A program made the position numbers and the translations under genes. Positions 1 to 64,000 of a DNA stretch of 64,000 bases are shown here, piece by piece. The stretch comes from Echinococcus granulosus (Eukaryota; Platyhelminthes; Cestoda; Cyclophyllidea; Taeniidae). The notes under the pieces are model-generated. The model did not search any database. It worked only from the letters and a program-made list of their open reading frames with translations, and was not told the origin of the DNA. The DNA lies in contig NW_020170452.1 of assembly GCF_000524195.1 (NCBI RefSeq), positions 295,431 to 359,430 of the forward strand. Reading direction: 5' to 3'. Positions within the stretch are counted from its first letter, which is position 1. Every line of letters begins with the position of its first letter.

Positions 1-810
1 ACGTGACATTAATTTACTTGTTCTTGTCGAGCTTCATCACTAATCACTACAAGTAAGGCTTGATTAATCACCCCACTTCTAAACTGTCTTCATTGTACAC
101 TTTACTTCTCCACTTACCTTTTCCCACATCCAGCAAGGAAGTGTACAAAAATCGCTGTTTTTAATTATCTTTTTGCAAATTTTGCAACAAAGTTGTCAAG
201 ACAAATTAAGTTTCCGGTCCAGCGGCTAATATCTCCACAAACTTACCCAAAAAGGCAAAACACTTCAAAATATCGTACTGCCCAGTAGAGTTGATTTGGT
301 CATTTTCGCATCACAATGCGTTGCTTTTTTTCCAGATGCATCTGTCTGATAACTAATGCAGGTCCAGCCGAGTGTGTCTAATTGCTCTACCACAAACGAA
401 TTGTATAGAACTGGGAAAAATTTGCAGAAGATAACCAAACCTGAGTGGAACCCTTTATCGCCTTTTGCCAAAGTGAGGAGAAAATAAGTCCCCAAAAAAG
501 GTAGATAACGTAGAGTCCTTTTCCATGGAGCCACACAGGCAAAGATTGCACGATTCATTCACTACTTGAAAAAAAGGTTGGATTTTTCAAATTCCAATTA
601 TGCTTAGGTGAGATTTGACAGAAGTGCGTAATCACATTTTAGTCCTCCTCAATCCATGCCTGAAAAATCTGTTCAAGAAGTTATCTTAGTTTTTGCTTTA
701 TCTAGTTCATCAAAGTCTGCCACATATTTTGGCTTTTAGAGGTGTTGACTGTCAACAGCTCTCAAGAAAGCGATTTATCTTACTTATTGATTCTATGTAT
801 CTTCCCACAG
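1..810. other. no supported gene (left edge)
   Basis: AT-rich non-coding-looking sequence. Open frames here are short and show no motif. If the candidate exon at 811-1057 is real, this stretch would be its upstream intron, and the polypyrimidine-rich acceptor at 801-810 is the only gene-like signal. Confidence 0.4.
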
Positions 811-1057
811 CCTCCTACGCAGTCCCTGTCGTGTGATTACGTGCGAGAATGGAGCACTGTACAAATGTGTAACCGCCACGAGCACACCCACCACACCACT
901 ATTGACCCGCCTTTGGGAGCCCCCTTCCAGCCCGCCCACGATCTACGTGGCCACGGCAACAGATGTCATATCCACTGGAGAGGTGGTGGGCAATTCCAGG
1001 GTCGCACTGCTGACGAAATGCAGTGCAAACTGTCAGGATCACTTTTTTCCCACTTAA
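811..1057 (+). CDS. possible terminal exon of an unidentified gene (partial)
   Basis: A strong acceptor (cttcccacag) ends at 810 and is followed by an island clearly richer in G+C than its surroundings. Reading with one base left over from a previous exon gives about 82 codons ending in TAA at 1055-1057. The translation starts LLRSPCRVITCENGALY, contains paired cysteines (CENGALYKC near the start, KCSANC near the end) and ends DHFFPT. Third codon positions are often G or C. A second frame is also open from 811 to a GTATTT donor near 1147, so the frame is not certain. I recognise no family. No upstream exon was found between 1 and 800, so any gene would start outside the window. Confidence 0.33.
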
Positions 1058-1059
1058 GC

Positions 1060-3400
1060 CGAATCGATTCCTCCGTCCCCCCTACCCTCCCTGGTCGCCC
1101 ACGCGACATCAAAGTGAAAAGAAAGTTGCTACTTATTTCGCATGAGCAGGTATTTTTATCATGCTTCTGATTTGATAAAGGCGGCGTCACAATGACCACT
1201 TAAATCAGTTTTTCGCCGCGCCATTTTCATTACCTGTTATGGTCTCACACATAATTGTGGGCTAATCGACCCACACGCATGTTCTGGGAAATCAAGAGAA
1301 GCCTACTCAAAATATTTTAGCATTATATTCGTCAGAATCTGTTTCAATGCTATAAACTGCAAAATTCTTTAAGTAGTGTCAAACAAAGTAGATTTTCACT
1401 TACTTAAAATTTTTTTACTTGAGAGCAGACATTAGGATTGTTTTCTACCCATCTCACATCTTGGATGTTTTCATACGCCTCGGTCTGCCTAATAGAAGAA
1501 AAATTCTGTCCCAACCGGCTGAGGATGTCTATAGCCTTGGAATATGCTTCTATTTAATAATCTAAAAGTGTTTGCTTCCGCAAATAACTCTCGAACATTC
1601 CAGGTGGTAGTGAACTCACTAACTTCCTCATGATTGGCTGACATCACCTGTAGATGCCCCTTAAGTACCCTACTACCAGGTAAAAGGCCAAGGTTAATCA
1701 GTAGAATAAGTATATGAGACTAAAGCCACCTCTTGTCTTCCAGCAGTCTTAACTGGCCAGCTAGCTTGTGCGTATCCATACTTCTCATCCCTTTGTTTAC
1801 CCACCTACATCGGTAATAAAGACGTCTGTGCCAATGTCTTGATTACTCCAGCTGGAGGTCGACAGTAACCACGCTCACCCGCATAAATTCCAGTTTCCAG
1901 CAAAATTATTTGCTATTCTATAAATGGAGTGTTTATTGGTCGTGTAACCAGAAATAGGCTCCCCTGGAATGATTGCTTACAAACGTGGATGCAAAGAAAA
2001 CAAAGTTAAAGATGGAGGGTAAGCAAAGTGGACCAGCAAGATAATGGCTTTGGTTATTTAAGAGTGGAAGCTGTAAAGTTTTGCGCCGATGATTTTTAAC
2101 TTTAAACCAAGAAAAATTGATTTCGTCTCTATTAAAACGCTTGAAAAATGTATGCAAATGAGAGGTCTCATCTCAACTAAATTGATTCTTCATTGCTCCA
2201 TTGAGCATTTTCAAGACAAAAATAGAGAACTGTAGCTAATGCCCAGACAAGGGTAGCTTTTTTCTGAGGTAGGTTCATTCAGATGTCGTATCTATCAAGT
2301 AAATCCACGACCTTACCCTGCATTGTTGGGGAATGCTTCACTAAACGACAACCGATCTACTGATGCATCATAAGTAGTATATGCCTTGAGATATGAAACT
2401 CCCTCATATTGCAAAGAAACATACTATCTAGTCAGTGGCTGTTGAAAAAATGGGCAAATAGTGAACTCAAGCAGAGCGTGCTCAAAAGGTAGAGGAGAAG
2501 AACAAAATTTGGACCGTTTTTTCATTTCCATTTCGAACCAAAAAGAAATTTGTTCCAAATTTTAAAATATATAAATCAAGAAACGAAAAAGTTTTTTTAG
2601 CAAGCCAGCAACCCATTAGTCTTTGCCCTAAAGATGCGCTTTCTTATTTAAATGCAAGTAAATAGACTTGATTTCAGTATTTTTCCAATTTCCACGTCAT
2701 GGTGAACGTTTTTGTTTTGAAGGTAATTCTAACGACACTATAAGGTGAATGCTTACACTAAATTTTTTTATAAAAATAAGAAAAACTATGCCTTTAATCT
2801 GTGATTTTGTAGATTATGAAAGGCACAATCAACCTTTCTGTGCTGTCTACTGATGGTGGAGGGTGTTAACTGGACCTAATAAAAACTTAGTCTCCCTCAC
2901 TACCCTCACATTAAAAGTCATATTTTAGAGTATCTTTATGTTCTAGAGCAGAAACAATCAAGACGTCTAGATATGTAAGCACGTTTTTGCGCAAGGGTTG
3001 ATAGAGAATACAAAATGGAATAGAGGAAGCTGTGATTTGGTTGGTTTGGTGAGAGAAGATTTAGTTACTTGAAGCCTCTCTCCTCCACTTCAATTTTGTA
3101 AGACTTGCTTTATTTTGAATGCCAACAGAGCAGTCTGGTGTAGGAAAACAAGTTTTTTCACGTACTCATTCCTTTATAAGGCAGACTGACTATCAATAAA
3201 ACTCTTCGGACTGCTTTTTATCCCCAGGATTGACTTTGTACCATTGTAAGAAGTTGTTGTTTAACATGTTTTTCATTTGACTAATATAATTACTCGTGGC
3301 GCCTAAAATGGGATGTTTATGAGACTACGAATCTGTCAAATAGACAATTTTTTGGCTTTAATTGCATTCAAAAGTAGGCATCCACGGCCTGTGGAGACGA
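1060..3400. other. intergenic, nothing recognised
   Basis: AT-rich sequence with short chance open frames only. No RNA gene, repeat family member or coding exon could be supported. Confidence 0.45.
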
Positions 3401-3418
3401 GATTTAATGTTTTTTGGC

Positions 3419-3424
3419 TTTATT
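3419..3424 (-). terminator. poly(A) signal of the neuropeptide gene
   Basis: Read on the minus strand this is AATAAA, about 150 nt after the stop codon of the precursor. The intervening 3' UTR is a CT-rich tract (GA-rich on the plus strand, about 3485-3540). Position and hexamer fit a normal cleavage/polyadenylation signal. Confidence 0.6.
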
Positions 3425-3569
3425 TATAATATCAAATTTACCGGAAAGTGAGGCATGGGCCTTTGGGTGGGAAAAAGTGTGACATGAAGAGAGGCGCAAG
3501 AGAGGGAGAGAGCGAGGAAAAGAGGGAGATCGAGAGATGCAGCAAAACAGACAAACGAGTTTTGCCTAT

Positions 3570-3860
3570 TTATCGTCGTCCAAACCTCGAGTGCGGTCTC
3601 CACGCAAACTGTGGGGAGCGACGAGAGATTTCTTTCGCCCAATAGGGATTCTCTATCATCATCTCTTCATCAAGATCACTGAGGAGAGGGTAGCGCTTGG
3701 CTACCCTGTATCGCGGAGGAAGGGAATCGATATCATCCTCAGCCTCTCCGACTGGCGTCGCAGCCGAGACCGCGGGTTCCGCCTCTCCATCGTAGTCATG
3801 GAGCCGAAGGCTGCTGGCGAAGTAGAAGAGTGTTAGAAGGGAAATGAAAGTACCGCGCAT
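3570..3860 (-). CDS. RFamide-type neuropeptide precursor
   Basis: A single exon encodes a 96-aa secreted precursor. Residues 1 to about 18 are a signal peptide (MRGTFISLLTLFYFASS), followed by an acidic spacer. Dibasic sites lie at K55-R56 and R80-R81, and the protein ends G94-R95-R96 then stop. Cleavage after R81, trimming of the final RR and use of G94 for amidation would release a 12-residue peptide, SPQFAWRPHSRF-amide. A second peptide (57-79, starting YPLLSD) would be released between the dibasic sites without an amidation glycine. One amidated peptide at the C-terminus of a short prepropeptide is common among flatworm neuropeptides. The RPxSRF ending loosely recalls NPF/FMRFamide-like endings, but I cannot assign a named family. 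Chosen start: the first ATG, directly ahead of the hydrophobic core. It would act as an extracellular signal after convertase processing. Confidence 0.85.
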   Translation of the reverse strand: MRGTFISLLTLFYFASSLRLHDYDGEAEPAVSAATPVGEAEDDIDSLPPRYRVAKRYPLLSDLDEEMMIENPYWAKEISRRSPQFAWRPHSRFGRR

Positions 3861-3905
3861 TATTTTGACTGCGGTCTTTTGTACAGGTGTATGATGCGAG
3901 TCTAG

Positions 3906-3931
3906 GCTTTTAAGCGCCTACACTGACCAAT
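3906..3931 (-). promoter_or_regulatory. promoter elements of the neuropeptide gene
   Basis: On the gene strand there is a TATA-like CTTAAAAG (3906-3913), about 46-53 nt upstream of the ATG. Just above it is an inverted CCAAT box (plus-strand CCAAT at 3927-3931, context ACCAATCAG). Spacing suits a core promoter with a short 5' UTR. This is inferred from motif and position only. Confidence 0.45.
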
Positions 3932-3939
3932 CAGTGTGC

Positions 3940-6900
3940 CGTACCAATGAGGTATCTATGACGATGTAGTTGACGTTGTTCAGCATTTAGGAACACGATT
4001 ACACTTATTATTTCTAAGAAATAACTCTTAAAAATAAGTACAGTTTTTGGGTGCAAGATAAAAACACTGTTAAAGAGCAATAATAAGCTTCTTTGGATTT
4101 GGATTGGATGATGCATGATCAACTCACTCACTGATCAACCCGTAAATTTGACCTGCAAAACGTGGAAATCTTCTGTCATCCACGTCAGATTTGTTTGGTG
4201 CCTAGAGCAGGCAAGTATTTGTTATGAGTACCGTGCAAACTTTTAAGATATCACATTTGGAATCAGTCTCTTACTGTTTTAAAACCACTGCTTTATCCAT
4301 ATATTTGGAGGCAGCTCCACTTTGGATAAGGCCTTAGTTGGCTTTAAAATTTCATCAACTTTGCAACTTTCCTTTCTCTCGGAACTTACAGCCCCGTGGT
4401 GAATGACCTGCTTGCCACATTTGCGAAATTATACTTTCATTTTTTCCCATAAAAGCTGCAAAAAATAAATTTTGTGGTAATTTTATAAGAATGTGAATAG
4501 GTCGGTTGTTTGCTTTCCAGATGGAGTTAATATACTAATTGTACTTCTGTCCCGCGTTTATTACGATGGTCAATGTTTCACTGGAATTTCCACCTTTATC
4601 ATCCATTATTTTTATTAAGTGTAGCATTTTTAAATTCAAAACCTTTTGATGATGTGGCTTTAAGGACCAGCCATGTAATTCTTTATAGTTATTGCTGAAT
4701 GAATGGTTTTGGCAATTTCGTGCATTTGATAATTTTTAAAGCTTTCCAATGAAACTTTTTTAGAAAGCCAGTTTATTTGCTGAGGAATATGCTACGATTT
4801 TACTATTTTAGCAACATTTGGGGAAATGTTTACCCTTGGGGGGTACTGAATTGATCTCAGTAGTAAGCGACCCCTTCAAGTAGTACTTTTGTCAGCATGT
4901 TGTGTCATGTTTAAGCATTGTTGACCCACTTGTTTGCTTTATTTTCCTAAAAATTATTCAATCAATAATGTAGTTGATTTTTTATTAATTAAGCAGAATT
5001 TTGGAGAATAATGTGCCATAACAACCAGATTAGAAAGGGCATCATTAAAATGCTCTGCCTAAAATTACACGCAAATAAACATTCATTCTAAATTAGTAGG
5101 TGATTCTATTTAAAAATAATACTTTCACCCTAAAAAATAAAAGAAATCTTATGTAAAAAATAGGATATATGCTATATTTTAGCGGTCAACTTTGCAGATA
5201 GAGCTCAATTTGAAAAGGAGCAACCAAACCAAGGTTAATCTGAGAAGGCTTCCTTATCACCACATTGTTGTGAAAATGTTTTTCCTGTGCAAAATACCCC
5301 TTAAACACCGTCGTGGCAACCCTTGTGGCCTCTTTCGAGCACATCGTGGACAAGCAACTATTTTGCCGCTTTATTTTATTCCTATGTTGTCCTCAAGTCC
5401 ACATGGTGACTTTGGGAACGATTGTCCAGTCTTGAATAGGGGAGCTGGCTTCAAGGAGTCTTGTATGCTTCTCTTCACACGGCAGATGTAGGTGACTGAA
5501 ATTCAACGGATACGCTGAAATGCCTTGTTTATATGTTTGCTTTGATCCCGAGGGTATTAAAGGCTTTGCGACTACAACTACACTGGGCGGCATGACCTCT
5601 GTCCCATGCCATTAGCCCTGTAGCTCTTCTCAAGATCGGGGGTACATATTCTGCCCGAGTTTCTAATCATCTTTGCGGAAGCCCTAAGGAGCTACCACGC
5701 TACCCTGAGTGCTTTCTTTTTAGGGCATCCAACTTGATTACCGCTGAGAGGGTCATTAACTAATGCAACCACAATGCCAAAGGCTGACTCGATTATGTTT
5801 GATGCCACAGTCTCAGCAGAAAATCATGATGTTTTATTTCTTTAAAAAGCTCTTTTCCTTGTGTCAAAAAAAACAATGGTTAACAGCAGGCATATTTAAC
5901 ATGCATGTCACTCCGGTGGGGGGGGGAGCCAAAACGTCATGACCACCACTGAGGTGACATGAGGTCATCCTTTAGGTCATATTAAAGGCAGACGTAGTTT
6001 ACTCTACCTCTTCCTGGACAAAATTTTAGATTTGGTATTCTATTTTTAATTAGCAGTTTGGTTTGCCTCAATAATTTAAAAAATGTTTACTAACAATTAT
6101 ATCCTTGCCATTTTTACTTGCGCCTCTGGTGCTTATACGAAGTATTGGTGGAGGAAGAAAAAAGTCTTATTCCTACGTCAGGAAAATAACTTTTTTGAAT
6201 TGCTGCAGTTTTTGCCAGAGAAAACTTGAGGGCAAGAGTGAGAGAGAGAGTTTGTCCAGAATACTGCCTAAAAGTCCACCTTTTTGCAGTTGGCGCGGAT
6301 GCATCATTTATGATCCTCAAATAAAAGGGTAATGTAAAGCTCTTTGTTGACGTGACACTGCAATGTGGCGTCATGCTTAACAAAATAAGGTAAATGTTCT
6401 TCACTTACTCGACAGTTTTTCTGCGTATGTTTAAGCCCCCAGCTTATCTATTAAAGCTCCTCGGTTGCTGCAATCTTAGTCCTGGCGTCTCCATAGCAAT
6501 AACTGTAGTAATGAGGCTTCATCTAGACTTGTGCATCTTAAGACGCCTTCCGGAGGACGTGTAATGCAAACTGATAAGAAAAAAAGATATTCCAAATCTG
6601 TGATTTCAATGCTGTGTGGATGTCTGTGGATAACTGGGAGCTTGGAAGGCAAAGGCTGCTAAAACACTGTCAATTGTTAACAATCACCCAAGTATTGCGT
6701 GACGTGTTACGACTGTGAGCAAGTCGAGTAAGACCAGACTCAGTAAAAGCAAAAAATACACAAAATTCGACACACATGAACGTCGGAGAAGCGATAACAA
6801 CCGGACGAAAATTAATGAGTGATCGAGATATTCCGAACACGATACCTTAATTTAGGCAGAAAGTCAAGAAAGTAAGAAGTGATGTGCATATGGAGAAAAC

Positions 6901-8400
6901 CCACCAGTCTCCGACGGTGCTGAGTATTGACGGAAGACCCACGTAATTCCCCTTTCCCAACCCGAGACATAGGAGAGATCATAAAGAACGCCTAAAAGGA
7001 GAGTTAATGTAACAAAGCAGCATTTGTTTAAAGCTTTTGTTTATCTACTCAGTTTTTTTTAGTTATGCAGTTAAGATTTTATTTTTTTTCTTAGCAGCCC
7101 ATTAGTTCTTCCCTCAAAATTCCTTTTCTCTGCAAGCCTATTCGGAGAGGGCTCTAGGAGGACCAGAGTGGATAAGATTGAAAGTTAATCTTCTTTCCTC
7201 CAAAATAGATCCAATTAATTAAAATCACCCAAAATGCTGTCAAGCAGTCAGTGGAACTACGGATTCATCGTCTGTAATGGAATTAATTGATGGATTATGT
7301 GGGGGTTAATAGGTCCTGATGAAATACGTCTGGTAGATAAATCAAGGCTACTTACTTATGTCAAATGGTCAAAATAAATACCTGTTTTAATAAATCTTTT
7401 CCTATTGTAAGTGTAGGTAAACTTTATGTCTTTTGGAGTCCTTTCTACATAAAAGTAGCTTTTTTGGTAAATTCTGCGGGGGACGGGAAGAGCTGCTCCG
7501 TCACCTGAAACGTACGATGACTTCAAAGTGTCTTTCACGGTGTAAATAATCCCTTTTTAGAAGGCAATTCAGCACTTGGTAAGTAGTTTAAAGATCTTAC
7601 CTGCAACTGGTCTTTCCTGCCAATCTCTCTATTACTAAAGGACTTACCAACTCTAAACACGGGTAGACGGAATATTCCAATTCAGATCTCCAGCAGTTGC
7701 TTCATCTCTAATTCGTCTCATCTATTCCCATGCCTTGTGTTTTTCTTCCCATCGCTACTCGTAATTTTAACTGTAAAAGAACATTCTAAAATCATTTTTC
7801 AAATTTATGCTCCTTTTCGAAATAAAGATTTTACAAGTTAGAAGAAGAAATTTCCGGCACTGTCTTGGTCCTGTGTGGCAGTTCCAGAGTTCCCCCACAA
7901 CTCTTCAGCTTTACGCCGGTGGCTGGTTGGATAATGGAGTCTATCTGACCTTTTATAGACTTTGTAATCCACTAAATCCATAACTCTCTGAGGAAGGACT
8001 TTACTTAGGTATTGAGTGTTTACGCTGGCGGTGATAAGATTGGTTCTCAAGGAGAAAACCTTTGTAAGAAACATCTCTTCTATGAGAGGTAAAGTCCTTT
8101 TCCGTTTATCATATCCATTGTTTCAGTTTTACAGCTCTTTTCACATTGAATTGACCGTTAGACAGTAGTAGGTGTTGCGTAATAAGATGAACCTAGTCAA
8201 CTAGCACACTTAAACGCTACAAGCTACAGCTTATCTCTTTACAGCTTTCAACTGAAGGCTTCGGGGACAGGCGAAAAAAGTTTACAACGCTCTTAAGCAT
8301 TATGAAGGTTTCCTCCTCTTGCTAGCATTATGTTCAACAGAAGTTCAAAAATTTCTTTGGATAAGTTTGAAATGGTCCAAAAACTGAATAAAGTCACTTA
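3940..8400. other. intergenic, mostly unrecognised
   Basis: No coding exon could be supported on either strand. It contains a short homopolymer G run near 5918-5927, and a decayed piece of the R1 repeat near 5.5-5.8 kb listed separately. The rest is AT-rich with short open frames lacking motifs. Confidence 0.45.
5560..5790 (-). repeat. R1 repeat fragment, reverse orientation
   Basis: Contains the R1 landmarks in reverse order (a 'ccatgcca..tagccct' block, then 'attctgcccgag'), matching other reverse copies at 20.2, 40.6 and 59.0 kb. Heavily diverged; boundaries approximate. Confidence 0.4.
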
Positions 8401-8425
8401 GAGCTTAGTAACTAAATAGATTGTA

Positions 8426-8600
8426 GCACCCTGAGACTTCCCTGGGGGGAAATACTAGGACAGAATATGCGTCGGCGATGCACAGAAGGTCTGGGGAGGG
8501 GGAGGCCAAGTTGCCAAGCTAAAGTAAAAAAGCGGAGTTTTAAGTGGCAAAGAAACCAAAATGAAGAGATGATAAAGTAATCCATGTATTTCGTGTCCAT
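8426..8600 (+). repeat. R1 repeat fragment, forward orientation
   Basis: Begins with the landmark cctgagacttccctg, followed by an 'ata-tac(t)-gg(g/a)cagaa' segment and, near the end, an 'aaaccaaaatgaagag' block. The same order occurs at 9.15, 42.1, 43.6 and 52.8 kb. Confidence 0.5.
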
Positions 8601-9139
8601 TCACTCCATTTGAGCGCCATTTACGGCATCCCCTCCGGTCAGCCGTCCATGTCGGCCAACACAACGCCGTCAGTGCTTTAAGAAAGACACCCAAAAAATC
8701 ATCCCCACTAGTCATCGGATTTGCATGCAAATGACGATCCTGCTGGATGTGGAGTTTTGTCTGGTTTGGAAAATGCAATGGTAGAGGAAAATGTACTGGC
8801 CATCCTGTATGTCTATCTTGTCGTATTCACTGGCCAAAAAGTAGTCATTCAACAAAGGACAAAATGTGAAACAGTTTTGTGAGGACAAGTTTTTGCGTTT
8901 ACTCCCGCTTGACAGTGCTTATATATATGGATCTATCTGGATTCTCCTTAGCTAGTAGAGAGGTGGAGGAGGTGTTACTTGGACACGGGAACGGAGGAGT
9001 TACCGGAGGTAGACTGCATTTCCACATTCCTTCAGCTGCAGCAATATGCCTTTCTTCCATCACTTTAAGTCTTATCATTCAGCAATAGAAATTGAGGCGA
9101 CTGTCCTCTAGGATTGGGTTCTCCTTGCGCTGCCACCGC

Positions 9140-9325
9140 TATAGTACTCTGAGACTTCCCTAAAGCCAGAAGGATACATACTACTAGTTTAGAATATGAT
9201 TGGCTGATGTAGAGAAGGGCTGGCGTCTACTGCCATGGCCCGTAGGTCATACCGCCCGAAGGAAGTACAAAACCAAAACCAAAGCGAAGGGTTAAGCAAA
9301 CTATTAAAATATTACATTGATGATC
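9140..9325 (+). repeat. R1 repeat fragment, forward orientation
   Basis: Starts with tctgagacttccct and ends with 'aaaccaaagcgaagggttaagcaaac', the same order as the copies at 8.43 and 42.1 kb. These two neighbouring partial copies have the same orientation about 700 bp apart. Confidence 0.5.
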
Positions 9326-9329
9326 AATT

Positions 9330-12300
9330 GTGACCCATTTAAAAAATCCAAACTTTGTTTGAAAATGGACAGATATTCCTGGCAACGCTAAGCATTGCCA
9401 CTCAACAAGAGAGATGAGGGAAATGCCACTTCCTTAGTGCGTCACTGCTAAATAAGACGCGATATCGGAGGGCAAACATTGAGGCAAACTAAGCTAGTGT
9501 AAGAGACAATAAAAAAATTGGGGGCACACACCACACTCACCACCGTCTGAGCTGGGCATTACCGAGAGGAAAAATGGAAACGTTTGGAGGGAAAAGGCTC
9601 ATTCAATAATATCGACTGAGGAAGGAATTGCCATTATTCGATTCGAGAAGAGAAAATTCAAAGCGTACGCTCTAGGTCGCAATCAAATAGGAGAAAAGAA
9701 TTTACTTCGCATACGGCATTTATTGCTGGTTCGGGATTTGAAGTAGTCGGATGATATTCCACCCATCCTCGGCGTTATGCATATTTTGATCAAAAGGTAA
9801 AAACAAATCAAAGTACTAAAGTGTTGTATCTGCATGAAATTAGCGAGGATTTATTTTTCATTAAATAACCAACAAAAATTAACTCCATAGCGCAATGCGA
9901 CATGGGTGCTATAAATTTCCCGGTCTTGGCATAAGGGGGGAGATTTAATAACATTTTTCCGCCTATATTCTTTTGTTAGTAAATGTGCAGAAACTAGGCG
10001 TTAATGCATGTTCATGCCAAAATATCAAAAATGTCAAGAAATTGAAAAAAATGAAAGTCAATAATTTTGGTTTGTCATGCTACTTCCTCGTCATTTTGGG
10101 GGGCTAAAATAGGGAATAACGTATTTTAAAGGAACTTAAAATCAAACATATACGCTTTTTTGAACCTCCAAAAGAGGCATAGGTCGATAAAAGGTATCCA
10201 ACTAGACTCTCAGGTTAAATTGAGTTGATGCCATAGTTTATTCTTACCTTCCACAAAAAAAACCAAATTTTCACTTTATTAGTACTAATCTGATGGCTCA
10301 GAACCATCGCTGCAGAAGATTTGGCCTTTCCAAGAGCATCAAAAAGAGGTTAGCCCAAAAATAGCAGCTTTGGATGCACAAAGTTCAGGAAGAGGTGATT
10401 TAATGCTCCGTTTGCTAGTATTTAGTTACGCGTCATTTCGTTTATACGCTGGTCTGTAGCATTTTAGGCCGCATGCGTGAAGACTTCGAGTGCTACAATA
10501 GCGTCACTTTCCAGATGCAGGATTTAGATATTTCCTTGAATTTGGCCTCTCCATAGATGAAGTTGAGAGTTGTTTAATAAAATATGCATAAGTAGCCAAG
10601 GCCGAAAAGCCGAAACAGTCTTTTACAACTTATATCAAAGTATTTGCATGGAAACAATTATTTACTCTGCCTTTAATCATATAAGATCTAGCCGAACACA
10701 GTAGTAGCAGCTGTAATAAAAGGAGGGTGATAAACTGACAGAAAATAACAATGCAGTAGTGAAATGAAAAATGGGGAACGTGGTGGAAAATTTTCTGCGG
10801 CGTTTATAGCCAATAAATTTGTGTAATGTCACGAACTTTTTGGAAATGGCGCCGCTTAGCTAGTAGCGCACTATCTCAATTGGGTAAAAAATGCAAATCT
10901 AGGTATTTTTTTGCCCCAAAAAGTAATTTTTCCTATAGTTAGGGTTTCAATAAATCCAAAGGTAAGGAAGTATTTCGTATTTCGTCATCCTTTGCAAGAA
11001 GCATTTATAGGCTAAATAAATTTCCCAATAAGAGTATATTCAAGTAAACTGGCCAAACAGCTTATTTTTCACCCCAAAACCCGGTCATTGTCCCCCAGTT
11101 GATATTCTTTTAATTTATCTCAAGGTTACTGCGCAAACTTTTTTAAACACTTTTTACGGCTTTTACGCGGTAATGTGAGCATTTTTACGCTGCAAATAAA
11201 AAGCGAAATAGCGTCTCGGCAATTCAGCGTGGGCTAGATTTTTTTTTCTGCTCATTTATTACCTTCTGTTAACGCGTTAATAGGGGAGCAAAATGTTGGC
11301 CAAAAGTGCTGTGCCACTTAATTGACGCATTAGGCGGGAGGTGACAGGCGCGAAAGGGCACTCCACCGACCATTACCCCTGGCGCCTGAAATGTGCTCCA
11401 TTAGGTCCATAAAAGGAGATAATATTTAAGCACAGTGGTCTAAAATAAAGCACTAGTTTTTGCTAAGTGCCACACAAAATCTGTTTTTGGAAAAAGTGGG
11501 TGTATTATGTAGTGTTTAATTACAGAGAGGGGAATCGCAAATGGCCGACTTTGATGCGATCTGTATCCATCGTGGCACCTTCATCTCCTTCCATTAAAAA
11601 CATGCTAAATGACAAAATGAGAACCTTGCTGTCTTTGTACAACAGAATCTCAAATGCTTCTCTTTTTTGCATTGAGAATAGAGTCCCATTTTATTGTACG
11701 ATTGACGTTGACACTGACCTTGGCAATGCTCACCGGGTCAGGCTGCTAAGTTATATTTGGTGTTACAAATAGGGGAATAGGAAAGCAGCAAAATTAAAGA
11801 GCATAAAAAGTCAACAGATCCCAAAATGTTGTCATTTTGAACAGAAATACCCAAAAACGGAAAATAGAAAGGACTAAACTGGGCCAACGTTTGCTTCCAA
11901 AAGAAATCGTTAGATTGCAATTTGCCTAAAACAATTTTCCTACTTTTTGCTTTTTGAACAACAAAAGCCTACCTCGTCTTAAACATAGAATATGAGTTAT
12001 TTTTGATACAATTTTTTTGTCAAGGCATGTTTGTGTCCTTACTCACCTTGTAAGCTAAGTCAGATGGCTGTCACATCATGATGAAAAGTCATTGTTTTCA
12101 TTACCTAACTTATAAAGCTCTAATATTGTTATCTTTCAAAAACAAAAGGGCTGCATAATGTTGTTAGACTGACATCTATTTTGAGAATTTGCGGTTTTAT
12201 GACTTTAAGTTCACTGTTAATTTTAGTTCACCTTGGAGTCGAAAATCTACTTTAGCTTTACAACCTAATCACACAAACAAATAGATCATTGAAAGTGGTA

Positions 12301-12662
12301 ATAAAGCAAAAATTGTAAAATAAGAAATTAAATTTATATAGTTAACCGTGATACCCGCCTCTACAATAGTTTTGTCACTATAGCTCAAGAACCCAGTCGT
12401 AGTTCTCTCTCCACCCCAAATTTCTCGAGTGCTTAGTGGATTTTCATGAAGCCAAGTGATTGTCCAACGCTAAAGGAGCCAGATTAATTAGCTCTGGAGA
12501 GTGTTTCGCACTCCTTCAAGACTCTCAACCATCAAGCATTGTTCTATGAATTCCTTTTCCCTACTATTTATCAAACTGAAAGCAGCACCATTCACAGCTG
12601 TCACTTGTCAAGTTAGGATCTCATTGTAATGTGAACTTACACTTCCTGTCCGAAACGGCATA
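9330..12662. other. intergenic, nothing recognised
   Basis: AT-rich sequence with only short motif-free open frames. No splice-bounded coding exon was found on either strand. Confidence 0.45.
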
Positions 12663-12762
12663 NNNNNNNNNNNNNNNNNNNNNNNNNNNNNNNNNNNNNN
12701 NNNNNNNNNNNNNNNNNNNNNNNNNNNNNNNNNNNNNNNNNNNNNNNNNNNNNNNNNNNNNN
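12663..12762. other. assembly gap (100 N)
   Basis: Exactly 100 consecutive N, the conventional length for a scaffold join of unknown size. Sequence on the two sides need not be adjacent in the genome. Confidence 0.95.
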
Positions 12763-15700
12763 AATGGGTGCCTTAGAGATCACACGAGTGGATTATTTGA
12801 GAGTAGCCAATCATTTGCCCGTTTGCCTGATGGATGATGAAATAAAAAACAATCATTTCAAAGAACAAGTCAGACATTTGACCAACGGGCGGGTAGCGAC
12901 GAGTATGGCAAATGTAAGGAAGTGAAGAATGAATTGAAGCTCTTTAAAACCTTCTATCCACCATCCATGGTGAACACATGTTTGGCAACTAACCTCACTC
13001 GACTTTTCCTGTTGACGATGGTTTAAATTAATTGCTAATCTCGCCCGCGGTTTTTGTTCATTAGCTACATGTACATCTTCTGGACCACGAGGAAGAATCC
13101 TTGACGTAAATATTACTTCCGCTAAAAAAGTAAAAGTATTGAAATATCCAAATGTGGGCAAAATTTCAAATGGCAATACTTCCGGTCACTTAAAATAAAT
13201 TTTGGCTTTTTAGGAAGGGTGCATTTGCATTGGAACTTAAGTCTGACCTTAAATAACTTTCTCTTTTGGGATAATGACTCAGTAATATAAATAGACCAAA
13301 ATATAGTAGTTGGGGAGGTAGGGAATAAAGAGTGTTTAAGTTATCATTATTATTATCACTGTTTTTCACTTTCGCCATCGGTTTAATATCTTTTAAATGA
13401 TTAGGGCGGCCCGCAGATTTCTTGTACTATGGCTTATTTTGCATGAAAAGGATCATAGTTTGTCCCCTTTTTCTCACTGATTCATGGTTAGGATCATCCA
13501 CTCGGCCCACTTGGCACCTGAAGGTGCATTCCAAAGCCTGCATATTACACACCCCTTTTTTTCCTTTTCTAACCAGAAAGGCTAAAAGTAATTTTTTATA
13601 AACTCTAAGCAATTATGAGCTATGGTAACCTTATTTCGCTGCAAAGTAATCATGAAATAATCTAAATTTTTGGGGTCAAATACACCGTGCAACCCAAGAG
13701 AACTTTATATGTTGTCCTCAGCTCAGAAAGTTGTCAAAGTCTTCTGCTTAAATGCAGTTTTCTCTTAACGATTCAATTTTTGTAAAGATTTTTCACTTGT
13801 CCCGTTATTTTGCAAGTTTTACATGCCTTCCCTTTGTTCATCCGTAAAGAAGATCTATCGATGTGACAGCTTTGGTAAAGCGCACCTTTCCACACCTCTG
13901 CTCACTTCCATGTGACAGGAAAAGTGCTTATATAGCCTTAACTACTGAGATAGCTCAATCGACTCCCTATGACAACATTCTCACCAAATTACTTTTCCTC
14001 CCGAAGTATATTTTAAGGTTACGCGTTCCTATTCATGCATTTGCTAAAGCAAATAGACTCAAGTTTATTGAAAAAAGTTAGAGGATAGAGTTATTGAAGA
14101 GGCAACACTAATTAATGCCTGTTTTTCAAAGTAAAAATTCTCCAACCGCCTATTTGTAACTAATCGAATTTGCTCTAAAGTCAATAAGTGAAAATAATGA
14201 TCTGATGAAAAATAAGACAAAAAAAACGTAAAGTTTAAGCAATTTAGGGGAATTAGGAGTGAATTTTTCCTCAGACCTTAAGTTAACCTTTACATTGCAT
14301 AGAATAACTCCTTTTCGCCTCACTTAAATGTGCTAAGGCACCATTGAAGAGGTAAATTAAAACATTTAAACAAATCGAGTGATTACTCAAAATGAAACAG
14401 ATCCATCTCCCAAAGTTCTTGCTTTAAGCTGGCCTTCTACAAAGATGGTTTATTTAATTAAAGGAGAAACGCACACCTATATTGTTGTCTATTCCCGCAC
14501 TTAGATGGCGCCATCAAGTTGATTAACCCTTGCCCTTTGTGTTTCGAGCTAAAAATAAGAACAGAGCGTATGCGCAAACCAGTTTTTCTGTTTGCTGGTT
14601 TCTGCATGAAACAAATTATTCTGTACTCTGGCCAATTTTTATGCTGTATAAAGTGCCCTAATTAGGAGCTCTTGATAAGAGAATGTTAACTTGAACTCCT
14701 TTTACATTTAGTTTTAAAGGAACCTGTATGTCTGCGTGACATTCGCTCACTTTTCAGAGTCTTAGAGGGATAAGTTTACTGCAACTTAAATCCCGATTTT
14801 ATCTTAACTGATAGAAATAATAGCAATATCTTGCAGCGCCAAGATCTTTATGACAAAGTTACTAGGTTCACAGAGGAGTTGGAGGCTTGAGAGAACATTG
14901 CCTGGTTTGTAGTGTCATGACACCAAATTCAATGGTGGCGCCTGAGCGACTCGGGAAGATAAGTGAACACCTTAAACAAAAAACTATTCCGGAATATAGC
15001 TCTTTTCTTTTTAGAGTATTTAACTCTAATATTCCTTATGGCCATTCGCCTGTTTGCGTTCCTGCAAAGTAGTCAGCATTTGATTATTGCCCCACACAGT
15101 GCGCCTCTCTTATCTGCTCACGTCTCCTTTGTGCCAATCGCTTTCCATGTCTGCTTGGGTCCAATGCTTCCATGCTCTTGATCAACGTGGTCCGATTCTT
15201 ACACAGTCTAACTGGTAGGCTTTGCTCACGGCCATAAACATATCCTTTCTCGGGCGAAAAAAAGGGGGAGAAACTAGTCTTAGAAAGCAAGTGTAATGCG
15301 AAATCATCTAAGTCCCATGCAAATTGCATTGCCGTTCCGGTTTTTTTCCTCCGAATAATAAGGGTTCTTCAGAGGAGACCTTGCAACCGACAGGCTAGAC
15401 CTTGTCATCTGACGAAAACTACTTACTTGCAGAGGTACTTGATCTCCTTGCTCCTCGCATCTGAATCTTCCTGTTAAATAGGGTATTTGGAGAATAAGTG
15501 AAGAGGTTATGGATCAACTGATTACCAAGCATTGACTTACAGAGGTGTGCTGTGGTATTATTTCATTCCTGGAGATAAGACAAAAAAGCAGACTGTTAGC
15601 CTTGAAAGGTGATTTTACCCTTTAAATAGACAAGGCTCGATCGCAGTAACGTAGTAAACATGCCTTAGTGGGATCTTTGCTTCTGTCCCCTATAAGCTTG

Positions 15701-16500
15701 CTTCATGAAATGGAAGGCACCATTCCAGTGTTTGACCAGAAGGCGGCTTTTGCACGAAAAGGTTTATTAGTGCTGCTAAGTCATTTTTTATCCCAGGATG
15801 GCCTGTTGCATCTCGTCATGAATCTATAGGTGATCACCCATCAGGTGATCTTTTATCAACCCACGTCGTATCGCTTCGCAAAGGTAAAATTAAGAAATCG
15901 GCTCTTTCAATGCTTCAATACTTCTACGCTACACATTCACTTTGTTTTATCCATTCCGCCGGGTTTCTGATCTAGGGGTTTATAATTCCTAAAATCAGAA
16001 AAGTTGGTAAGGAAATACGACCACCAACTCCACAGAATAATTTATCGGTTGTGCAAGTTCAGCAATGGACAAGGGTTGACCTGGGGTCCGGGTTCAGGCC
16101 TTCCGCGCACCGGCTGTTCACTCACAGGAATAAAGGATTGTTTGCGACTGAAAACTGTCAGACAGAATGGCATATGGGCAACATTAAAACGGTATTATTC
16201 GAACGCATTTCTGCAGGTGGACCTTCTCATCGCCGTTCTTGCTGTGCATGAAGTCTTTCAAAGTTGGGGCATCCTGAGAGCCCGGACTTTGCGCTTTCTG
16301 GTGCAGACGCTAGCACTGATGCCTGCCGTCTTGAAATTCAGTGTCTAAAGTAATTCAAGCATAAAGGTGCGCGAAGTAAGAAAAAGAACACCTCTACGAA
16401 ATAGAAGTCCCTCTCTGACCAGAGTTCCTTTCCTGACATTGTCAATATCTAAGTCATTAGGCAGCAAATCAGTTTTCTTCTCATAAAAAGTTTAAAAGCC
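12763..16500. other. intergenic, nothing recognised
   Basis: No supported gene. Several 60-110 codon open frames occur (for example near 13.0, 13.9 and 16.0-16.3 kb) but none has splice context or a recognisable domain. Confidence 0.4.
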
Positions 16501-16559
16501 CTTCATGAGATAAACAATTCTGGAAGCAACCTGGTCGTTACAAATGGTGATGTGACCAG

Positions 16560-17170
16560 TAGTTCATATCATTGTCTTCATTCTGGATTGCAGTCCCTCA
16601 GCCTCTTTAAGATGGAAATTTCCCAACGCTTGTGCCATTAACTAGTCCTTACCACCATGACAAACACTTTCACCTAATAACTGTTTGGTTTTTTCAGTCA
16701 ACACTTTGCTTTTTGAGAGGTTAATTGTAGAGTAAGTGATGATTAGACAGCGAAAGGCAAACCCTATCTTGAGGGACAGCTGTTCTGATTTTTGTCTCTG
16801 GGTGGTAGACCTTGGTGAGATGGAAGAAGGGCATGTGCTGTGGCTGAGAAAAATCTGTAAGGACACCTGATAGAAGAATTGAAAATGACATCTGCCTTCA
16901 GGAACTGTCCTAACCTTGTTTTCTATGGGAATGCTGTAAATAACTGAAGTGACACTAGCCGTGAACTACCTAGAAAAGTTCGTTATGGAGCTGTCTACGG
17001 TACCTGTGTGGAGATGTCAATGATGTATACACGCGGTCTCCCTTCACCTCTCTATTAACTGGATAGAAACGGGATGGATAGGACTGGGATGCATTGGAGT
17101 GAGAACAAGGTGGCAAAAAGGAATAGACGCAAAACAGTACCCAGATAGTCCTACGACTAGAAATGGACAC
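16560..17170 (+). repeat. R1-related repeat segment
   Basis: Contains 'ctgggtggtagaccttggtgagatggaagaagg..catgtgctg', 'gaaaatgacatctgccttc' and 'gtgaactacctagaaaagttcg..gagctgtctacggtacctgtgtg'. These blocks recur in the same order at 23.6-23.9 kb and 40.8-41.0 kb, so they are internal parts of a longer dispersed element that I cannot classify. Confidence 0.5.
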
Positions 17171-19280
17171 ACGTGTTAGCCAGCATATACTCCGACCACC
17201 AAAGAATTTCCCATGGTAGACGAAACTCCAGAGGTTGGACCTGCGTCGTTTTTTCGATTCTTCTGGTTAGTATCATCATACCCCCAGCCATCCGTTGTAG
17301 AGGGCTTTTACTTTCTTTTTGGCATGTACATATAAACCTCTTTCCCCATTACGAGACTTTGAAGGCACTAGTCGCATCGAAATAATGTCATCTTCTACTG
17401 AGCAGGGACTGCAATACCTTTGCAAAAGCCAGAAAATTGCCCAGAGCCATTGAATGCAAACGAAATTCGTCAAAACGAGAAGTTGAGTTCTTTGTTGATC
17501 CACAGGAGAGGGTCAGAAAGTGATTTCAACTTGTTTGGGCAACGCAAGTTATCTTGTAGTAACATCAACTTATAGATGACATTTTCATTCTTGGAGATCA
17601 AGTAGTCAACGTACTTCCACGGCAACGACCCAGACTCCTTCACCTTCACCAAAATATCAAATGCTGACAACTTACTTGAACCACCTGCTCGTGTCCCATC
17701 TTGGCTTGTGAATAGCTGACCTTCCTGGAAGGGATTTCGGAAACTGCATTGAGTATGAGAGGACTTTGCAGAACATCCTTCTCCACATACAGGTCTGCCA
17801 GCTGAATGATTTGAATGCGCTACTGTGAAATTATGGGAAGAGATTTATTCCGGAAACCTTCACCGCTTTTAAATTAGGGCGAGATTACGCCAAGTTCTTT
17901 GTCATCTCGCCGCGTCGACTTACAGTAACTTAGAGAGGACAATTTTGTCCTGGTGATGATTCCCTCAATCAGAGGGCCTGCATCACGTGGGAGTTGATGA
18001 CACAACTCTTACAAGGACATCAAGTAACCATGTCGAGGATGGCAAACTGCCAAGTTTATAAGCTAATGGGTGGTAAGTCACCAACACACGTCAGACAACG
18101 AATGTTAGGAGCTGGTGTCTGTCTTCTCCCTTCTTCTTCACCTTGAAACCCTACTCTATGAGGACAGGCACCATTTCGTTCCACAAGGTTTGTCTTACTT
18201 TGTGAATTCGTGCTTGTAATGTTGAAACTTCTGGCCCTTCCACCTGTAGTATCTACTAAGAAGAGATCCCGACGAGTTTCTGTACAAGTGGAGAGTGTGT
18301 AGCGTGATGGTCCTATTGTCACTCAAGCCCTGATATTGTTCTACAGCGAGCTCATTTCTTCCTGCAGTGACACTAGCCGGAAGAAGGTATTAATTCACGA
18401 ATCCAATGGTTAAAGATCCCCATTATGCTGGCAGTTCATCAAGGGTTACATCAGCTTTTTTAAGATCCAGTCTTGCTTAATCCAAGATTGGGATGGTTGG
18501 CGCCTTCTGCTACGGGTAATTGGAAATGCAGCTGTCTGCCTTCTGGTGTAATTTTATGAGAAGTCTAAAAGGTGATCATAACACCTGTAAAATGATTTCA
18601 CCAACAACAAGAGGTCTTAAAACGCATCCAATACAGAAGATGCTCCAAATGAAAGGTTTAAAAATGCTCACCCTTGGAAGATGCAATTTGTTATTTTGAT
18701 CCTCAACACAAGCTCCTGATTAACTGATATTTCGTGAGGGTGCATTTGAATTGGGAGAATGAACTCCTTGCCCTCAAGGTCACTTGAGAAAGCACAAACA
18801 CGTTAGGGTTGGACGTACTCTTTACACTGAATTGGGGCCGTAAAGACTCCGTCTCCGAGATCATTCCTTCTATAAGTCGCCCTAATGGGTTCCAAACTCG
18901 TCCGCGTTCGCACTTACACATTTCCTAGTTCACAACAGCCTAGAAATAAGAAAAAATTTATTTTCCATACACTTTTAACGCTCCTTGGGTAAATATTTTT
19001 TAGCCGTCAAGCCGTCTTTTGAGATTATTCCCAGCTCCCCGTGGGTTATGAAGACATCAGATTGCCGCACATCACACTTTTTAAAACAATAGACCATGTA
19101 GTTTTTGTATGAGGGATTTTGACCTTCCACATCTAAAGCCTCAAATAATTACAGGTCTTGAAATGAGTGGTTATTGAAGAGCAATCAATTTTTTTGCTTC
19201 TTTCATTGGGAGGCCCCGTTGACACATTCAACCACAAAGAAGACAAATTTTGTTTTGGCTTTCCCATAGCAACTAGCTCC
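17170..19280. other. probable decayed repeat, no gene
   Basis: Continues the R1-like context: an 'agatgacattttcattcttgg' block near 17.57 kb is echoed near 41.17 kb. No recognisable protein domain and no credible exon chain were found. Confidence 0.35.
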
Positions 19281-19289
19281 TTCTAAAGG

Positions 19290-21330
19290 TAGCGGTGAAA
19301 GCGAGGAAAATCCTCGTAGAGATAAAAGGAAGTGGAATGTTAGGCCGGATTACATTAATTTTAAAGAAGGAGAATTACCATTTTGGAATGCGTAATATCC
19401 ATGCAGATGGAAAAAGGTGGTTACTTGACAGCCACCACCTCAGCACTGATAGATCTGCATTCTCAGAAGGATATTTAGTCGTCTATTCTCCTTTTGAACT
19501 CCATGTAGGAAGACGAAGACCAAAGGTTGCTGAAAGATGGAATAATTCTCAAGTTTAAGGCATGCTAAAAACCTTGACAATGGGCATCCTTGCCTTTCTG
19601 AGACGGAGCCAGTGGCCCGAGCGGGTAGGTAAACTGCAAAACTATGCAAGAAGTGCTGATACTTACTTCTAAATGTTAGAGCCATTTTGGCTGGTCGAAG
19701 TGGGTTTACCAACATCCACGCACATCGAAGAAGCGAAAGGGTGACTAGAAATGGATGACGATGTTGGAGTATGGGACGTTTGAGATGGTACACACAAGAG
19801 GAATTTGTTGTTTAGGCTAAAGCCGAAGGGTTGAAAGCTAGCGACCACACGTGTGATTACTGTTGTTGAGGTTCAAGAGGGTGAATGCGGTAGTATCAGT
19901 GTTGCGTTTTTCAAATCCATATAAAAAAACCAGCCTCGGTAGCGATGTAGATTGAGATTTGAGTGTGGCATTGCATACTGGGGAAGAGGAGGTTGGGAAT
20001 AAGGCCATTGGCAGTGTCCGACATTACTGTTCTTCGGGCTGGTTGCCTTGGCCACTTGTGGAGGACGAATGCGACAGTGAGAGAGTGCATTTTCTGGCCT
20101 TTTTTCAGGAATGGTAGTGATGAAGGTAGACACTTGATGGGAGAAAGGTGAATTGTATTTTTAGAATGCAATTTCAAGCTAATGAAAAAATTAGTTTTTC
20201 AGTTTCTGTAGCCAATTACTGAGGGTCTCTACCATTGTACCTTCACCGGCAGGACTTATATGAATCATGCCAGTAGCCCTTTAGCCCTTCTGTACATAAG
20301 CAATGCATATCCTACCCCACTAGAGTATCTATTGTCTTCAGGAAAGTCGCAGTGTTCGAAAAGCTAAAATCTAGCTAAATTCCATGCCAATGCAGGGGGT
20401 GGTAGAATATTAGATTAACTTTAGCAGACGGATGACAATTTAGTCATGTCCAAAGAAAACAAATTAATATTTTGGCTTTCCAATAGCAGCTGGCTTCTGT
20501 TGAAGGTAAAGATGAAAACGGGTAAGATATTTGTAGAGATAAGTAGGTAGTTTTATCATAAAGGGGAAATACCTTAATGCAGTGCTTCGTACCGTAGCTT
20601 TGAAGGTCGCCTCACGGAAGGCCCTACATATTCATTGGTAATAACGTTGTTACCGTAAGCTGCTGCATGCGCTTACTACAAAGAATGTCTGGACCTGATT
20701 GATCCAAGATGCACAAGCTGAATGTAGGTTGATAGGATAAGGCACACTTGTCTCTATCACTGTATGTGGCAATGTCACAGCTTCATTCCAACTCATACCA
20801 GTAAAATGGTACCATTTTAACAAGAACTTCTCCGGGATTAAAATATCATCATATCAATTTGGCTGGCGTTCAGAACAGCTATCTGGCTGTGCTGAGAACA
20901 TTTGTAACCTCAGAATGCATCCCATTCGCGATTTGCTCAAGGTCGCCTTTTTCATGTCCAAGTTACGACCATTCTAGGATGCCTCGGAACTCGTGCTCTG
21001 GTTCACTTTCCCTGATTGGTGAACATCGGGCTTGGATAGACTTCAACCATAGCATCAGTTACTATAGGGCTAGGGCAATTGCAGAAACGGTAGCACCCTG
21101 TGTCTCATCAGCAGTCAGGCAGCAGCTTCGTACGCACACGCCGTGGCCTTCGTCCGAATAGAAACCTTTGTAGTTCAATCATTCTAATCGGAATTTCAAC
21201 AGCATCCATTCCAACGCACAAAAGAAGGTTAAATTTGTTATCTGGTAGAACAGACGTGGGGTGCGAAATTTCCCTCAATTACTTAAAAATATTTGCAAGC
21301 TCTTTTTCCACCGTAAACTTTTATTCCTGA
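19290..21330 (+). repeat. long R1 copy, left arm of an inverted pair
   Basis: Colinear over about 2 kb with the reverse complement of 42700-44690. Shared landmarks in order include 'atgcagatggaaaaaggtgg', 'ctatgcaagaagtgctg', 'aggctaaagcc', 'gcattttctggcc', 'accattgtacct', 'ctttgaaggtcgcctca', 'ctgcatgcgcttactac', and a block with 'tgattggtgaacatcgggc' and 'cagcagtcaggcagcagc'. Divergence is high with many small indels, and all frames are broken. No terminal repeats, reverse transcriptase or transposase motif could be recognised, so the class of element is unknown. Confidence 0.65.
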
Positions 21331-21559
21331 TAGGCAACCTTTGAAAAATCTTTGGAGAAATTAGTTCAAGGTCGCGCGTGATTAGACGACCTGAGGAGTG
21401 CTGCAAAGTTGTGCATATTATTTTCTTTAACTGACTTCGTCTTGAAAATAGGCGCGAAGCAGTTTAGATCCAAACGACTTTTGTTGGAGCGTGTAAAAAA
21501 ATGAAAATTTTTTGTTCGAGCGTGACCATTGCTTTAGAAAGGCTTATAGAACCTACTCA

Positions 21560-21760
21560 TTACCAACTACACCTTCCATATCGAGCAATATGTCTTCAGT
21601 CGTCTCATGGGAAGTCTCGGGACGCCGCATTAGTGGTAGCAGAAAGCGGGCCTCATATTAAAGGACAACCATCCTGATTTCTGTCGTTAAGTGATAAACC
21701 TTAGCGGGTTGGGAGGAGGGCGTCTGCTTTCGATTAGAAGACTAGTGACAATCTCTAATA
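21560..21760 (-). repeat. R1 repeat fragment, reverse orientation
   Basis: Contains 'gggaagtctcgggacg' followed by 'agtgataaaccttagcgggttggg', the same pair of blocks as in the reverse copies at 23.5-23.7 and 40.7-40.8 kb. Confidence 0.45.
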
Positions 21761-23439
21761 TGAGGGGTGAAAAGGTACTCTATCTTTCACAACTGCCCTA
21801 GAGTCCCGTGTTCTGCTGAAATACTGCTTGCAACTGAAGCGACGCCAGCCGTTCCTCATCGGAATTGGTACGTCACGGAATTGTCGACCGTTCCTGCATA
21901 AAGACATTAATTATTCGAACACGCGATGTATAGATGGGCAACACTGAAGTGAAAAAAAGTGGCAAGGAAGAAGAGACGTCTAACTTTATCCCTACGAAAT
22001 GATTTTAAACACCGACCCTTACCAAATCGTTCTGCTTTTGAATCAGTTTTTCAACGAATAGTTATGGCCTGGATATTTACCTGTCCAGAGGTCTTGGATC
22101 TGGTTGATTTGCCAAGAGGAATCAGTGATGTTGCGGTCAAATACCTTCTCAGTTGAATGGAAATTCGATGATTGGTTCGGTCGCCTCATGGGTGGCTTTC
22201 TTACAGCACTGATTATGTTCTGTAGCCCGACTAGGGAGGTTGACCAAAAAGCTCACAAGCAGAAAGGGAAAGTATAATAATTTGATTGCCTATTTAACTT
22301 CTCGTTTTGATTACATGGGCACGTAGCGGCATGACCATTTAATTTTTGTCCAGTCGCATGACCTTTGAGCCAATATCTACGTCTGTGATACATATTTTGC
22401 TCCAGTATGATGCTTTTGTTTGTATTCAGGACAGTCTAATAGCATTACAAAACATCTGATTTCATTGACCTTCTTTTGTTTGACACCACATTTACTTAAC
22501 CAAATTAAACGGCCTTTAAATTGGAGGAAAAGATAGGAGATCAAAACAAAATTTCCAATGGTGCTCACAAAACGAATTTGGAGGAGGGTTAAAATCAAGG
22601 AAAGTTGCTTTGAAATCTAAACTACGGATAATCTGACTCTTACTGAATTCTGGGTAGAAAACTAGAATTTGGCTGTTGTAATTGATTCGGTAATGTAAGG
22701 ATCGCGCTATTTAGTTTGTCTAAAACCTTATATGATAGATACGCACACCTGTAGGTATTTACTCTAGGTCATAATATTAGTGCCCCTGAGCCATAACTTT
22801 TTTAGACGAGGGAATGATTAACAAGAAGGCTACTACACAAATGACTTTGTGGAGGGGGCAAAACAGTTTGAGGAAGTACAGAAATGTAGCTAGAAAACAA
22901 AAAACATAGCATTTTTCAGCCTAAGAAAAAAAGAAAATCCTCTTAATTAATTCTAAGGAAAGAAGGCTATTAGGATGTAAGGAGAACTGCTACAATCTAC
23001 AATCCTTTCACAATGGAAGCAAAGACAGATGCGAATTTTTACTATTATTAGGGAGATTTATATTAGAAAACCAAATGCTTTATCCTAGACATTGTGACCT
23101 AACCCTGATTTCCTAAATACCTAATCAGACTGTCCTATCCTCTCGCCCTCCCTCCACCTCTCCCACCTTGAAGTGGAAAACCTCTAAAGGTCAAGTTTTG
23201 CTATTTGAGGTATGAGGTCAGCCACGAACAATTTTTAAAGTGGAAGAAGACTCATCGCACCCCCTCCAATATCCGAAAGTCTCACCATAATTATTTGTCA
23301 AGAAATAGTGTGTGTGTACGGAAAGCAAAAGCAGAAGAAGGGAAATAGTGGAATTAATTGATAGTTTCTAAACTCCATTATCTGACACGTGCTGTTAAAA
23401 CGTTACTTGTGGGACTCGCGTGCTTGGTAGCTTGCCTTC

Positions 23440-23920
23440 CTCTACTTCGGAAATTGATGTACCCTTGACCATGTGGCCTGGCATAGCGGTAAACACCATG
23501 CCCTTCTGGCACGTCGGCAATATACTTTTAACCCGAGTATTGCATTCTTCCTTTGTCTTCACCGAAGTCTCGGCGAACTACACTGGCAGCAGCATGATAC
23601 ACACCCCATCTTGATGGACAACCTTTTTTAATTTCTTCTGCTGGGTGATAAACTTTAGCGTGACTGGAGAAGTGCATATACTGTGAATGGGAGAATCTGT
23701 GATAACTCCTGAGAGAAGAGCTGAAAATGACGTCCGACTTAGAAAACTAACCCAATTTTATGGTCTAAAAGAAAGCTATCAAACACAGCCGAGTATCTAG
23801 CCATAATCTTTCAGGAATAGTTTGCTATGGAGCTGTCAACCGTACCTGCATGTAGATGTTAAGGCGGTGAACTAGCTATACCTCCTCCACATGTCTACTA
23901 GCTGGATATATGTCTAATCA
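23440..23920 (-). repeat. R1 repeat fragment, reverse orientation
   Basis: Contains 'gtggcctggc..atgcc..ggcaatatac', 'cttcaccgaagtctcggcg', 'gggtgataaactttagcgtg' and 'gctatggagctgtcaaccgtacctg', in the order seen at 40.6-41.0 kb. Confidence 0.5.
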
Positions 23921-24309
23921 GCAGTGAAATGAGAAAAATAGAAAGGAAAAATAAGAGCAAGACCTCATTTCTAGGGAGTCATGTCAAAACCCATGCCTTG
24001 CTAACTAGCCCTGCAATTAAATCAGTGTTTCCACCGCTGTCGATGGACAAGCCTGATGGCCAGCACATTTCTCCGTCCCTCAATACAGTTCCTAGACATG
24101 ATGTAACTCCAAATCCAGCAAAATTGACAAAAAGGATTGGTTACCTTGCAGTTAGATATGCCCTCAGTTGCATGCTACTTCGACGATCAACGGGTTTTGG
24201 TTAGTTTGTATTCTTCTCACAACACCTACTATGTTATAACACAATTGCTAGAAGTAGACTAACAAAAGGGAGATAGTATAAAACTTTAAAGAGGACAGGA
24301 GCTGTGTAA

Positions 24310-24500
24310 TGCCTTAATTGTTTGTTTGACTCTCGGTTTTGGTTATGCAGGCACTAAAGTACTCCGCCATTGAACTTTGCCAACGACCCAGCCTCCAGAA
24401 CATGTCAGTACAATCCAAGACCTACTAAACGTCGACAGTACATTTTCTGCTTAAGTATCATGCCTTCATTTGTATTCAGGGAAGTCTAGGGGTGCTACAA
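24310..24500 (-). repeat. R1 repeat fragment, reverse orientation
   Basis: Begins 'tttgactctcggttttggt' and ends 'tattcagggaagtctagg', the two ends of the shorter R1 unit also seen at 40.57-40.76 kb. Confidence 0.45.
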
Positions 24501-27500
24501 ATGGAATAATCAAAACCTGGAGACAATTTATGTTTCTCCGACAGGAGTACCAAAACTCCTTTAGCTTGTCTGAAGGCTTGCACTTGCCTCTCGGATCCCG
24601 TCTTCTTCTTGGTGTAGGATTAGACCGACTTTCAATGTAGGTTTTACAATATGTGGTGTAAAAAGAATAAAAGTAAGTCTCACAATTATAGATTGCTTTA
24701 GGTGGCAGTAATAAGCTTCCTCTCGTTTACTTTAAAGGAATCACTCTATTCAAGCGCTTGACGACATGTGCTTCGCGCATGGTAGTAACCACATGAATAA
24801 ACAATCAAAAAATGACAATATCAATAGAGTTTCTGGATCGCCCTATCAGAAGGGAAGAAGTTACTTTTATTGAGAACGACAAATGTACCTTTTGTCTCAA
24901 AAACAGTCTTTTTATGAATAAACGAAGTCCTCAAGTCCAGGTAAATCGACCTAGGTAGCCTACCGAAATAAGTCTACAAAGTACTCAACCAGATATTGTT
25001 TCTAGTCGCAGATTTAGCTATTTAGCTCTGCTGGTATTGCTACAATCACCGTCAGAGTTTCAAAGAGAAACAGACCAAATTGACCCACGTGAATTATCAT
25101 TCTGCAATAGCAATAACATTTCAGCTGCGTAAAACATAAGCATTCTTTGGGCATTACATTGTTTTAGGCTCAACCAATCTATGTGCAGATGTCATGAACT
25201 GGTGAAGAACGCATCCATGTATACGTGCGAGGCCAGGATCTGATGTCAAATAATTGAAATATCACTAATATGTGACTGTAGTTACAAAATTGTTAACCAG
25301 ATAAACGTCTGGTTTTGAAATCAGCCTTCTTACATGCAATGCTTTAAAAGTAATTAAAGTTTTGTTTGGGAGAATGATAGCACAATTTTTATTCATAAGT
25401 TTTCCTAGATTTACGCATTCCATTGAATTTAGGAGTTCTTAAGTTTGTTTGGACAATGTTCTTAAAGGTGACTCCAAGCAAGTGCTTATCCTTAGAACTC
25501 TTGCATTTCTGCTTTGTTCCGTTTGGAAACCAGCATAAAAGCGGTTTCGTTTAACATCACTTCAACTAACTCTGAAATCAAGGTACCACTACTGATTAGC
25601 ATTAAGTAGGCAAAGCACTCAACAAATATTTGGTCAACCTATCGCCTGCCTCCATCTGATACTCATGCTAAAAAAATGGATTATTTCTTCCAATCCTCCA
25701 AATTAGTTTCTTAGAAAACACATTTGCAGCAATGTTTTATTGGTTACTCCATTAACTAACCCTAAACATGAGAAGAGTGGTTATTAAAACGGTGCTCCCC
25801 TTTAATGTTAGTGGGCAACATTGCGAAATTCACCGGGGTGGAGAGCGGGAGGTTAAAATTTCATTTCGCAACACCAGGAGCAGTTTGTGGCGGCTAGTGG
25901 ATGATCGGAAGTAGGCTTACAGTAGCAGAGAGCACCGCCGAGGTCAACGTCAAGGAGCCGACCGATTCTGTAGGAGATAGAAAAAGGAAATAAGTCTGCA
26001 GAGAATTCACAAACCCTGGTTAACCATCACTCTGATCTAGTCTAGACGGCAGAAAAATTCTACCACCTAGAGAGCCAGTAGTTCTTCTTTCTACTTTTCT
26101 TAAGCAAATCCATTAATCTCTTGAATAATCAGTTCTTTACCCCTCTATCTATACATTGCAGTTGCCTATCGGGTTAAAGAAATTAAAAAAGGCATGTTTA
26201 GATAAATATTTCTATTAAATCACCTCGACTTTTCGCCAAAGAAAAGCCAAAATTTTTTTTTGGGCCTAACTATGGGGGTGCTCGGCCCCTTTCCAAAGGG
26301 AAATTGGTGATATGCAAGAGACTATAGAATGACGCCCCTTATCTGACTGCCATCTGTTCAGAAAATGTCTTGGCACGTAAAGTGAGCCTCCTCTTTGAAG
26401 CACTTTGCGTCCCCCTCCATACTTCCAACAGTCAGGACGGCTGCATTTAGTTGTCAGTCTCTGAGGCGCGCCAATTCTAAGATCATCTACTCGGCCTTCT
26501 GATTATCGTTTAGCTTGCTAAGTTAACAATCACCGGTACCAAATAAGCAAAAATATTCTTACCTACGATGACAAATATATCGCTCTCTACTAGACTCTTT
26601 GAAGGTTCTTTGGTGATGTTAAGTGTTAATGTTGATTCCAGATGTAGAATCCTCACAGTTTATTTATCTAGTCCTCCCATTCTAGGACTTTTATTTTAAA
26701 GCTCACCACAGTGATCTTAGAAGGAAATCAACAACGGAATTCTGGTGCGATGCCTTCAAATTGGATGGAATAAAAAATTCTAGACCTGCTCACAAAATCG
26801 AAATTCAGGACCAATTCAAATACTCTCATTGTTTACGACGATCTGTTGACGACAGCTTCTGACTCCAAGATGACAATAAATTTGGGTGTATTGAGAGAAA
26901 ATGGAAAGAGTTTCGAGAATAATCTTCTAGAGTCTTGCAAAATTCATGTTTAAAAAAGAAAAGTTTCCTTCTTCAGACGTGCCTCAGGGAGAAATGTTCA
27001 ACTGAATGTAAGGAGAAAGAAGTTGCTGACTTTCTTTTAATGCAGTAACGTTCATGTAAATTATTTTAGACGCCTTAATGAGCTTTGGAGTAGGTCTAGG
27101 TGGGTTTTGAGCTAGACCTGCAGATTAGAGAATATGATTCCATTTTCACAAAAGTATTCAGTTTGATTAAAATTAAAACCATCTACTTTGTCCGCAAAGC
27201 CGCGGCTAATAGAGCTAGATAAGCAAAGTGCTCCACCATTCAGCTAGAATACTCCCTTTTGATCTGAGAGGTTGCGATACGTGCACAAAATTTGTTTCTA
27301 TCATTTCACAACCTAGATCAAGTCCGCACTTTGATTAAAGAGCCAAATGTGAATAAAGGAAAATATTTTTACAGCAGAAGAGCGATTTAATGAATAATTA
27401 AGGGGAGCGCTATTTAAGCAAAAACACTTAAAAATTAGATAAGCAAATGATTCTCGCATATTTGAGAGAATGGAATAAAAATGAATTTATCCCAAAAATT

Positions 27501-28000
27501 TTACCATGGAAAGCAATGTTGATGGTAAAAAATGCGAAATCCTAAGGATTTGTGTTTGAAAAATTACAAATAAAAATGAATAAATTATTTACAAATTCAG
27601 TTAAACGCATATGAAATCCCATCAGGCCTATATCAGGCGATAAAAAAGTCAAACTGGTGTTGGCTCTCCCCATGAATGGGACTGGTAACGAGAAAAAAGC
27701 GATCCATTCACCGGTGAACGTTGATCCCGCACAGTGAACTTTGAACGCGGGATATACAGGTTTGTCAATCAAAAAAGCAAATGGTCAGGTTACAAGGTTC
27801 AGTGTCAGTGGTGAGTTTGTCCACGCTAATTATTAGAAAATGGATCATTAGTAAAATGCATATGTAAAGAGCTGATGGTAGAAAAGTGATAGGGCCGATT
27901 TAAAACACCCAAACGTGTCGGACACAGAAGCAAGTTATCTGCGAACACCAAAGCTGCGTGCGTTTTAAAAATTAAAAACTGGGTAGAAAGTTCCCTCCAC
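24500..28000. other. intergenic, nothing recognised
   Basis: AT-rich sequence downstream (on the minus strand) of the micro-exon gene. An open frame at 27542-27772 (-) could be an alternative last exon of that gene but lacks a good acceptor. No AATAAA was seen on the minus strand within about 600 nt below 28012. Confidence 0.35.
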
Positions 28001-28011
28001 AGAGCGTACTT

Positions 28012-31000
28012 TCATCCATTATTCTTCAGTCCCACTAAGGTTGGAGATGGGAGTAAGTGAATGAAATAGACCACTTACCTGATGCAGCTTCAAAGGCCTT
28101 TTGACCCTCTAATGTCGGAATTGGCGAAACTACAAAAAATTCGTAAATGAAAGTTATTAGGAAGTGTAAGAGAAGAATGAACAAATGGGTGGTAGAACGT
28201 ATGGTAGGAGGAATGGACACGGGACGGATATGCAATGCAATATTTATACATGAATAAATTGGAATAAAATTAGGACAAACTTACCATCAACTATGATTGT
28301 TGCCTCGCCTTCCTCTATGACTGCTAAAGGCAGAAAATGCAATTGTGGGTAGATTAACGAGTTATGACTCAAAAAGTTGCGTTTAAGAGTTGGGGAAATG
28401 AGATTTTAAGCGTACCTTTCTCCTCAGCAGCTTTTCTTTCAATTTCTTTCTCATCAGAACCTGGAAAAAAAATCATCCCTTATGAAAACAAACGGATCGC
28501 TTAAACCCTACGCGAAATTAATAAAATTCGCTTAAAAAGGAATCATTTTTCCCATAGTACTATATTTTTGTAACAAGCAATTTTTCGCATACCTTCATCA
28601 TCACGCAACTTCTTTTCTTCTATTAGACCTGTAACAACCAATTTTTGGTAAAATTATGATGCCTCTTCTACTTTATAACATTAATGGACAAATCGGCTTT
28701 CTAAATATGATATTAAAATACTCTAATCATTCATCTTCTTGGCAAACTTAACCTCTTTTCAAATAAAATCTTTTCAAATTCAAATATTGCTACTAATTTG
28801 ATTCAATAACCGATGGAGTCATTGCCAATTCCTTGCCTAAATCAACATTCGAAGATTCTCCCTGGCGGAAGAAATTTAAAACGCCAAAATAACCAACCTT
28901 GGGTTTCATTCCTCCGTTCACATCACTCACGTTAATTGTATTTGAGACTTATAATTAATGGGGTTTTAATCAGTAAAACTCGCAATTAAAAAAGCAGAAA
29001 GATAGAAGAAGGATAGATACTGGATGGATCTATGTGGAGTAACAGATGGATAAATACGAGGTGAATGGATAGAATCAGGGTATATTGATGGAAGTATAAA
29101 CTCATGGGCACATACAAGATGGATGGAAACGGAATCGACCAAAAGGCATCATTTATGGATACATGAGGGTAAAAACGAACTATTTGGAACAAAATGAAGG
29201 CACACATACCATCTACTTGAGCATGAGCTTGTCCTCCATCTGCTTCCATGACGGCTGGAATTGGAAAAATGCAGGATTAATCAGGTTTACGAGTATATGT
29301 ACATATATATAAGTGATCATTTTCATTTCTCGTGAGCATCAAACACACCTTCTTCATCGTCAAACTTTACTGAGATTGCTTCCGCAGCCGAGGCTGAAAT
29401 TAATTGAATGTATGAAAGCAAACGGATCACTTAAGCTTCACTCCAAGTTAAACATATTTATTCAAAACAAATCCACTTTTCCATTATCCCAGTAACAGCA
29501 ATTACCTCCGTATTTTTCGGCAAACATGTTTCCTAATCAGGAGAAAACTTTTATACATACCTTTCTCATCCTGCGATTTCTCCTCCTCTGTAGACTCTGA
29601 AATAAAATTTGTCATTAGCACAATGACACCACTTATACTTTTAAATTTTTTTCAAACATTGCGACTTCCTAAATGAGATATTGAATGCTAAGACCAAATA
29701 TTTTTCCGACAAATATAATTTGTTTTTAAAAAAATCCCATCTCATACAAATATTGTCACTGCTAGCTTGCATTAAAAAATCGTTTCATTAACTGGAAATA
29801 TAGAATGGATCATTTGGCTTCCAAAATGATATGAAAGTTTACTTTTCCAAGCAGACTTAGCAAACATGAAGGAAACGAATTTCTGTAGGGGGTGGTTTAA
29901 TTTTTACCAAGTCGAATGTACCTTTGATCTGCTAATTTTAAAAAAAGCCATAAAGGAAGTTAAATTTTAACAATCAGGTTTTATATTGAAATTATTGCAC
30001 CATCACAAGCAGATTGAAGTCACGCAAAGCGGAGTGCTGAAACCATGGTAATACAGGAAGATGATTTCTTGTAGATTTCACTGATGTCAAGCCAAACATC
30101 ATGGAACCTGGCCAAGACCAGAATACAAGCACATAGGCATGATTGTTGGAATTGCAAAAATGTACGATAATAAGAGTCTTTCCAGCTCCGCAATTTAATC
30201 TTCAGTCTCATGGTTTGAAGGTATAGTAAAACCATGCACTGGTAGATCTTTAAGGAGAACTCGAATGCTGCAATAGTGATAACTCCGGTTCAAAGGAAGA
30301 AAAATCTTTTCTGTCACTGATTTTAAATAAGCAGAGAGTCGGCTGTGGATATCTGTTTCTGAGGAATTTCAAAACAGAAGGACTATTAAAACCATATTGA
30401 AATGATTAGTAAAGGTTCCCTCTCGAGCTTAAGGAGGCTGACCATTCCCCAGAGAGTGACTGATAGAGGAGGTATTTACATGCCGGAACCTCGAAAAACC
30501 AAACAAATAATGGGGCTTTAAGAAGTCGCTTTAGTTTAAGCACTTTATAGAATTTATTAAGACCCCTAAAGTGCATGACCCCATGAAAATCGCTTGAGCT
30601 ATAAGGTTTTGAGGGTGACCATGGGTCCTCAAAATATCCAAGCTTGTAATGAGGGCAGTAATACTTCGGATAATATATTTGACAATTAAGGACAGGTCGG
30701 CAAAGGTAGCAAAAAGCAAAAAATGACATAAATGAATAAACTGCCGCAAATATTTTCACTCTAAAATCCGACATTCTTAGCAGCCATACCATAAGCTTGA
30801 AATGCACACTAATGCATTATTACGTACGAAGACAAAAATGGAGGAAAAACCTTTACACCTGTCCCAAGTATTTGTTTTTGAAAATAATGGTCACTGAATA
30901 AGGTGGTTGATGCGTGACAACAAAATTTGGAACTGAATATTCTGCAACTAGCAAACAAGCTAAGGCGATCTGTTTTGATTGTTTATCAATCAGAGTTGTG

Positions 31001-34000
31001 TTCCATGTCTAAAATTTTGTCGATGTTTTTAGCTAACCCTGGTTACTACTCTCGGTCAATTACGTCAACCTGTCTGACAATAAAGTGAGAAAAAACATTT
31101 TGGCAGAGGACGATAATCTTACTATTCAGGCACTTCTAGCTTGTTGGTACTTTATGACATTAAATTTTGCATTTTCCGTCAGGAAGTGTCAGTTAATTAG
31201 GGTAGCAAAATCTGCAAGTTAATGTTAAAACACTTGTCATCAGTCGTAAAACATCGACGAATTATTATTAACGGGTACTTATTGAAGACCCAAAAAATGA
31301 AATGAATAGTGATAAAGGCGGAAAGTCACGTGGGACTTCCAAGTGTTTCAAAATTTTCACAATATCTCGAACTGTGCACGGACATGAAGTATTTTAATCA
31401 TGAAGTCGCAAATTTATTAATTTTACGAAATAAACTTCTTTAATTGAGTAAGTACGAGTACTGCGACAGAAAATAGGAAAAAATGGTTAAGTAAATAAAT
31501 TTTCGTCATCAAAGTTTAAGTGATTATAATAGTGTGAGGATGCATTCAGTATAGGCGGATTAAAAATACGAAAAAATGCGAAGGCATTAAAAATAGTGGA
31601 TTAAAAGGCTAAAGCGTGAGAGTATGTATAGATGGGTGAATTGAGGATGGATGCGGGATGCTTGAGGAGGGAATGAAAGGATATGGGGGGCATGAACACG
31701 GGACGGATGAATGAAGGTATGAATTCATGGGTGCACGCGGGGTGAAAGGAAATGGGACTTATGCGGAATGCATCGTTTGTGGATACCAAAGGTTAAATAA
31801 ACGATTTGGGCATAGGATGAAGACAAACTCACCATCTATATGCACGAAGCCTTCTCCTCCCTCTGAAGTAGCTAAAATTGGAAGATGCAGGTGTATTTTT
31901 TTCCAGCATATGCACACGCACAAAAGTGAACACTTTTGTCTGCTAAGAGTATCAAGCATACCTTCCAAGACGGCAGCATCCCTTTCGGCTCCTTCCACAT
32001 CAGAACCTGAAAGAAAATGTCCACATAAATACAAATGGAACACTTAGGCTTTACTCCGAAGTGGCTATATCTATCCAAAGTTGGAATCCCTTTCCCATTA
32101 CCCCAGTAAGATCAGTTACCTCCGTACTTTTTGACTGACATATACGTACCTTCGTCTGCATGCGATTTCTGATCATCTTTGGGACCTGAGAAAATCAGAG
32201 TTTTTGTGAAAACAATGGTGCTGCTGCAATGGCTAACCCTAATGGACAAAGCAACTTCCTAAGTACAATATTATGATACAATGGTCATTTATTTTCTCGG
32301 CACACGTCACTCCCGTTCAAACGAATTTCCATCTAATACACATATTTTGCTATTTTTACTCCATAAACCGATGAGATCTTTGACATTTCCCTACCTGGAG
32401 CGCCGTCCGAGGTTTCTTCCAGGCTCTTGATCACATTTGTCTCGTCTAAAAGAAAAAAAGTAAGACCGCAAAATAACCAACTTTGCGATCCATTCTTTTG
32501 TCTACAATCCACGTGTTAATTGGCGTCTACTTCATCGTATTTATGACTCATAATTAATGCGTTTTAATTACATATGCTTGCACTTAAATAAGTGAAAAAC
32601 GCAAGATGGATTGGTAACGGATGAATAAAGAAGGAATGAATGGGAGGTTGGATGCAGAATAAATAGAATAATGGAGAGAGATGGATGGAAGGATGGAGAC
32701 CAGTGGACGAATGAACTAATGGCTGAGTGAAAATGGAATGAATGGATGGATACAGGAGGAATGTATGGATTAAGTGACACGGGATGGATGGTTAGATAAA
32801 TGAATACATGGATGGATAGAAATTGGATGGAAGATGCAAGAAAACGAGATGGATGGATGAATGCAGAACGGAAGCGTGGATGAATGGATAGGTAGATGTG
32901 GCTGGGATGAGTGGATAGAAGGAAAAGGGGATATATACCTGTATGGAAATCAGATAAATGAACATGCATCTTGAGGTGAAGATGAAAAAAGGATAGGCAG
33001 GACAGGGATGGGAAGATAAATGCATATACATATGTACTTGGTGGATCAATATGGGATAGGTACGGAATGTATCAGTTATGGAAAACTAAGTTCAGGTAGA
33101 ACCGATACAAGGCAGAATGAAGGCAAGCATACCGTTTGTTTGAGCATGAGCTCCTGCTTTATCCGCTTTCATGACCGCTAAAATAAGAAATTACAGGGTT
33201 AATAAGTTTTACGAGCATATATACACGCATAGATGTGAGTATTTTTGTCTGCCATTAGTATCAAATATACCTTCTTTGTCGGTAGCATTTCCCTCGATTA
33301 CTTCCGCAGCTGAAACTGAAATTAATCGTCCGTAAGAAAGCAAACAATTCACTTAAGCTTCACTCTAAATTACTAATATTTATTTAACAACAAATCCCCT
33401 TTCCCATTACCCCAGTACCATTAGTTGCCTCCATATTTTTCGCCAAACAACTTCTTCTTATGAATCAAAGCCTATACGTACCTTCCTTGCCGGGCGTTTT
33501 CTTCTCCTCCGTGGGCTCTGAAACAATTGTTGGTGAAACAATAATATTGTTTCGACTTCTAAGTTTATAAGACCTAGCGGCTTAGCGACTTAGCGTTTTC
33601 TAGCCGGACGTAACTCCTTTTCACCCACATTTCTATCAAAGACAAATATTGCGACCAATTTACACCAACAACAGATGTAATCTTTGCTACTCCCTCACCT
33701 TGATTAACCATCGGGGATTCGTTTTCTTCCAAGTCCTCATTTGTCGTGCCTAAGAGAGGATAAGTAAAAAGATAAAATAGCATTCATATGAGCTTCTTCC
33801 TTCTTTCCTATCACATGACTAATGTCCATTGTCGTCCAACCAGCTTTCCATTTGCGACTCACAATTTACGCGTTTCTAATAATTAATACTTGCATTTTAA
33901 GTACTTTGAACAGACAGAAGTTTAGACTGAAACATTTGGCTTCTAAAATGATATGAAAATTAGACTCTCTACGTAGATTTGGCAAACATGAAGGTGGGAA

Positions 34001-37000
34001 GGAATCTGCGATGACTGAGCAGGTGATGTCTGATTTTGTTAAGGATTGCTTTTCTATCAAGTTAAATGTACGTATGATCTGCAATTTTTAAAGACAATTA
34101 TTGCATACTCGCAAGCAGATTGAAGCCAAGCAAAACGAGGTATTAAAACCATAAAAATGTGGTAAGATAATTTTGTTGATCGTACCAATACCTATATCAA
34201 CATTCGGGGATCCGTCCAAACGATAAAAATAGCACTCCGTTGATCTCTTATCCTCCTCTCACATCACTCCTGCCTATTGCGTCTACCTAGTTTCCTATTT
34301 GTGATTTGTCGATAATGCATTTTTGATTGTTAATGTTTGTCTTTTAAAAAGTCAAACGATACCAAACGGATGGATACCAGAATGGATGAGTGCATAGATG
34401 AATGGAAAATGAAAGAAAAGATGCATACGAAATCGACGCAGCGTTGGCCGGCTGGATTGAGAAATTAATGAATACACACGGAATGGAAGAAAACGGGATG
34501 CATACGGAGTGCATTAGTTGTGGATGCTTAAGAGTGGGCACGAACCATTTGGGTTAGAATGAAGTTAAACTTACCATTTACTTGTACATGGCCTTCCCCT
34601 ACATCTGACATCGCTACAATTGAAAAATGCAAAAACGTGTGTTTACGGACATGTCTGCATACATAGAAGGCACCATTTATTTATCGTTTATCAAACATAC
34701 CTAGTTTTCTTTTTACTTCGTCCGCAGCTTGACAAGAAAAATTTCAGCTTCATGAATATGAGAAAATCACCCAAGTCTTAGCCATAATTAATTACATTCA
34801 TACATTTAACCTCCCTTTTTCATTACATCAGTAAGATTAGGTATCACGGTATTATTCGTCAAAATGGCTCTATTTTACGACTAAAATTTATGCTTACCTT
34901 CTTCACCATGCGGTTTCTTATCTTCTATAGAGCCTGGAAGAAAATCATATTACTTTGAAACAATGATGCCACTTCTCTCTCTAGACTTGTTAGACAGCGT
35001 AGCTTTCAAACTACGAAATTAAATGCAACAGTCAATTGTTATCTCGATTGAAGTAACTCCAGTTTGAAAGAAGTCACGTCAAATTCTGCCACTGCGGCCA
35101 TTTAACAAAAACCAGTAGGGTCTGTGCCATTTCCTCACCGAAAAGATAATATGATGATTCATTTGTTTTCTTGTCTACATGTGTCTCGTCTGGAAGAGGA
35201 AAACAAGCTATAAAATACCATACTTTGTGTCCTATTCCTCCTCTAATTTCATTTGTGCTAAATGACTTCTACTTGATCGCTTTCACGGCTTACGATTAAT
35301 GCAGTTTTATGTAGAAGTGAAAAGACACAAGATGGATAGACGAATAGATGGATGGAAAGATGAATGGATGGATGGGTACGGGACGGATGGACACTTGGAC
35401 GAATTGATGCGAGATGGATTGACAAATAAATAATGAAATCATAGATAAAAATAGGATTTATACGGAATGGATAAGTTGTGGTTACGTATAGGCAAGCAGG
35501 TAAGAATTAAATTAGGATGAAAAACTTTTCCTTAATCTGAAATCGCCTATATTGAAAAAAAAAGTCTCCAAACATATGTACACACATAAGAGCAACTATT
35601 TCCATTTGTCAAGAGTATCAAACGTACCATCCCTGTCGGTAGCCTCTCCTTCGATCCCTTTAGCGGCAGAACCTGAAAGAAATTGTCCGTATAAATGCAA
35701 CTGGACCACTTAGGCTTTACCCCCAAATTAACTATACTTTTCCAGCAATGGGATTCCTTTCCCATTACCCTAGCATCATAATTTGCCTCCGCACCTTTTG
35801 GCAGATACAGCTCCCTTTCAGGAATAAAATTTTACGCGTACCTTCCCCATTATACGATTTCTTCTCTTCTCTAGAACCTCGAAAAATTGATTTCCCTCAG
35901 AAACAATGGTGACACTTTCATTTTAAAACAAATTGGTCAACGCAAAATGCTCTGGTCAACGGTTTTCTAGGCACGTGTTACTCCTGTTGAAACGATAAAC
36001 AAAAATTTCAAATCCTTACCTGGAATGTTGAATGAGGGTCCTTCCACTGTCCTTTTCCCATTCGTCACGACTGTAGGGGGAGAGTGAAACGATAAAATAG
36101 CCCTTCTTTAGGTTTTATTCTTTCCAAAACACGACTCGTGTCAAATGCCCTCAACTTATTTGTACTTACGACTCCCAATTAATGTATTTCTAATAGCCGA
36201 ATGCTTGTATTTAAAGCAGCAAAATTACACAAGATAGATAGGTACTGGATGAGGACATGCATAGGTTGGTGGTAGGGGAATGAATGGACGAATGAAACCC
36301 TGGATAAGGGATGGATGGAGGGAGGGGTGAGAAGGTGGGCGGATACGGTTTGGATAATAGGTGGATGTTTCGAAAAGTTTCTAAATAGACTTCTAATCTA
36401 CTCTAACAGGAGCTCCTCCTGGGTCTCTTATTTCCAAAATCGTAAGACCATAGCTGTGACTATTCTCGTGATCCTAAATAAATGTATGGTAAAGGTGATT
36501 CTTTAGCAACAAATAGGAAGAATTGTGTTTACAAATTACGACATTTAAGTAAAAAAGTGCGCCTTCCTCTCCATACCATGGGAAAATGCAGTAAACTCAT
36601 ACCTTAGGTTAAATGAGTGCCAAGTTGATGATTTTGATTAGGAAAATTGCAGAATGATTAATTTTTGACCTGACAGATACAGGGCTTGTGATAGGTCTAA
36701 TCGCACTTTGATAATTAGTACAGCCTCTTAAACCCTAGAAACACTACACTAATCCAAAACGCTCCGCTAAGAGTTAATCCCGAAATTACAGTCTTTCTTC
36801 AACTGTAGCCAAATTTTATTTGTTTTGTTTTTGATAAAGACGTAATATTAGGCTTGAACAAAAATGATTCGCTGTTATAAGCCACAAAATATATACATTG
36901 AAACGGCTTTCCTCTATGTCAGTAATGATACACAAAGTAGAACTAAACATCTGCATTAAATTCTTTCGTTGTTTTGAAAAAGGAGAGGAAAAAAAATTAA

Positions 37001-38932
37001 GACAAATGGGAAGTGACTAGCTGAATTTGAGGGATTGGCACAAAGCATGAATGAAGTCGACAACTAGGTACCGTGGGAATGACCTCGTAGTGTCATCCCG
37101 TCCTCAATAGCCTTGAAATGTCTATATAACGACGTGGTAGGCTGAACTTGAGCATAAAATTTACTCATGGGGGAAATGAATGAGTGATGGATTTATTAAA
37201 CAAAAAAGGGAAAGTGAGATAATAAAGCGAGCATATTGTTGAGCCAGTAGTAAAAGTGGAAGAGGCTTGGAAAGGACGACTACCAGAATAAACTAATGAG
37301 GAATGGATGAGCGGTTTGCAAAAAATGAGCTTTATCAACATTAGTCTTATAATCGGAATCACCGCAAGAAAAATCCTGCACTTTCCTTACCACCAAGCGG
37401 TTCATTCCCCTGCGGTAGCTTAGCTTCTTCTGAAGTTTCTGTTGAAATAGAAGGAAAAGGGAGATGTTTGATATTTCATTGCAAAACAAAAGGACCACAG
37501 AATACTCATCTCCCGTTTTACTTAAAATCGGCTGTTTACACCTTACGATGCCAGCAATCATTTAAACTAACCATTGGTGATGACCGTCGTTTCTGCATCT
37601 AAAAGTGTAAAAAAATACACAATGCAAATGATTCCAAGAAGAATGGAATACTGCTGGCACCTTAACAATTTGTAGGTAAGGAAAAAATATGCCTCAGGAG
37701 GGGACAGAGAACATTCTTCGATTGTGTTTAAGAGGAATTAACTGATAAATGAGTGGTTACATAGTCTGGTGAACAGGGTGGCAGTCGTAGAGTGCTATGC
37801 GTCTGACAGGTTAACTGATACATATCAGACCGATTAGGCCTCTCAGTGAAATGATTTACAATGCGGATATTAAAAGGGATTAACAGACGTAGTTAGATAA
37901 CGACGAACAGACTATATCCTGAGATAGGATTAACTAAGCGCTAAAAAGGGGATGAGTAAAGAGAACAATAAAATCGGAAGAATCGAGGTATTACTGGCAT
38001 AGATGTGCGAGTATGTAGGCCAAGACTGGATTAGGGGACGACGGCGTAAAAAAGGTGATCAGGTAAATAGCAACCTTCAAATGGTTGCTATTGCATTAAC
38101 TATAAGTCGAGGTTGCCACTTTTTCGCAACATTTCAACACTCAATTCTTATGTTCACTAATCCACAAATTTACCTGACACAAAAAACGAAATGCAATTGA
38201 ATGAAATCTATAGCAAAGTTTCATAACAGCAATAACTGACTGTTTCATTGCTAAGTCTTTGCAGTAAAAATGTTTTTTGTCCAAAAGCTCTTACTATCAA
38301 AACTATTTGCATTTAGCTTTGTTGAATGCCAGATGTATTTGCTAAGACAATGCTGCCGACTGCGAAATAAACAATACAAACATGCGCAATTCAGGCAAAA
38401 AATATGTTTAAATGTACTTTTGGAGATGCAAATTCCTGGTTAGAGGCGGTGTCGTTTTTAGGATGACAAATTAGTAAAGAATTTGATTTGTTAACTCCAA
38501 ATGATAAATTACTTTTCCATTTTTGGTGTTATAACGTGATGTAATTAACCTCGTGGACGTAGAAAGCAAATTACGAGAGTTCGACTGAACTAACCCGAAA
38601 ATACAATCACCCAAGTAACAAAAATGACAGATTTTCCTATAAATAAGTCGTATTAAGTTATTGATATAAAAATTGTTTCAATTAAGTGTCTTGAAACGTG
38701 TTAAAATGGATTCAGACGTATTTTTGGGCTTATTGTACAAATGGATCAAGAATTTTTTTGCAACACCTAACAAAACACCAGCCTAATTCACCTCCGACTT
38801 AAAGTAGCTCAAAACTGCCACTGCATTATCAAGAGGGATTCAGTGTTGGTTACCAAATTATCACTTACTCGTAAAAGCGCATCCAAAGAGGGCGAAAATG
38901 AGTAGGAAAATCAACCGAGAAGGCGAGCGCAT
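28012..38932 (-). CDS. secreted micro-exon (MEG-like) gene with repeated exon cassettes
   Basis: Predicted 26-exon gene, about 360 aa. Exon 1 (38869-38932) encodes a signal peptide, MRSPSRLIFLLIFALFGCAFT, and ends in phase 1 at a GTAAGT donor. Internal exons, descending: 37572-37598, 37391-37429, 36020-36070, 35842-35877, 35628-35672, 35139-35189, 34898-34933, 34701-34727, 34575-34613, 33699-33749, 33482-33517, 33271-33315, 33133-33177, 32395-32445, 32150-32185, 31962-32006, 31833-31871, 29561-29596, 29349-29393, 29210-29254, 28593-28628, 28416-28460, 28285-28323, 28079-28129. The last exon is 28012-28034 (ends GLKNNG, TGA). Every internal exon is 27-51 nt, divisible by three, phase 1-1, with AG/GT borders. 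The product is acidic, rich in E, D, K, G and A, and repetitive. Schistosome MEGs share the signal peptide plus symmetric micro-exon plan; the assignment to that class is by architecture, not homology. The 3' end is the least certain part: read-through after 28079 stops at 28035. Confidence 0.82.
28079..28628 (-). repeat. exon cassette 6 (C6-B6-A6) and final D7
   Basis: C6 28593-28628 (36 nt, GLIEEKKLRDDE), B6 28416-28460 (45 nt), A6 28285-28323 (39 nt, AVIEEGEATIIVD), then D7 28079-28129 (51 nt, VSPIPTLEGQKAFEAAS). D7 has the D length but the most diverged sequence. Confidence 0.76.
28830..28875 (-). pseudogene. decayed D exon of cassette 6
   Basis: Lies where a D exon is expected, with an acceptor-like 'cttccgccag'. 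The frame then hits TGA and the donor reads GC instead of GT. Its 'gaatcttcgaatgttgattta' resembles the remnant near 34.2 kb. Confidence 0.5.
28985..29180 (-). repeat. CATC/CATT-type satellite in A5-to-C6 intron
   Basis: Degenerate short tandem repeat, GGATGGAT/GGATGAAT-like on the plus strand and therefore ATCCATC/CATTCATC-like in the transcript. Same type and position as in the other inter-cassette introns. Confidence 0.6.
29210..29596 (-). repeat. exon cassette 5 (C5-B5-A5; D missing)
   Basis: C5 29561-29596 (36 nt, ESTEEEKSQDEK), B5 29349-29393 (45 nt, ASAAEAISVKFDDEE) and A5 29210-29254 (45 nt). No D exon could be found between A4 (31833) and C5, where about 2.2 kb of unrelated or repeated intron sequence lies. 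Confidence 0.78.
29610..31590 (-). other. long intron insert between cassettes 4 and 5
   Basis: About 2 kb on the gene strand between A4 and C5 with no supported exon. The part 29800-30060 is duplicated at 33915-34170. A 133-codon open frame at 30406-30807 (-) has no start context, splice borders or recognised domain and is probably chance. Confidence 0.4.
31605..31760 (-). repeat. CATC/CATT-type satellite after cassette 4
   Basis: Degenerate GGATG/GAATG repeats on the plus strand directly downstream (gene strand) of A4. Confidence 0.55.
31833..32445 (-). repeat. exon cassette 4 (D4-C4-B4-A4)
   Basis: D4 32395-32445 (51 nt, DETNVIKSLEETSDGAP), C4 32150-32185 (36 nt), B4 31962-32006 (45 nt) and A4 31833-31871 (39 nt, ATSEGGEGFVHID). 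Followed on the gene strand by satellite and a long unrecognised insert (29.6-31.6 kb). Confidence 0.8.
32600..33060 (-). repeat. CATC/CATT-type satellite between cassettes 3 and 4
   Basis: The longest satellite block of the gene, with many GGATGGAT, GAATGGATG and ATGGATGG units on the plus strand, lying between A3 and D4. Confidence 0.75.
33133..33749 (-). repeat. exon cassette 3 (D3-C3-B3-A3)
   Basis: D3 33699-33749 (51 nt), C3 33482-33517 (36 nt, EPTEEKKTPGKE), B3 33271-33315 (45 nt, VSAAEVIEGNATDKE) and A3 33133-33177 (45 nt, AVMKADKAGAHAQTN). A3 is nearly the same as A5 (29210-29254). Confidence 0.8.
33900..34230 (-). pseudogene. remnant of a lost cassette (decayed D exon plus intron)
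   Basis: Around 34195-34225 the gene strand reads 'ggatccccgaatgttgata', resembling the end of D3 ('gaatccccgatggttaatc') but without intact borders. The stretch 33915-34170 matches 29800-30060, so both are copies of the same intron region. This implies an extra cassette whose exons were lost. Confidence 0.5.
34355..34520 (-). repeat. CATC/CATT-type satellite after cassette 2
   Basis: Diverged GGATGGATAC/GAATGGATGAG units on the plus strand downstream of A2. Confidence 0.5.
34575..35189 (-). repeat. exon cassette 2 (D2-C2-B2-A2)
   Basis: D2 35139-35189 (51 nt), C2 34898-34933 (36 nt, SIEDKKPHGEE), B2 34701-34727 (27 nt, shorter than the usual 45) and A2 34575-34613 (39 nt, AMSDVGEGHVQVN). 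All have canonical borders. Confidence 0.75.
35325..35480 (-). repeat. CATC/CATT-type satellite after cassette 1
   Basis: GATGGATAGACG/GATGAATGGATGG units on the plus strand, between the broken A1 and D2. Confidence 0.6.
35525..35550 (-). pseudogene. decayed A exon of cassette 1
   Basis: Sits where an A exon is expected and keeps its start (gene-strand CGATTTCAGAT, compare CGATGTCAGAT of A2). It has an in-frame TAA, a shifted acceptor and no GT donor at the expected place. Skipping it leaves the reading frame intact because its neighbours are all phase 1-1. Confidence 0.6.
35628..35672 (-). repeat. exon B1 of cassette 1
   Basis: 45-nt B-type exon encoding (G)SAAKGIEGEATDRD, with flanking ctttcag acceptor and GTACGT donor. 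It aligns with the B exons at 33271, 31962, 29349 and 28416. Confidence 0.75.
35842..36070 (-). repeat. exon cassette 1 (D1, C1)
   Basis: First cassette of the micro-exon gene: D exon of 51 nt (36020-36070, VTNGKRTVEG..) and C exon of 36 nt (35842-35877, SREEKKSYNGE). Its B exon (35628-35672) is intact and its A exon is broken (separate entries). Confidence 0.75.
36235..36365 (-). repeat. CATC/CATT-type satellite upstream of cassette 1
   Basis: GGATGAGGA/GAATGGACGAATG/GATGGATGGAGG units on the plus strand, in the intron before D1. Confidence 0.5.
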
Positions 38933-38988
38933 TTCGACAGTGTGTGTTGTCCAAAAAGTAATTTCATAAGACTAACCGAACCGCTCAA

Positions 38989-38993
38989 CCAAT
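38989..38993 (-). promoter_or_regulatory. CCAAT box upstream of the micro-exon gene
   Basis: CCAAT on the plus strand in the context ACCAATCAG, about 57-61 nt upstream of the ATG (gene strand ATTGG). The same nine bases occur in the neuropeptide promoter at 3.93 kb. No clear TATA box was seen. Confidence 0.35.
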
Positions 38994-38999
38994 CAGAGC

Positions 39000-40560
39000 C
39001 TCGGCAATTGTGCCAATGGAGATGAGATATTTGAACACGCATCACCATGTAGATTTTATCGATTTTTTGCCATGAAAAGACCTTGAGGTTGCATTGGGAT
39101 TTGTTGATTGGTTCATCCACTCCGATGCGTGGTATGAGGCGGCGGATGTAAACGTAGGTGCCAGTATTTGTTCTTCTCTTAGATCGTCCATTTTTTTGTC
39201 TACAAGGCGACACCGCCAAAAGTCAAACCAGTCATGGAGGGCTTAAACGACTGAGTATAGCAAAAGGTACTTTTTGCAGCTGTAGAACATTCGGAGTGAA
39301 TCTTTTTTCCTCACAACTTACGACAAGGACGATTTGATCATATTTGGTCATATTCTACCAGCATTTGCTTTAATTAAGGGCCAAAGTTTTCTCAGTTCCA
39401 AGAAGGTGATTTTTTGTTAAAGGAAGGCTCCTAAAATAACTTTTTTGCCGTTTTTTGTTTGGGTCGGAACTGAGAGGTTTAAACAACAAAGTACAAAGGT
39501 TGAAGCAACAAATAAAAGGTCATACTTTATTAGAGGAATATGGACTTATAAATTATGCAGCTGTTCGGTAGTCTCTGTCGTGATTTTAGTGATTTTGCCA
39601 TTTCTAAAGGAGATCAAAGAAGGAGTGGTGTCACACTACGTATGAGATATTAGAAAACGTGTTTCAAATACGTCAGAATACGTAGTAGGAATTGAATTAA
39701 TGTCATTTGATGTTTAGGATAAATAACCGCACTTTTCCATGGGTATTTATACACTTCAGGCTACCTAAATAATTAAATTTCCGTTGAAATAGAAAAGTGT
39801 GCAACAACTCTAAGAGGTTTTAAATCGCCTCTCCAACAAATATGAAAATAATCTTTTCTTTACTGACAACAATGATGCTGTAATTAGGCTCGATTCACAT
39901 TTAGCTGGTTCAGTAGACCGCTACTCGGTGTACAAAATCGATTAATCAATTTGATTTATCGATGAGTCATCCATTGACTGAACAGCGATGGGAACAACTC
40001 GCCGCGGATGAGTCATCAGACGGCATAATTCATTTGTAGTCGTCGATTTTTGTTAGTAGGCCCTGGATATCGTCTTTAATTAACACTGAGCGAGTGAGAG
40101 GGAGAACAATTGCGCTTCCCTCGAATGTGTGATGGTAGTCTAATTGACGTGTCACCTTTACAGGCGGAGGAAATACTGACAAGGTATACATTTTCTCATC
40201 AAATAAATGGAAGTAAAATTGTGTCTCTAACTAATTACACAACTTAGGAATTACGGAACAATCAGTAGAAAATTCTGTTATTGGAAGTCACGTCCCAGCA
40301 GTAGTGAAAAAATGTCATTAAAATGATTTCGCAAGATTTGGCATTTATGAAGTATTCACTTATAAACATTTGCGTAAATCGGGGCAAAACAAATAGACAA
40401 ATATGAAAATGTGAACCATTACCAAAATAATCTACATATTTGTTAAAAAATGTTCACTTCTGAAATACAATTAGGTTGTATTCTGGTTTTCTCAGTTGCC
40501 AGGGCGAAAAATGTCACCTAGGGCAAGATTTAGGGGTCTAAAAGGAAAAGCGTTGCAGCG
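39000..40560. other. intergenic upstream of the micro-exon gene
   Basis: No supported coding exon or repeat. Short open frames without motifs. Confidence 0.4.
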
Positions 40561-40564
40561 TCAG

Positions 40565-41230
40565 AGTGTAATTGTTTATTTAACTCTCGGTTTTGGTAAT
40601 AAGCCGCCTTGAGGCTCCGACATTGTAACTGTGTTGGGTGGTCAGGCCGCAGGTTCATCTCATTATCCCTCAAGCCCTTCAGTATGTTGGCAATACATAT
40701 TCTGCCAAAGTGTTATGCTTTCTTTCGTCGTTAAGGAAGTCTTGAGGCGCTCCGTTGGTGGAGGTGGAACGCGAACCCCCCTCCCCAAATTTACACTGTT
40801 GGGTGACAAACCTTAGCGTGATGGAAGAAGGAACATATGCTGCTGGTGGGAGAATCGGGGTTTGAAAATGATGTCTGCCTTCGACAACTACTCTTCGTCT
40901 CCAAGACAGCCATTAATAAATGAAACGGCACTAGCTGTGAACCATCTGGAAAGGTTCGCTACGAGCTATCTACGGCATCTGTGTGAAGATGTCAATGAAT
41001 TGAGCACACAATTTTCCCCTAAATCCCTTTGGGGCCAGTTATTCTACGACTAGCGACGGATACACGAGATTACCAGCACTTTCTCCCTTCACCCAACACG
41101 GTTCCAACACAGGATGAAATTCCGGATCAAGTAGAGCTGCCAGTAGGATGACTGGCATAGTTGGCTCGTAGATGACATTCTCACAGCGTGGACTCAGTAA
41201 GTTGACCTTGGGGAGCGCCGAGGGCGATGC
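40565..41230 (-). repeat. R1 repeat copy, reverse orientation
   Basis: Begins 'ttaactctcggttttggt', contains 'aaggaagtcttgaggcgc', then 'gggtgacaaaccttagcgtgatggaagaagg', 'gaaaatgatgtctgccttcg' and 'gtgaaccatctggaaaggttcg..ctatctacggcatctgtgtg'. The same chain occurs in pieces at 16.6-17.1 and 23.4-23.9 kb, linking them into one longer element. Confidence 0.55.
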
Positions 41231-41269
41231 ATAAAAGAGGAGAGTGACTATTGTAATACTGTGATAGTT

Positions 41270-41390
41270 TAATTCTTCGTGTTGGTTTTGGGGGCACTTA
41301 GTGCTCTGCCATTGTACCTCCGTCTGGCGGACTGGCCTGCAGGCCAAGCAAGCATTCCCCATTCCTACCGTACGGTGACAATACCTTCCT
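41270..41390 (-). repeat. R1 repeat fragment, reverse orientation
   Basis: Contains 'ggttttgggggcacttagtgctctgccattgtacctccgtctggcggactggcctg', a short R1 start without the remaining unit. Confidence 0.45.
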
Positions 41391-42079
41391 TCATCAGGGT
41401 AGACTTGGAGCGCTTAAAAAGTAGAGTAGAAGAACGGAGGCATTGAGCGGCTACTGAAAATTCACCTTTCTAACTCATAGAAAATAATGCTTCAGCTTGT
41501 CATTGCCCTGCAAAATTTGAGGAGAATAGGGGTCTGACAGACGATTTGGGTCGTAAAAGTGACACCCAAGTGATGAACAACAAGGGTACAATGAAAGCAA
41601 TTGTTGGGATGAGGGAAGGCAATTTTTAGTGGCTAGGCCCAGAGGTGCCTTTCTTAACTTAAGTAAGACATGCAAATAAAGCCTTTTCACCTACTTCTGT
41701 AAAATTGCCGTTAAACGCTTTTTTTATCCATCGACGATTCAAGGGATCATTAAGGGAAAGAATGCCGGGTGTAATTTTGGTTCTCTCTGGCAGTAAAAAG
41801 AGACTACTGCTGCAGCTCCTTGATGTTGTTTAAACCGTGTAATGCAGTAACAAATGTTTAAAAGACAGGTTAAATATTCTTAAAAGACAATTGAAAGTAT
41901 CTTTTATTCAATGTGAAGAATGTAGCGATTCGCGTACGAGGTGTCGCCACCTCCTCGAGATATATTATGTTGACGCGTATCTCGGGGGCCAGACGTAAAG
42001 AAAGAATGTTTCTCTGAGAAATAATGAGTGTTTCAAATGTCATACTCATTACACATAAATAAAATTTGGCTACCCATGT

Positions 42080-42240
42080 ACCTGCAGCGCTCAGAGACTT
42101 CCCTGAGGACAAAGAAAGTCATACGTGTGGAAGGGCTGTGAGCAACAGGCATGGTCAGGCGGGTAGGCCGCCTAACAGAAGAACATCGTCAGAGCCTTAA
42201 GTCAGGATAAAGAGTTAAACAAACGGTAAAAGTATTATAC
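42080..42240 (+). repeat. R1 repeat fragment, forward orientation
   Basis: From 'gctcagagacttccctgagg' to 'agagttaaacaaacggtaaaag'. This is the reverse complement of the short R1 unit at 40.57-40.76 kb. Confidence 0.5.
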
Positions 42241-42699
42241 AGTGCCCCTCCTCCTTTGGGCATGGTCCTCGGTCCTCCTCCAAAGTCAACCTTCCGCGTC
42301 AGCCATCACTCGGTAGGACACCCACAAGCCATCCGTGCCTGTCAATAAATTTGCTTCCACTTAAGGTGTAGCCCGACCGCACTTTCACTGATTTTCTCTT
42401 GGTTATTCTACTGGATCTGCAGTTTTGTTTCTTATGGAAACTGGATTAGGGGGACGGGGGAGTGGGTTGAACAACAGGCGCTTCCACCGCTAGTCGTAGG
42501 GTTACTAACCTCAAAGCACAGTCAAGTAACAAAGGACGGGCTTTAACGCAGCACCTTAGGAATAAGAATTGGCGTCTGTTTTCGGAGCACGATTTCGTCA
42601 ATCAAAACGTCAGTTCGAGAACACTATAAGCAACACCTTGGGGTACTCCTTAGCCCATCTAATTAGGCGCGACAATCGCTGGAAATTTTGCAAAAGCCG

Positions 42700-44690
42700 C
42701 ATATCAGGAATGAATATTTTCGTTGAACAAAAGGCATGATAACATCTTTTGGCAACTAGGAGAGGTTTTGCACCTCGCGTCCATTCTATGCGATGACCGA
42801 TCTGACCTTCTTATATACGTTGGGTAGGATACTGTTGAAGTTCCTATCGGAGTGATCGAATGACAGACTTCCGGCTCCGGAGCGTACGTACGGAGCTGCT
42901 GACTGACTGCTGATGCCATGGGGTGGTTCCGTTTCTGCGATTGCCCTACCCTTGCCCTATTTGAAGTCTATCCATGCCTGATGTTCACCAATCAAGGAAA
43001 GTGAACTAGAGCACGAGTTTCGAGGCGGCCTAGAATGGTCGCAACTTGAGCACGAAAAAGGCGACCTCGAGCCAAGTAGCAGCGCTAAACACTAATGTTA
43101 ATGCTCCATTTCAAAGACGTTCAAATCAAAACGGTACTTTTTTATAGGCATAATTTGCGTGAAACTGTGGCGTTACTACATACAGGCGGGTGTCGTTCTT
43201 CCTTTAACACACATTCGGCTTGTTTGTCTTGAATAAACCAATTCCAGGCGTTCTTGGTAGTGCGTGCATGCAGTAGCATTATTGTCAGCAAATCTGTGGA
43301 GTCCTCCATGAGGCGGCCTTCGAAGAGATGGTATAAAGCATCGCAAGAGGGTAGCTCCCTCCACATAATGAAATTACCCTTTTAAGACTACAACTATTTT
43401 CCACACTTTTATTGCAACCATCAGAGAAAGCCAGTTAATTTGGGGAAGGTAAAACAGCAATTTGTCTTCTTTATGGATGACTGCGTCGCCGTCAATCTGT
43501 TGGAGTTCTTCACAGATTCTTCCATCTGCGGAATTGGCACTTCTTTTGGCATGCTAAGGTTTACCATTCAGTAATATAAATTAGTAAGTTGTCCTTTAAG
43601 ATAGGGTTCCATTTTACTTGTCTGGGCCCCGAGACTTCCCTGAAGGCAATAGACACTCTACTAGGGCAGAAAAGGTATTGCCGACGTATGGAAGAGACGG
43701 GGGTGGGGAGGGAGAGCTACTGATATGGCACAGAGGCCAGTCCATCTGGCAGAGGTACAATGGTGAAGCCATTAGGTGGTTCATCACCAAAACTGAGAAA
43801 GTAATACTTTCATCTGCTCAAAATCGCATTCCAGCAATACATTTTCCTTTTCCCCTCATCGAGTGTCTGCCTTCATCACCACCGTTTCTAAAACAAGGCC
43901 AGAAAATGCATTTTTCTACTGTCGTATCCATCCTTCAAGGGCAGACAGGGTAGCCAGCCAGAATGACAGTAGTGGCTAGAGCTGTCGCTGGACTTCCTCC
44001 CAGCCTCCTCCACCCCAGTGTGTACTGCCAGACCCCAATATCAACTACAACGCCACCGAGGCTGGTGATTTCCCATCTAAACCTGATTAAAAGCATTACT
44101 GGTCCTACCACAAATACCCACCTAACCGCAACGATGGCCATTCACACCTGTGGTCAACAGCTTCTAGCCCTTGGCTTTAGCCTAGACGACAACTCCCTTG
44201 ATCGTAAACATCCAACACTCCACTATGACCATCCATTTTTAGTGACCTTTTGGCTTTTTCGTCATGCGTGCATGTTGGTAATTCTACTTGGAATAACTCA
44301 AATGGCTCTAACACTTAGCAGTAAGTTCCAGCACTTCTTGCATAGTCTCCCAATTTCAACTGCCCAACCGGGCAGGAGGGCAAAGGACGCTTGTCACCAA
44401 GAGTTTTAGCATGACTTCGACTACTTACCTGCATGGCGTTCAAGAGGAGGACGGATGACTAAATATCCTCCCGAGGCTGTGGATCTCTCAGTGCTGAGGC
44501 GGTTGCTGTTAAGTACCTCTTTTTTCCACCTCCATGAATGCTACTCTTTCCTAAATGGAAAATCTCTGTCTTTTTTAGTTTTAGGTTAATCTGACACAAC
44601 AATCCACTTTCTGCGACTGAAAACAACATTACCGGAATGGTCATTATAACCCCTGTGCAACGCCTTGCAGACATTTCGACCGGTCAACGA
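42700..44690 (-). repeat. long R1 copy, right arm of an inverted pair
   Basis: Reverse-complement partner of 19290-21330. Block order is preserved throughout, including the 'ctatgcaagaagtgctgg' block (near 44.33 kb), the 'accattgtacctctgcc' block (43.76 kb), 'gaaggccgcctcatggagg' (43.31 kb) and 'ttgattggtgaacatcaggc' (42.99 kb). A 74-codon open frame at 43142-43366 (-) is intact here but broken in the other copy. It shows no recognisable domain. Confidence 0.65.
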
Positions 44691-44699
44691 TTAAGTAGC

Positions 44700-46136
44700 A
44701 TGAGACTTGACGTTAGTTACTGCCTTCACTGATCACATTTTAGTAGCTGATGAGGGTATAACAGGACAGTTGCAGTATCTAGGCGTTGTCCACAACCAAC
44801 CTTTTACCACCACCACCGTTTATACCCAAGGCTTGTCAACTTCTGCCCAGGGGTCCCTTACATAAAGACACTCGACATTTGATGAGCAATGGTGGTGAAA
44901 CTTCTCAGTGATCACCTCAACGTGGTCGACACGCTTCTTCATTGATCCTTCAACAAAATTATCCCCTTGTGACAAATGCCTCTCAGAAGGCTTTAGGTAC
45001 TGGACTGTTACAGTTACTGAGTTTACTTTGTTATAACGATGTAAGTGCGACTACTTACCATTGTACCTAAAATCCCCTCCTTAGTGAAGAATGATAGCCA
45101 CTTTCTCCCTACCGATGAAGTATTCACTGGGGTTTCTACCTCCACTCTCTGTTTCAAACATTACATACCATGAATAATCTATCAGCTCTCCGCGAACCTA
45201 ACCCACCCTCACAAATTCATTCGGGCATATTTTATTCTAATATGTGTTTACGTACACCCTACAATTGCTAGAGTGGAACAAAAATTATGCTGTCAGTTAG
45301 CTTAAAGGAACGACAAATATTGCCATCATCGAAAATGTAAGGGCGCTTTTGTTGAGGGTCCCTTCTTTAACTCATACCATTAGCAAGCTTAGAAGGCCCC
45401 ATTAAAAGCTCACACGGACACGCATCCCTTTTGAGTGAGACGGTGTGCCCCAACCCGGCCCAACTTCACCGCATACATGTGTTGGACGGCTCACAGTCTC
45501 TAAACCTATCGTAGATTGCAAACCAAAGTTTGAATTTTCTTCAAGTGCTTTCCCAAAGGTAAAAGGATATAGCCAGGCGAAAAGATGCGTGTTGCTTGTT
45601 AATTCCCGATGTTTACCACATCAACCCTGGCACATGCCTTCTTGTTTTGCATGAGCAAACAAGCCTATGTGAAGGGTAGCACATCTGTCTCCTATTCGCA
45701 CTACTTCTTATAGTCGTGGCAATTAACACCATTATTTTCTTTGCTTTCTCCAGACCGTTGGATTTTAATGGTCGCTAGGCAGCGGAAAAATCTAGGGACT
45801 CAGTACAGTTAACTGATCCCGAATATCTGTTTCTAGTCTAATTTACATACGAAATGACTAGACTTAAAATTACTTACACAAACTATTTGCTAATAAATGC
45901 TAACTACGTTAATGCTTGTTAGATTGAGCAGTATTCCACGTCATTTTCCTGGAAGAACTGATGAAGTTATCGTTTATGGCCCCGAACCCGACAAAAAATT
46001 TGTAGAGCCCTATTAAGTAGACACTTTTTGAATTGTTTTGAAATATCTTGTGGAGCGCTTATTACTAATCAGCATATAAGTTTGTTCTAATGCGCTGGGC
46101 TTTCGGTTGTCCGTCTTTGTTAAGGGTACTTACATT
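44700..46136. other. intergenic, hnRNP K-like gene upstream region
   Basis: No supported exon or classic TATA/CCAAT arrangement was identified. Transcription of the next gene presumably starts in the last few hundred bases, since a TATGCG.. to ATG stretch at 46.09-46.14 kb lacks stops in frame. Confidence 0.35.
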
Positions 46137-49100
46137 ATGAAGCGTGACGGTCGCGAGTTTGATAACGAAGTTCCTCCGAAAAAGGTGCAAAGGGGGGATG
46201 TTTCGAATATAGCAGTAAGGTTTTTGATACCAGCTCGTGCTGCCGGCCTAATTATCGGCAAGGGAGGTGAAAACATAAAGAGGATTCGGAACCAGGTTAC
46301 TATCTCTTCCGCTTGCTATTCATAAAGTTTTTTTTGAAGTTCTACTCCGCTCTAGGTTGCTACTGGTTTCTAACATATGTTATTATTTTCGTTCCTTTTA
46401 CGCTTCCACGTTATCCATGACGTCACGACCTCGCATATCCTTGAAAACACGCAAATTTCTGGCCTCGAACTCCACGTCTAATGAACATGTTTACGTTTAC
46501 CCTTGGTTTGCTTATTGCGTCTCACTAACGCACCACTAAACTCTTGGGTAACGTCGACTCGGCGATTTTTTTCACTGTTTGCAGTTCTCAGTGAGACTGA
46601 ATATTCCCGACACGAGGGGCATTGAACGGTAGGACACGGACTGGATGTCGTTTTATTCTCTCCTCATTTTCCCTCCTTTTTGTTATCAGATCGCTTTTAG
46701 CAGCTGCCTAGCTCCACCAAAATTAACCTGCATGCTCTCTAGGACGGTTTCCAAACGTACCTGGCTATAGAAAATACGAAATAGAAATACTGCAAAGGCA
46801 GCTGCGGCTTTAGACATCTCTCTCTCTCTCCTTGTCTTTCCTTTTACGCTTGTCTTGTCGTTGAGGTGTGCTATTTTCCTTTGCTTCTTTGAATAGTGTT
46901 TTCACGATTGAAGGCGCGTTGGGTGATATTTGCAACGTATGGAGAGATATAATGCCGAAGCTGAAGGTGAGTGTTGCGCTCTCTCTTTGCTCTAAGATCC
47001 CTCTCTTCGTAGGATGTCATGAGTGCAAAACTTTCCGACCCCAAGGTGATAATGGGTCAGCAGCGTTTCCCTCGTCGAAGACAGCAGCGAAATCAAGGTG
47101 AAGGTGATCAGCCAGAGAATGAAGATGCGGAGGAGGAGGAGAAGATGGTGGATTTGAGGCTACTGGTGCATCAGAGCATCGCCGGATGCATTATTGGCAA
47201 GGGTGGCGAGAGGATACGCGAATTGAGGCAGAAATACCAGATGCGGGTGATTAAGGTGTATCAAATGCTCGCACCCTGTTCCACCGATCGTGTCGTTCAG
47301 TTGATTGCGGAACCGGAAAATGCGGTCCAGTGTATGGAGGCGATTGTGGAAGTTGCTGAGGTACGCTTCCCCATCGCTAAAGCTTTTTTGAAGGCTCGGA
47401 TAGCGGGCTTTTAATCTGGTAGACTGAGTGTTCTCCTTTGGGTGAATTCCTGTATTGATCCTAATGGCGGTTGCCCAGTCTTCTTGGGTTAATACTCGGT
47501 TTCCAATGCATTAGGTCTGAAATCCGTGAACAGTTGGTTTTAGGGCCCTGAGACTATTGGCGTAATGAGCGAACAACTTGGTCTCGTGACTTTTTATTCG
47601 ATCCGAGTAAGCGCCAGCGCTTGGCAGATGCTGTTGACGCTTTCTGCTACTTTTTTTCTGGCTTGACTTTCTCAAGGCCTTTCAGATACATCCGTACCAC
47701 ACGCTAGGGAGGAATAATGTCGTGAACTTTATTTTTCGGTGAAATGGAATTGGTATTCTGATACTCATTGGGGGAATGAGTTTCTATGCTCTCTAGAAGC
47801 GGAATGGATTTGAATTACGTCCTCTTTTAGGTCGTCTGACACTTCATGCTTTTGTCTGTTTTGGTAGTCTGATATTCGACTAGACAGGTTGTTACCACGC
47901 CATATTGTCTTGCGCCAGAAATGCTATTTTAGCTTAGGAATAGGTTTGGGTCGTTTAACCATTGCAGAAGTCCTTCGCTAATTAGGGCGTAATTAAATTC
48001 CATATGCGTCTCTTTCGGAGTGATGGTGTAATACGGCCTGTGTGGTAATGGTTACCTTAATACGGTATCGTACTCTTTAGTGCTTGCAGCTTCCATAGTT
48101 TTGAATGAGCGGGGCCAAGGCTTTGTCGCGGGAGACCAACTTTATTGTGCTCTTTTTAAGACTTTAGGCGAGGCGGTTCGATTTCTGCGGTTCCTAGTCG
48201 TTGAATGGTTTAAAGTGGATTTGTCTCTAAACCCGCTCCAGACTGCCTTCGATCCTGCCTACGCGTCATTGTACGTGCTACCCTCGACATCCCTAGTTAT
48301 TGTAGTCGCAGACGGCGGCGCTGTGGCTTCACCTAGTTGGAGGGTGAATGACGGTGGGAAATATGCATTGCCGAGACTGTTTGCGGTTTCGGTTAGAGGC
48401 CACACATTACCCAGGTTTTATCGCGATTCTTATTTAAGTATATTCGGGAAGTTGGCGTGAGCTGAGTAATTTCCAGCAATGTGCATGTTTTGTGTACCAT
48501 TTGCATTTTGCACTGTCACAGCTAACCCTTGAGTGTATTTGGCTAGCACAGAGCACTCTCTAGGCATCCCCGTCGCAGATGTATCTGCTATTATTACGCT
48601 CCGTCCTGCAACCTTGGAAGGTACCGTACCTTAAAATTGGATTTTGAGCTTAATGGTAACCGGTTACCTTCTTATTCAAGTCTCTGTTATCTGCCATAGC
48701 GCAATCGTTGTAGAATCTAGATGTGAATGCTTTTGTAGACCTAGATTTTTGACGCAGTTTAGTGTTGTAAGCGTCCGTCTAGTGGAAATTCGCGCAATCG
48801 TACTATAACAAATCAATAATAATGACATGATAGTGAATCCCAAAGGAATTAAATAAAGTAGGAACGTTTTTGCCTTGCTTAATTTTCACAACCTCGTTTC
48901 AGCAGTCTAAATATCAGACTTGTAGTCCGCTTTATGCTTCGCTGTCATCTAGTTCATTGAAACCGCCATCTCCCCGGGTGAAAACAAGTTTGCTGGGTTT
49001 AGTTGCCTTATAGCATGGCTAGGACTATAGACCTCCAGTAAAACCTGGGCACTTTCTCACTTTCCGATTCAAGCCTCTCCTATCTTGACTGGTAAATTTC

Positions 49101-51919
49101 GATTTTAAGGTCCAGTTTCACCAATAGGTGCCCTTCTGTGTTGGACGGTACGATTGATCCCTGGCAGATGCCATAGAATGCTCAGATTTTGTTCTGTTAT
49201 TGACTGCACTTAAGTTGTGCTGTGTTAGGTAAGCTTGAGTAAAGGGTTTAGTGGGAATCCGGTGAGAAAAAAAAACGCTTATTTCCCTTCAGAATACTAC
49301 AATTCGCGGACCTACCGAGCCCTACGATGCGTCAAACTGTAGTGAGGCGGACGCGCTGACTTACGGAGGGTGGCTGTCTCCAGAGGGTCTTCAAGCCCTC
49401 TCTCAGGGCATGCCGATAGGCTCTGGGGGAGGTGGCGGTGGTCGGCGGGCCTGGGCCCATGGTGGGTCCAGGCGGTGGGGGGGGGTAATCGATACGGTGG
49501 CGGACCACCAAGAGGTGGTGTTCCTCCCCCTCATCCTCCACCACCGCCGGCTATGTATCTTGGACGCCAGCAACAATCACAGCAACAGCAACAAATGCAG
49601 CAGCGCGGTGTCGGCGGTCCACCAATATACCAACAGCCTCCACCACCACCACCGTCGCAGTTTGCACCTCGTGGTCTTCCGCCCAGACAGCAACAATGGG
49701 GTTATCCTGATGGCTATGGTGATGCTACCTCTGCTGTTGGTAGTGGTGGTTACCCTGGCTATCCCCCTCCTCCCCCTCCACAGCAGCAGCCACAACAGCA
49801 ACAAGCACCGCCTATGCCGGTGGCTCCACCGATTCAGCAATCTACGGTGCTCGGCGCTGGTGGCGTGGGTGTCGGTGGTTACGACAATGCTGGGCTTTAT
49901 GCGCAGCCTCCGCAGAGTACGGGATATAATGTGCCGCCGCCCCAGGTTCCTGCTGGGTAAGTGGAGAGTGGGTATTGTTTTGACAATTGGCGATAGAAAG
50001 AGCGCTGAGGTTACTCTCGGAAACAATGAGAAGCGCTCAGGAGTTGCCAGTGCGACTGATGTTCCTAGAATTGGGAATGAGGTAAAGAGGTTGCCTTCAG
50101 AACGACGCGAATTTTCGGGTAAAGACATCCTAAAATGTCGCTTATGATAGCGCACGGTGAGCAAGTGGTGCTTGACCCACCACCGGAGGCAATGGTGACT
50201 CGAGAGGTGGCTTAAGGGTTAAGAGCACTTCCCGTATGGAGAGAATTTCACTAGAGTAGTGCGGAAAGGTTGCGCTACGATGACGTATTTTTCTTCATTT
50301 GTCAGTTTTGCACATAGATAGCGATGGTCATCTAGTGCTTGATGCTGACAAGCGCGGAAGCAGATTTCCTGATTTACACCTTAATGTTCTGATGAAATGG
50401 GGAAATTTAGGCTTCCTCGATTTTGATACAAATTGGTGTTCATGCTACTTTGGGGGTAGGGGAGGGGGCACCTCAGGTTTCTTGCATTGGCTGCCTCACC
50501 TCGCAATTGAAACCACTGTGAGAGGATTTTTTACATCATTGCGTGCCAATTAACCATGCCCACATCAACTACTGTCAATTCTTTAGTGTACAAAATAAAG
50601 ATGTGCTTTGCTGGATTGGCACACGTTCATCCTATTTGTGGTGAATCCATGACAGTTTTTTAAACTGGGGAACGCTTCATCCGAATCATTTCGCTGAGTT
50701 TTCCTCTCTGATGGTGTTTTATGCCGGGGCAGAATGTACCAGCCTATCAGAATCCATTGTTGATATGGTCACCGCTACTGTTGTCGGACATCGTCTAGGG
50801 TCTGGTCATGGACAGTTCCAACGCACTAATTTAGCTTTCTCGTGATTTTCTTCGTAAATCAGTTTTCAGGGTTTGCTAAGCGTTTTTGTCCTTATGAGAC
50901 GTCCTGCTTCCAAGGGCCCTGCCCTCTGTACGAACTTTTTTTGCCGCATTGCCAGTCGTTTTAAGCTTTCACGTTTCCACACTTTTACGAAATTCATTGC
51001 TCTTGAGTACGGCAAGATTTTCACCATAATTCTTTTTTAATTCCCTGGGAATCCGTCTTACTTCCTTACTCCCCATTCACAATTTGATGCAGTCAGAATT
51101 CCCGGTTTGGCTTGGTTTGCATTTAGTCACCTCCGTTGTTAATTCGTCGTTACGCACCGAGCCACCTGTGAGGACATAGTAGGGGAATCAGGCATGAGCG
51201 GAAGGCTTGTCTTTTAAGTACAGAATGACGGACAGGGTTTGACAACAAAACAGGGGTCGGGCTTGCTGGGAATGTATAGGAGCTCATGCGGTTTTTATAT
51301 GCCTGGAGCGCCTGGCGTCTCTGCGTGCGCACGCTACTTGACGTAAGTTGCTGTCACTTTTCGTTCCCTACCATTGGGGAACACTAGGATACCAGGAGGC
51401 TATCAACCAAAACTGCTTTGCTCTTTTCAAATTCTGTCATTTTGCTTTCACTTCCCGGTCTAGCTGCGTGTTCCTTGACGCTCTGTACGGCTGGCATATG
51501 TACATATCTGGGGGAGAAAGTCCTCGCTTTTCCATCCATTCTTAATCTTCCCCCTTTTCTATTACTACAGAGCTCCGCCTGCAGCGGCAGCAGCGATGTA
51601 CAGGATGAATGCACCCCTGAACAACCCCGCAGCAGCGGCTGCCGCGGCCGCGGCGGTAGCAGCAGCTGCTGCGGCAGCCACGGGAGGTGGCGGTGGTGGT
51701 GGTGTTGGTGGAGCACCAATGTACGGAGGCCTCGCTCCTCCCACCGTTCCCGGCGGTGGTGGTGGTGGTGGCCCACCTCAGCCACCAGCGCCGGTCCCAC
51801 AGCCCTCTCCGTACGGTTACGCGATGGGTGCAGCGGCGGCATCGGGGCTGCCAGCGCCGAATGTTCCGCCCCCAACCGCTGCCACTGCCGCTGGGTATCC
51901 ACCTGGCGGAGCTTGGTAG
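46137..51919 (+). CDS. HNRNPK: hnRNP K-like RNA-binding protein, two KH domains
   Basis: Six exons: 46137-46295, 46585-46628, 46897-46966, 47013-47360, 49293-49956, 51571-51919 (TAG). About 544 aa if one base is missing in exon 5. KH1 (about residues 25-90) has the GKGG loop at 41-44 (AGLIIGKGGENIKRIR) and spans exons 1-3. KH2 (about 138-205) has CIIGKGGERIRELRQ and STDRVVQLI. After KH2, TIRGPTEPYD..YGGW aligns with the IKGRAQPYD..YGG segment of animal hnRNP K. Then come Gly-, Gln- and Pro-rich stretches and a tail of poly-Ala, poly-Gly and Pro. Family members bind C-rich RNA/DNA in nucleus and cytoplasm and act in splicing, transcription and translation. Animal hnRNP K usually has a third, C-terminal KH domain, which is absent here. 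Start: first ATG, giving MKRDGREFDNE. hnRNP K is preferred over PCBP because of the linker. Confidence 0.85.
47361..49292 (+). other. intron 4 of the hnRNP K-like gene
   Basis: About 1.9 kb between phase-0 exons. A 126-codon open frame at 48080-48460 (+) has no start context or domain and is not needed by the model. No KH3-like exon was seen. Confidence 0.5.
49478..49486 (+). other. frame break at a 9-G run in exon 5
   Basis: Upstream of this run the hnRNP K frame (phase 0 from 49293) is sensible, through YGGW and GSGGGGGG. Downstream only the frame shifted by one base gives the PPP/QQQ-rich protein that splices in phase into exon 6. One extra G here would join the two. The unshifted frame would run into TGA early in exon 6. 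Confidence 0.7.
49957..51570 (+). other. intron 5 of the hnRNP K-like gene
   Basis: Starts GTAAGT and ends ctattactacag. Exon 5 ends in GG and exon 6 supplies A, completing a Gly codon. Nothing else was recognised inside. Confidence 0.6.
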
Positions 51920-51958
51920 TGTAATGCGTGCTATCAAGGGCAACAAATATTGTCTGTC

Positions 51959-51964
51959 AATAAA
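51959..51964 (+). terminator. poly(A) signal of the hnRNP K-like gene
   Basis: AATAAA 40 nt after the TAG stop. It supports 51919 as the true end and a very short 3' UTR, at least for one transcript form. Confidence 0.6.
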
Positions 51965-51969
51965 TCCAA

Positions 51970-53740
51970 TTTTAATGTTTTTTTTTCTAACTTTAGTGTG
52001 TGCTCTTTTTATCGGAACAGGACGGGAGTGGGCTTTAGATCTCGTACGGGCTCGCCATTGGTGTGCGTGCGTTTGCCGCTTTTTTACCCACTCTCCTCGT
52101 CTTCGTTATGGTTTGTTGATGCCGGATTCTGGTTGAGGCGGTAAAAGCTGTCCTCGTGGGTTGTCTTTATCGACGCACCGGCCTTGGGTTCGTTTTCTAC
52201 CTGGTTGGCCCATGCGTGGTGGGGACTAGTGTCCTCCAGGGTGGGTCCCCTCGGTGGGTTTGTTCGTCATCGCGCTTCTCTCGTGGGGTATGTGGCTTCA
52301 CCAGTCGGCGTTTGTGGCTGTCAGCTTTGGTGGCTTAGTTGTGACCCAGCTTGTGGTGGAGATTGGCTTGAGGCCGCTTCGGGGTGATGATCCATGGGGT
52401 GCTGGCCTCGGTTTCCTGTATGTCAGGCGTGCCACGCGTCATCATACTGTTGCCTGGCCTGCAAATTTCTGAGGTGGATGGTGATGTGTTGCAAACCGTT
52501 TTTAATTGGGCACGGGTGTTTTTCGCTCCGAAATTAAGGCTGTGACAGCTTTACCGGTTTTCACAGGTATGGTGTCAAAACAAATTGCAATCCATTGAGG
52601 TCGCTTTGTTCTCACTTCCAGCGGATCTTATTTTAATTTGGCGTGGCTGAGTGTTATTCGATCCCAATATCCTCCGGACTTTGTTTTGTATGATTGAAAT
52701 ATTTAGTTAAAAAGGTGGAGTCAGCGCGATCTGAGGATCCAGATAGCCTAATTAGCATTCGAATGGATAACAAGCCCAAGTCCCCCATTTTTAACCAATT
52801 TATTACTGCGGTGTCCCGAGACTTCCTGAAGACGAAATAAGACAATACTCGGGCAGAAGGTGTCTGGGCTATTGGCATGGCCCGAAAGGCTGGCCCACTC
52901 AGCGAGGTACAAGAGGGCTAATTCAAAGTGCAAAAGTGGCGCCTGACCAATACCAAGGGATAAATCATCATCGCATTACAACTAGTCTCGTCAAAGTTAT
53001 CAACCGTCTCGATTAAAGGGGTTTATAACCAAGGGTTGATAGAGAAGACCCTACGTTAGTCATCCATGATTAGACAAAGGTTACTAAGAGATTGAGAGAA
53101 ATCCCATTTAGGGATTGGAGGTTTTGTTTAAGTGCGCGCTGAGCTACACGAGCCCTTTAGTACCCAGTAGCTGTGCCATCATCTCGCACCAGGGAGTTCG
53201 GGATACCGTAGTGGCTGCGTATATCTCCTCTACACTAGTAGCATGTGTTATTACACAGCACTTTGACTTAATACGAATTGGGGACAAAATTAGGGCGCTA
53301 CTCCTCATACTATGGCGGCTGGTAACGCTTAACCTCTAACGCGAGTGGAATGGGATTGACTAACACTAACGGATGGTTTGAGGAATCAATAGGAGTACTG
53401 AGCTGAGTCTAGATCTTACTGTCTGCTAAAAGCTTCTCGGTTGCAATATTATCAATGCAGGATTAAGAGCTATTAATTTGTTGGGGATAGACGTAAAGCG
53501 ACTCAGCCATAATGATATTAATTTTATTTTTAAGGATGGCAAGTGTTTAGAAGGCTTCGTACACTCACCTTAAGCATATTTAATATTCTGCTCTTTTAGT
53601 GTTTATAAGCTTTCAAACTAAGCTATATAACAAAATTAACAATTTTTTAAAATTTTGTTTAAATACGCAGCGACGTGAAGTTTCTACCGGGACTACATTT
53701 GTGAAATAGCACCGCCAATTTTGGTACTTCTGTTTTTGTG
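51970..53740. other. intergenic between the hnRNP K-like and coiled-coil genes
   Basis: GT-rich sequence at 52.15-52.48 kb with several overlapping open frames but no motif, an R1 fragment at 52.8 kb, and AT-rich sequence ahead of the next gene. Confidence 0.4.
52805..52990 (+). repeat. R1 repeat fragment, forward orientation
   Basis: Reads 'gtgtcccgagacttcctgaag', then 'caatactcgggcagaagg', 'ggcatggcccgaaaggctggccc', 'gaggtacaag' and 'accaataccaaggg', in canonical R1 order. Confidence 0.55.
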
Positions 53741-53743
53741 AGG

Positions 53744-56700
53744 ATGTCCCGATTACACGAGTTGGCAGTTGATTTGGGTATATTGTCATTCATTGGGAGC
53801 TTGTACCCTTTTTTGACTTTATTACTGTAGTCATGCAAGTGTTGGTAGTTCTACTGCTCGTATGTTTTGGTTGCGTTTCTCTACGTGCAAAAAATCAGTC
53901 GTACTTAGTCTGTAAGGGTGTGATCTTGTTTCTCATCTGCAGGCATTGAAGTGGACAAATTTGCCAATCGAATCGAAGAAGAAAAACGCAGAATAAATGG
54001 TAGGTTCTTTGCAAGCCTACTTTTGTAGGAACGCCATATTTTATATACAGAGCAAAATCATCAACTGCATAAGTAACAAGCACATCAAACGTGCAATATT
54101 ACTCAGCCTATTTTGGGGTGTTCTATGCTGCTAACAGCTGATAGACTCATTTATGGTTCCTTAGGCAATAACTTTACATTTTTAATCGTTATACCAGAAG
54201 CAAAGGCTCGATTCGACCGCCAATTGAAACAACGCCTAGACAGGGAGGAGGAGGCATCATCACTGGAGGCTGATTTGGAGCGCCTTCAGAAGACCTTGTT
54301 CGTACCGACCTCTGCAGCCGCCACGACCACATGTGGGCCCTACCTACTGAAGGCTCTGGGCGAAGTTAGGGCTGCGGCTCAGCGTATGAGGTGAGGCTGG
54401 GTTATCCCACTTTTTATCCAGTCTTCACTCGTCAATTTCATGTCTTGTCCCTCCTGGTTCCATCTGATACCTTTCATCAACTGTACGTCTGTCTAGTGCA
54501 CAATCAACAATTCCTCCAAACTGCTCCTGACCATTTACCCAGCCGTCTTCTCATTCACTCTTAATCTATCTATCTGTCAATCTCCATCTAATCCACCTAT
54601 CTGATCTAGTCTCTCCTTTCGTTGTTCCCGCTTGCATTCCATTTCTCGAAATTTATCCGTGTATCATACATTCATCCATCCCACGCCCATGCAATATGCA
54701 GTTATTTCGAGTTTACCCCTTCAGTATCTTTTGATCTACATTGATTCCATTCTGTCATCCATCTTAAATATTTCCATTCGTTTACTCCAAGTTCACCCAT
54801 CTCTGAATCTTAGATACGTAGATATATCCTGGCTTCATCCATTCATTCATCCCTGATTTATCCATTCTTGGGACACGCGTCTGTTCTGCATCCACTCCTA
54901 ATCAGCCGATTTGTCCTAGATCCCCATTGCATATAATACAGTTCTATCCACAAATACATAATTTTACATTTGTTTCGCATGCATCAGTTAATTCCGGATC
55001 CATTAATCATGATACATTAACACTTAATTTGTTTATCCCAATTCTGTTCATTCCATTCCGTTTATCTTTATTGAATTCCCTAAATCTTGCAACACTCATT
55101 CATTTGTCACATGTATTCATCCATCCGTCCTAATTCCTAGTCATTCATTCATCCATTCCTCGATCTGTTTTGAGCTTAATCATCCATTCAACTGCCATTC
55201 CATCCGGCCTCTATTCCTGCCAACCAATTATCGGTTTATTCAGTGACAGCAATCTATTATCATCAGTTGCCTCTCCTAGGGATGAAAGAATGGAGATCCT
55301 AACTGAATACAGGACCAAGCTGGATCAGTGCGAGGTGTTATGTCGTCGGAACGCCATGCTGGAGGCCTTCATTGACACCTGGCGCAAGAGTCTAGCTGAA
55401 GGCAAGAATCTCTCTGGTAAGACTGCCTGCTACTTCCATCGATCTTTTTGTCACCCGTGTGTATTTTAGAAATTGAGATTGATATTGCGGTTATAACGCA
55501 GATTAACCCCCTCAATTTGCAATGACAAGTTTTTTTATTATTATTTCTAGTTGGAAAATAATTAATGAGATGAAAGTAATTACGATGAGACGCATCATTT
55601 AATCGTAACCTTCTGCAGAAATTATCTACACATTCTGTTGGCTTCGCTACCCTACTGACTAGTTTCAAGTGGTGGCGGATTGTTCGTTTTGGTTCATAAT
55701 TCGCTCATTTTACCACAAATGGATGTGTGGTTTCAACTGGATTACTAATTTCTGGTTTAGATTTCACCATGTTGTTTCCTTTACGCCGCTCGTGTTGCCA
55801 CCGGCAATAGTGCTTTAAATCTGGTTTGGACTATCGCTTTTGGTCGACAAATTTTTGCATTTTCTGTGGTAAGGAGTACATGAGTAAGAAAGTGGGTTTC
55901 AGCGGAGTTTACCCATCGTGTTCCTTTTGCTTGATTCGCTCTATCACAGTCGTGAGTGGGCGAATGAGATTGGAGCAATCCTTGTTGGTCTTTGGCGCTC
56001 ATTTACGAATACGTACTTCTGCACCGGCCATCAAAGCGACAACGGTAGCTGGTGTCACGGCCATCCTCGGGGTTCCTTAATCGCAGCGAAAAACCTCTTT
56101 TATTGACAAATGACGTCGTTTTAATAGAGGTGTTTTGCTGAAGGCTGGGGGATATTTGACAACCACCAAAACTTGTATTTGAATCGCACTGTATAAATGA
56201 GGATTATAAAATCAAAAATGGGTTTTCACAGATCTTCTTTGATGTTATTAATCTCTTATTATGAAGGCGGGAAAATAAAAGGATCTAGTAAATGCTAATT
56301 CGTTTTTCTTTTACAGAGTTGCCGGAACTCATCAAGAAATTGTAAGTCTCAATTTTTCTTCTTTTTCATCGTCACCAACTACAGATCGGAGGAAGTGGCT
56401 CACTTCTACTCCACTCCTGTGCACCAGTTGCTGGAAGAGGCGCTAGCAGAGGTGGGTTTGTTGTGCATCCCAAAAACTGTTTCTTTATGTCAAAGGAGGG
56501 ATGCAGGACGCGTGTTAACACTTTCTAACGACAATCTCTCGCAACTTTTATTTGGCGGATTATTCTACTCGTTGCTAATCGGTAGATAGTTATATTTCAG
56601 TGTCGTTGGTTTGATTCGCTATAGCTTAGGCAGTACTTGCTTTCGCCTGTGCTGTTACGCGGACGTAAGCGGTTTAACATTTACACCCTGGCAGGCACAT

Positions 56701-57788
56701 TTAACATTACTAGAGCAAGGCTCACGTACCTCGTGGCAGAAAGAAATGGCAAACTTTACGACGAGGTTAAATTAGTGCGTGTGTTGTGTCTTTACGCGAA
56801 AACCCTGCGTAGTCGAATTTTCAATTACCGTAAGCAATGCTTGACCCTAGGATGGCCACTTTTGTTTTTCTCCCAGACACCCAACGCGGCCGGCGATTCC
56901 GCTATGGAGGTTTCAACGATAAGTGCGTCTGCAACTGGGACGATGCTGCCACCGGTTCCCCCTGAGACAGTGAAACTCCCGACTACCACAGCGACGCGTT
57001 CAGGTCTGGTGGACGAAGCAATCTGCAATGCGACGACGGTGGAGACGTCGATGTTTCGGGTTCGTGGCGGTACAGAACCCTCCATCCTCCTTGGGCAAAG
57101 CAGCCTGGGCGAGTTTAGCCGCCTTGACTGTCTGGATGCTACGCTAACGGATGGGCAGGGTGAGTGGGTGGAGAGGTTTTGGAACAGCCGAGCGTTCACT
57201 TCCCATTTTACTTCTCTGTCTACCTTTATTGCTCCATCAGAGCCACCAGTTTAGTTGATAAACGTAGCATGATCACATTGAATCATGAATTTAGAACATA
57301 CAACAAAGTAATGAACAAAGTGTGTGAATTTCATATCAAAGATGCCTAAGTACGAATGAGCCGATACGGGATCAGCTCTCTGTCTTGGAAATAATTTTTG
57401 AAATGATGAGTACGCCTGGGCGACATTTTGTACCATTATTGTGAAAATTGGTAATCACTTGTGCAATTTCTAGCTGGGTTGGGCTTCGACCAGGCATTAC
57501 ATGAGTTAACTGACCGTTGACTGTTCGATTAACAGCGTCTAGATTGCTCCACGATCTACTACCGGGCTATCAGTAGTACGCTGGTTATGCAAACTTTTGT
57601 TTAGAACGACCGGTTAAATGGTCTCATCCGTTTCACTTTAGGTCTTTTTATCGACCACTATTAGTTGGACGTCTTCCCCACCTTACTTTGAATCCCTTCT
57701 TATTTCAGGCATCTACTCAGAAGAGGCGCTTCACAAGCTGATGCAGGCGAGAGCTGATGTGACACTCGACCAGGATCAAACTCTCTAG
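53744..57788 (+). CDS. coiled-coil protein, function unknown
   Basis: Eight exons with compatible phases: 53744-53777, 53943-53999, 54198-54390, 55280-55416, 56317-56341, 56385-56451, 56877-57159, 57709-57788 (TAG); 876 nt, 291 aa. Begins MSRLHELAVDLGIEVDKF. Residues about 13-65 are a highly charged heptad-like helix (EEEKRRINEAKARFDRQ, LKQRLDREEEASSLEADL). A second helical part (about 95-170) includes DERMEILTEYRTKLDQCEV and SEEVAHFYSTPVHQLLEEA. Exon 7 encodes a Ser/Thr/Pro-rich, probably disordered segment, and the C-terminus is ARADVTLDQDQTL. There is no signal peptide or membrane segment, so it is probably intracellular. Exon 5 is only 25 nt. I do not recognise the family; a subunit of a small coiled-coil complex would fit but is a guess. 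Exon 1 is inferred from an ATG with correct phase and is the least certain exon. Confidence 0.75.
54500..55230 (+). repeat. CATC/CATT-type satellite in intron 3 of the coiled-coil gene
   Basis: Long degenerate tract of CATCCATTCATTCATCC and ATCCATC units. The type is the same as in the micro-exon gene introns and, relative to transcription, it reads on the same (pyrimidine-rich) strand. Confidence 0.7.
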
Positions 57789-58200
57789 TTCGCCATTCTT
57801 TCCTCCTGTTGACGGTTCACTGTATTCATATTTGTTCTCCTTTGCTCAAAATGTTCAATTACTAGCGCATTGTTGATGGTAGGAAGTTGGAATAACTGAA
57901 GCAAAGCATGTTTTCCCATGATTTTGGTGCATAGTTGTGTCAAGAACTAAGGTGAAATATGGGAAAGATCTGAGCTGTTTGTTGATATCAGAATGGTTAA
58001 TGTGCAATCAAATTGACATGAATTTTAAAATGAGGGACGTGAATCGGTATACTACAATTTAGAGGTCATTTGAGACCGTTAAATTATGCTGGATAATAAG
58101 CGTGTTGTACTCAAAAAGGCTTTTGTAATATTTCAAATGGTTGAAAGCCTGGGAACTGATGAATTTTACTGCTATGTTGCTGGCAGCATAGTGAACTGTC
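57390..58200 (+). repeat. source copy of a duplicated segment (last exon and flanks)
   Basis: This segment, which includes exon 8 of the coiled-coil gene, aligns with 62140-62820. Shared blocks include 'aatcacttgt(g/a)caatttc', 'ccggctattggtagta'-like sequence, the 'atttcag' acceptor, 'gaccaggatcaaactct' and the 'ggataataagcgtgttg' region beyond the gene. Confidence 0.65.
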
Positions 58201-58204
58201 GACG

Positions 58205-59010
58205 TACGTAAGTTAGGATTGGCAGTACGCGGGAGACGTCGGCTTGTGCTTTGTTGTCTGGAAAACACTTTAAACCAAACGGTGCGTATCTGCTACTCGG
58301 TCTTACTGACGGATGCAAGATCCTACGTCTGGGCTCACGTGATCTCCGGAGCCAGTGCCAGTGTGGTTCAGTAAGTGAGATCGTGGTTGTTTTACTGAGG
58401 CAATCAAACTGGATAAAATGGCAGTGGCAGTTGGTTAGCCGTGAGCAACCGCAAGGCTATTAGGAGTGCGCCTGCCTCCAGAAGAGACTGCGGGTTGTGT
58501 TCCCGTGGGTGTTTAGTTAGTGCTTGCGCTCATTGTTTCATAGACATGCAGTCAATTTCAGTGAGCCACTGACTGCCATTGGAAGGGCGAATGCTGGCTC
58601 AGTTGAATGGAAGGGGAGTTCTGATGGTCTAATGCATATGGGATCGGTTTTCAGAGCTGAAGAGTGTGGGTCTGAGTGCTACTTCGAATTAATGGTTTAC
58701 AGCCTTTCCTGATGGTGTGGGCCCAGGTGATTGGGGAGTGGATGTTGACCCGTCGTTTATGCCCAAATTTCATACTGTAATTCTCTTTGTGGTGATTTAG
58801 TGGAGTCACTGCTCCCATGTCACGAGTCTCTTCACGTACGTGAGTTTCGATTGACGTTTTGTACGAGACAACGTCTTGTTTGCGCTTTGTTGTCTGGATT
58901 ACACTGCAAACACAAAGGCGCGCATGGGCTACTCAGGCTCCCTGATGGGTGTAGGATTTTACGTCTGGCCTAAGGCAAAATTTGGCTATGGTCGAAAGAT
59001 TCAAGCACTA
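58205..59010 (+). repeat. two copies of a short dispersed repeat
   Basis: Copies at about 58205-58350 and 58820-58990 share 'cacgtacgt(a/g)ag'-like starts, 'tgctttgttgtctgga', a 'ctactc.g..tc..tga.gg.tg.a.gat' block and 'tacgtctgg'. Same orientation, about 600 bp apart. Class unknown. Confidence 0.55.
58425..58535 (+). repeat. possible tRNA-derived repeat
   Basis: Reads ctattaggagtgcgcctgcctcca..gactgcgggttgtgttcccg, an arrangement like tRNA A and B boxes. It then continues with 'tagtgcttgcgctc', similar to the end of the tRNA-like sequence near 63.19-63.28 kb ('acgtgcttgtgctc'). Confidence 0.35.
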
Positions 59011-59024
59011 GTAAGTCAACAAAT

Positions 59025-59100
59025 GCCGGTATCGTGCTCTGCCCGAGTACGGTGTCTTTTTCGTCTTCAAGGGAGTCTTGGTGCGCTACCTTTCTGATAT
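59025..59100 (-). repeat. R1 repeat fragment, reverse orientation
   Basis: Contains 'gctctgcccgagtacggtgtc' and 'cttcaagggagtcttggtgcgc', as in other reverse R1 copies. Confidence 0.45.
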
Positions 59101-59109
59101 TGTACCTGG

Positions 59110-59825
59110 TTTTATACTTACGCTCGTTAAAAGCGTCCTCTCTGACAAATATGCATTCAACCAATTCGAAAGTACACCAATTTATTTTACTGATTTATTT
59201 CACTTTTCAAATAAAGTGGGCGACTAATAATCCCTCGCGTCTCTGTCAATCATGCATTTGAGGAGATATTTAACTGAATGCTCCACACGGAGCTGAATGC
59301 AACGTAAGTGGTATTCCAAGATTTTTGTCATTTCACGTAGCTTTTGGGCGAATTGGATGCCTTCACCTTTGCATCTTTTCCAACCCTTTAAATGTTATTC
59401 TCAACCTAATGCTTGACAAATGACATGTTTGTGTCGCTGCAACGGATCAATGACAGGTAAGAGGAATATGAACAGAGAAATAATCGGGAGTGAGTAAATG
59501 TAGTGAGAATGCTGAGCCTCCATCTGCACCTTCAATGATGAATGGCATGGCGCCAAGTGGACTGTTTGCGCAATGCCAAAAAAGAAATTGTGACAGTCAG
59601 AAGCTTACTAGAGTACTCTGTGGTAATACATTCCTTCATTTACATGGGGGTTCGTTAACACTTTATTGCATGTGATCGTCATTTAAATCTTCACCATATA
59701 CTGCACTTTCATGGAAGCATCCTCACACCGTCAAATGCCAAGTTGACATCCTGGCCTCGGTTGTGATGTCACATTGTTGATGTGGAATATTTTGCTGTAT
59801 TCAAAAATTTGATGCTGGAAGCTCA
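59110..59825. other. intergenic, nothing recognised
   Basis: AT-rich sequence with short open frames only. Confidence 0.4.
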
Positions 59826-59828
59826 TAC

Positions 59829-61397
59829 CTTTGGATGGTCACACTAAAGTAAGGAGGCTTGAAATCAGCATGGTGCAATGATTCCATCATTTCCTTTGCC
59901 ATATTTCCACCACTGCGAGTTCGAGCTCTTGATGGGTTGATCTTGCTCTTTATCAAGAAATAACGAGGATTAAAAGCAAGAATGCCTATTTTCTTTGAGC
60001 AGCCTCTTAAATAATGTTTCGAATCCACCAATTCAGCTCCAGAATGACGGACAACAACGATCCTGACGTTGAAACCAAATCACAAACCGTCTTCCTAGTA
60101 TGAATGACTGGGTTTGTTCTTTCAATGGCTGTTTCACTCACCTGCTGTCCTCAGGATTGGCACAGCCCGTGAGCTCACGTCTCACCCTCAACCATCCGTG
60201 ACAGAAAAGCTGCAAGACTGTGTAAATTCTCTTTCCTTTGTGGTGTCTGCGTGACGAATTGATTCACATTCACGCTATTCCTGGTGCCCATTCTAATCGC
60301 ACTGACGTTAATCAAACTCCTTCTTCACATTCAAGGCGACGCAAGGCGACAGCAGCAGGGAGAGTTTGCATCCGTTAATTTTATCAAGAACAGTAGCAAG
60401 GTTAACTGGATAACAACTTAAAGAAGGTAGCGTTTTATGAGTTACAAATGCATTGAAGGTAAACCACAACTGCATTTCTTCGAAATCAAAGTATCAACCT
60501 TATCATCCATTAACCTCAAAATAATCAAATTGCCAAACATGAGACATTAGTAAAATACATTCATTTGCAAAAAACTCCAAAGATCACGACCACATACCTC
60601 TTTGTGCTATGTGAACACAAAGAGCATGTCTTTAAATTTAGGTGTCGTCCATGTTTTGTTCACAGAGACATCCAGTTCCAACGGTGGTAATGATTAGATA
60701 AATGCGTGGAACCACCGCGAATGCGATCATTAAGAGTTGGAGGCGCAAATCATTCGCAAGATGCATATATTGCCAAACATTGAGGTATCATATCTGAAAA
60801 CTAATACACGCACCACTACGAATCAAAACTAACGTGATTTTCTTTCGATGACCTGGCGTTGAGCCTCTGGTAGCTCGGAAGGAAATGGGGAGGGAACTTT
60901 TGCAACGGGATTCACCGCATCCCTTACTACGGTGAAATGTACCTCCACCTTTTACTGTTGCTGCCAATGACGATGGTGGTGAGATTGAGTTAGGAAGAGC
61001 CGTGAGAGGGGAAGGCAAACGAGGAGACAGGGAGGCGTGTTGGGTGCATTCGTGTTAGGTAAGCATCCTTCCCCTACCAGAGGCTCGTCCTCTCACAGTG
61101 CTGGGTGCTGCTGTCCAGGAAGAGGATGCCATTTGTGCCGGTGTGAGAAATAGTAATTCTAGGAACAATGTGAACTGTGCATTAATGACAGGATAGGTGA
61201 TGGAGCGAAAGACAAAGGCAAGTTTGGGTACTTTGATGTAACTAACAGTCATCAGGCTCATTAGAAATGCCTTGGCTAATGAGTTTAAAACATCCGGATA
61301 CCAGAAAGACAAAAACAATGAGAACGAAGCTCTAGCTTGGTAAACAAATGAATGCAAGACCAGGCAAAGTGGTTCTGCATGGCCCTGCTTGACGGCA
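59829..61397 (-). CDS. candidate multi-exon gene, hydrophobic segments, unidentified (partial model)
   Basis: Four candidate exons in gene order. 61078-61397 has acceptor tcgttcctcag, 106 open codons and ends in phase 1. 60814-60960 has acceptor cattggcag, starts with the matching two bases and ends in phase 1. 60142-60209 has acceptor cttgcag, donor GTGAGT and encodes LFCHGWLRVRRELTGCANPED. 59829-59912 has acceptor ctcgcag, matching phase, and encodes GGNMAKEMMESLHHADFKPP. The first exon has two hydrophobic stretches (FSLFLSFW; AFLMSLMTVSYIKVPKLAF) and INAQFTLFLELLFLTP, suggesting a membrane protein. An exon is missing between the second and third (phase 1 to 0), as are the start and the end. 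I recognise no family. Support is frame continuity and phase only. Confidence 0.38.
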
Positions 61398-62139
61398 CTG
61401 AGGAACGAAAAAACATGAGGCAATCAAACTGAATCATCAAAGTAAATATGCAACCGGCAAAGAATGACAATGATTTCAAGGCCAAAGGCGCAGATCCCAC
61501 AACTTGTAGTACACTAAACAGACATTTAGCCCTCGTCATTAACTGTGAAATGTGGGCATTCTAAAAATAGAATAGACGAGAAAGAGATAACCATGGAAGA
61601 TTGGATATTTAAGATCAAAATCGCATTTACGGGAGAGCTCTTGCCCTTTCCCAAAAGGTGCTGCCTTTGTACAAATTGACGATGTATTGGGCGTCTTAAA
61701 ATTTCACGCCTAATGGGAAGGATTGATAAAAATTCTAGCTTAAAATGGTGAACTCGATGGTTCTCTCAGTGTACATTGGGAACGAATTTATGTCAAGTTT
61801 AAGAAAATATGGACAGTTGCAAATATTTTCTAAAGAGGTACTAGAGACTAGACGCAGAAAACTTCTCAAATTTCTTTATAAACACAACCACCTTAGCTTG
61901 ACAAACTAAACCTTCCGGTAATCACAGCGTAGCTCGTCAAACAAGGCACAGTGGAGTAAGTAAAGTCATGCAAAAATCGTCCTGTATCTGGTGAACCAAT
62001 CCACTGAAGGTACTTTAGATATAGCGAGTTCAAACTTCATAGACACGATGCAATTCAGTCATTAGCTGATATTTTTTGAGGACAACTGGGAAAATCCGAC
62101 ACGAATGCAGCGTTGTAGGACTGTCCATCGTTTATGTAA

Positions 62140-62820
62140 ATAACTTTTTAAATGATTAATGCTCTTGGACGACCTTGTTTATAGTTATGGTGAGAGTTAA
62201 CAATCACTTGTACAATTTCAAGATGGGTTGTGTTTCAACCAACCGTTGCGCACTGTGAATAGAACCACCACGACAATATTCATCGCTGACAGACGGAGGA
62301 ATAACAATCAATCACCTAGAATGTCTTGCGGCTCTACTCTACAGGTAGGTACTCGCTTTTTTCGTCATGATGTGCTCTTCCGTATACGTACACGGAGTCG
62401 GTGGATAAACGGTGTTGAGACTGCTGCACGACCTACTTGCCGGCTATTGGTAGTAGGCAGATCATGCAAATAACTTTAATTTTGCATAGCCGGTCACATG
62501 TTCCTGTCTGTTTTACTTTAGGTGTTTTATCAATCGCTATCTATTGAACGCCTTCCTTACTGCAATTTGAAATCAGTTCTCATTTCAGAAAAGAAGAGGT
62601 GCCTCGAAATCTGGTGCTGGCGAGAACTGGTGTAAGACTAGACCAGGATCAAACTCTTCAACGTACAATTCCCTCCAGCAAATTGTAGTTTAGAAAGCAT
62701 TAGAATGGATAATCAGTGTTCTTCTTCGAAATGGCTTTTAGTAATTTTGAAAATAACTGTAAGCCTAAGGAGCACTAGGAAACGGGAGAAGGTGGTGCCA
62801 TATTGAAGCAGTAGGTAGCG
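62140..62820 (+). pseudogene. decayed duplicate of the coiled-coil gene's last exon and flanks
   Basis: The exon-like part (62589-62664) follows a good 'catttcag' acceptor and keeps 'gaccaggatcaaactct'. It has lost six bases, carries changes at the start and has no TAG at the right place (CTT CAA instead). Flanking intron and downstream sequence are also recognisable, so the duplication was of DNA, not of a processed mRNA. A ~260-bp piece present downstream of the original is missing here. Confidence 0.6.
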
Positions 62821-62849
62821 TGTCTGGATCCTAAGGAGGAGGATGGGGA

Positions 62850-63160
62850 TTAAGGGATGCACGCACACTGCCCTCTCCCAGCGACTAAATATTCGTATCC
62901 TTGGCATTTGTCTCTCTCGTCTTCTCTTTATCTCAGTCCAATTGATTTACACTGATCACAATTCAAACGGCATTTCTCAAGCGTATCGTATCCCATCACA
63001 TTTAGGGTGTGAAGTTGTGTGGCGTGACGCTACCCTGGATTACCTGTGCAGGAGCATTGCACACATGCAAGCACAATCGCGTGGTGCGTGGCAGTCGTGG
63101 AGAGTACCTAGTTGAGCCTATGCAGCAGGCAGAGACAATTAGGGTGCAGCAGAGGAGGGT
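62850..63160. other. intergenic, nothing recognised
   Basis: No supported feature. Confidence 0.35.
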
Positions 63161-63189
63161 TGTGGAGTGCTATGCAGAAAGAGTGGAGG

Positions 63190-63262
63190 GCGGTGCCGCA
63201 GTAGCGCAACAGATAGCACGTCTGGTTGCTACCAAGAATGTTTTGTTTTCGAATCCCACTTA
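63190..63262 (+). repeat. tRNA-like sequence (probable tRNA-derived repeat)
   Basis: Has an A-box-like TAGCGCAACAGATAGCACG and a B-box-like TTTTCGAATCCC at tRNA spacing. The stems do not pair well and there is no proper acceptor stem, so this is a decayed tRNA-derived element rather than a working tRNA gene. Confidence 0.45.
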
Positions 63263-63771
63263 CGTTACGTGCTTGTGCTCGGAGGTGTGATTGCTGCTAG
63301 CGTCCACTCTCATTTCCACCAACTAGCGTGTTTGCTGTCACCCTCTCCCGCAGTCCTCACCTATGACACTTCGTATGTCTCCTTGTCTCCTCCCCGTTCT
63401 CACCTAGTCCATTTGCTTTGACTACATTTCAATTGGCACTGCTTTGGCGCCCTCTTCCCTATCTTCCTCCTCCCTCGCTCCTTTGTGGCCACAGCACTCC
63501 TGTTTATTCACATATTATTCTCTGCCATCTCATATTCACCTGGCTCCTTGCCTCTCCTCTACTCTCATCAACTGTGCTCTCTTCTCTATGGGCCAGCACA
63601 CCTCCACATTCGCTTCTGCAATTTACTTTGGCACGTTGCAGTAGCAGTTTTGTGAAGGAAGGGGGGGGGGTGATGAAAAGAGATGGAATACAAGTGTCCA
63701 GTGAGTTTCGGGCAGGCAACGGGAAGAGAAGACGAGGGAGGGAGGTGAGGAGAAGGGAAGGCAGAATAAGC

Positions 63772-63846
63772 CCGCATCCTGAAGTGATTTGAACCCGCAA
63801 ATCAAATCCAATTTGGAGTCAGACGCACTACCTCTGCGTCACCACC
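63772..63846 (-). repeat. degenerate tRNA-Trp-like sequence
   Basis: On the minus strand it reads GACGCAGAGGTAGTGCGTC (a paired D-arm), then TCTGACTCCAAATTGGA (anticodon arm with loop CTCCAAA, anticodon CCA, pairing with two wobbles), then GCGGGTTCAAATCACTT. The D-arm and anticodon arm match tRNA-Trp well. The T-stem and acceptor stem do not pair, so it is a pseudogene or a tRNA-Trp-derived short element. Confidence 0.5.
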
Positions 63847-63865
63847 ACCACCAATAGGGCCAATC

Positions 63866-63960
63866 ATGCCATGTGCACGATCCCTCATTGCAGTGCTCGT
63901 ACTCAGTCACCTCAGCATCGCCGCACCAAGTGCTGCAGCGGCAGTTTACTCCAACCAATG
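63866..63960 (+). CDS. first exon of a furin-like proprotein convertase (partial, runs off the window)
   Basis: ATG at 63866 opens 31 codons and ends TG before a GTACGT donor at 63961. The peptide begins MPCARSLIAVLVLSHLSIAA (signal peptide with a hydrophobic core at about 7-20) and continues to AAAAVYSNQ, with W completed by the next exon. VYxNxW right after the signal peptide is the start of the inhibitory prodomain in furin-type convertases (VYTNTWAV in vertebrate furin). Such enzymes are calcium-dependent serine proteases of the secretory pathway that cut precursors at dibasic sites. Only the first ~32 residues are visible, so the call rests on the signal peptide plus a six-residue motif. 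Confidence 0.5.
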
Positions 63961-64000
63961 GTACGTCTGTTGTGCCTTTAGCTGCTTGCCCAGGAATCTT

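What the first reader, a model, noticed from the sequence alone, without database searches (positions are those of the whole stretch)
28012..38932. A previously unannotated-looking secreted micro-exon gene with about 24 symmetric exons
Seen directly: a signal-peptide exon ending in phase 1 is followed by a long chain of 27-51-nt exons. Each is flanked by AG and GT, is divisible by three and is phase 1-1. The chance of so many short open segments with matching phase in one orientation over 10 kb is negligible. Known: micro-exon genes with this plan were described in schistosomes as secreted, variably spliced proteins at the host interface. Inference: this is a member or a convergent analogue in another flatworm lineage. 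Its size and cassette structure differ from the schistosome MEGs I know of.
Basis: partly seen in the sequence, partly recalled or inferred. Interest (0 to 1): 0.95.

Follow-up and report, generated by a model that had tools for sequence, protein, structure and literature searches.

The report
Tapeworm gene of duplicated micro-exons
A tapeworm gene for a probably secreted protein is built from 24 tiny interchangeable exons, most of which arose by repeated copying of a four-exon block; it is a striking example of a gene type already known in parasitic flatworms.

Summary
On the minus strand, 38932 down to 28012, lies a predicted 26-exon gene: a hydrophobic signal-like exon, 24 internal exons of 27-51 nt, all divisible by three, phase 1-1 and open, and a short terminal exon. 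A scan for strong splice pairs that ignores length modulo 3 found 14 pairs in the locus, 14 of 14 divisible by three, against 30 of 89 in 200 kb of the same contig. New here: 21 of the 24 exons form six tandem copies of a four-exon cassette (51-36-45-39/45 nt), with three slots lost and one exon shortened by multiples of three. Between cassettes, exons have diverged about as much as introns. Marker genes point to a taeniid tapeworm. Micro-exon genes are already reported from tapeworms (PMC7653826); this gene meets that paper's rule, but not the stricter schistosome rule (exons of at most 36 nt). Best reading: a real tapeworm micro-exon gene, with no second copy found, grown by cassette duplication. 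Secretion, exon skipping, expression and function are inferred, not shown.

The parts
38869..38932 (-). exon 1: start codon and hydrophobic signal-peptide-like stretch (21 codons + 1 nt, phase 1)
   Evidence: (boundary two bases off there); best 8-residue Kyte-Doolittle mean 3.48; SignalP not run
37572..37598 (-). exon 2, 27 nt, symmetric phase 1-1, outside the cassettes
37391..37438 (-). exon 3, 48 nt, symmetric phase 1-1, outside the cassettes
35628..36070 (-). cassette A: exons 36020-36070 (51), 35842-35877 (36), 35628-35672 (45); fourth exon dead
35520..35546 (-). dead fourth exon of cassette A (approximate): acceptor AG present, about 20 nt with the donor deleted
   Evidence: alignment and printed sequence
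34575..35189 (-). cassette B: 35139-35189 (51), 34898-34933 (36), 34701-34727 (27, shortened from a 45-type exon), 34575-34613 (39)
33133..33749 (-). cassette C: 33699-33749 (51), 33482-33517 (36), 33271-33315 (45), 33133-33177 (45)
31833..32445 (-). cassette D: 32395-32445 (51), 32150-32185 (36), 31962-32006 (45), 31833-31871 (39)
30138..30174 (-). possible remnant of a fourth exon of a further, lost cassette; acceptor AG absent
   Evidence: score 99 against cassette E, maximum 90 in 100 random sequences, one of 30 comparisons; collinear with repeats D7 and D8; weak
29210..29596 (-). cassette E: 29561-29596 (36), 29349-29393 (45), 29210-29254 (45); no 51-type exon found
28837..28861 (-). degenerate 51-type exon of cassette F (approximate): about 25 nt left, GC in place of the GT donor
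   Evidence: alignment: its flanks match other cassettes
28285..28628 (-). cassette F: 28593-28628 (36), 28416-28460 (45), 28285-28323 (39)
28079..28129 (-). last internal exon, 51 nt, symmetric, donor 9 of 9 to consensus; sequence not clearly related to the 51-type exons
28012..28034 (-). terminal exon with stop (alternative: the 44-nt intron is kept and translation stops at the TAG at 28035)
   Evidence: (boundary four bases off there); reading of the sequence

Best explanation
A real, probably secreted micro-exon gene of a taeniid tapeworm, on the minus strand: a signal exon, 24 symmetric phase-1 exons and a short terminal exon, together 1,092 coding nt (363 aa if every exon is used). It grew by repeated tandem duplication of a four-exon cassette. 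Since every internal exon is 0 mod 3 and in the same phase, single exons can be gained, lost, shortened or skipped without a frameshift. Predicted product: an acidic, glutamate-rich protein without cysteine, probably disordered, released outside the cell. Inferred mechanism: exon skipping gives many length and sequence variants of one soluble protein at a host-exposed surface or in a gland, while selection keeps exon frame and splice sites but lets the amino acids drift or diversify. Shown from sequence: exon plan, cassette duplication, exon loss, frame retention. Inferred: transcription, secretion, alternative splicing, host-facing role.
For: Exon plan and blind controls. Cassette repeats with exon boundaries in register. 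Cassette tree: C with E 100% bootstrap; A with D against the rest 78%. Alignment gaps in live exons are 6 and 12 nt; intron gaps take many lengths. 21 of 24 cassette slots are intact; a neutral-decay model run on the 24 internal exons keeps on average 8.3 of 24 at branch length 0.2 and 5.3 at 0.3 (maximum 15 and 13; at 0.1, mean 13.8 and maximum 21), and intron distances of the two closest pairs are 0.38 and 0.43, i.e. about 0.2 per branch. Exon divergence is like that of introns: exon identity higher in 8 of 15 cassette pairs, equal in 2, lower in 5. Composition counted exon by exon: 87 acidic, 37 basic, 0 Cys, 0 Trp of 342. No other copy seen in the 103.6-Mb assembly with four DNA queries and the signal exon.
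Against: No transcript or protein evidence. Amino-acid constraint is weak: pooled dN/dS is 0.62 over 35 within-family exon pairs, but the same count in the two wrong frames gives 0.66 and 0.85, so this ratio hardly marks the frame; within the 51-type exons pN (0.50) exceeds pS (0.44). The neutral-decay model ignores indels and treats exons as independent, and at branch length 0.1 it would not exclude the observed number. Two acceptors are unusual (GAG at 35877, AAG at 34727). The end of the gene is ambiguous. No AATAAA or ATTAAA lies within 600 nt after the stop (nearest 620 nt). The copy-number searches are shallow: the B and F queries did not find their own sister cassettes.
Confidence: 0.61

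Rival explanations
1. A constitutively spliced secreted repeat protein: all exons are always used; symmetric exons are only a by-product of the way cassettes duplicate, and there is no isoform diversity.
For: Tandem duplication of symmetric exons is what any gene grown this way would keep. Most splice sites are good (donors 6 to 9 of 9 to consensus for the model exons), with no systematic weakness that would force skipping.
Against: Exon-length variation, loss of single exons (three of 24 slots) and intron-like divergence of exon sequence suggest that no particular exon is required. Micro-exon genes of schistosomes do skip exons (PMC7653826 and PMC4015677, passages).
Confidence: 0.3
2. A decaying relic: formerly a micro-exon gene, now losing exons.
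For: Dead fourth exon of A, missing or degenerate 51-type exons in E and F, and a possible lost cassette at 30.1 kb.
Against: All 24 remaining exons are open with AG/GT intact; neutral decay at about the observed divergence leaves a minority intact; the signal exon and the stop are intact.
Confidence: 0.07
3. A mobile element or satellite that happens to carry splice-like motifs.
For: Repeated units with related introns.
Against: Four DNA queries found matches only inside this locus (4, 1, 1 and 1 matches); units carry in-frame exons with matched splice sites. Copies as diverged as the more distant sister cassettes would be missed.
Confidence: 0.02
4. Convergent analogue of the aphid bicycle/megacycle effector genes: same plan (many micro-exons, introns after codon position 1, internal tandem duplication), unrelated by descent. 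Compatible with the best explanation, so its odds are not exclusive of it.
For: PMC9168663 (passages) describes internal exons that nearly all start with codon position 2, putative effector proteins, and a gene of over 100 micro-exons grown by internal tandem duplication.
Against: The CYC motifs of that family cannot be present: no cysteine in the counted residues after exon 1.
Confidence: 0.5

Closest known systems
Tapeworm micro-exon genes (Echinococcus multilocularis, 35; Hymenolepis microstoma, 52; PMC7653826, passages seen)
   Same: Runs of consecutive exons under 70 nt and divisible by three making up at least half of the exons; tapeworm
   Different: The passages describe ten of its genes as a family of tandem whole-gene copies; here one gene has six internal four-exon cassettes. 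Whether this locus is among their listed genes is unknown (supplements could not be read).
Schistosoma MEG-26.2/26.4 (PMC5825161, passages seen)
   Same: Signal peptide; internal duplication with repetition of the exon-length pattern
   Different: One internal repeat of the motif there, six cassettes here; amphipathic helix and sequence relation not tested
Schistosome MEGs in general (PMC5825161, PMC8293314, PMC4350168; passages seen)
   Same: Symmetric exons, signal exon, fast sequence change
   Different: Schistosome exons of 6-36 nt make about 80% of coding sequence; here exons of at most 36 nt make 25%, and 16 of 24 are 39-51 nt
Aphid bicycle and megacycle genes (PMC9168663, passages seen)
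   Same: Many micro-exons of one phase, putative effectors, internal tandem duplications in megacycle
   Different: Insects; CYC motifs, absent here

Membership tests
Micro-exon gene, tapeworm rule of PMC7653826 | at least seven exons, at least half of them under 70 nt and divisible by three, a run of at least four such exons | tested here: met
   24 of 26 exons are internal, under 70 nt and 0 mod 3, in one run of 24 (rule read). The gene model is predicted, not from cDNA.
Micro-exon gene, schistosome rule (PMC5825161, PMC8293314) | about 80% of coding sequence in symmetric exons of 6-36 nt | tested here: not met
   8 of 24 internal exons are 36 nt or less, 25% of coding sequence; symmetric exons of any size make 92%
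Micro-exon gene | signal peptide or exposed product | tested here: inconclusive
   Hydrophobic N-terminal stretch in exon 1; no signal-peptide program was available; highest mean hydropathy of an internal exon 0.72
Micro-exon gene | alternative splicing by exon skipping | not testable with these tools
   no transcript data
Micro-exon gene | no known domain | tested here: inconclusive
   Two unspliced open frames that hold three of the exons in frame (28035-28280, 31759-32043) gave no Pfam match at E 1; the joined product was not built
Schistosome MEG families | sequence homology to a numbered MEG | not tested
   no flatworm proteome on hand; the large protein search was not used
Aphid bicycle genes | CYC motifs | tested here: not met
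   0 Cys among 342 residues counted after exon 1; the motif name is from PMC9168663

The most novel reading that the evidence does not exclude
A single tapeworm locus works as a growing exon library: four-exon cassettes duplicate in tandem, exons then diverge at the intron rate while being held only to frame and splice sites, and skipping among 24 symmetric exons lets one gene make a very large set of secreted variants, a diversity source in worms said to lack classical antigenic variation (PMC4413821).
Probability: 0.22. Interest if true: 0.75.

Novelty: new member of a known kind. Interest (0 to 1): 0.5.

Why it matters
The cassettes keep a readable record of how a micro-exon gene grows: six diverged copies, dead exons and frame-neutral deletions side by side in one gene. 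That makes a testable case for how such genes arise, and whether selection acts on the exon frame rather than on amino-acid content. PMC7653826 (passage) calls curation of these genes across flatworm lineages a high priority.

Tried and rejected
Mobile element or dispersed repeat: disfavoured, no matches outside the locus. Other micro-exon genes nearby: none seen in the rest of the window or in 200 kb to the left on the contig; the right flank was not examined. Signal-exon relatives in the genome: only itself. Extra exons: 29506-29532 scores well but was left out because the aligned stretches of other cassettes lack usable sites (read); other candidates in long introns (31330-31371, 30480-30542) have no cassette support. 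A lost cassette in the 2,236-nt intron is only weakly supported (one of 30 comparisons; the other matches of that intron are to the stretch just after exon 4, or trivial); the first version of that test used gap costs too low for a local alignment and is not used. Positive selection: A/D has dN 0.55, dS 0.43 and intron distance 0.43; C/E 0.36, 0.46, 0.38; B/D dN 0.48, dS 0.83; D/F dN 0.53, dS 1.20: few sites and mixed, so not claimed. In-frame AG bias in exons (73 of 115) may simply follow from codons that start with G. Species naming: only the family level is claimed; a COX1-like match was translated over the wrong stretch, its bases were printed, and it was not pursued. Rfam: no match at gathering scores. 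Bacterial promoter scan: none found, not informative here. Not used: the large protein search, structure prediction and fold search.

Full report
What is there. Exon 1 (38869-38932) starts with ATG, codes for MRSPSRLIFLLIFALFGCAFT and ends in phase 1. Then come 24 internal exons of 27-51 nt, all between AG and GT, all divisible by three, all phase 1-1 and open, and a 23-nt terminal exon with TGA at 28012. One search printed exon 1 and the terminal exon with boundaries two and four bases off; they were corrected. Coding length is 1,092 nt, 363 aa, of which 92% lies in symmetric exons. The last intron is only 44 nt; if it is kept, the frame ends at the TAG at 28035 (read from the sequence).

More than chance. 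The 24 exons were chosen as open in phase 1, so their being open is not a test by itself; 10 of 24 are open in phase 0 and 9 of 24 in phase 2. Blind scan for phase-1 candidates: 17 in the locus (16 of the 24 model exons, one shortened, and 1 other), 0 on the plus strand, mean 0.86 and maximum 4 in 200 shuffles; the same splice sites read in phases 0 and 2 gave 9 and 8. In 200 kb of the same contig to the left (3,252 N), 1,140 strand/phase tiles of the same length gave mean 1.00 and maximum 5. Scan of strong acceptor/donor pairs of 24-60 nt without any frame rule: 14 of 14 divisible by three in the locus, 7 of 13 elsewhere on the minus strand, 5 of 14 on the whole plus strand, 30 of 89 in the flank. 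Of the 14, 11 are model exons, 2 are nested variants of these and 1 (29506-29532) is not in the model.

Repeat search and alignments show that 21 of the 24 exons belong to six cassettes, A to F in gene order, each 51-36-45-39/45 nt, with homologous introns. Three of the 24 cassette slots are empty: the fourth exon of A (donor side deleted), the 51-type of E (not found) and of F (degenerate). The third exon of B is 27 nt, which the alignment explains by a 6-nt acceptor shift and a 12-nt deletion, both frame-neutral. The fourth exon differs by one 6-nt indel between two forms (39 nt in B, D, F; 45 nt in C, E). Cassettes C and E group with 100% bootstrap, A and D apart from the rest with 78%; the place of F has 53%. 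The long D-to-E intron may hold the remains of one more cassette (weak).

How the exons evolve. Over 15 cassette pairs, exon identity (36-, 45- and 39-type columns; pairs with A include its dead fourth exon) is higher than intron identity in 8, equal in 2 and lower in 5. Pooled dN/dS over 35 within-family exon pairs is 0.62, but 0.66 and 0.85 when the same exons are read in the two wrong frames, so the ratio is a weak sign of coding constraint; it is the stops that tell the frames apart, 0 in the right frame against 41 and 84 pair-codons in the wrong ones, though the exons were chosen for that (the shortened B exon and the last 51-nt exon were left out, and the two lengths of the fourth exon were compared only within their own length). 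Yet splice sites and frame persist: a neutral model on the 24 internal exons, 2,000 runs each, keeps on average 13.8, 8.3 and 5.3 of 24 intact at branch lengths 0.1, 0.2 and 0.3 (maximum 21, 15 and 13). Intron distances of the closest pairs, 0.38 and 0.43, put the branches near 0.2 or more. This fits selection for being a usable in-frame exon, with little demand on the amino acids. It does not by itself show diversifying selection.

Product. Counted exon by exon, the 342 residues after exon 1 hold 17.5% Glu, 10.8% Ala and 8.8% Lys, 87 acidic and 37 basic residues, no Cys and no Trp; three N-glycosylation sequons lie within exons. The highest mean hydropathy of an internal exon is 0.72. So a soluble, secreted, largely disordered acidic protein is the likely product (inference; neither SignalP nor a disorder program was run). 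No fold was attempted, and the joined product was not built.

Organism and copy number. The assembly has 103.6 Mb in 272 contigs. The Pfam family Taeniidae_ag has 4 of 5 listed matches over its cut-off, 3 of these 4 within 10 kb of one contig; of 14 control genomes one rings, below the cut-off. A triosephosphate isomerase exon matches PDB entry 6oog at 90 of 94 residues, counted from the alignment (that this entry is Taenia solium is recalled). Hence a taeniid tapeworm, species not determined. DNA queries with cassettes C, B and F and with the exon 1-3 region find only this locus (4, 1, 1 and 1 matches), and the signal exon finds only itself. These searches are not deep: C found A, D and E, but the B and F queries did not find their sister cassettes.

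What is known. PMC7653826 (passages) reports micro-exon genes in E. multilocularis (35 by its rule) and H. microstoma (52), with a rule that this gene meets. PMC4413821 (passages) says such genes also seem present in tapeworms, mostly carry a signal peptide, and have no known function. PMC8293314 (passages) in contrast calls the class apparently restricted to schistosomes, and PMC4350168 (passages) restricted to platyhelminths, with high dN/dS in mature MEG parts. PMC5825161 (passages) gives the schistosome definition (6-36 bp, about 80% of coding), which this gene does not meet (25%), and describes internal duplication in MEG-26. PMC12998952 (passages) shows that one schistosome MEG lyses host cells; nothing here says that this gene does so. 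PMC9168663 (passages) describes aphid bicycle and megacycle genes, which share the micro-exon plan, intron phase and internal duplication. Passages of six further papers added nothing on tapeworm micro-exon gene structure. DeMarco 2010 (schistosome micro-exon gene splicing) and Tsai 2013 (tapeworm genomes) were not held. Nine literature searches listed no paper whose title or shown abstract describes a tapeworm micro-exon gene with this cassette structure; two searches listed only 20 of 2,334 and 20 of 33 papers, and supplements were not readable.

Verdict. Observation confirmed; interpretation right in kind. The gene is a new member of a known class, unusual in its long exons and six-fold cassette structure. 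Interest is moderate: it becomes high if transcripts show wide combinatorial skipping.

Noticed in passing
window 3570-3917, minus strand: Short precursor-like frame with a hydrophobic start, a KR site and the ending ...RSPQFAWRPHSRFGRR, which looks like an amidated neuropeptide precursor; no Pfam match.
   Followed up: partly
window 46080-46325 and 47013-47414, plus strand: Two frames with KH domains; the second is closest in the PDB to poly(rC)-binding protein 2.
   Followed up: partly
window 12663-12762: Run of 100 N, an assembly gap.
   Followed up: no
L005 and L006 (contig C84, 42156-43243): Two cytochrome oxidase subunit 1-like stretches, each with one TGA, inside a 106-kb contig: mitochondrial sequence joined in assembly, or a nuclear copy.
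   Followed up: no
window 29506-29532, minus strand: Additional well-scored 27-nt symmetric phase-1 candidate exon between the 36- and 45-type exons of cassette E; sites not usable in the aligned sister cassettes.
   Followed up: partly
internal exons, e.g. 33271-33315 and 28285-28323: 73 of 115 AG dinucleotides inside the exons lie at in-frame positions, so alternative acceptors a few bases inside an exon would keep the frame; may follow from codon content.
   Followed up: partly
L007, L008, L009 and L011 (contig C251, about 280-290 kb): Small cluster of Taeniidae antigen family matches, three of four over the cut-off.
   Followed up: no
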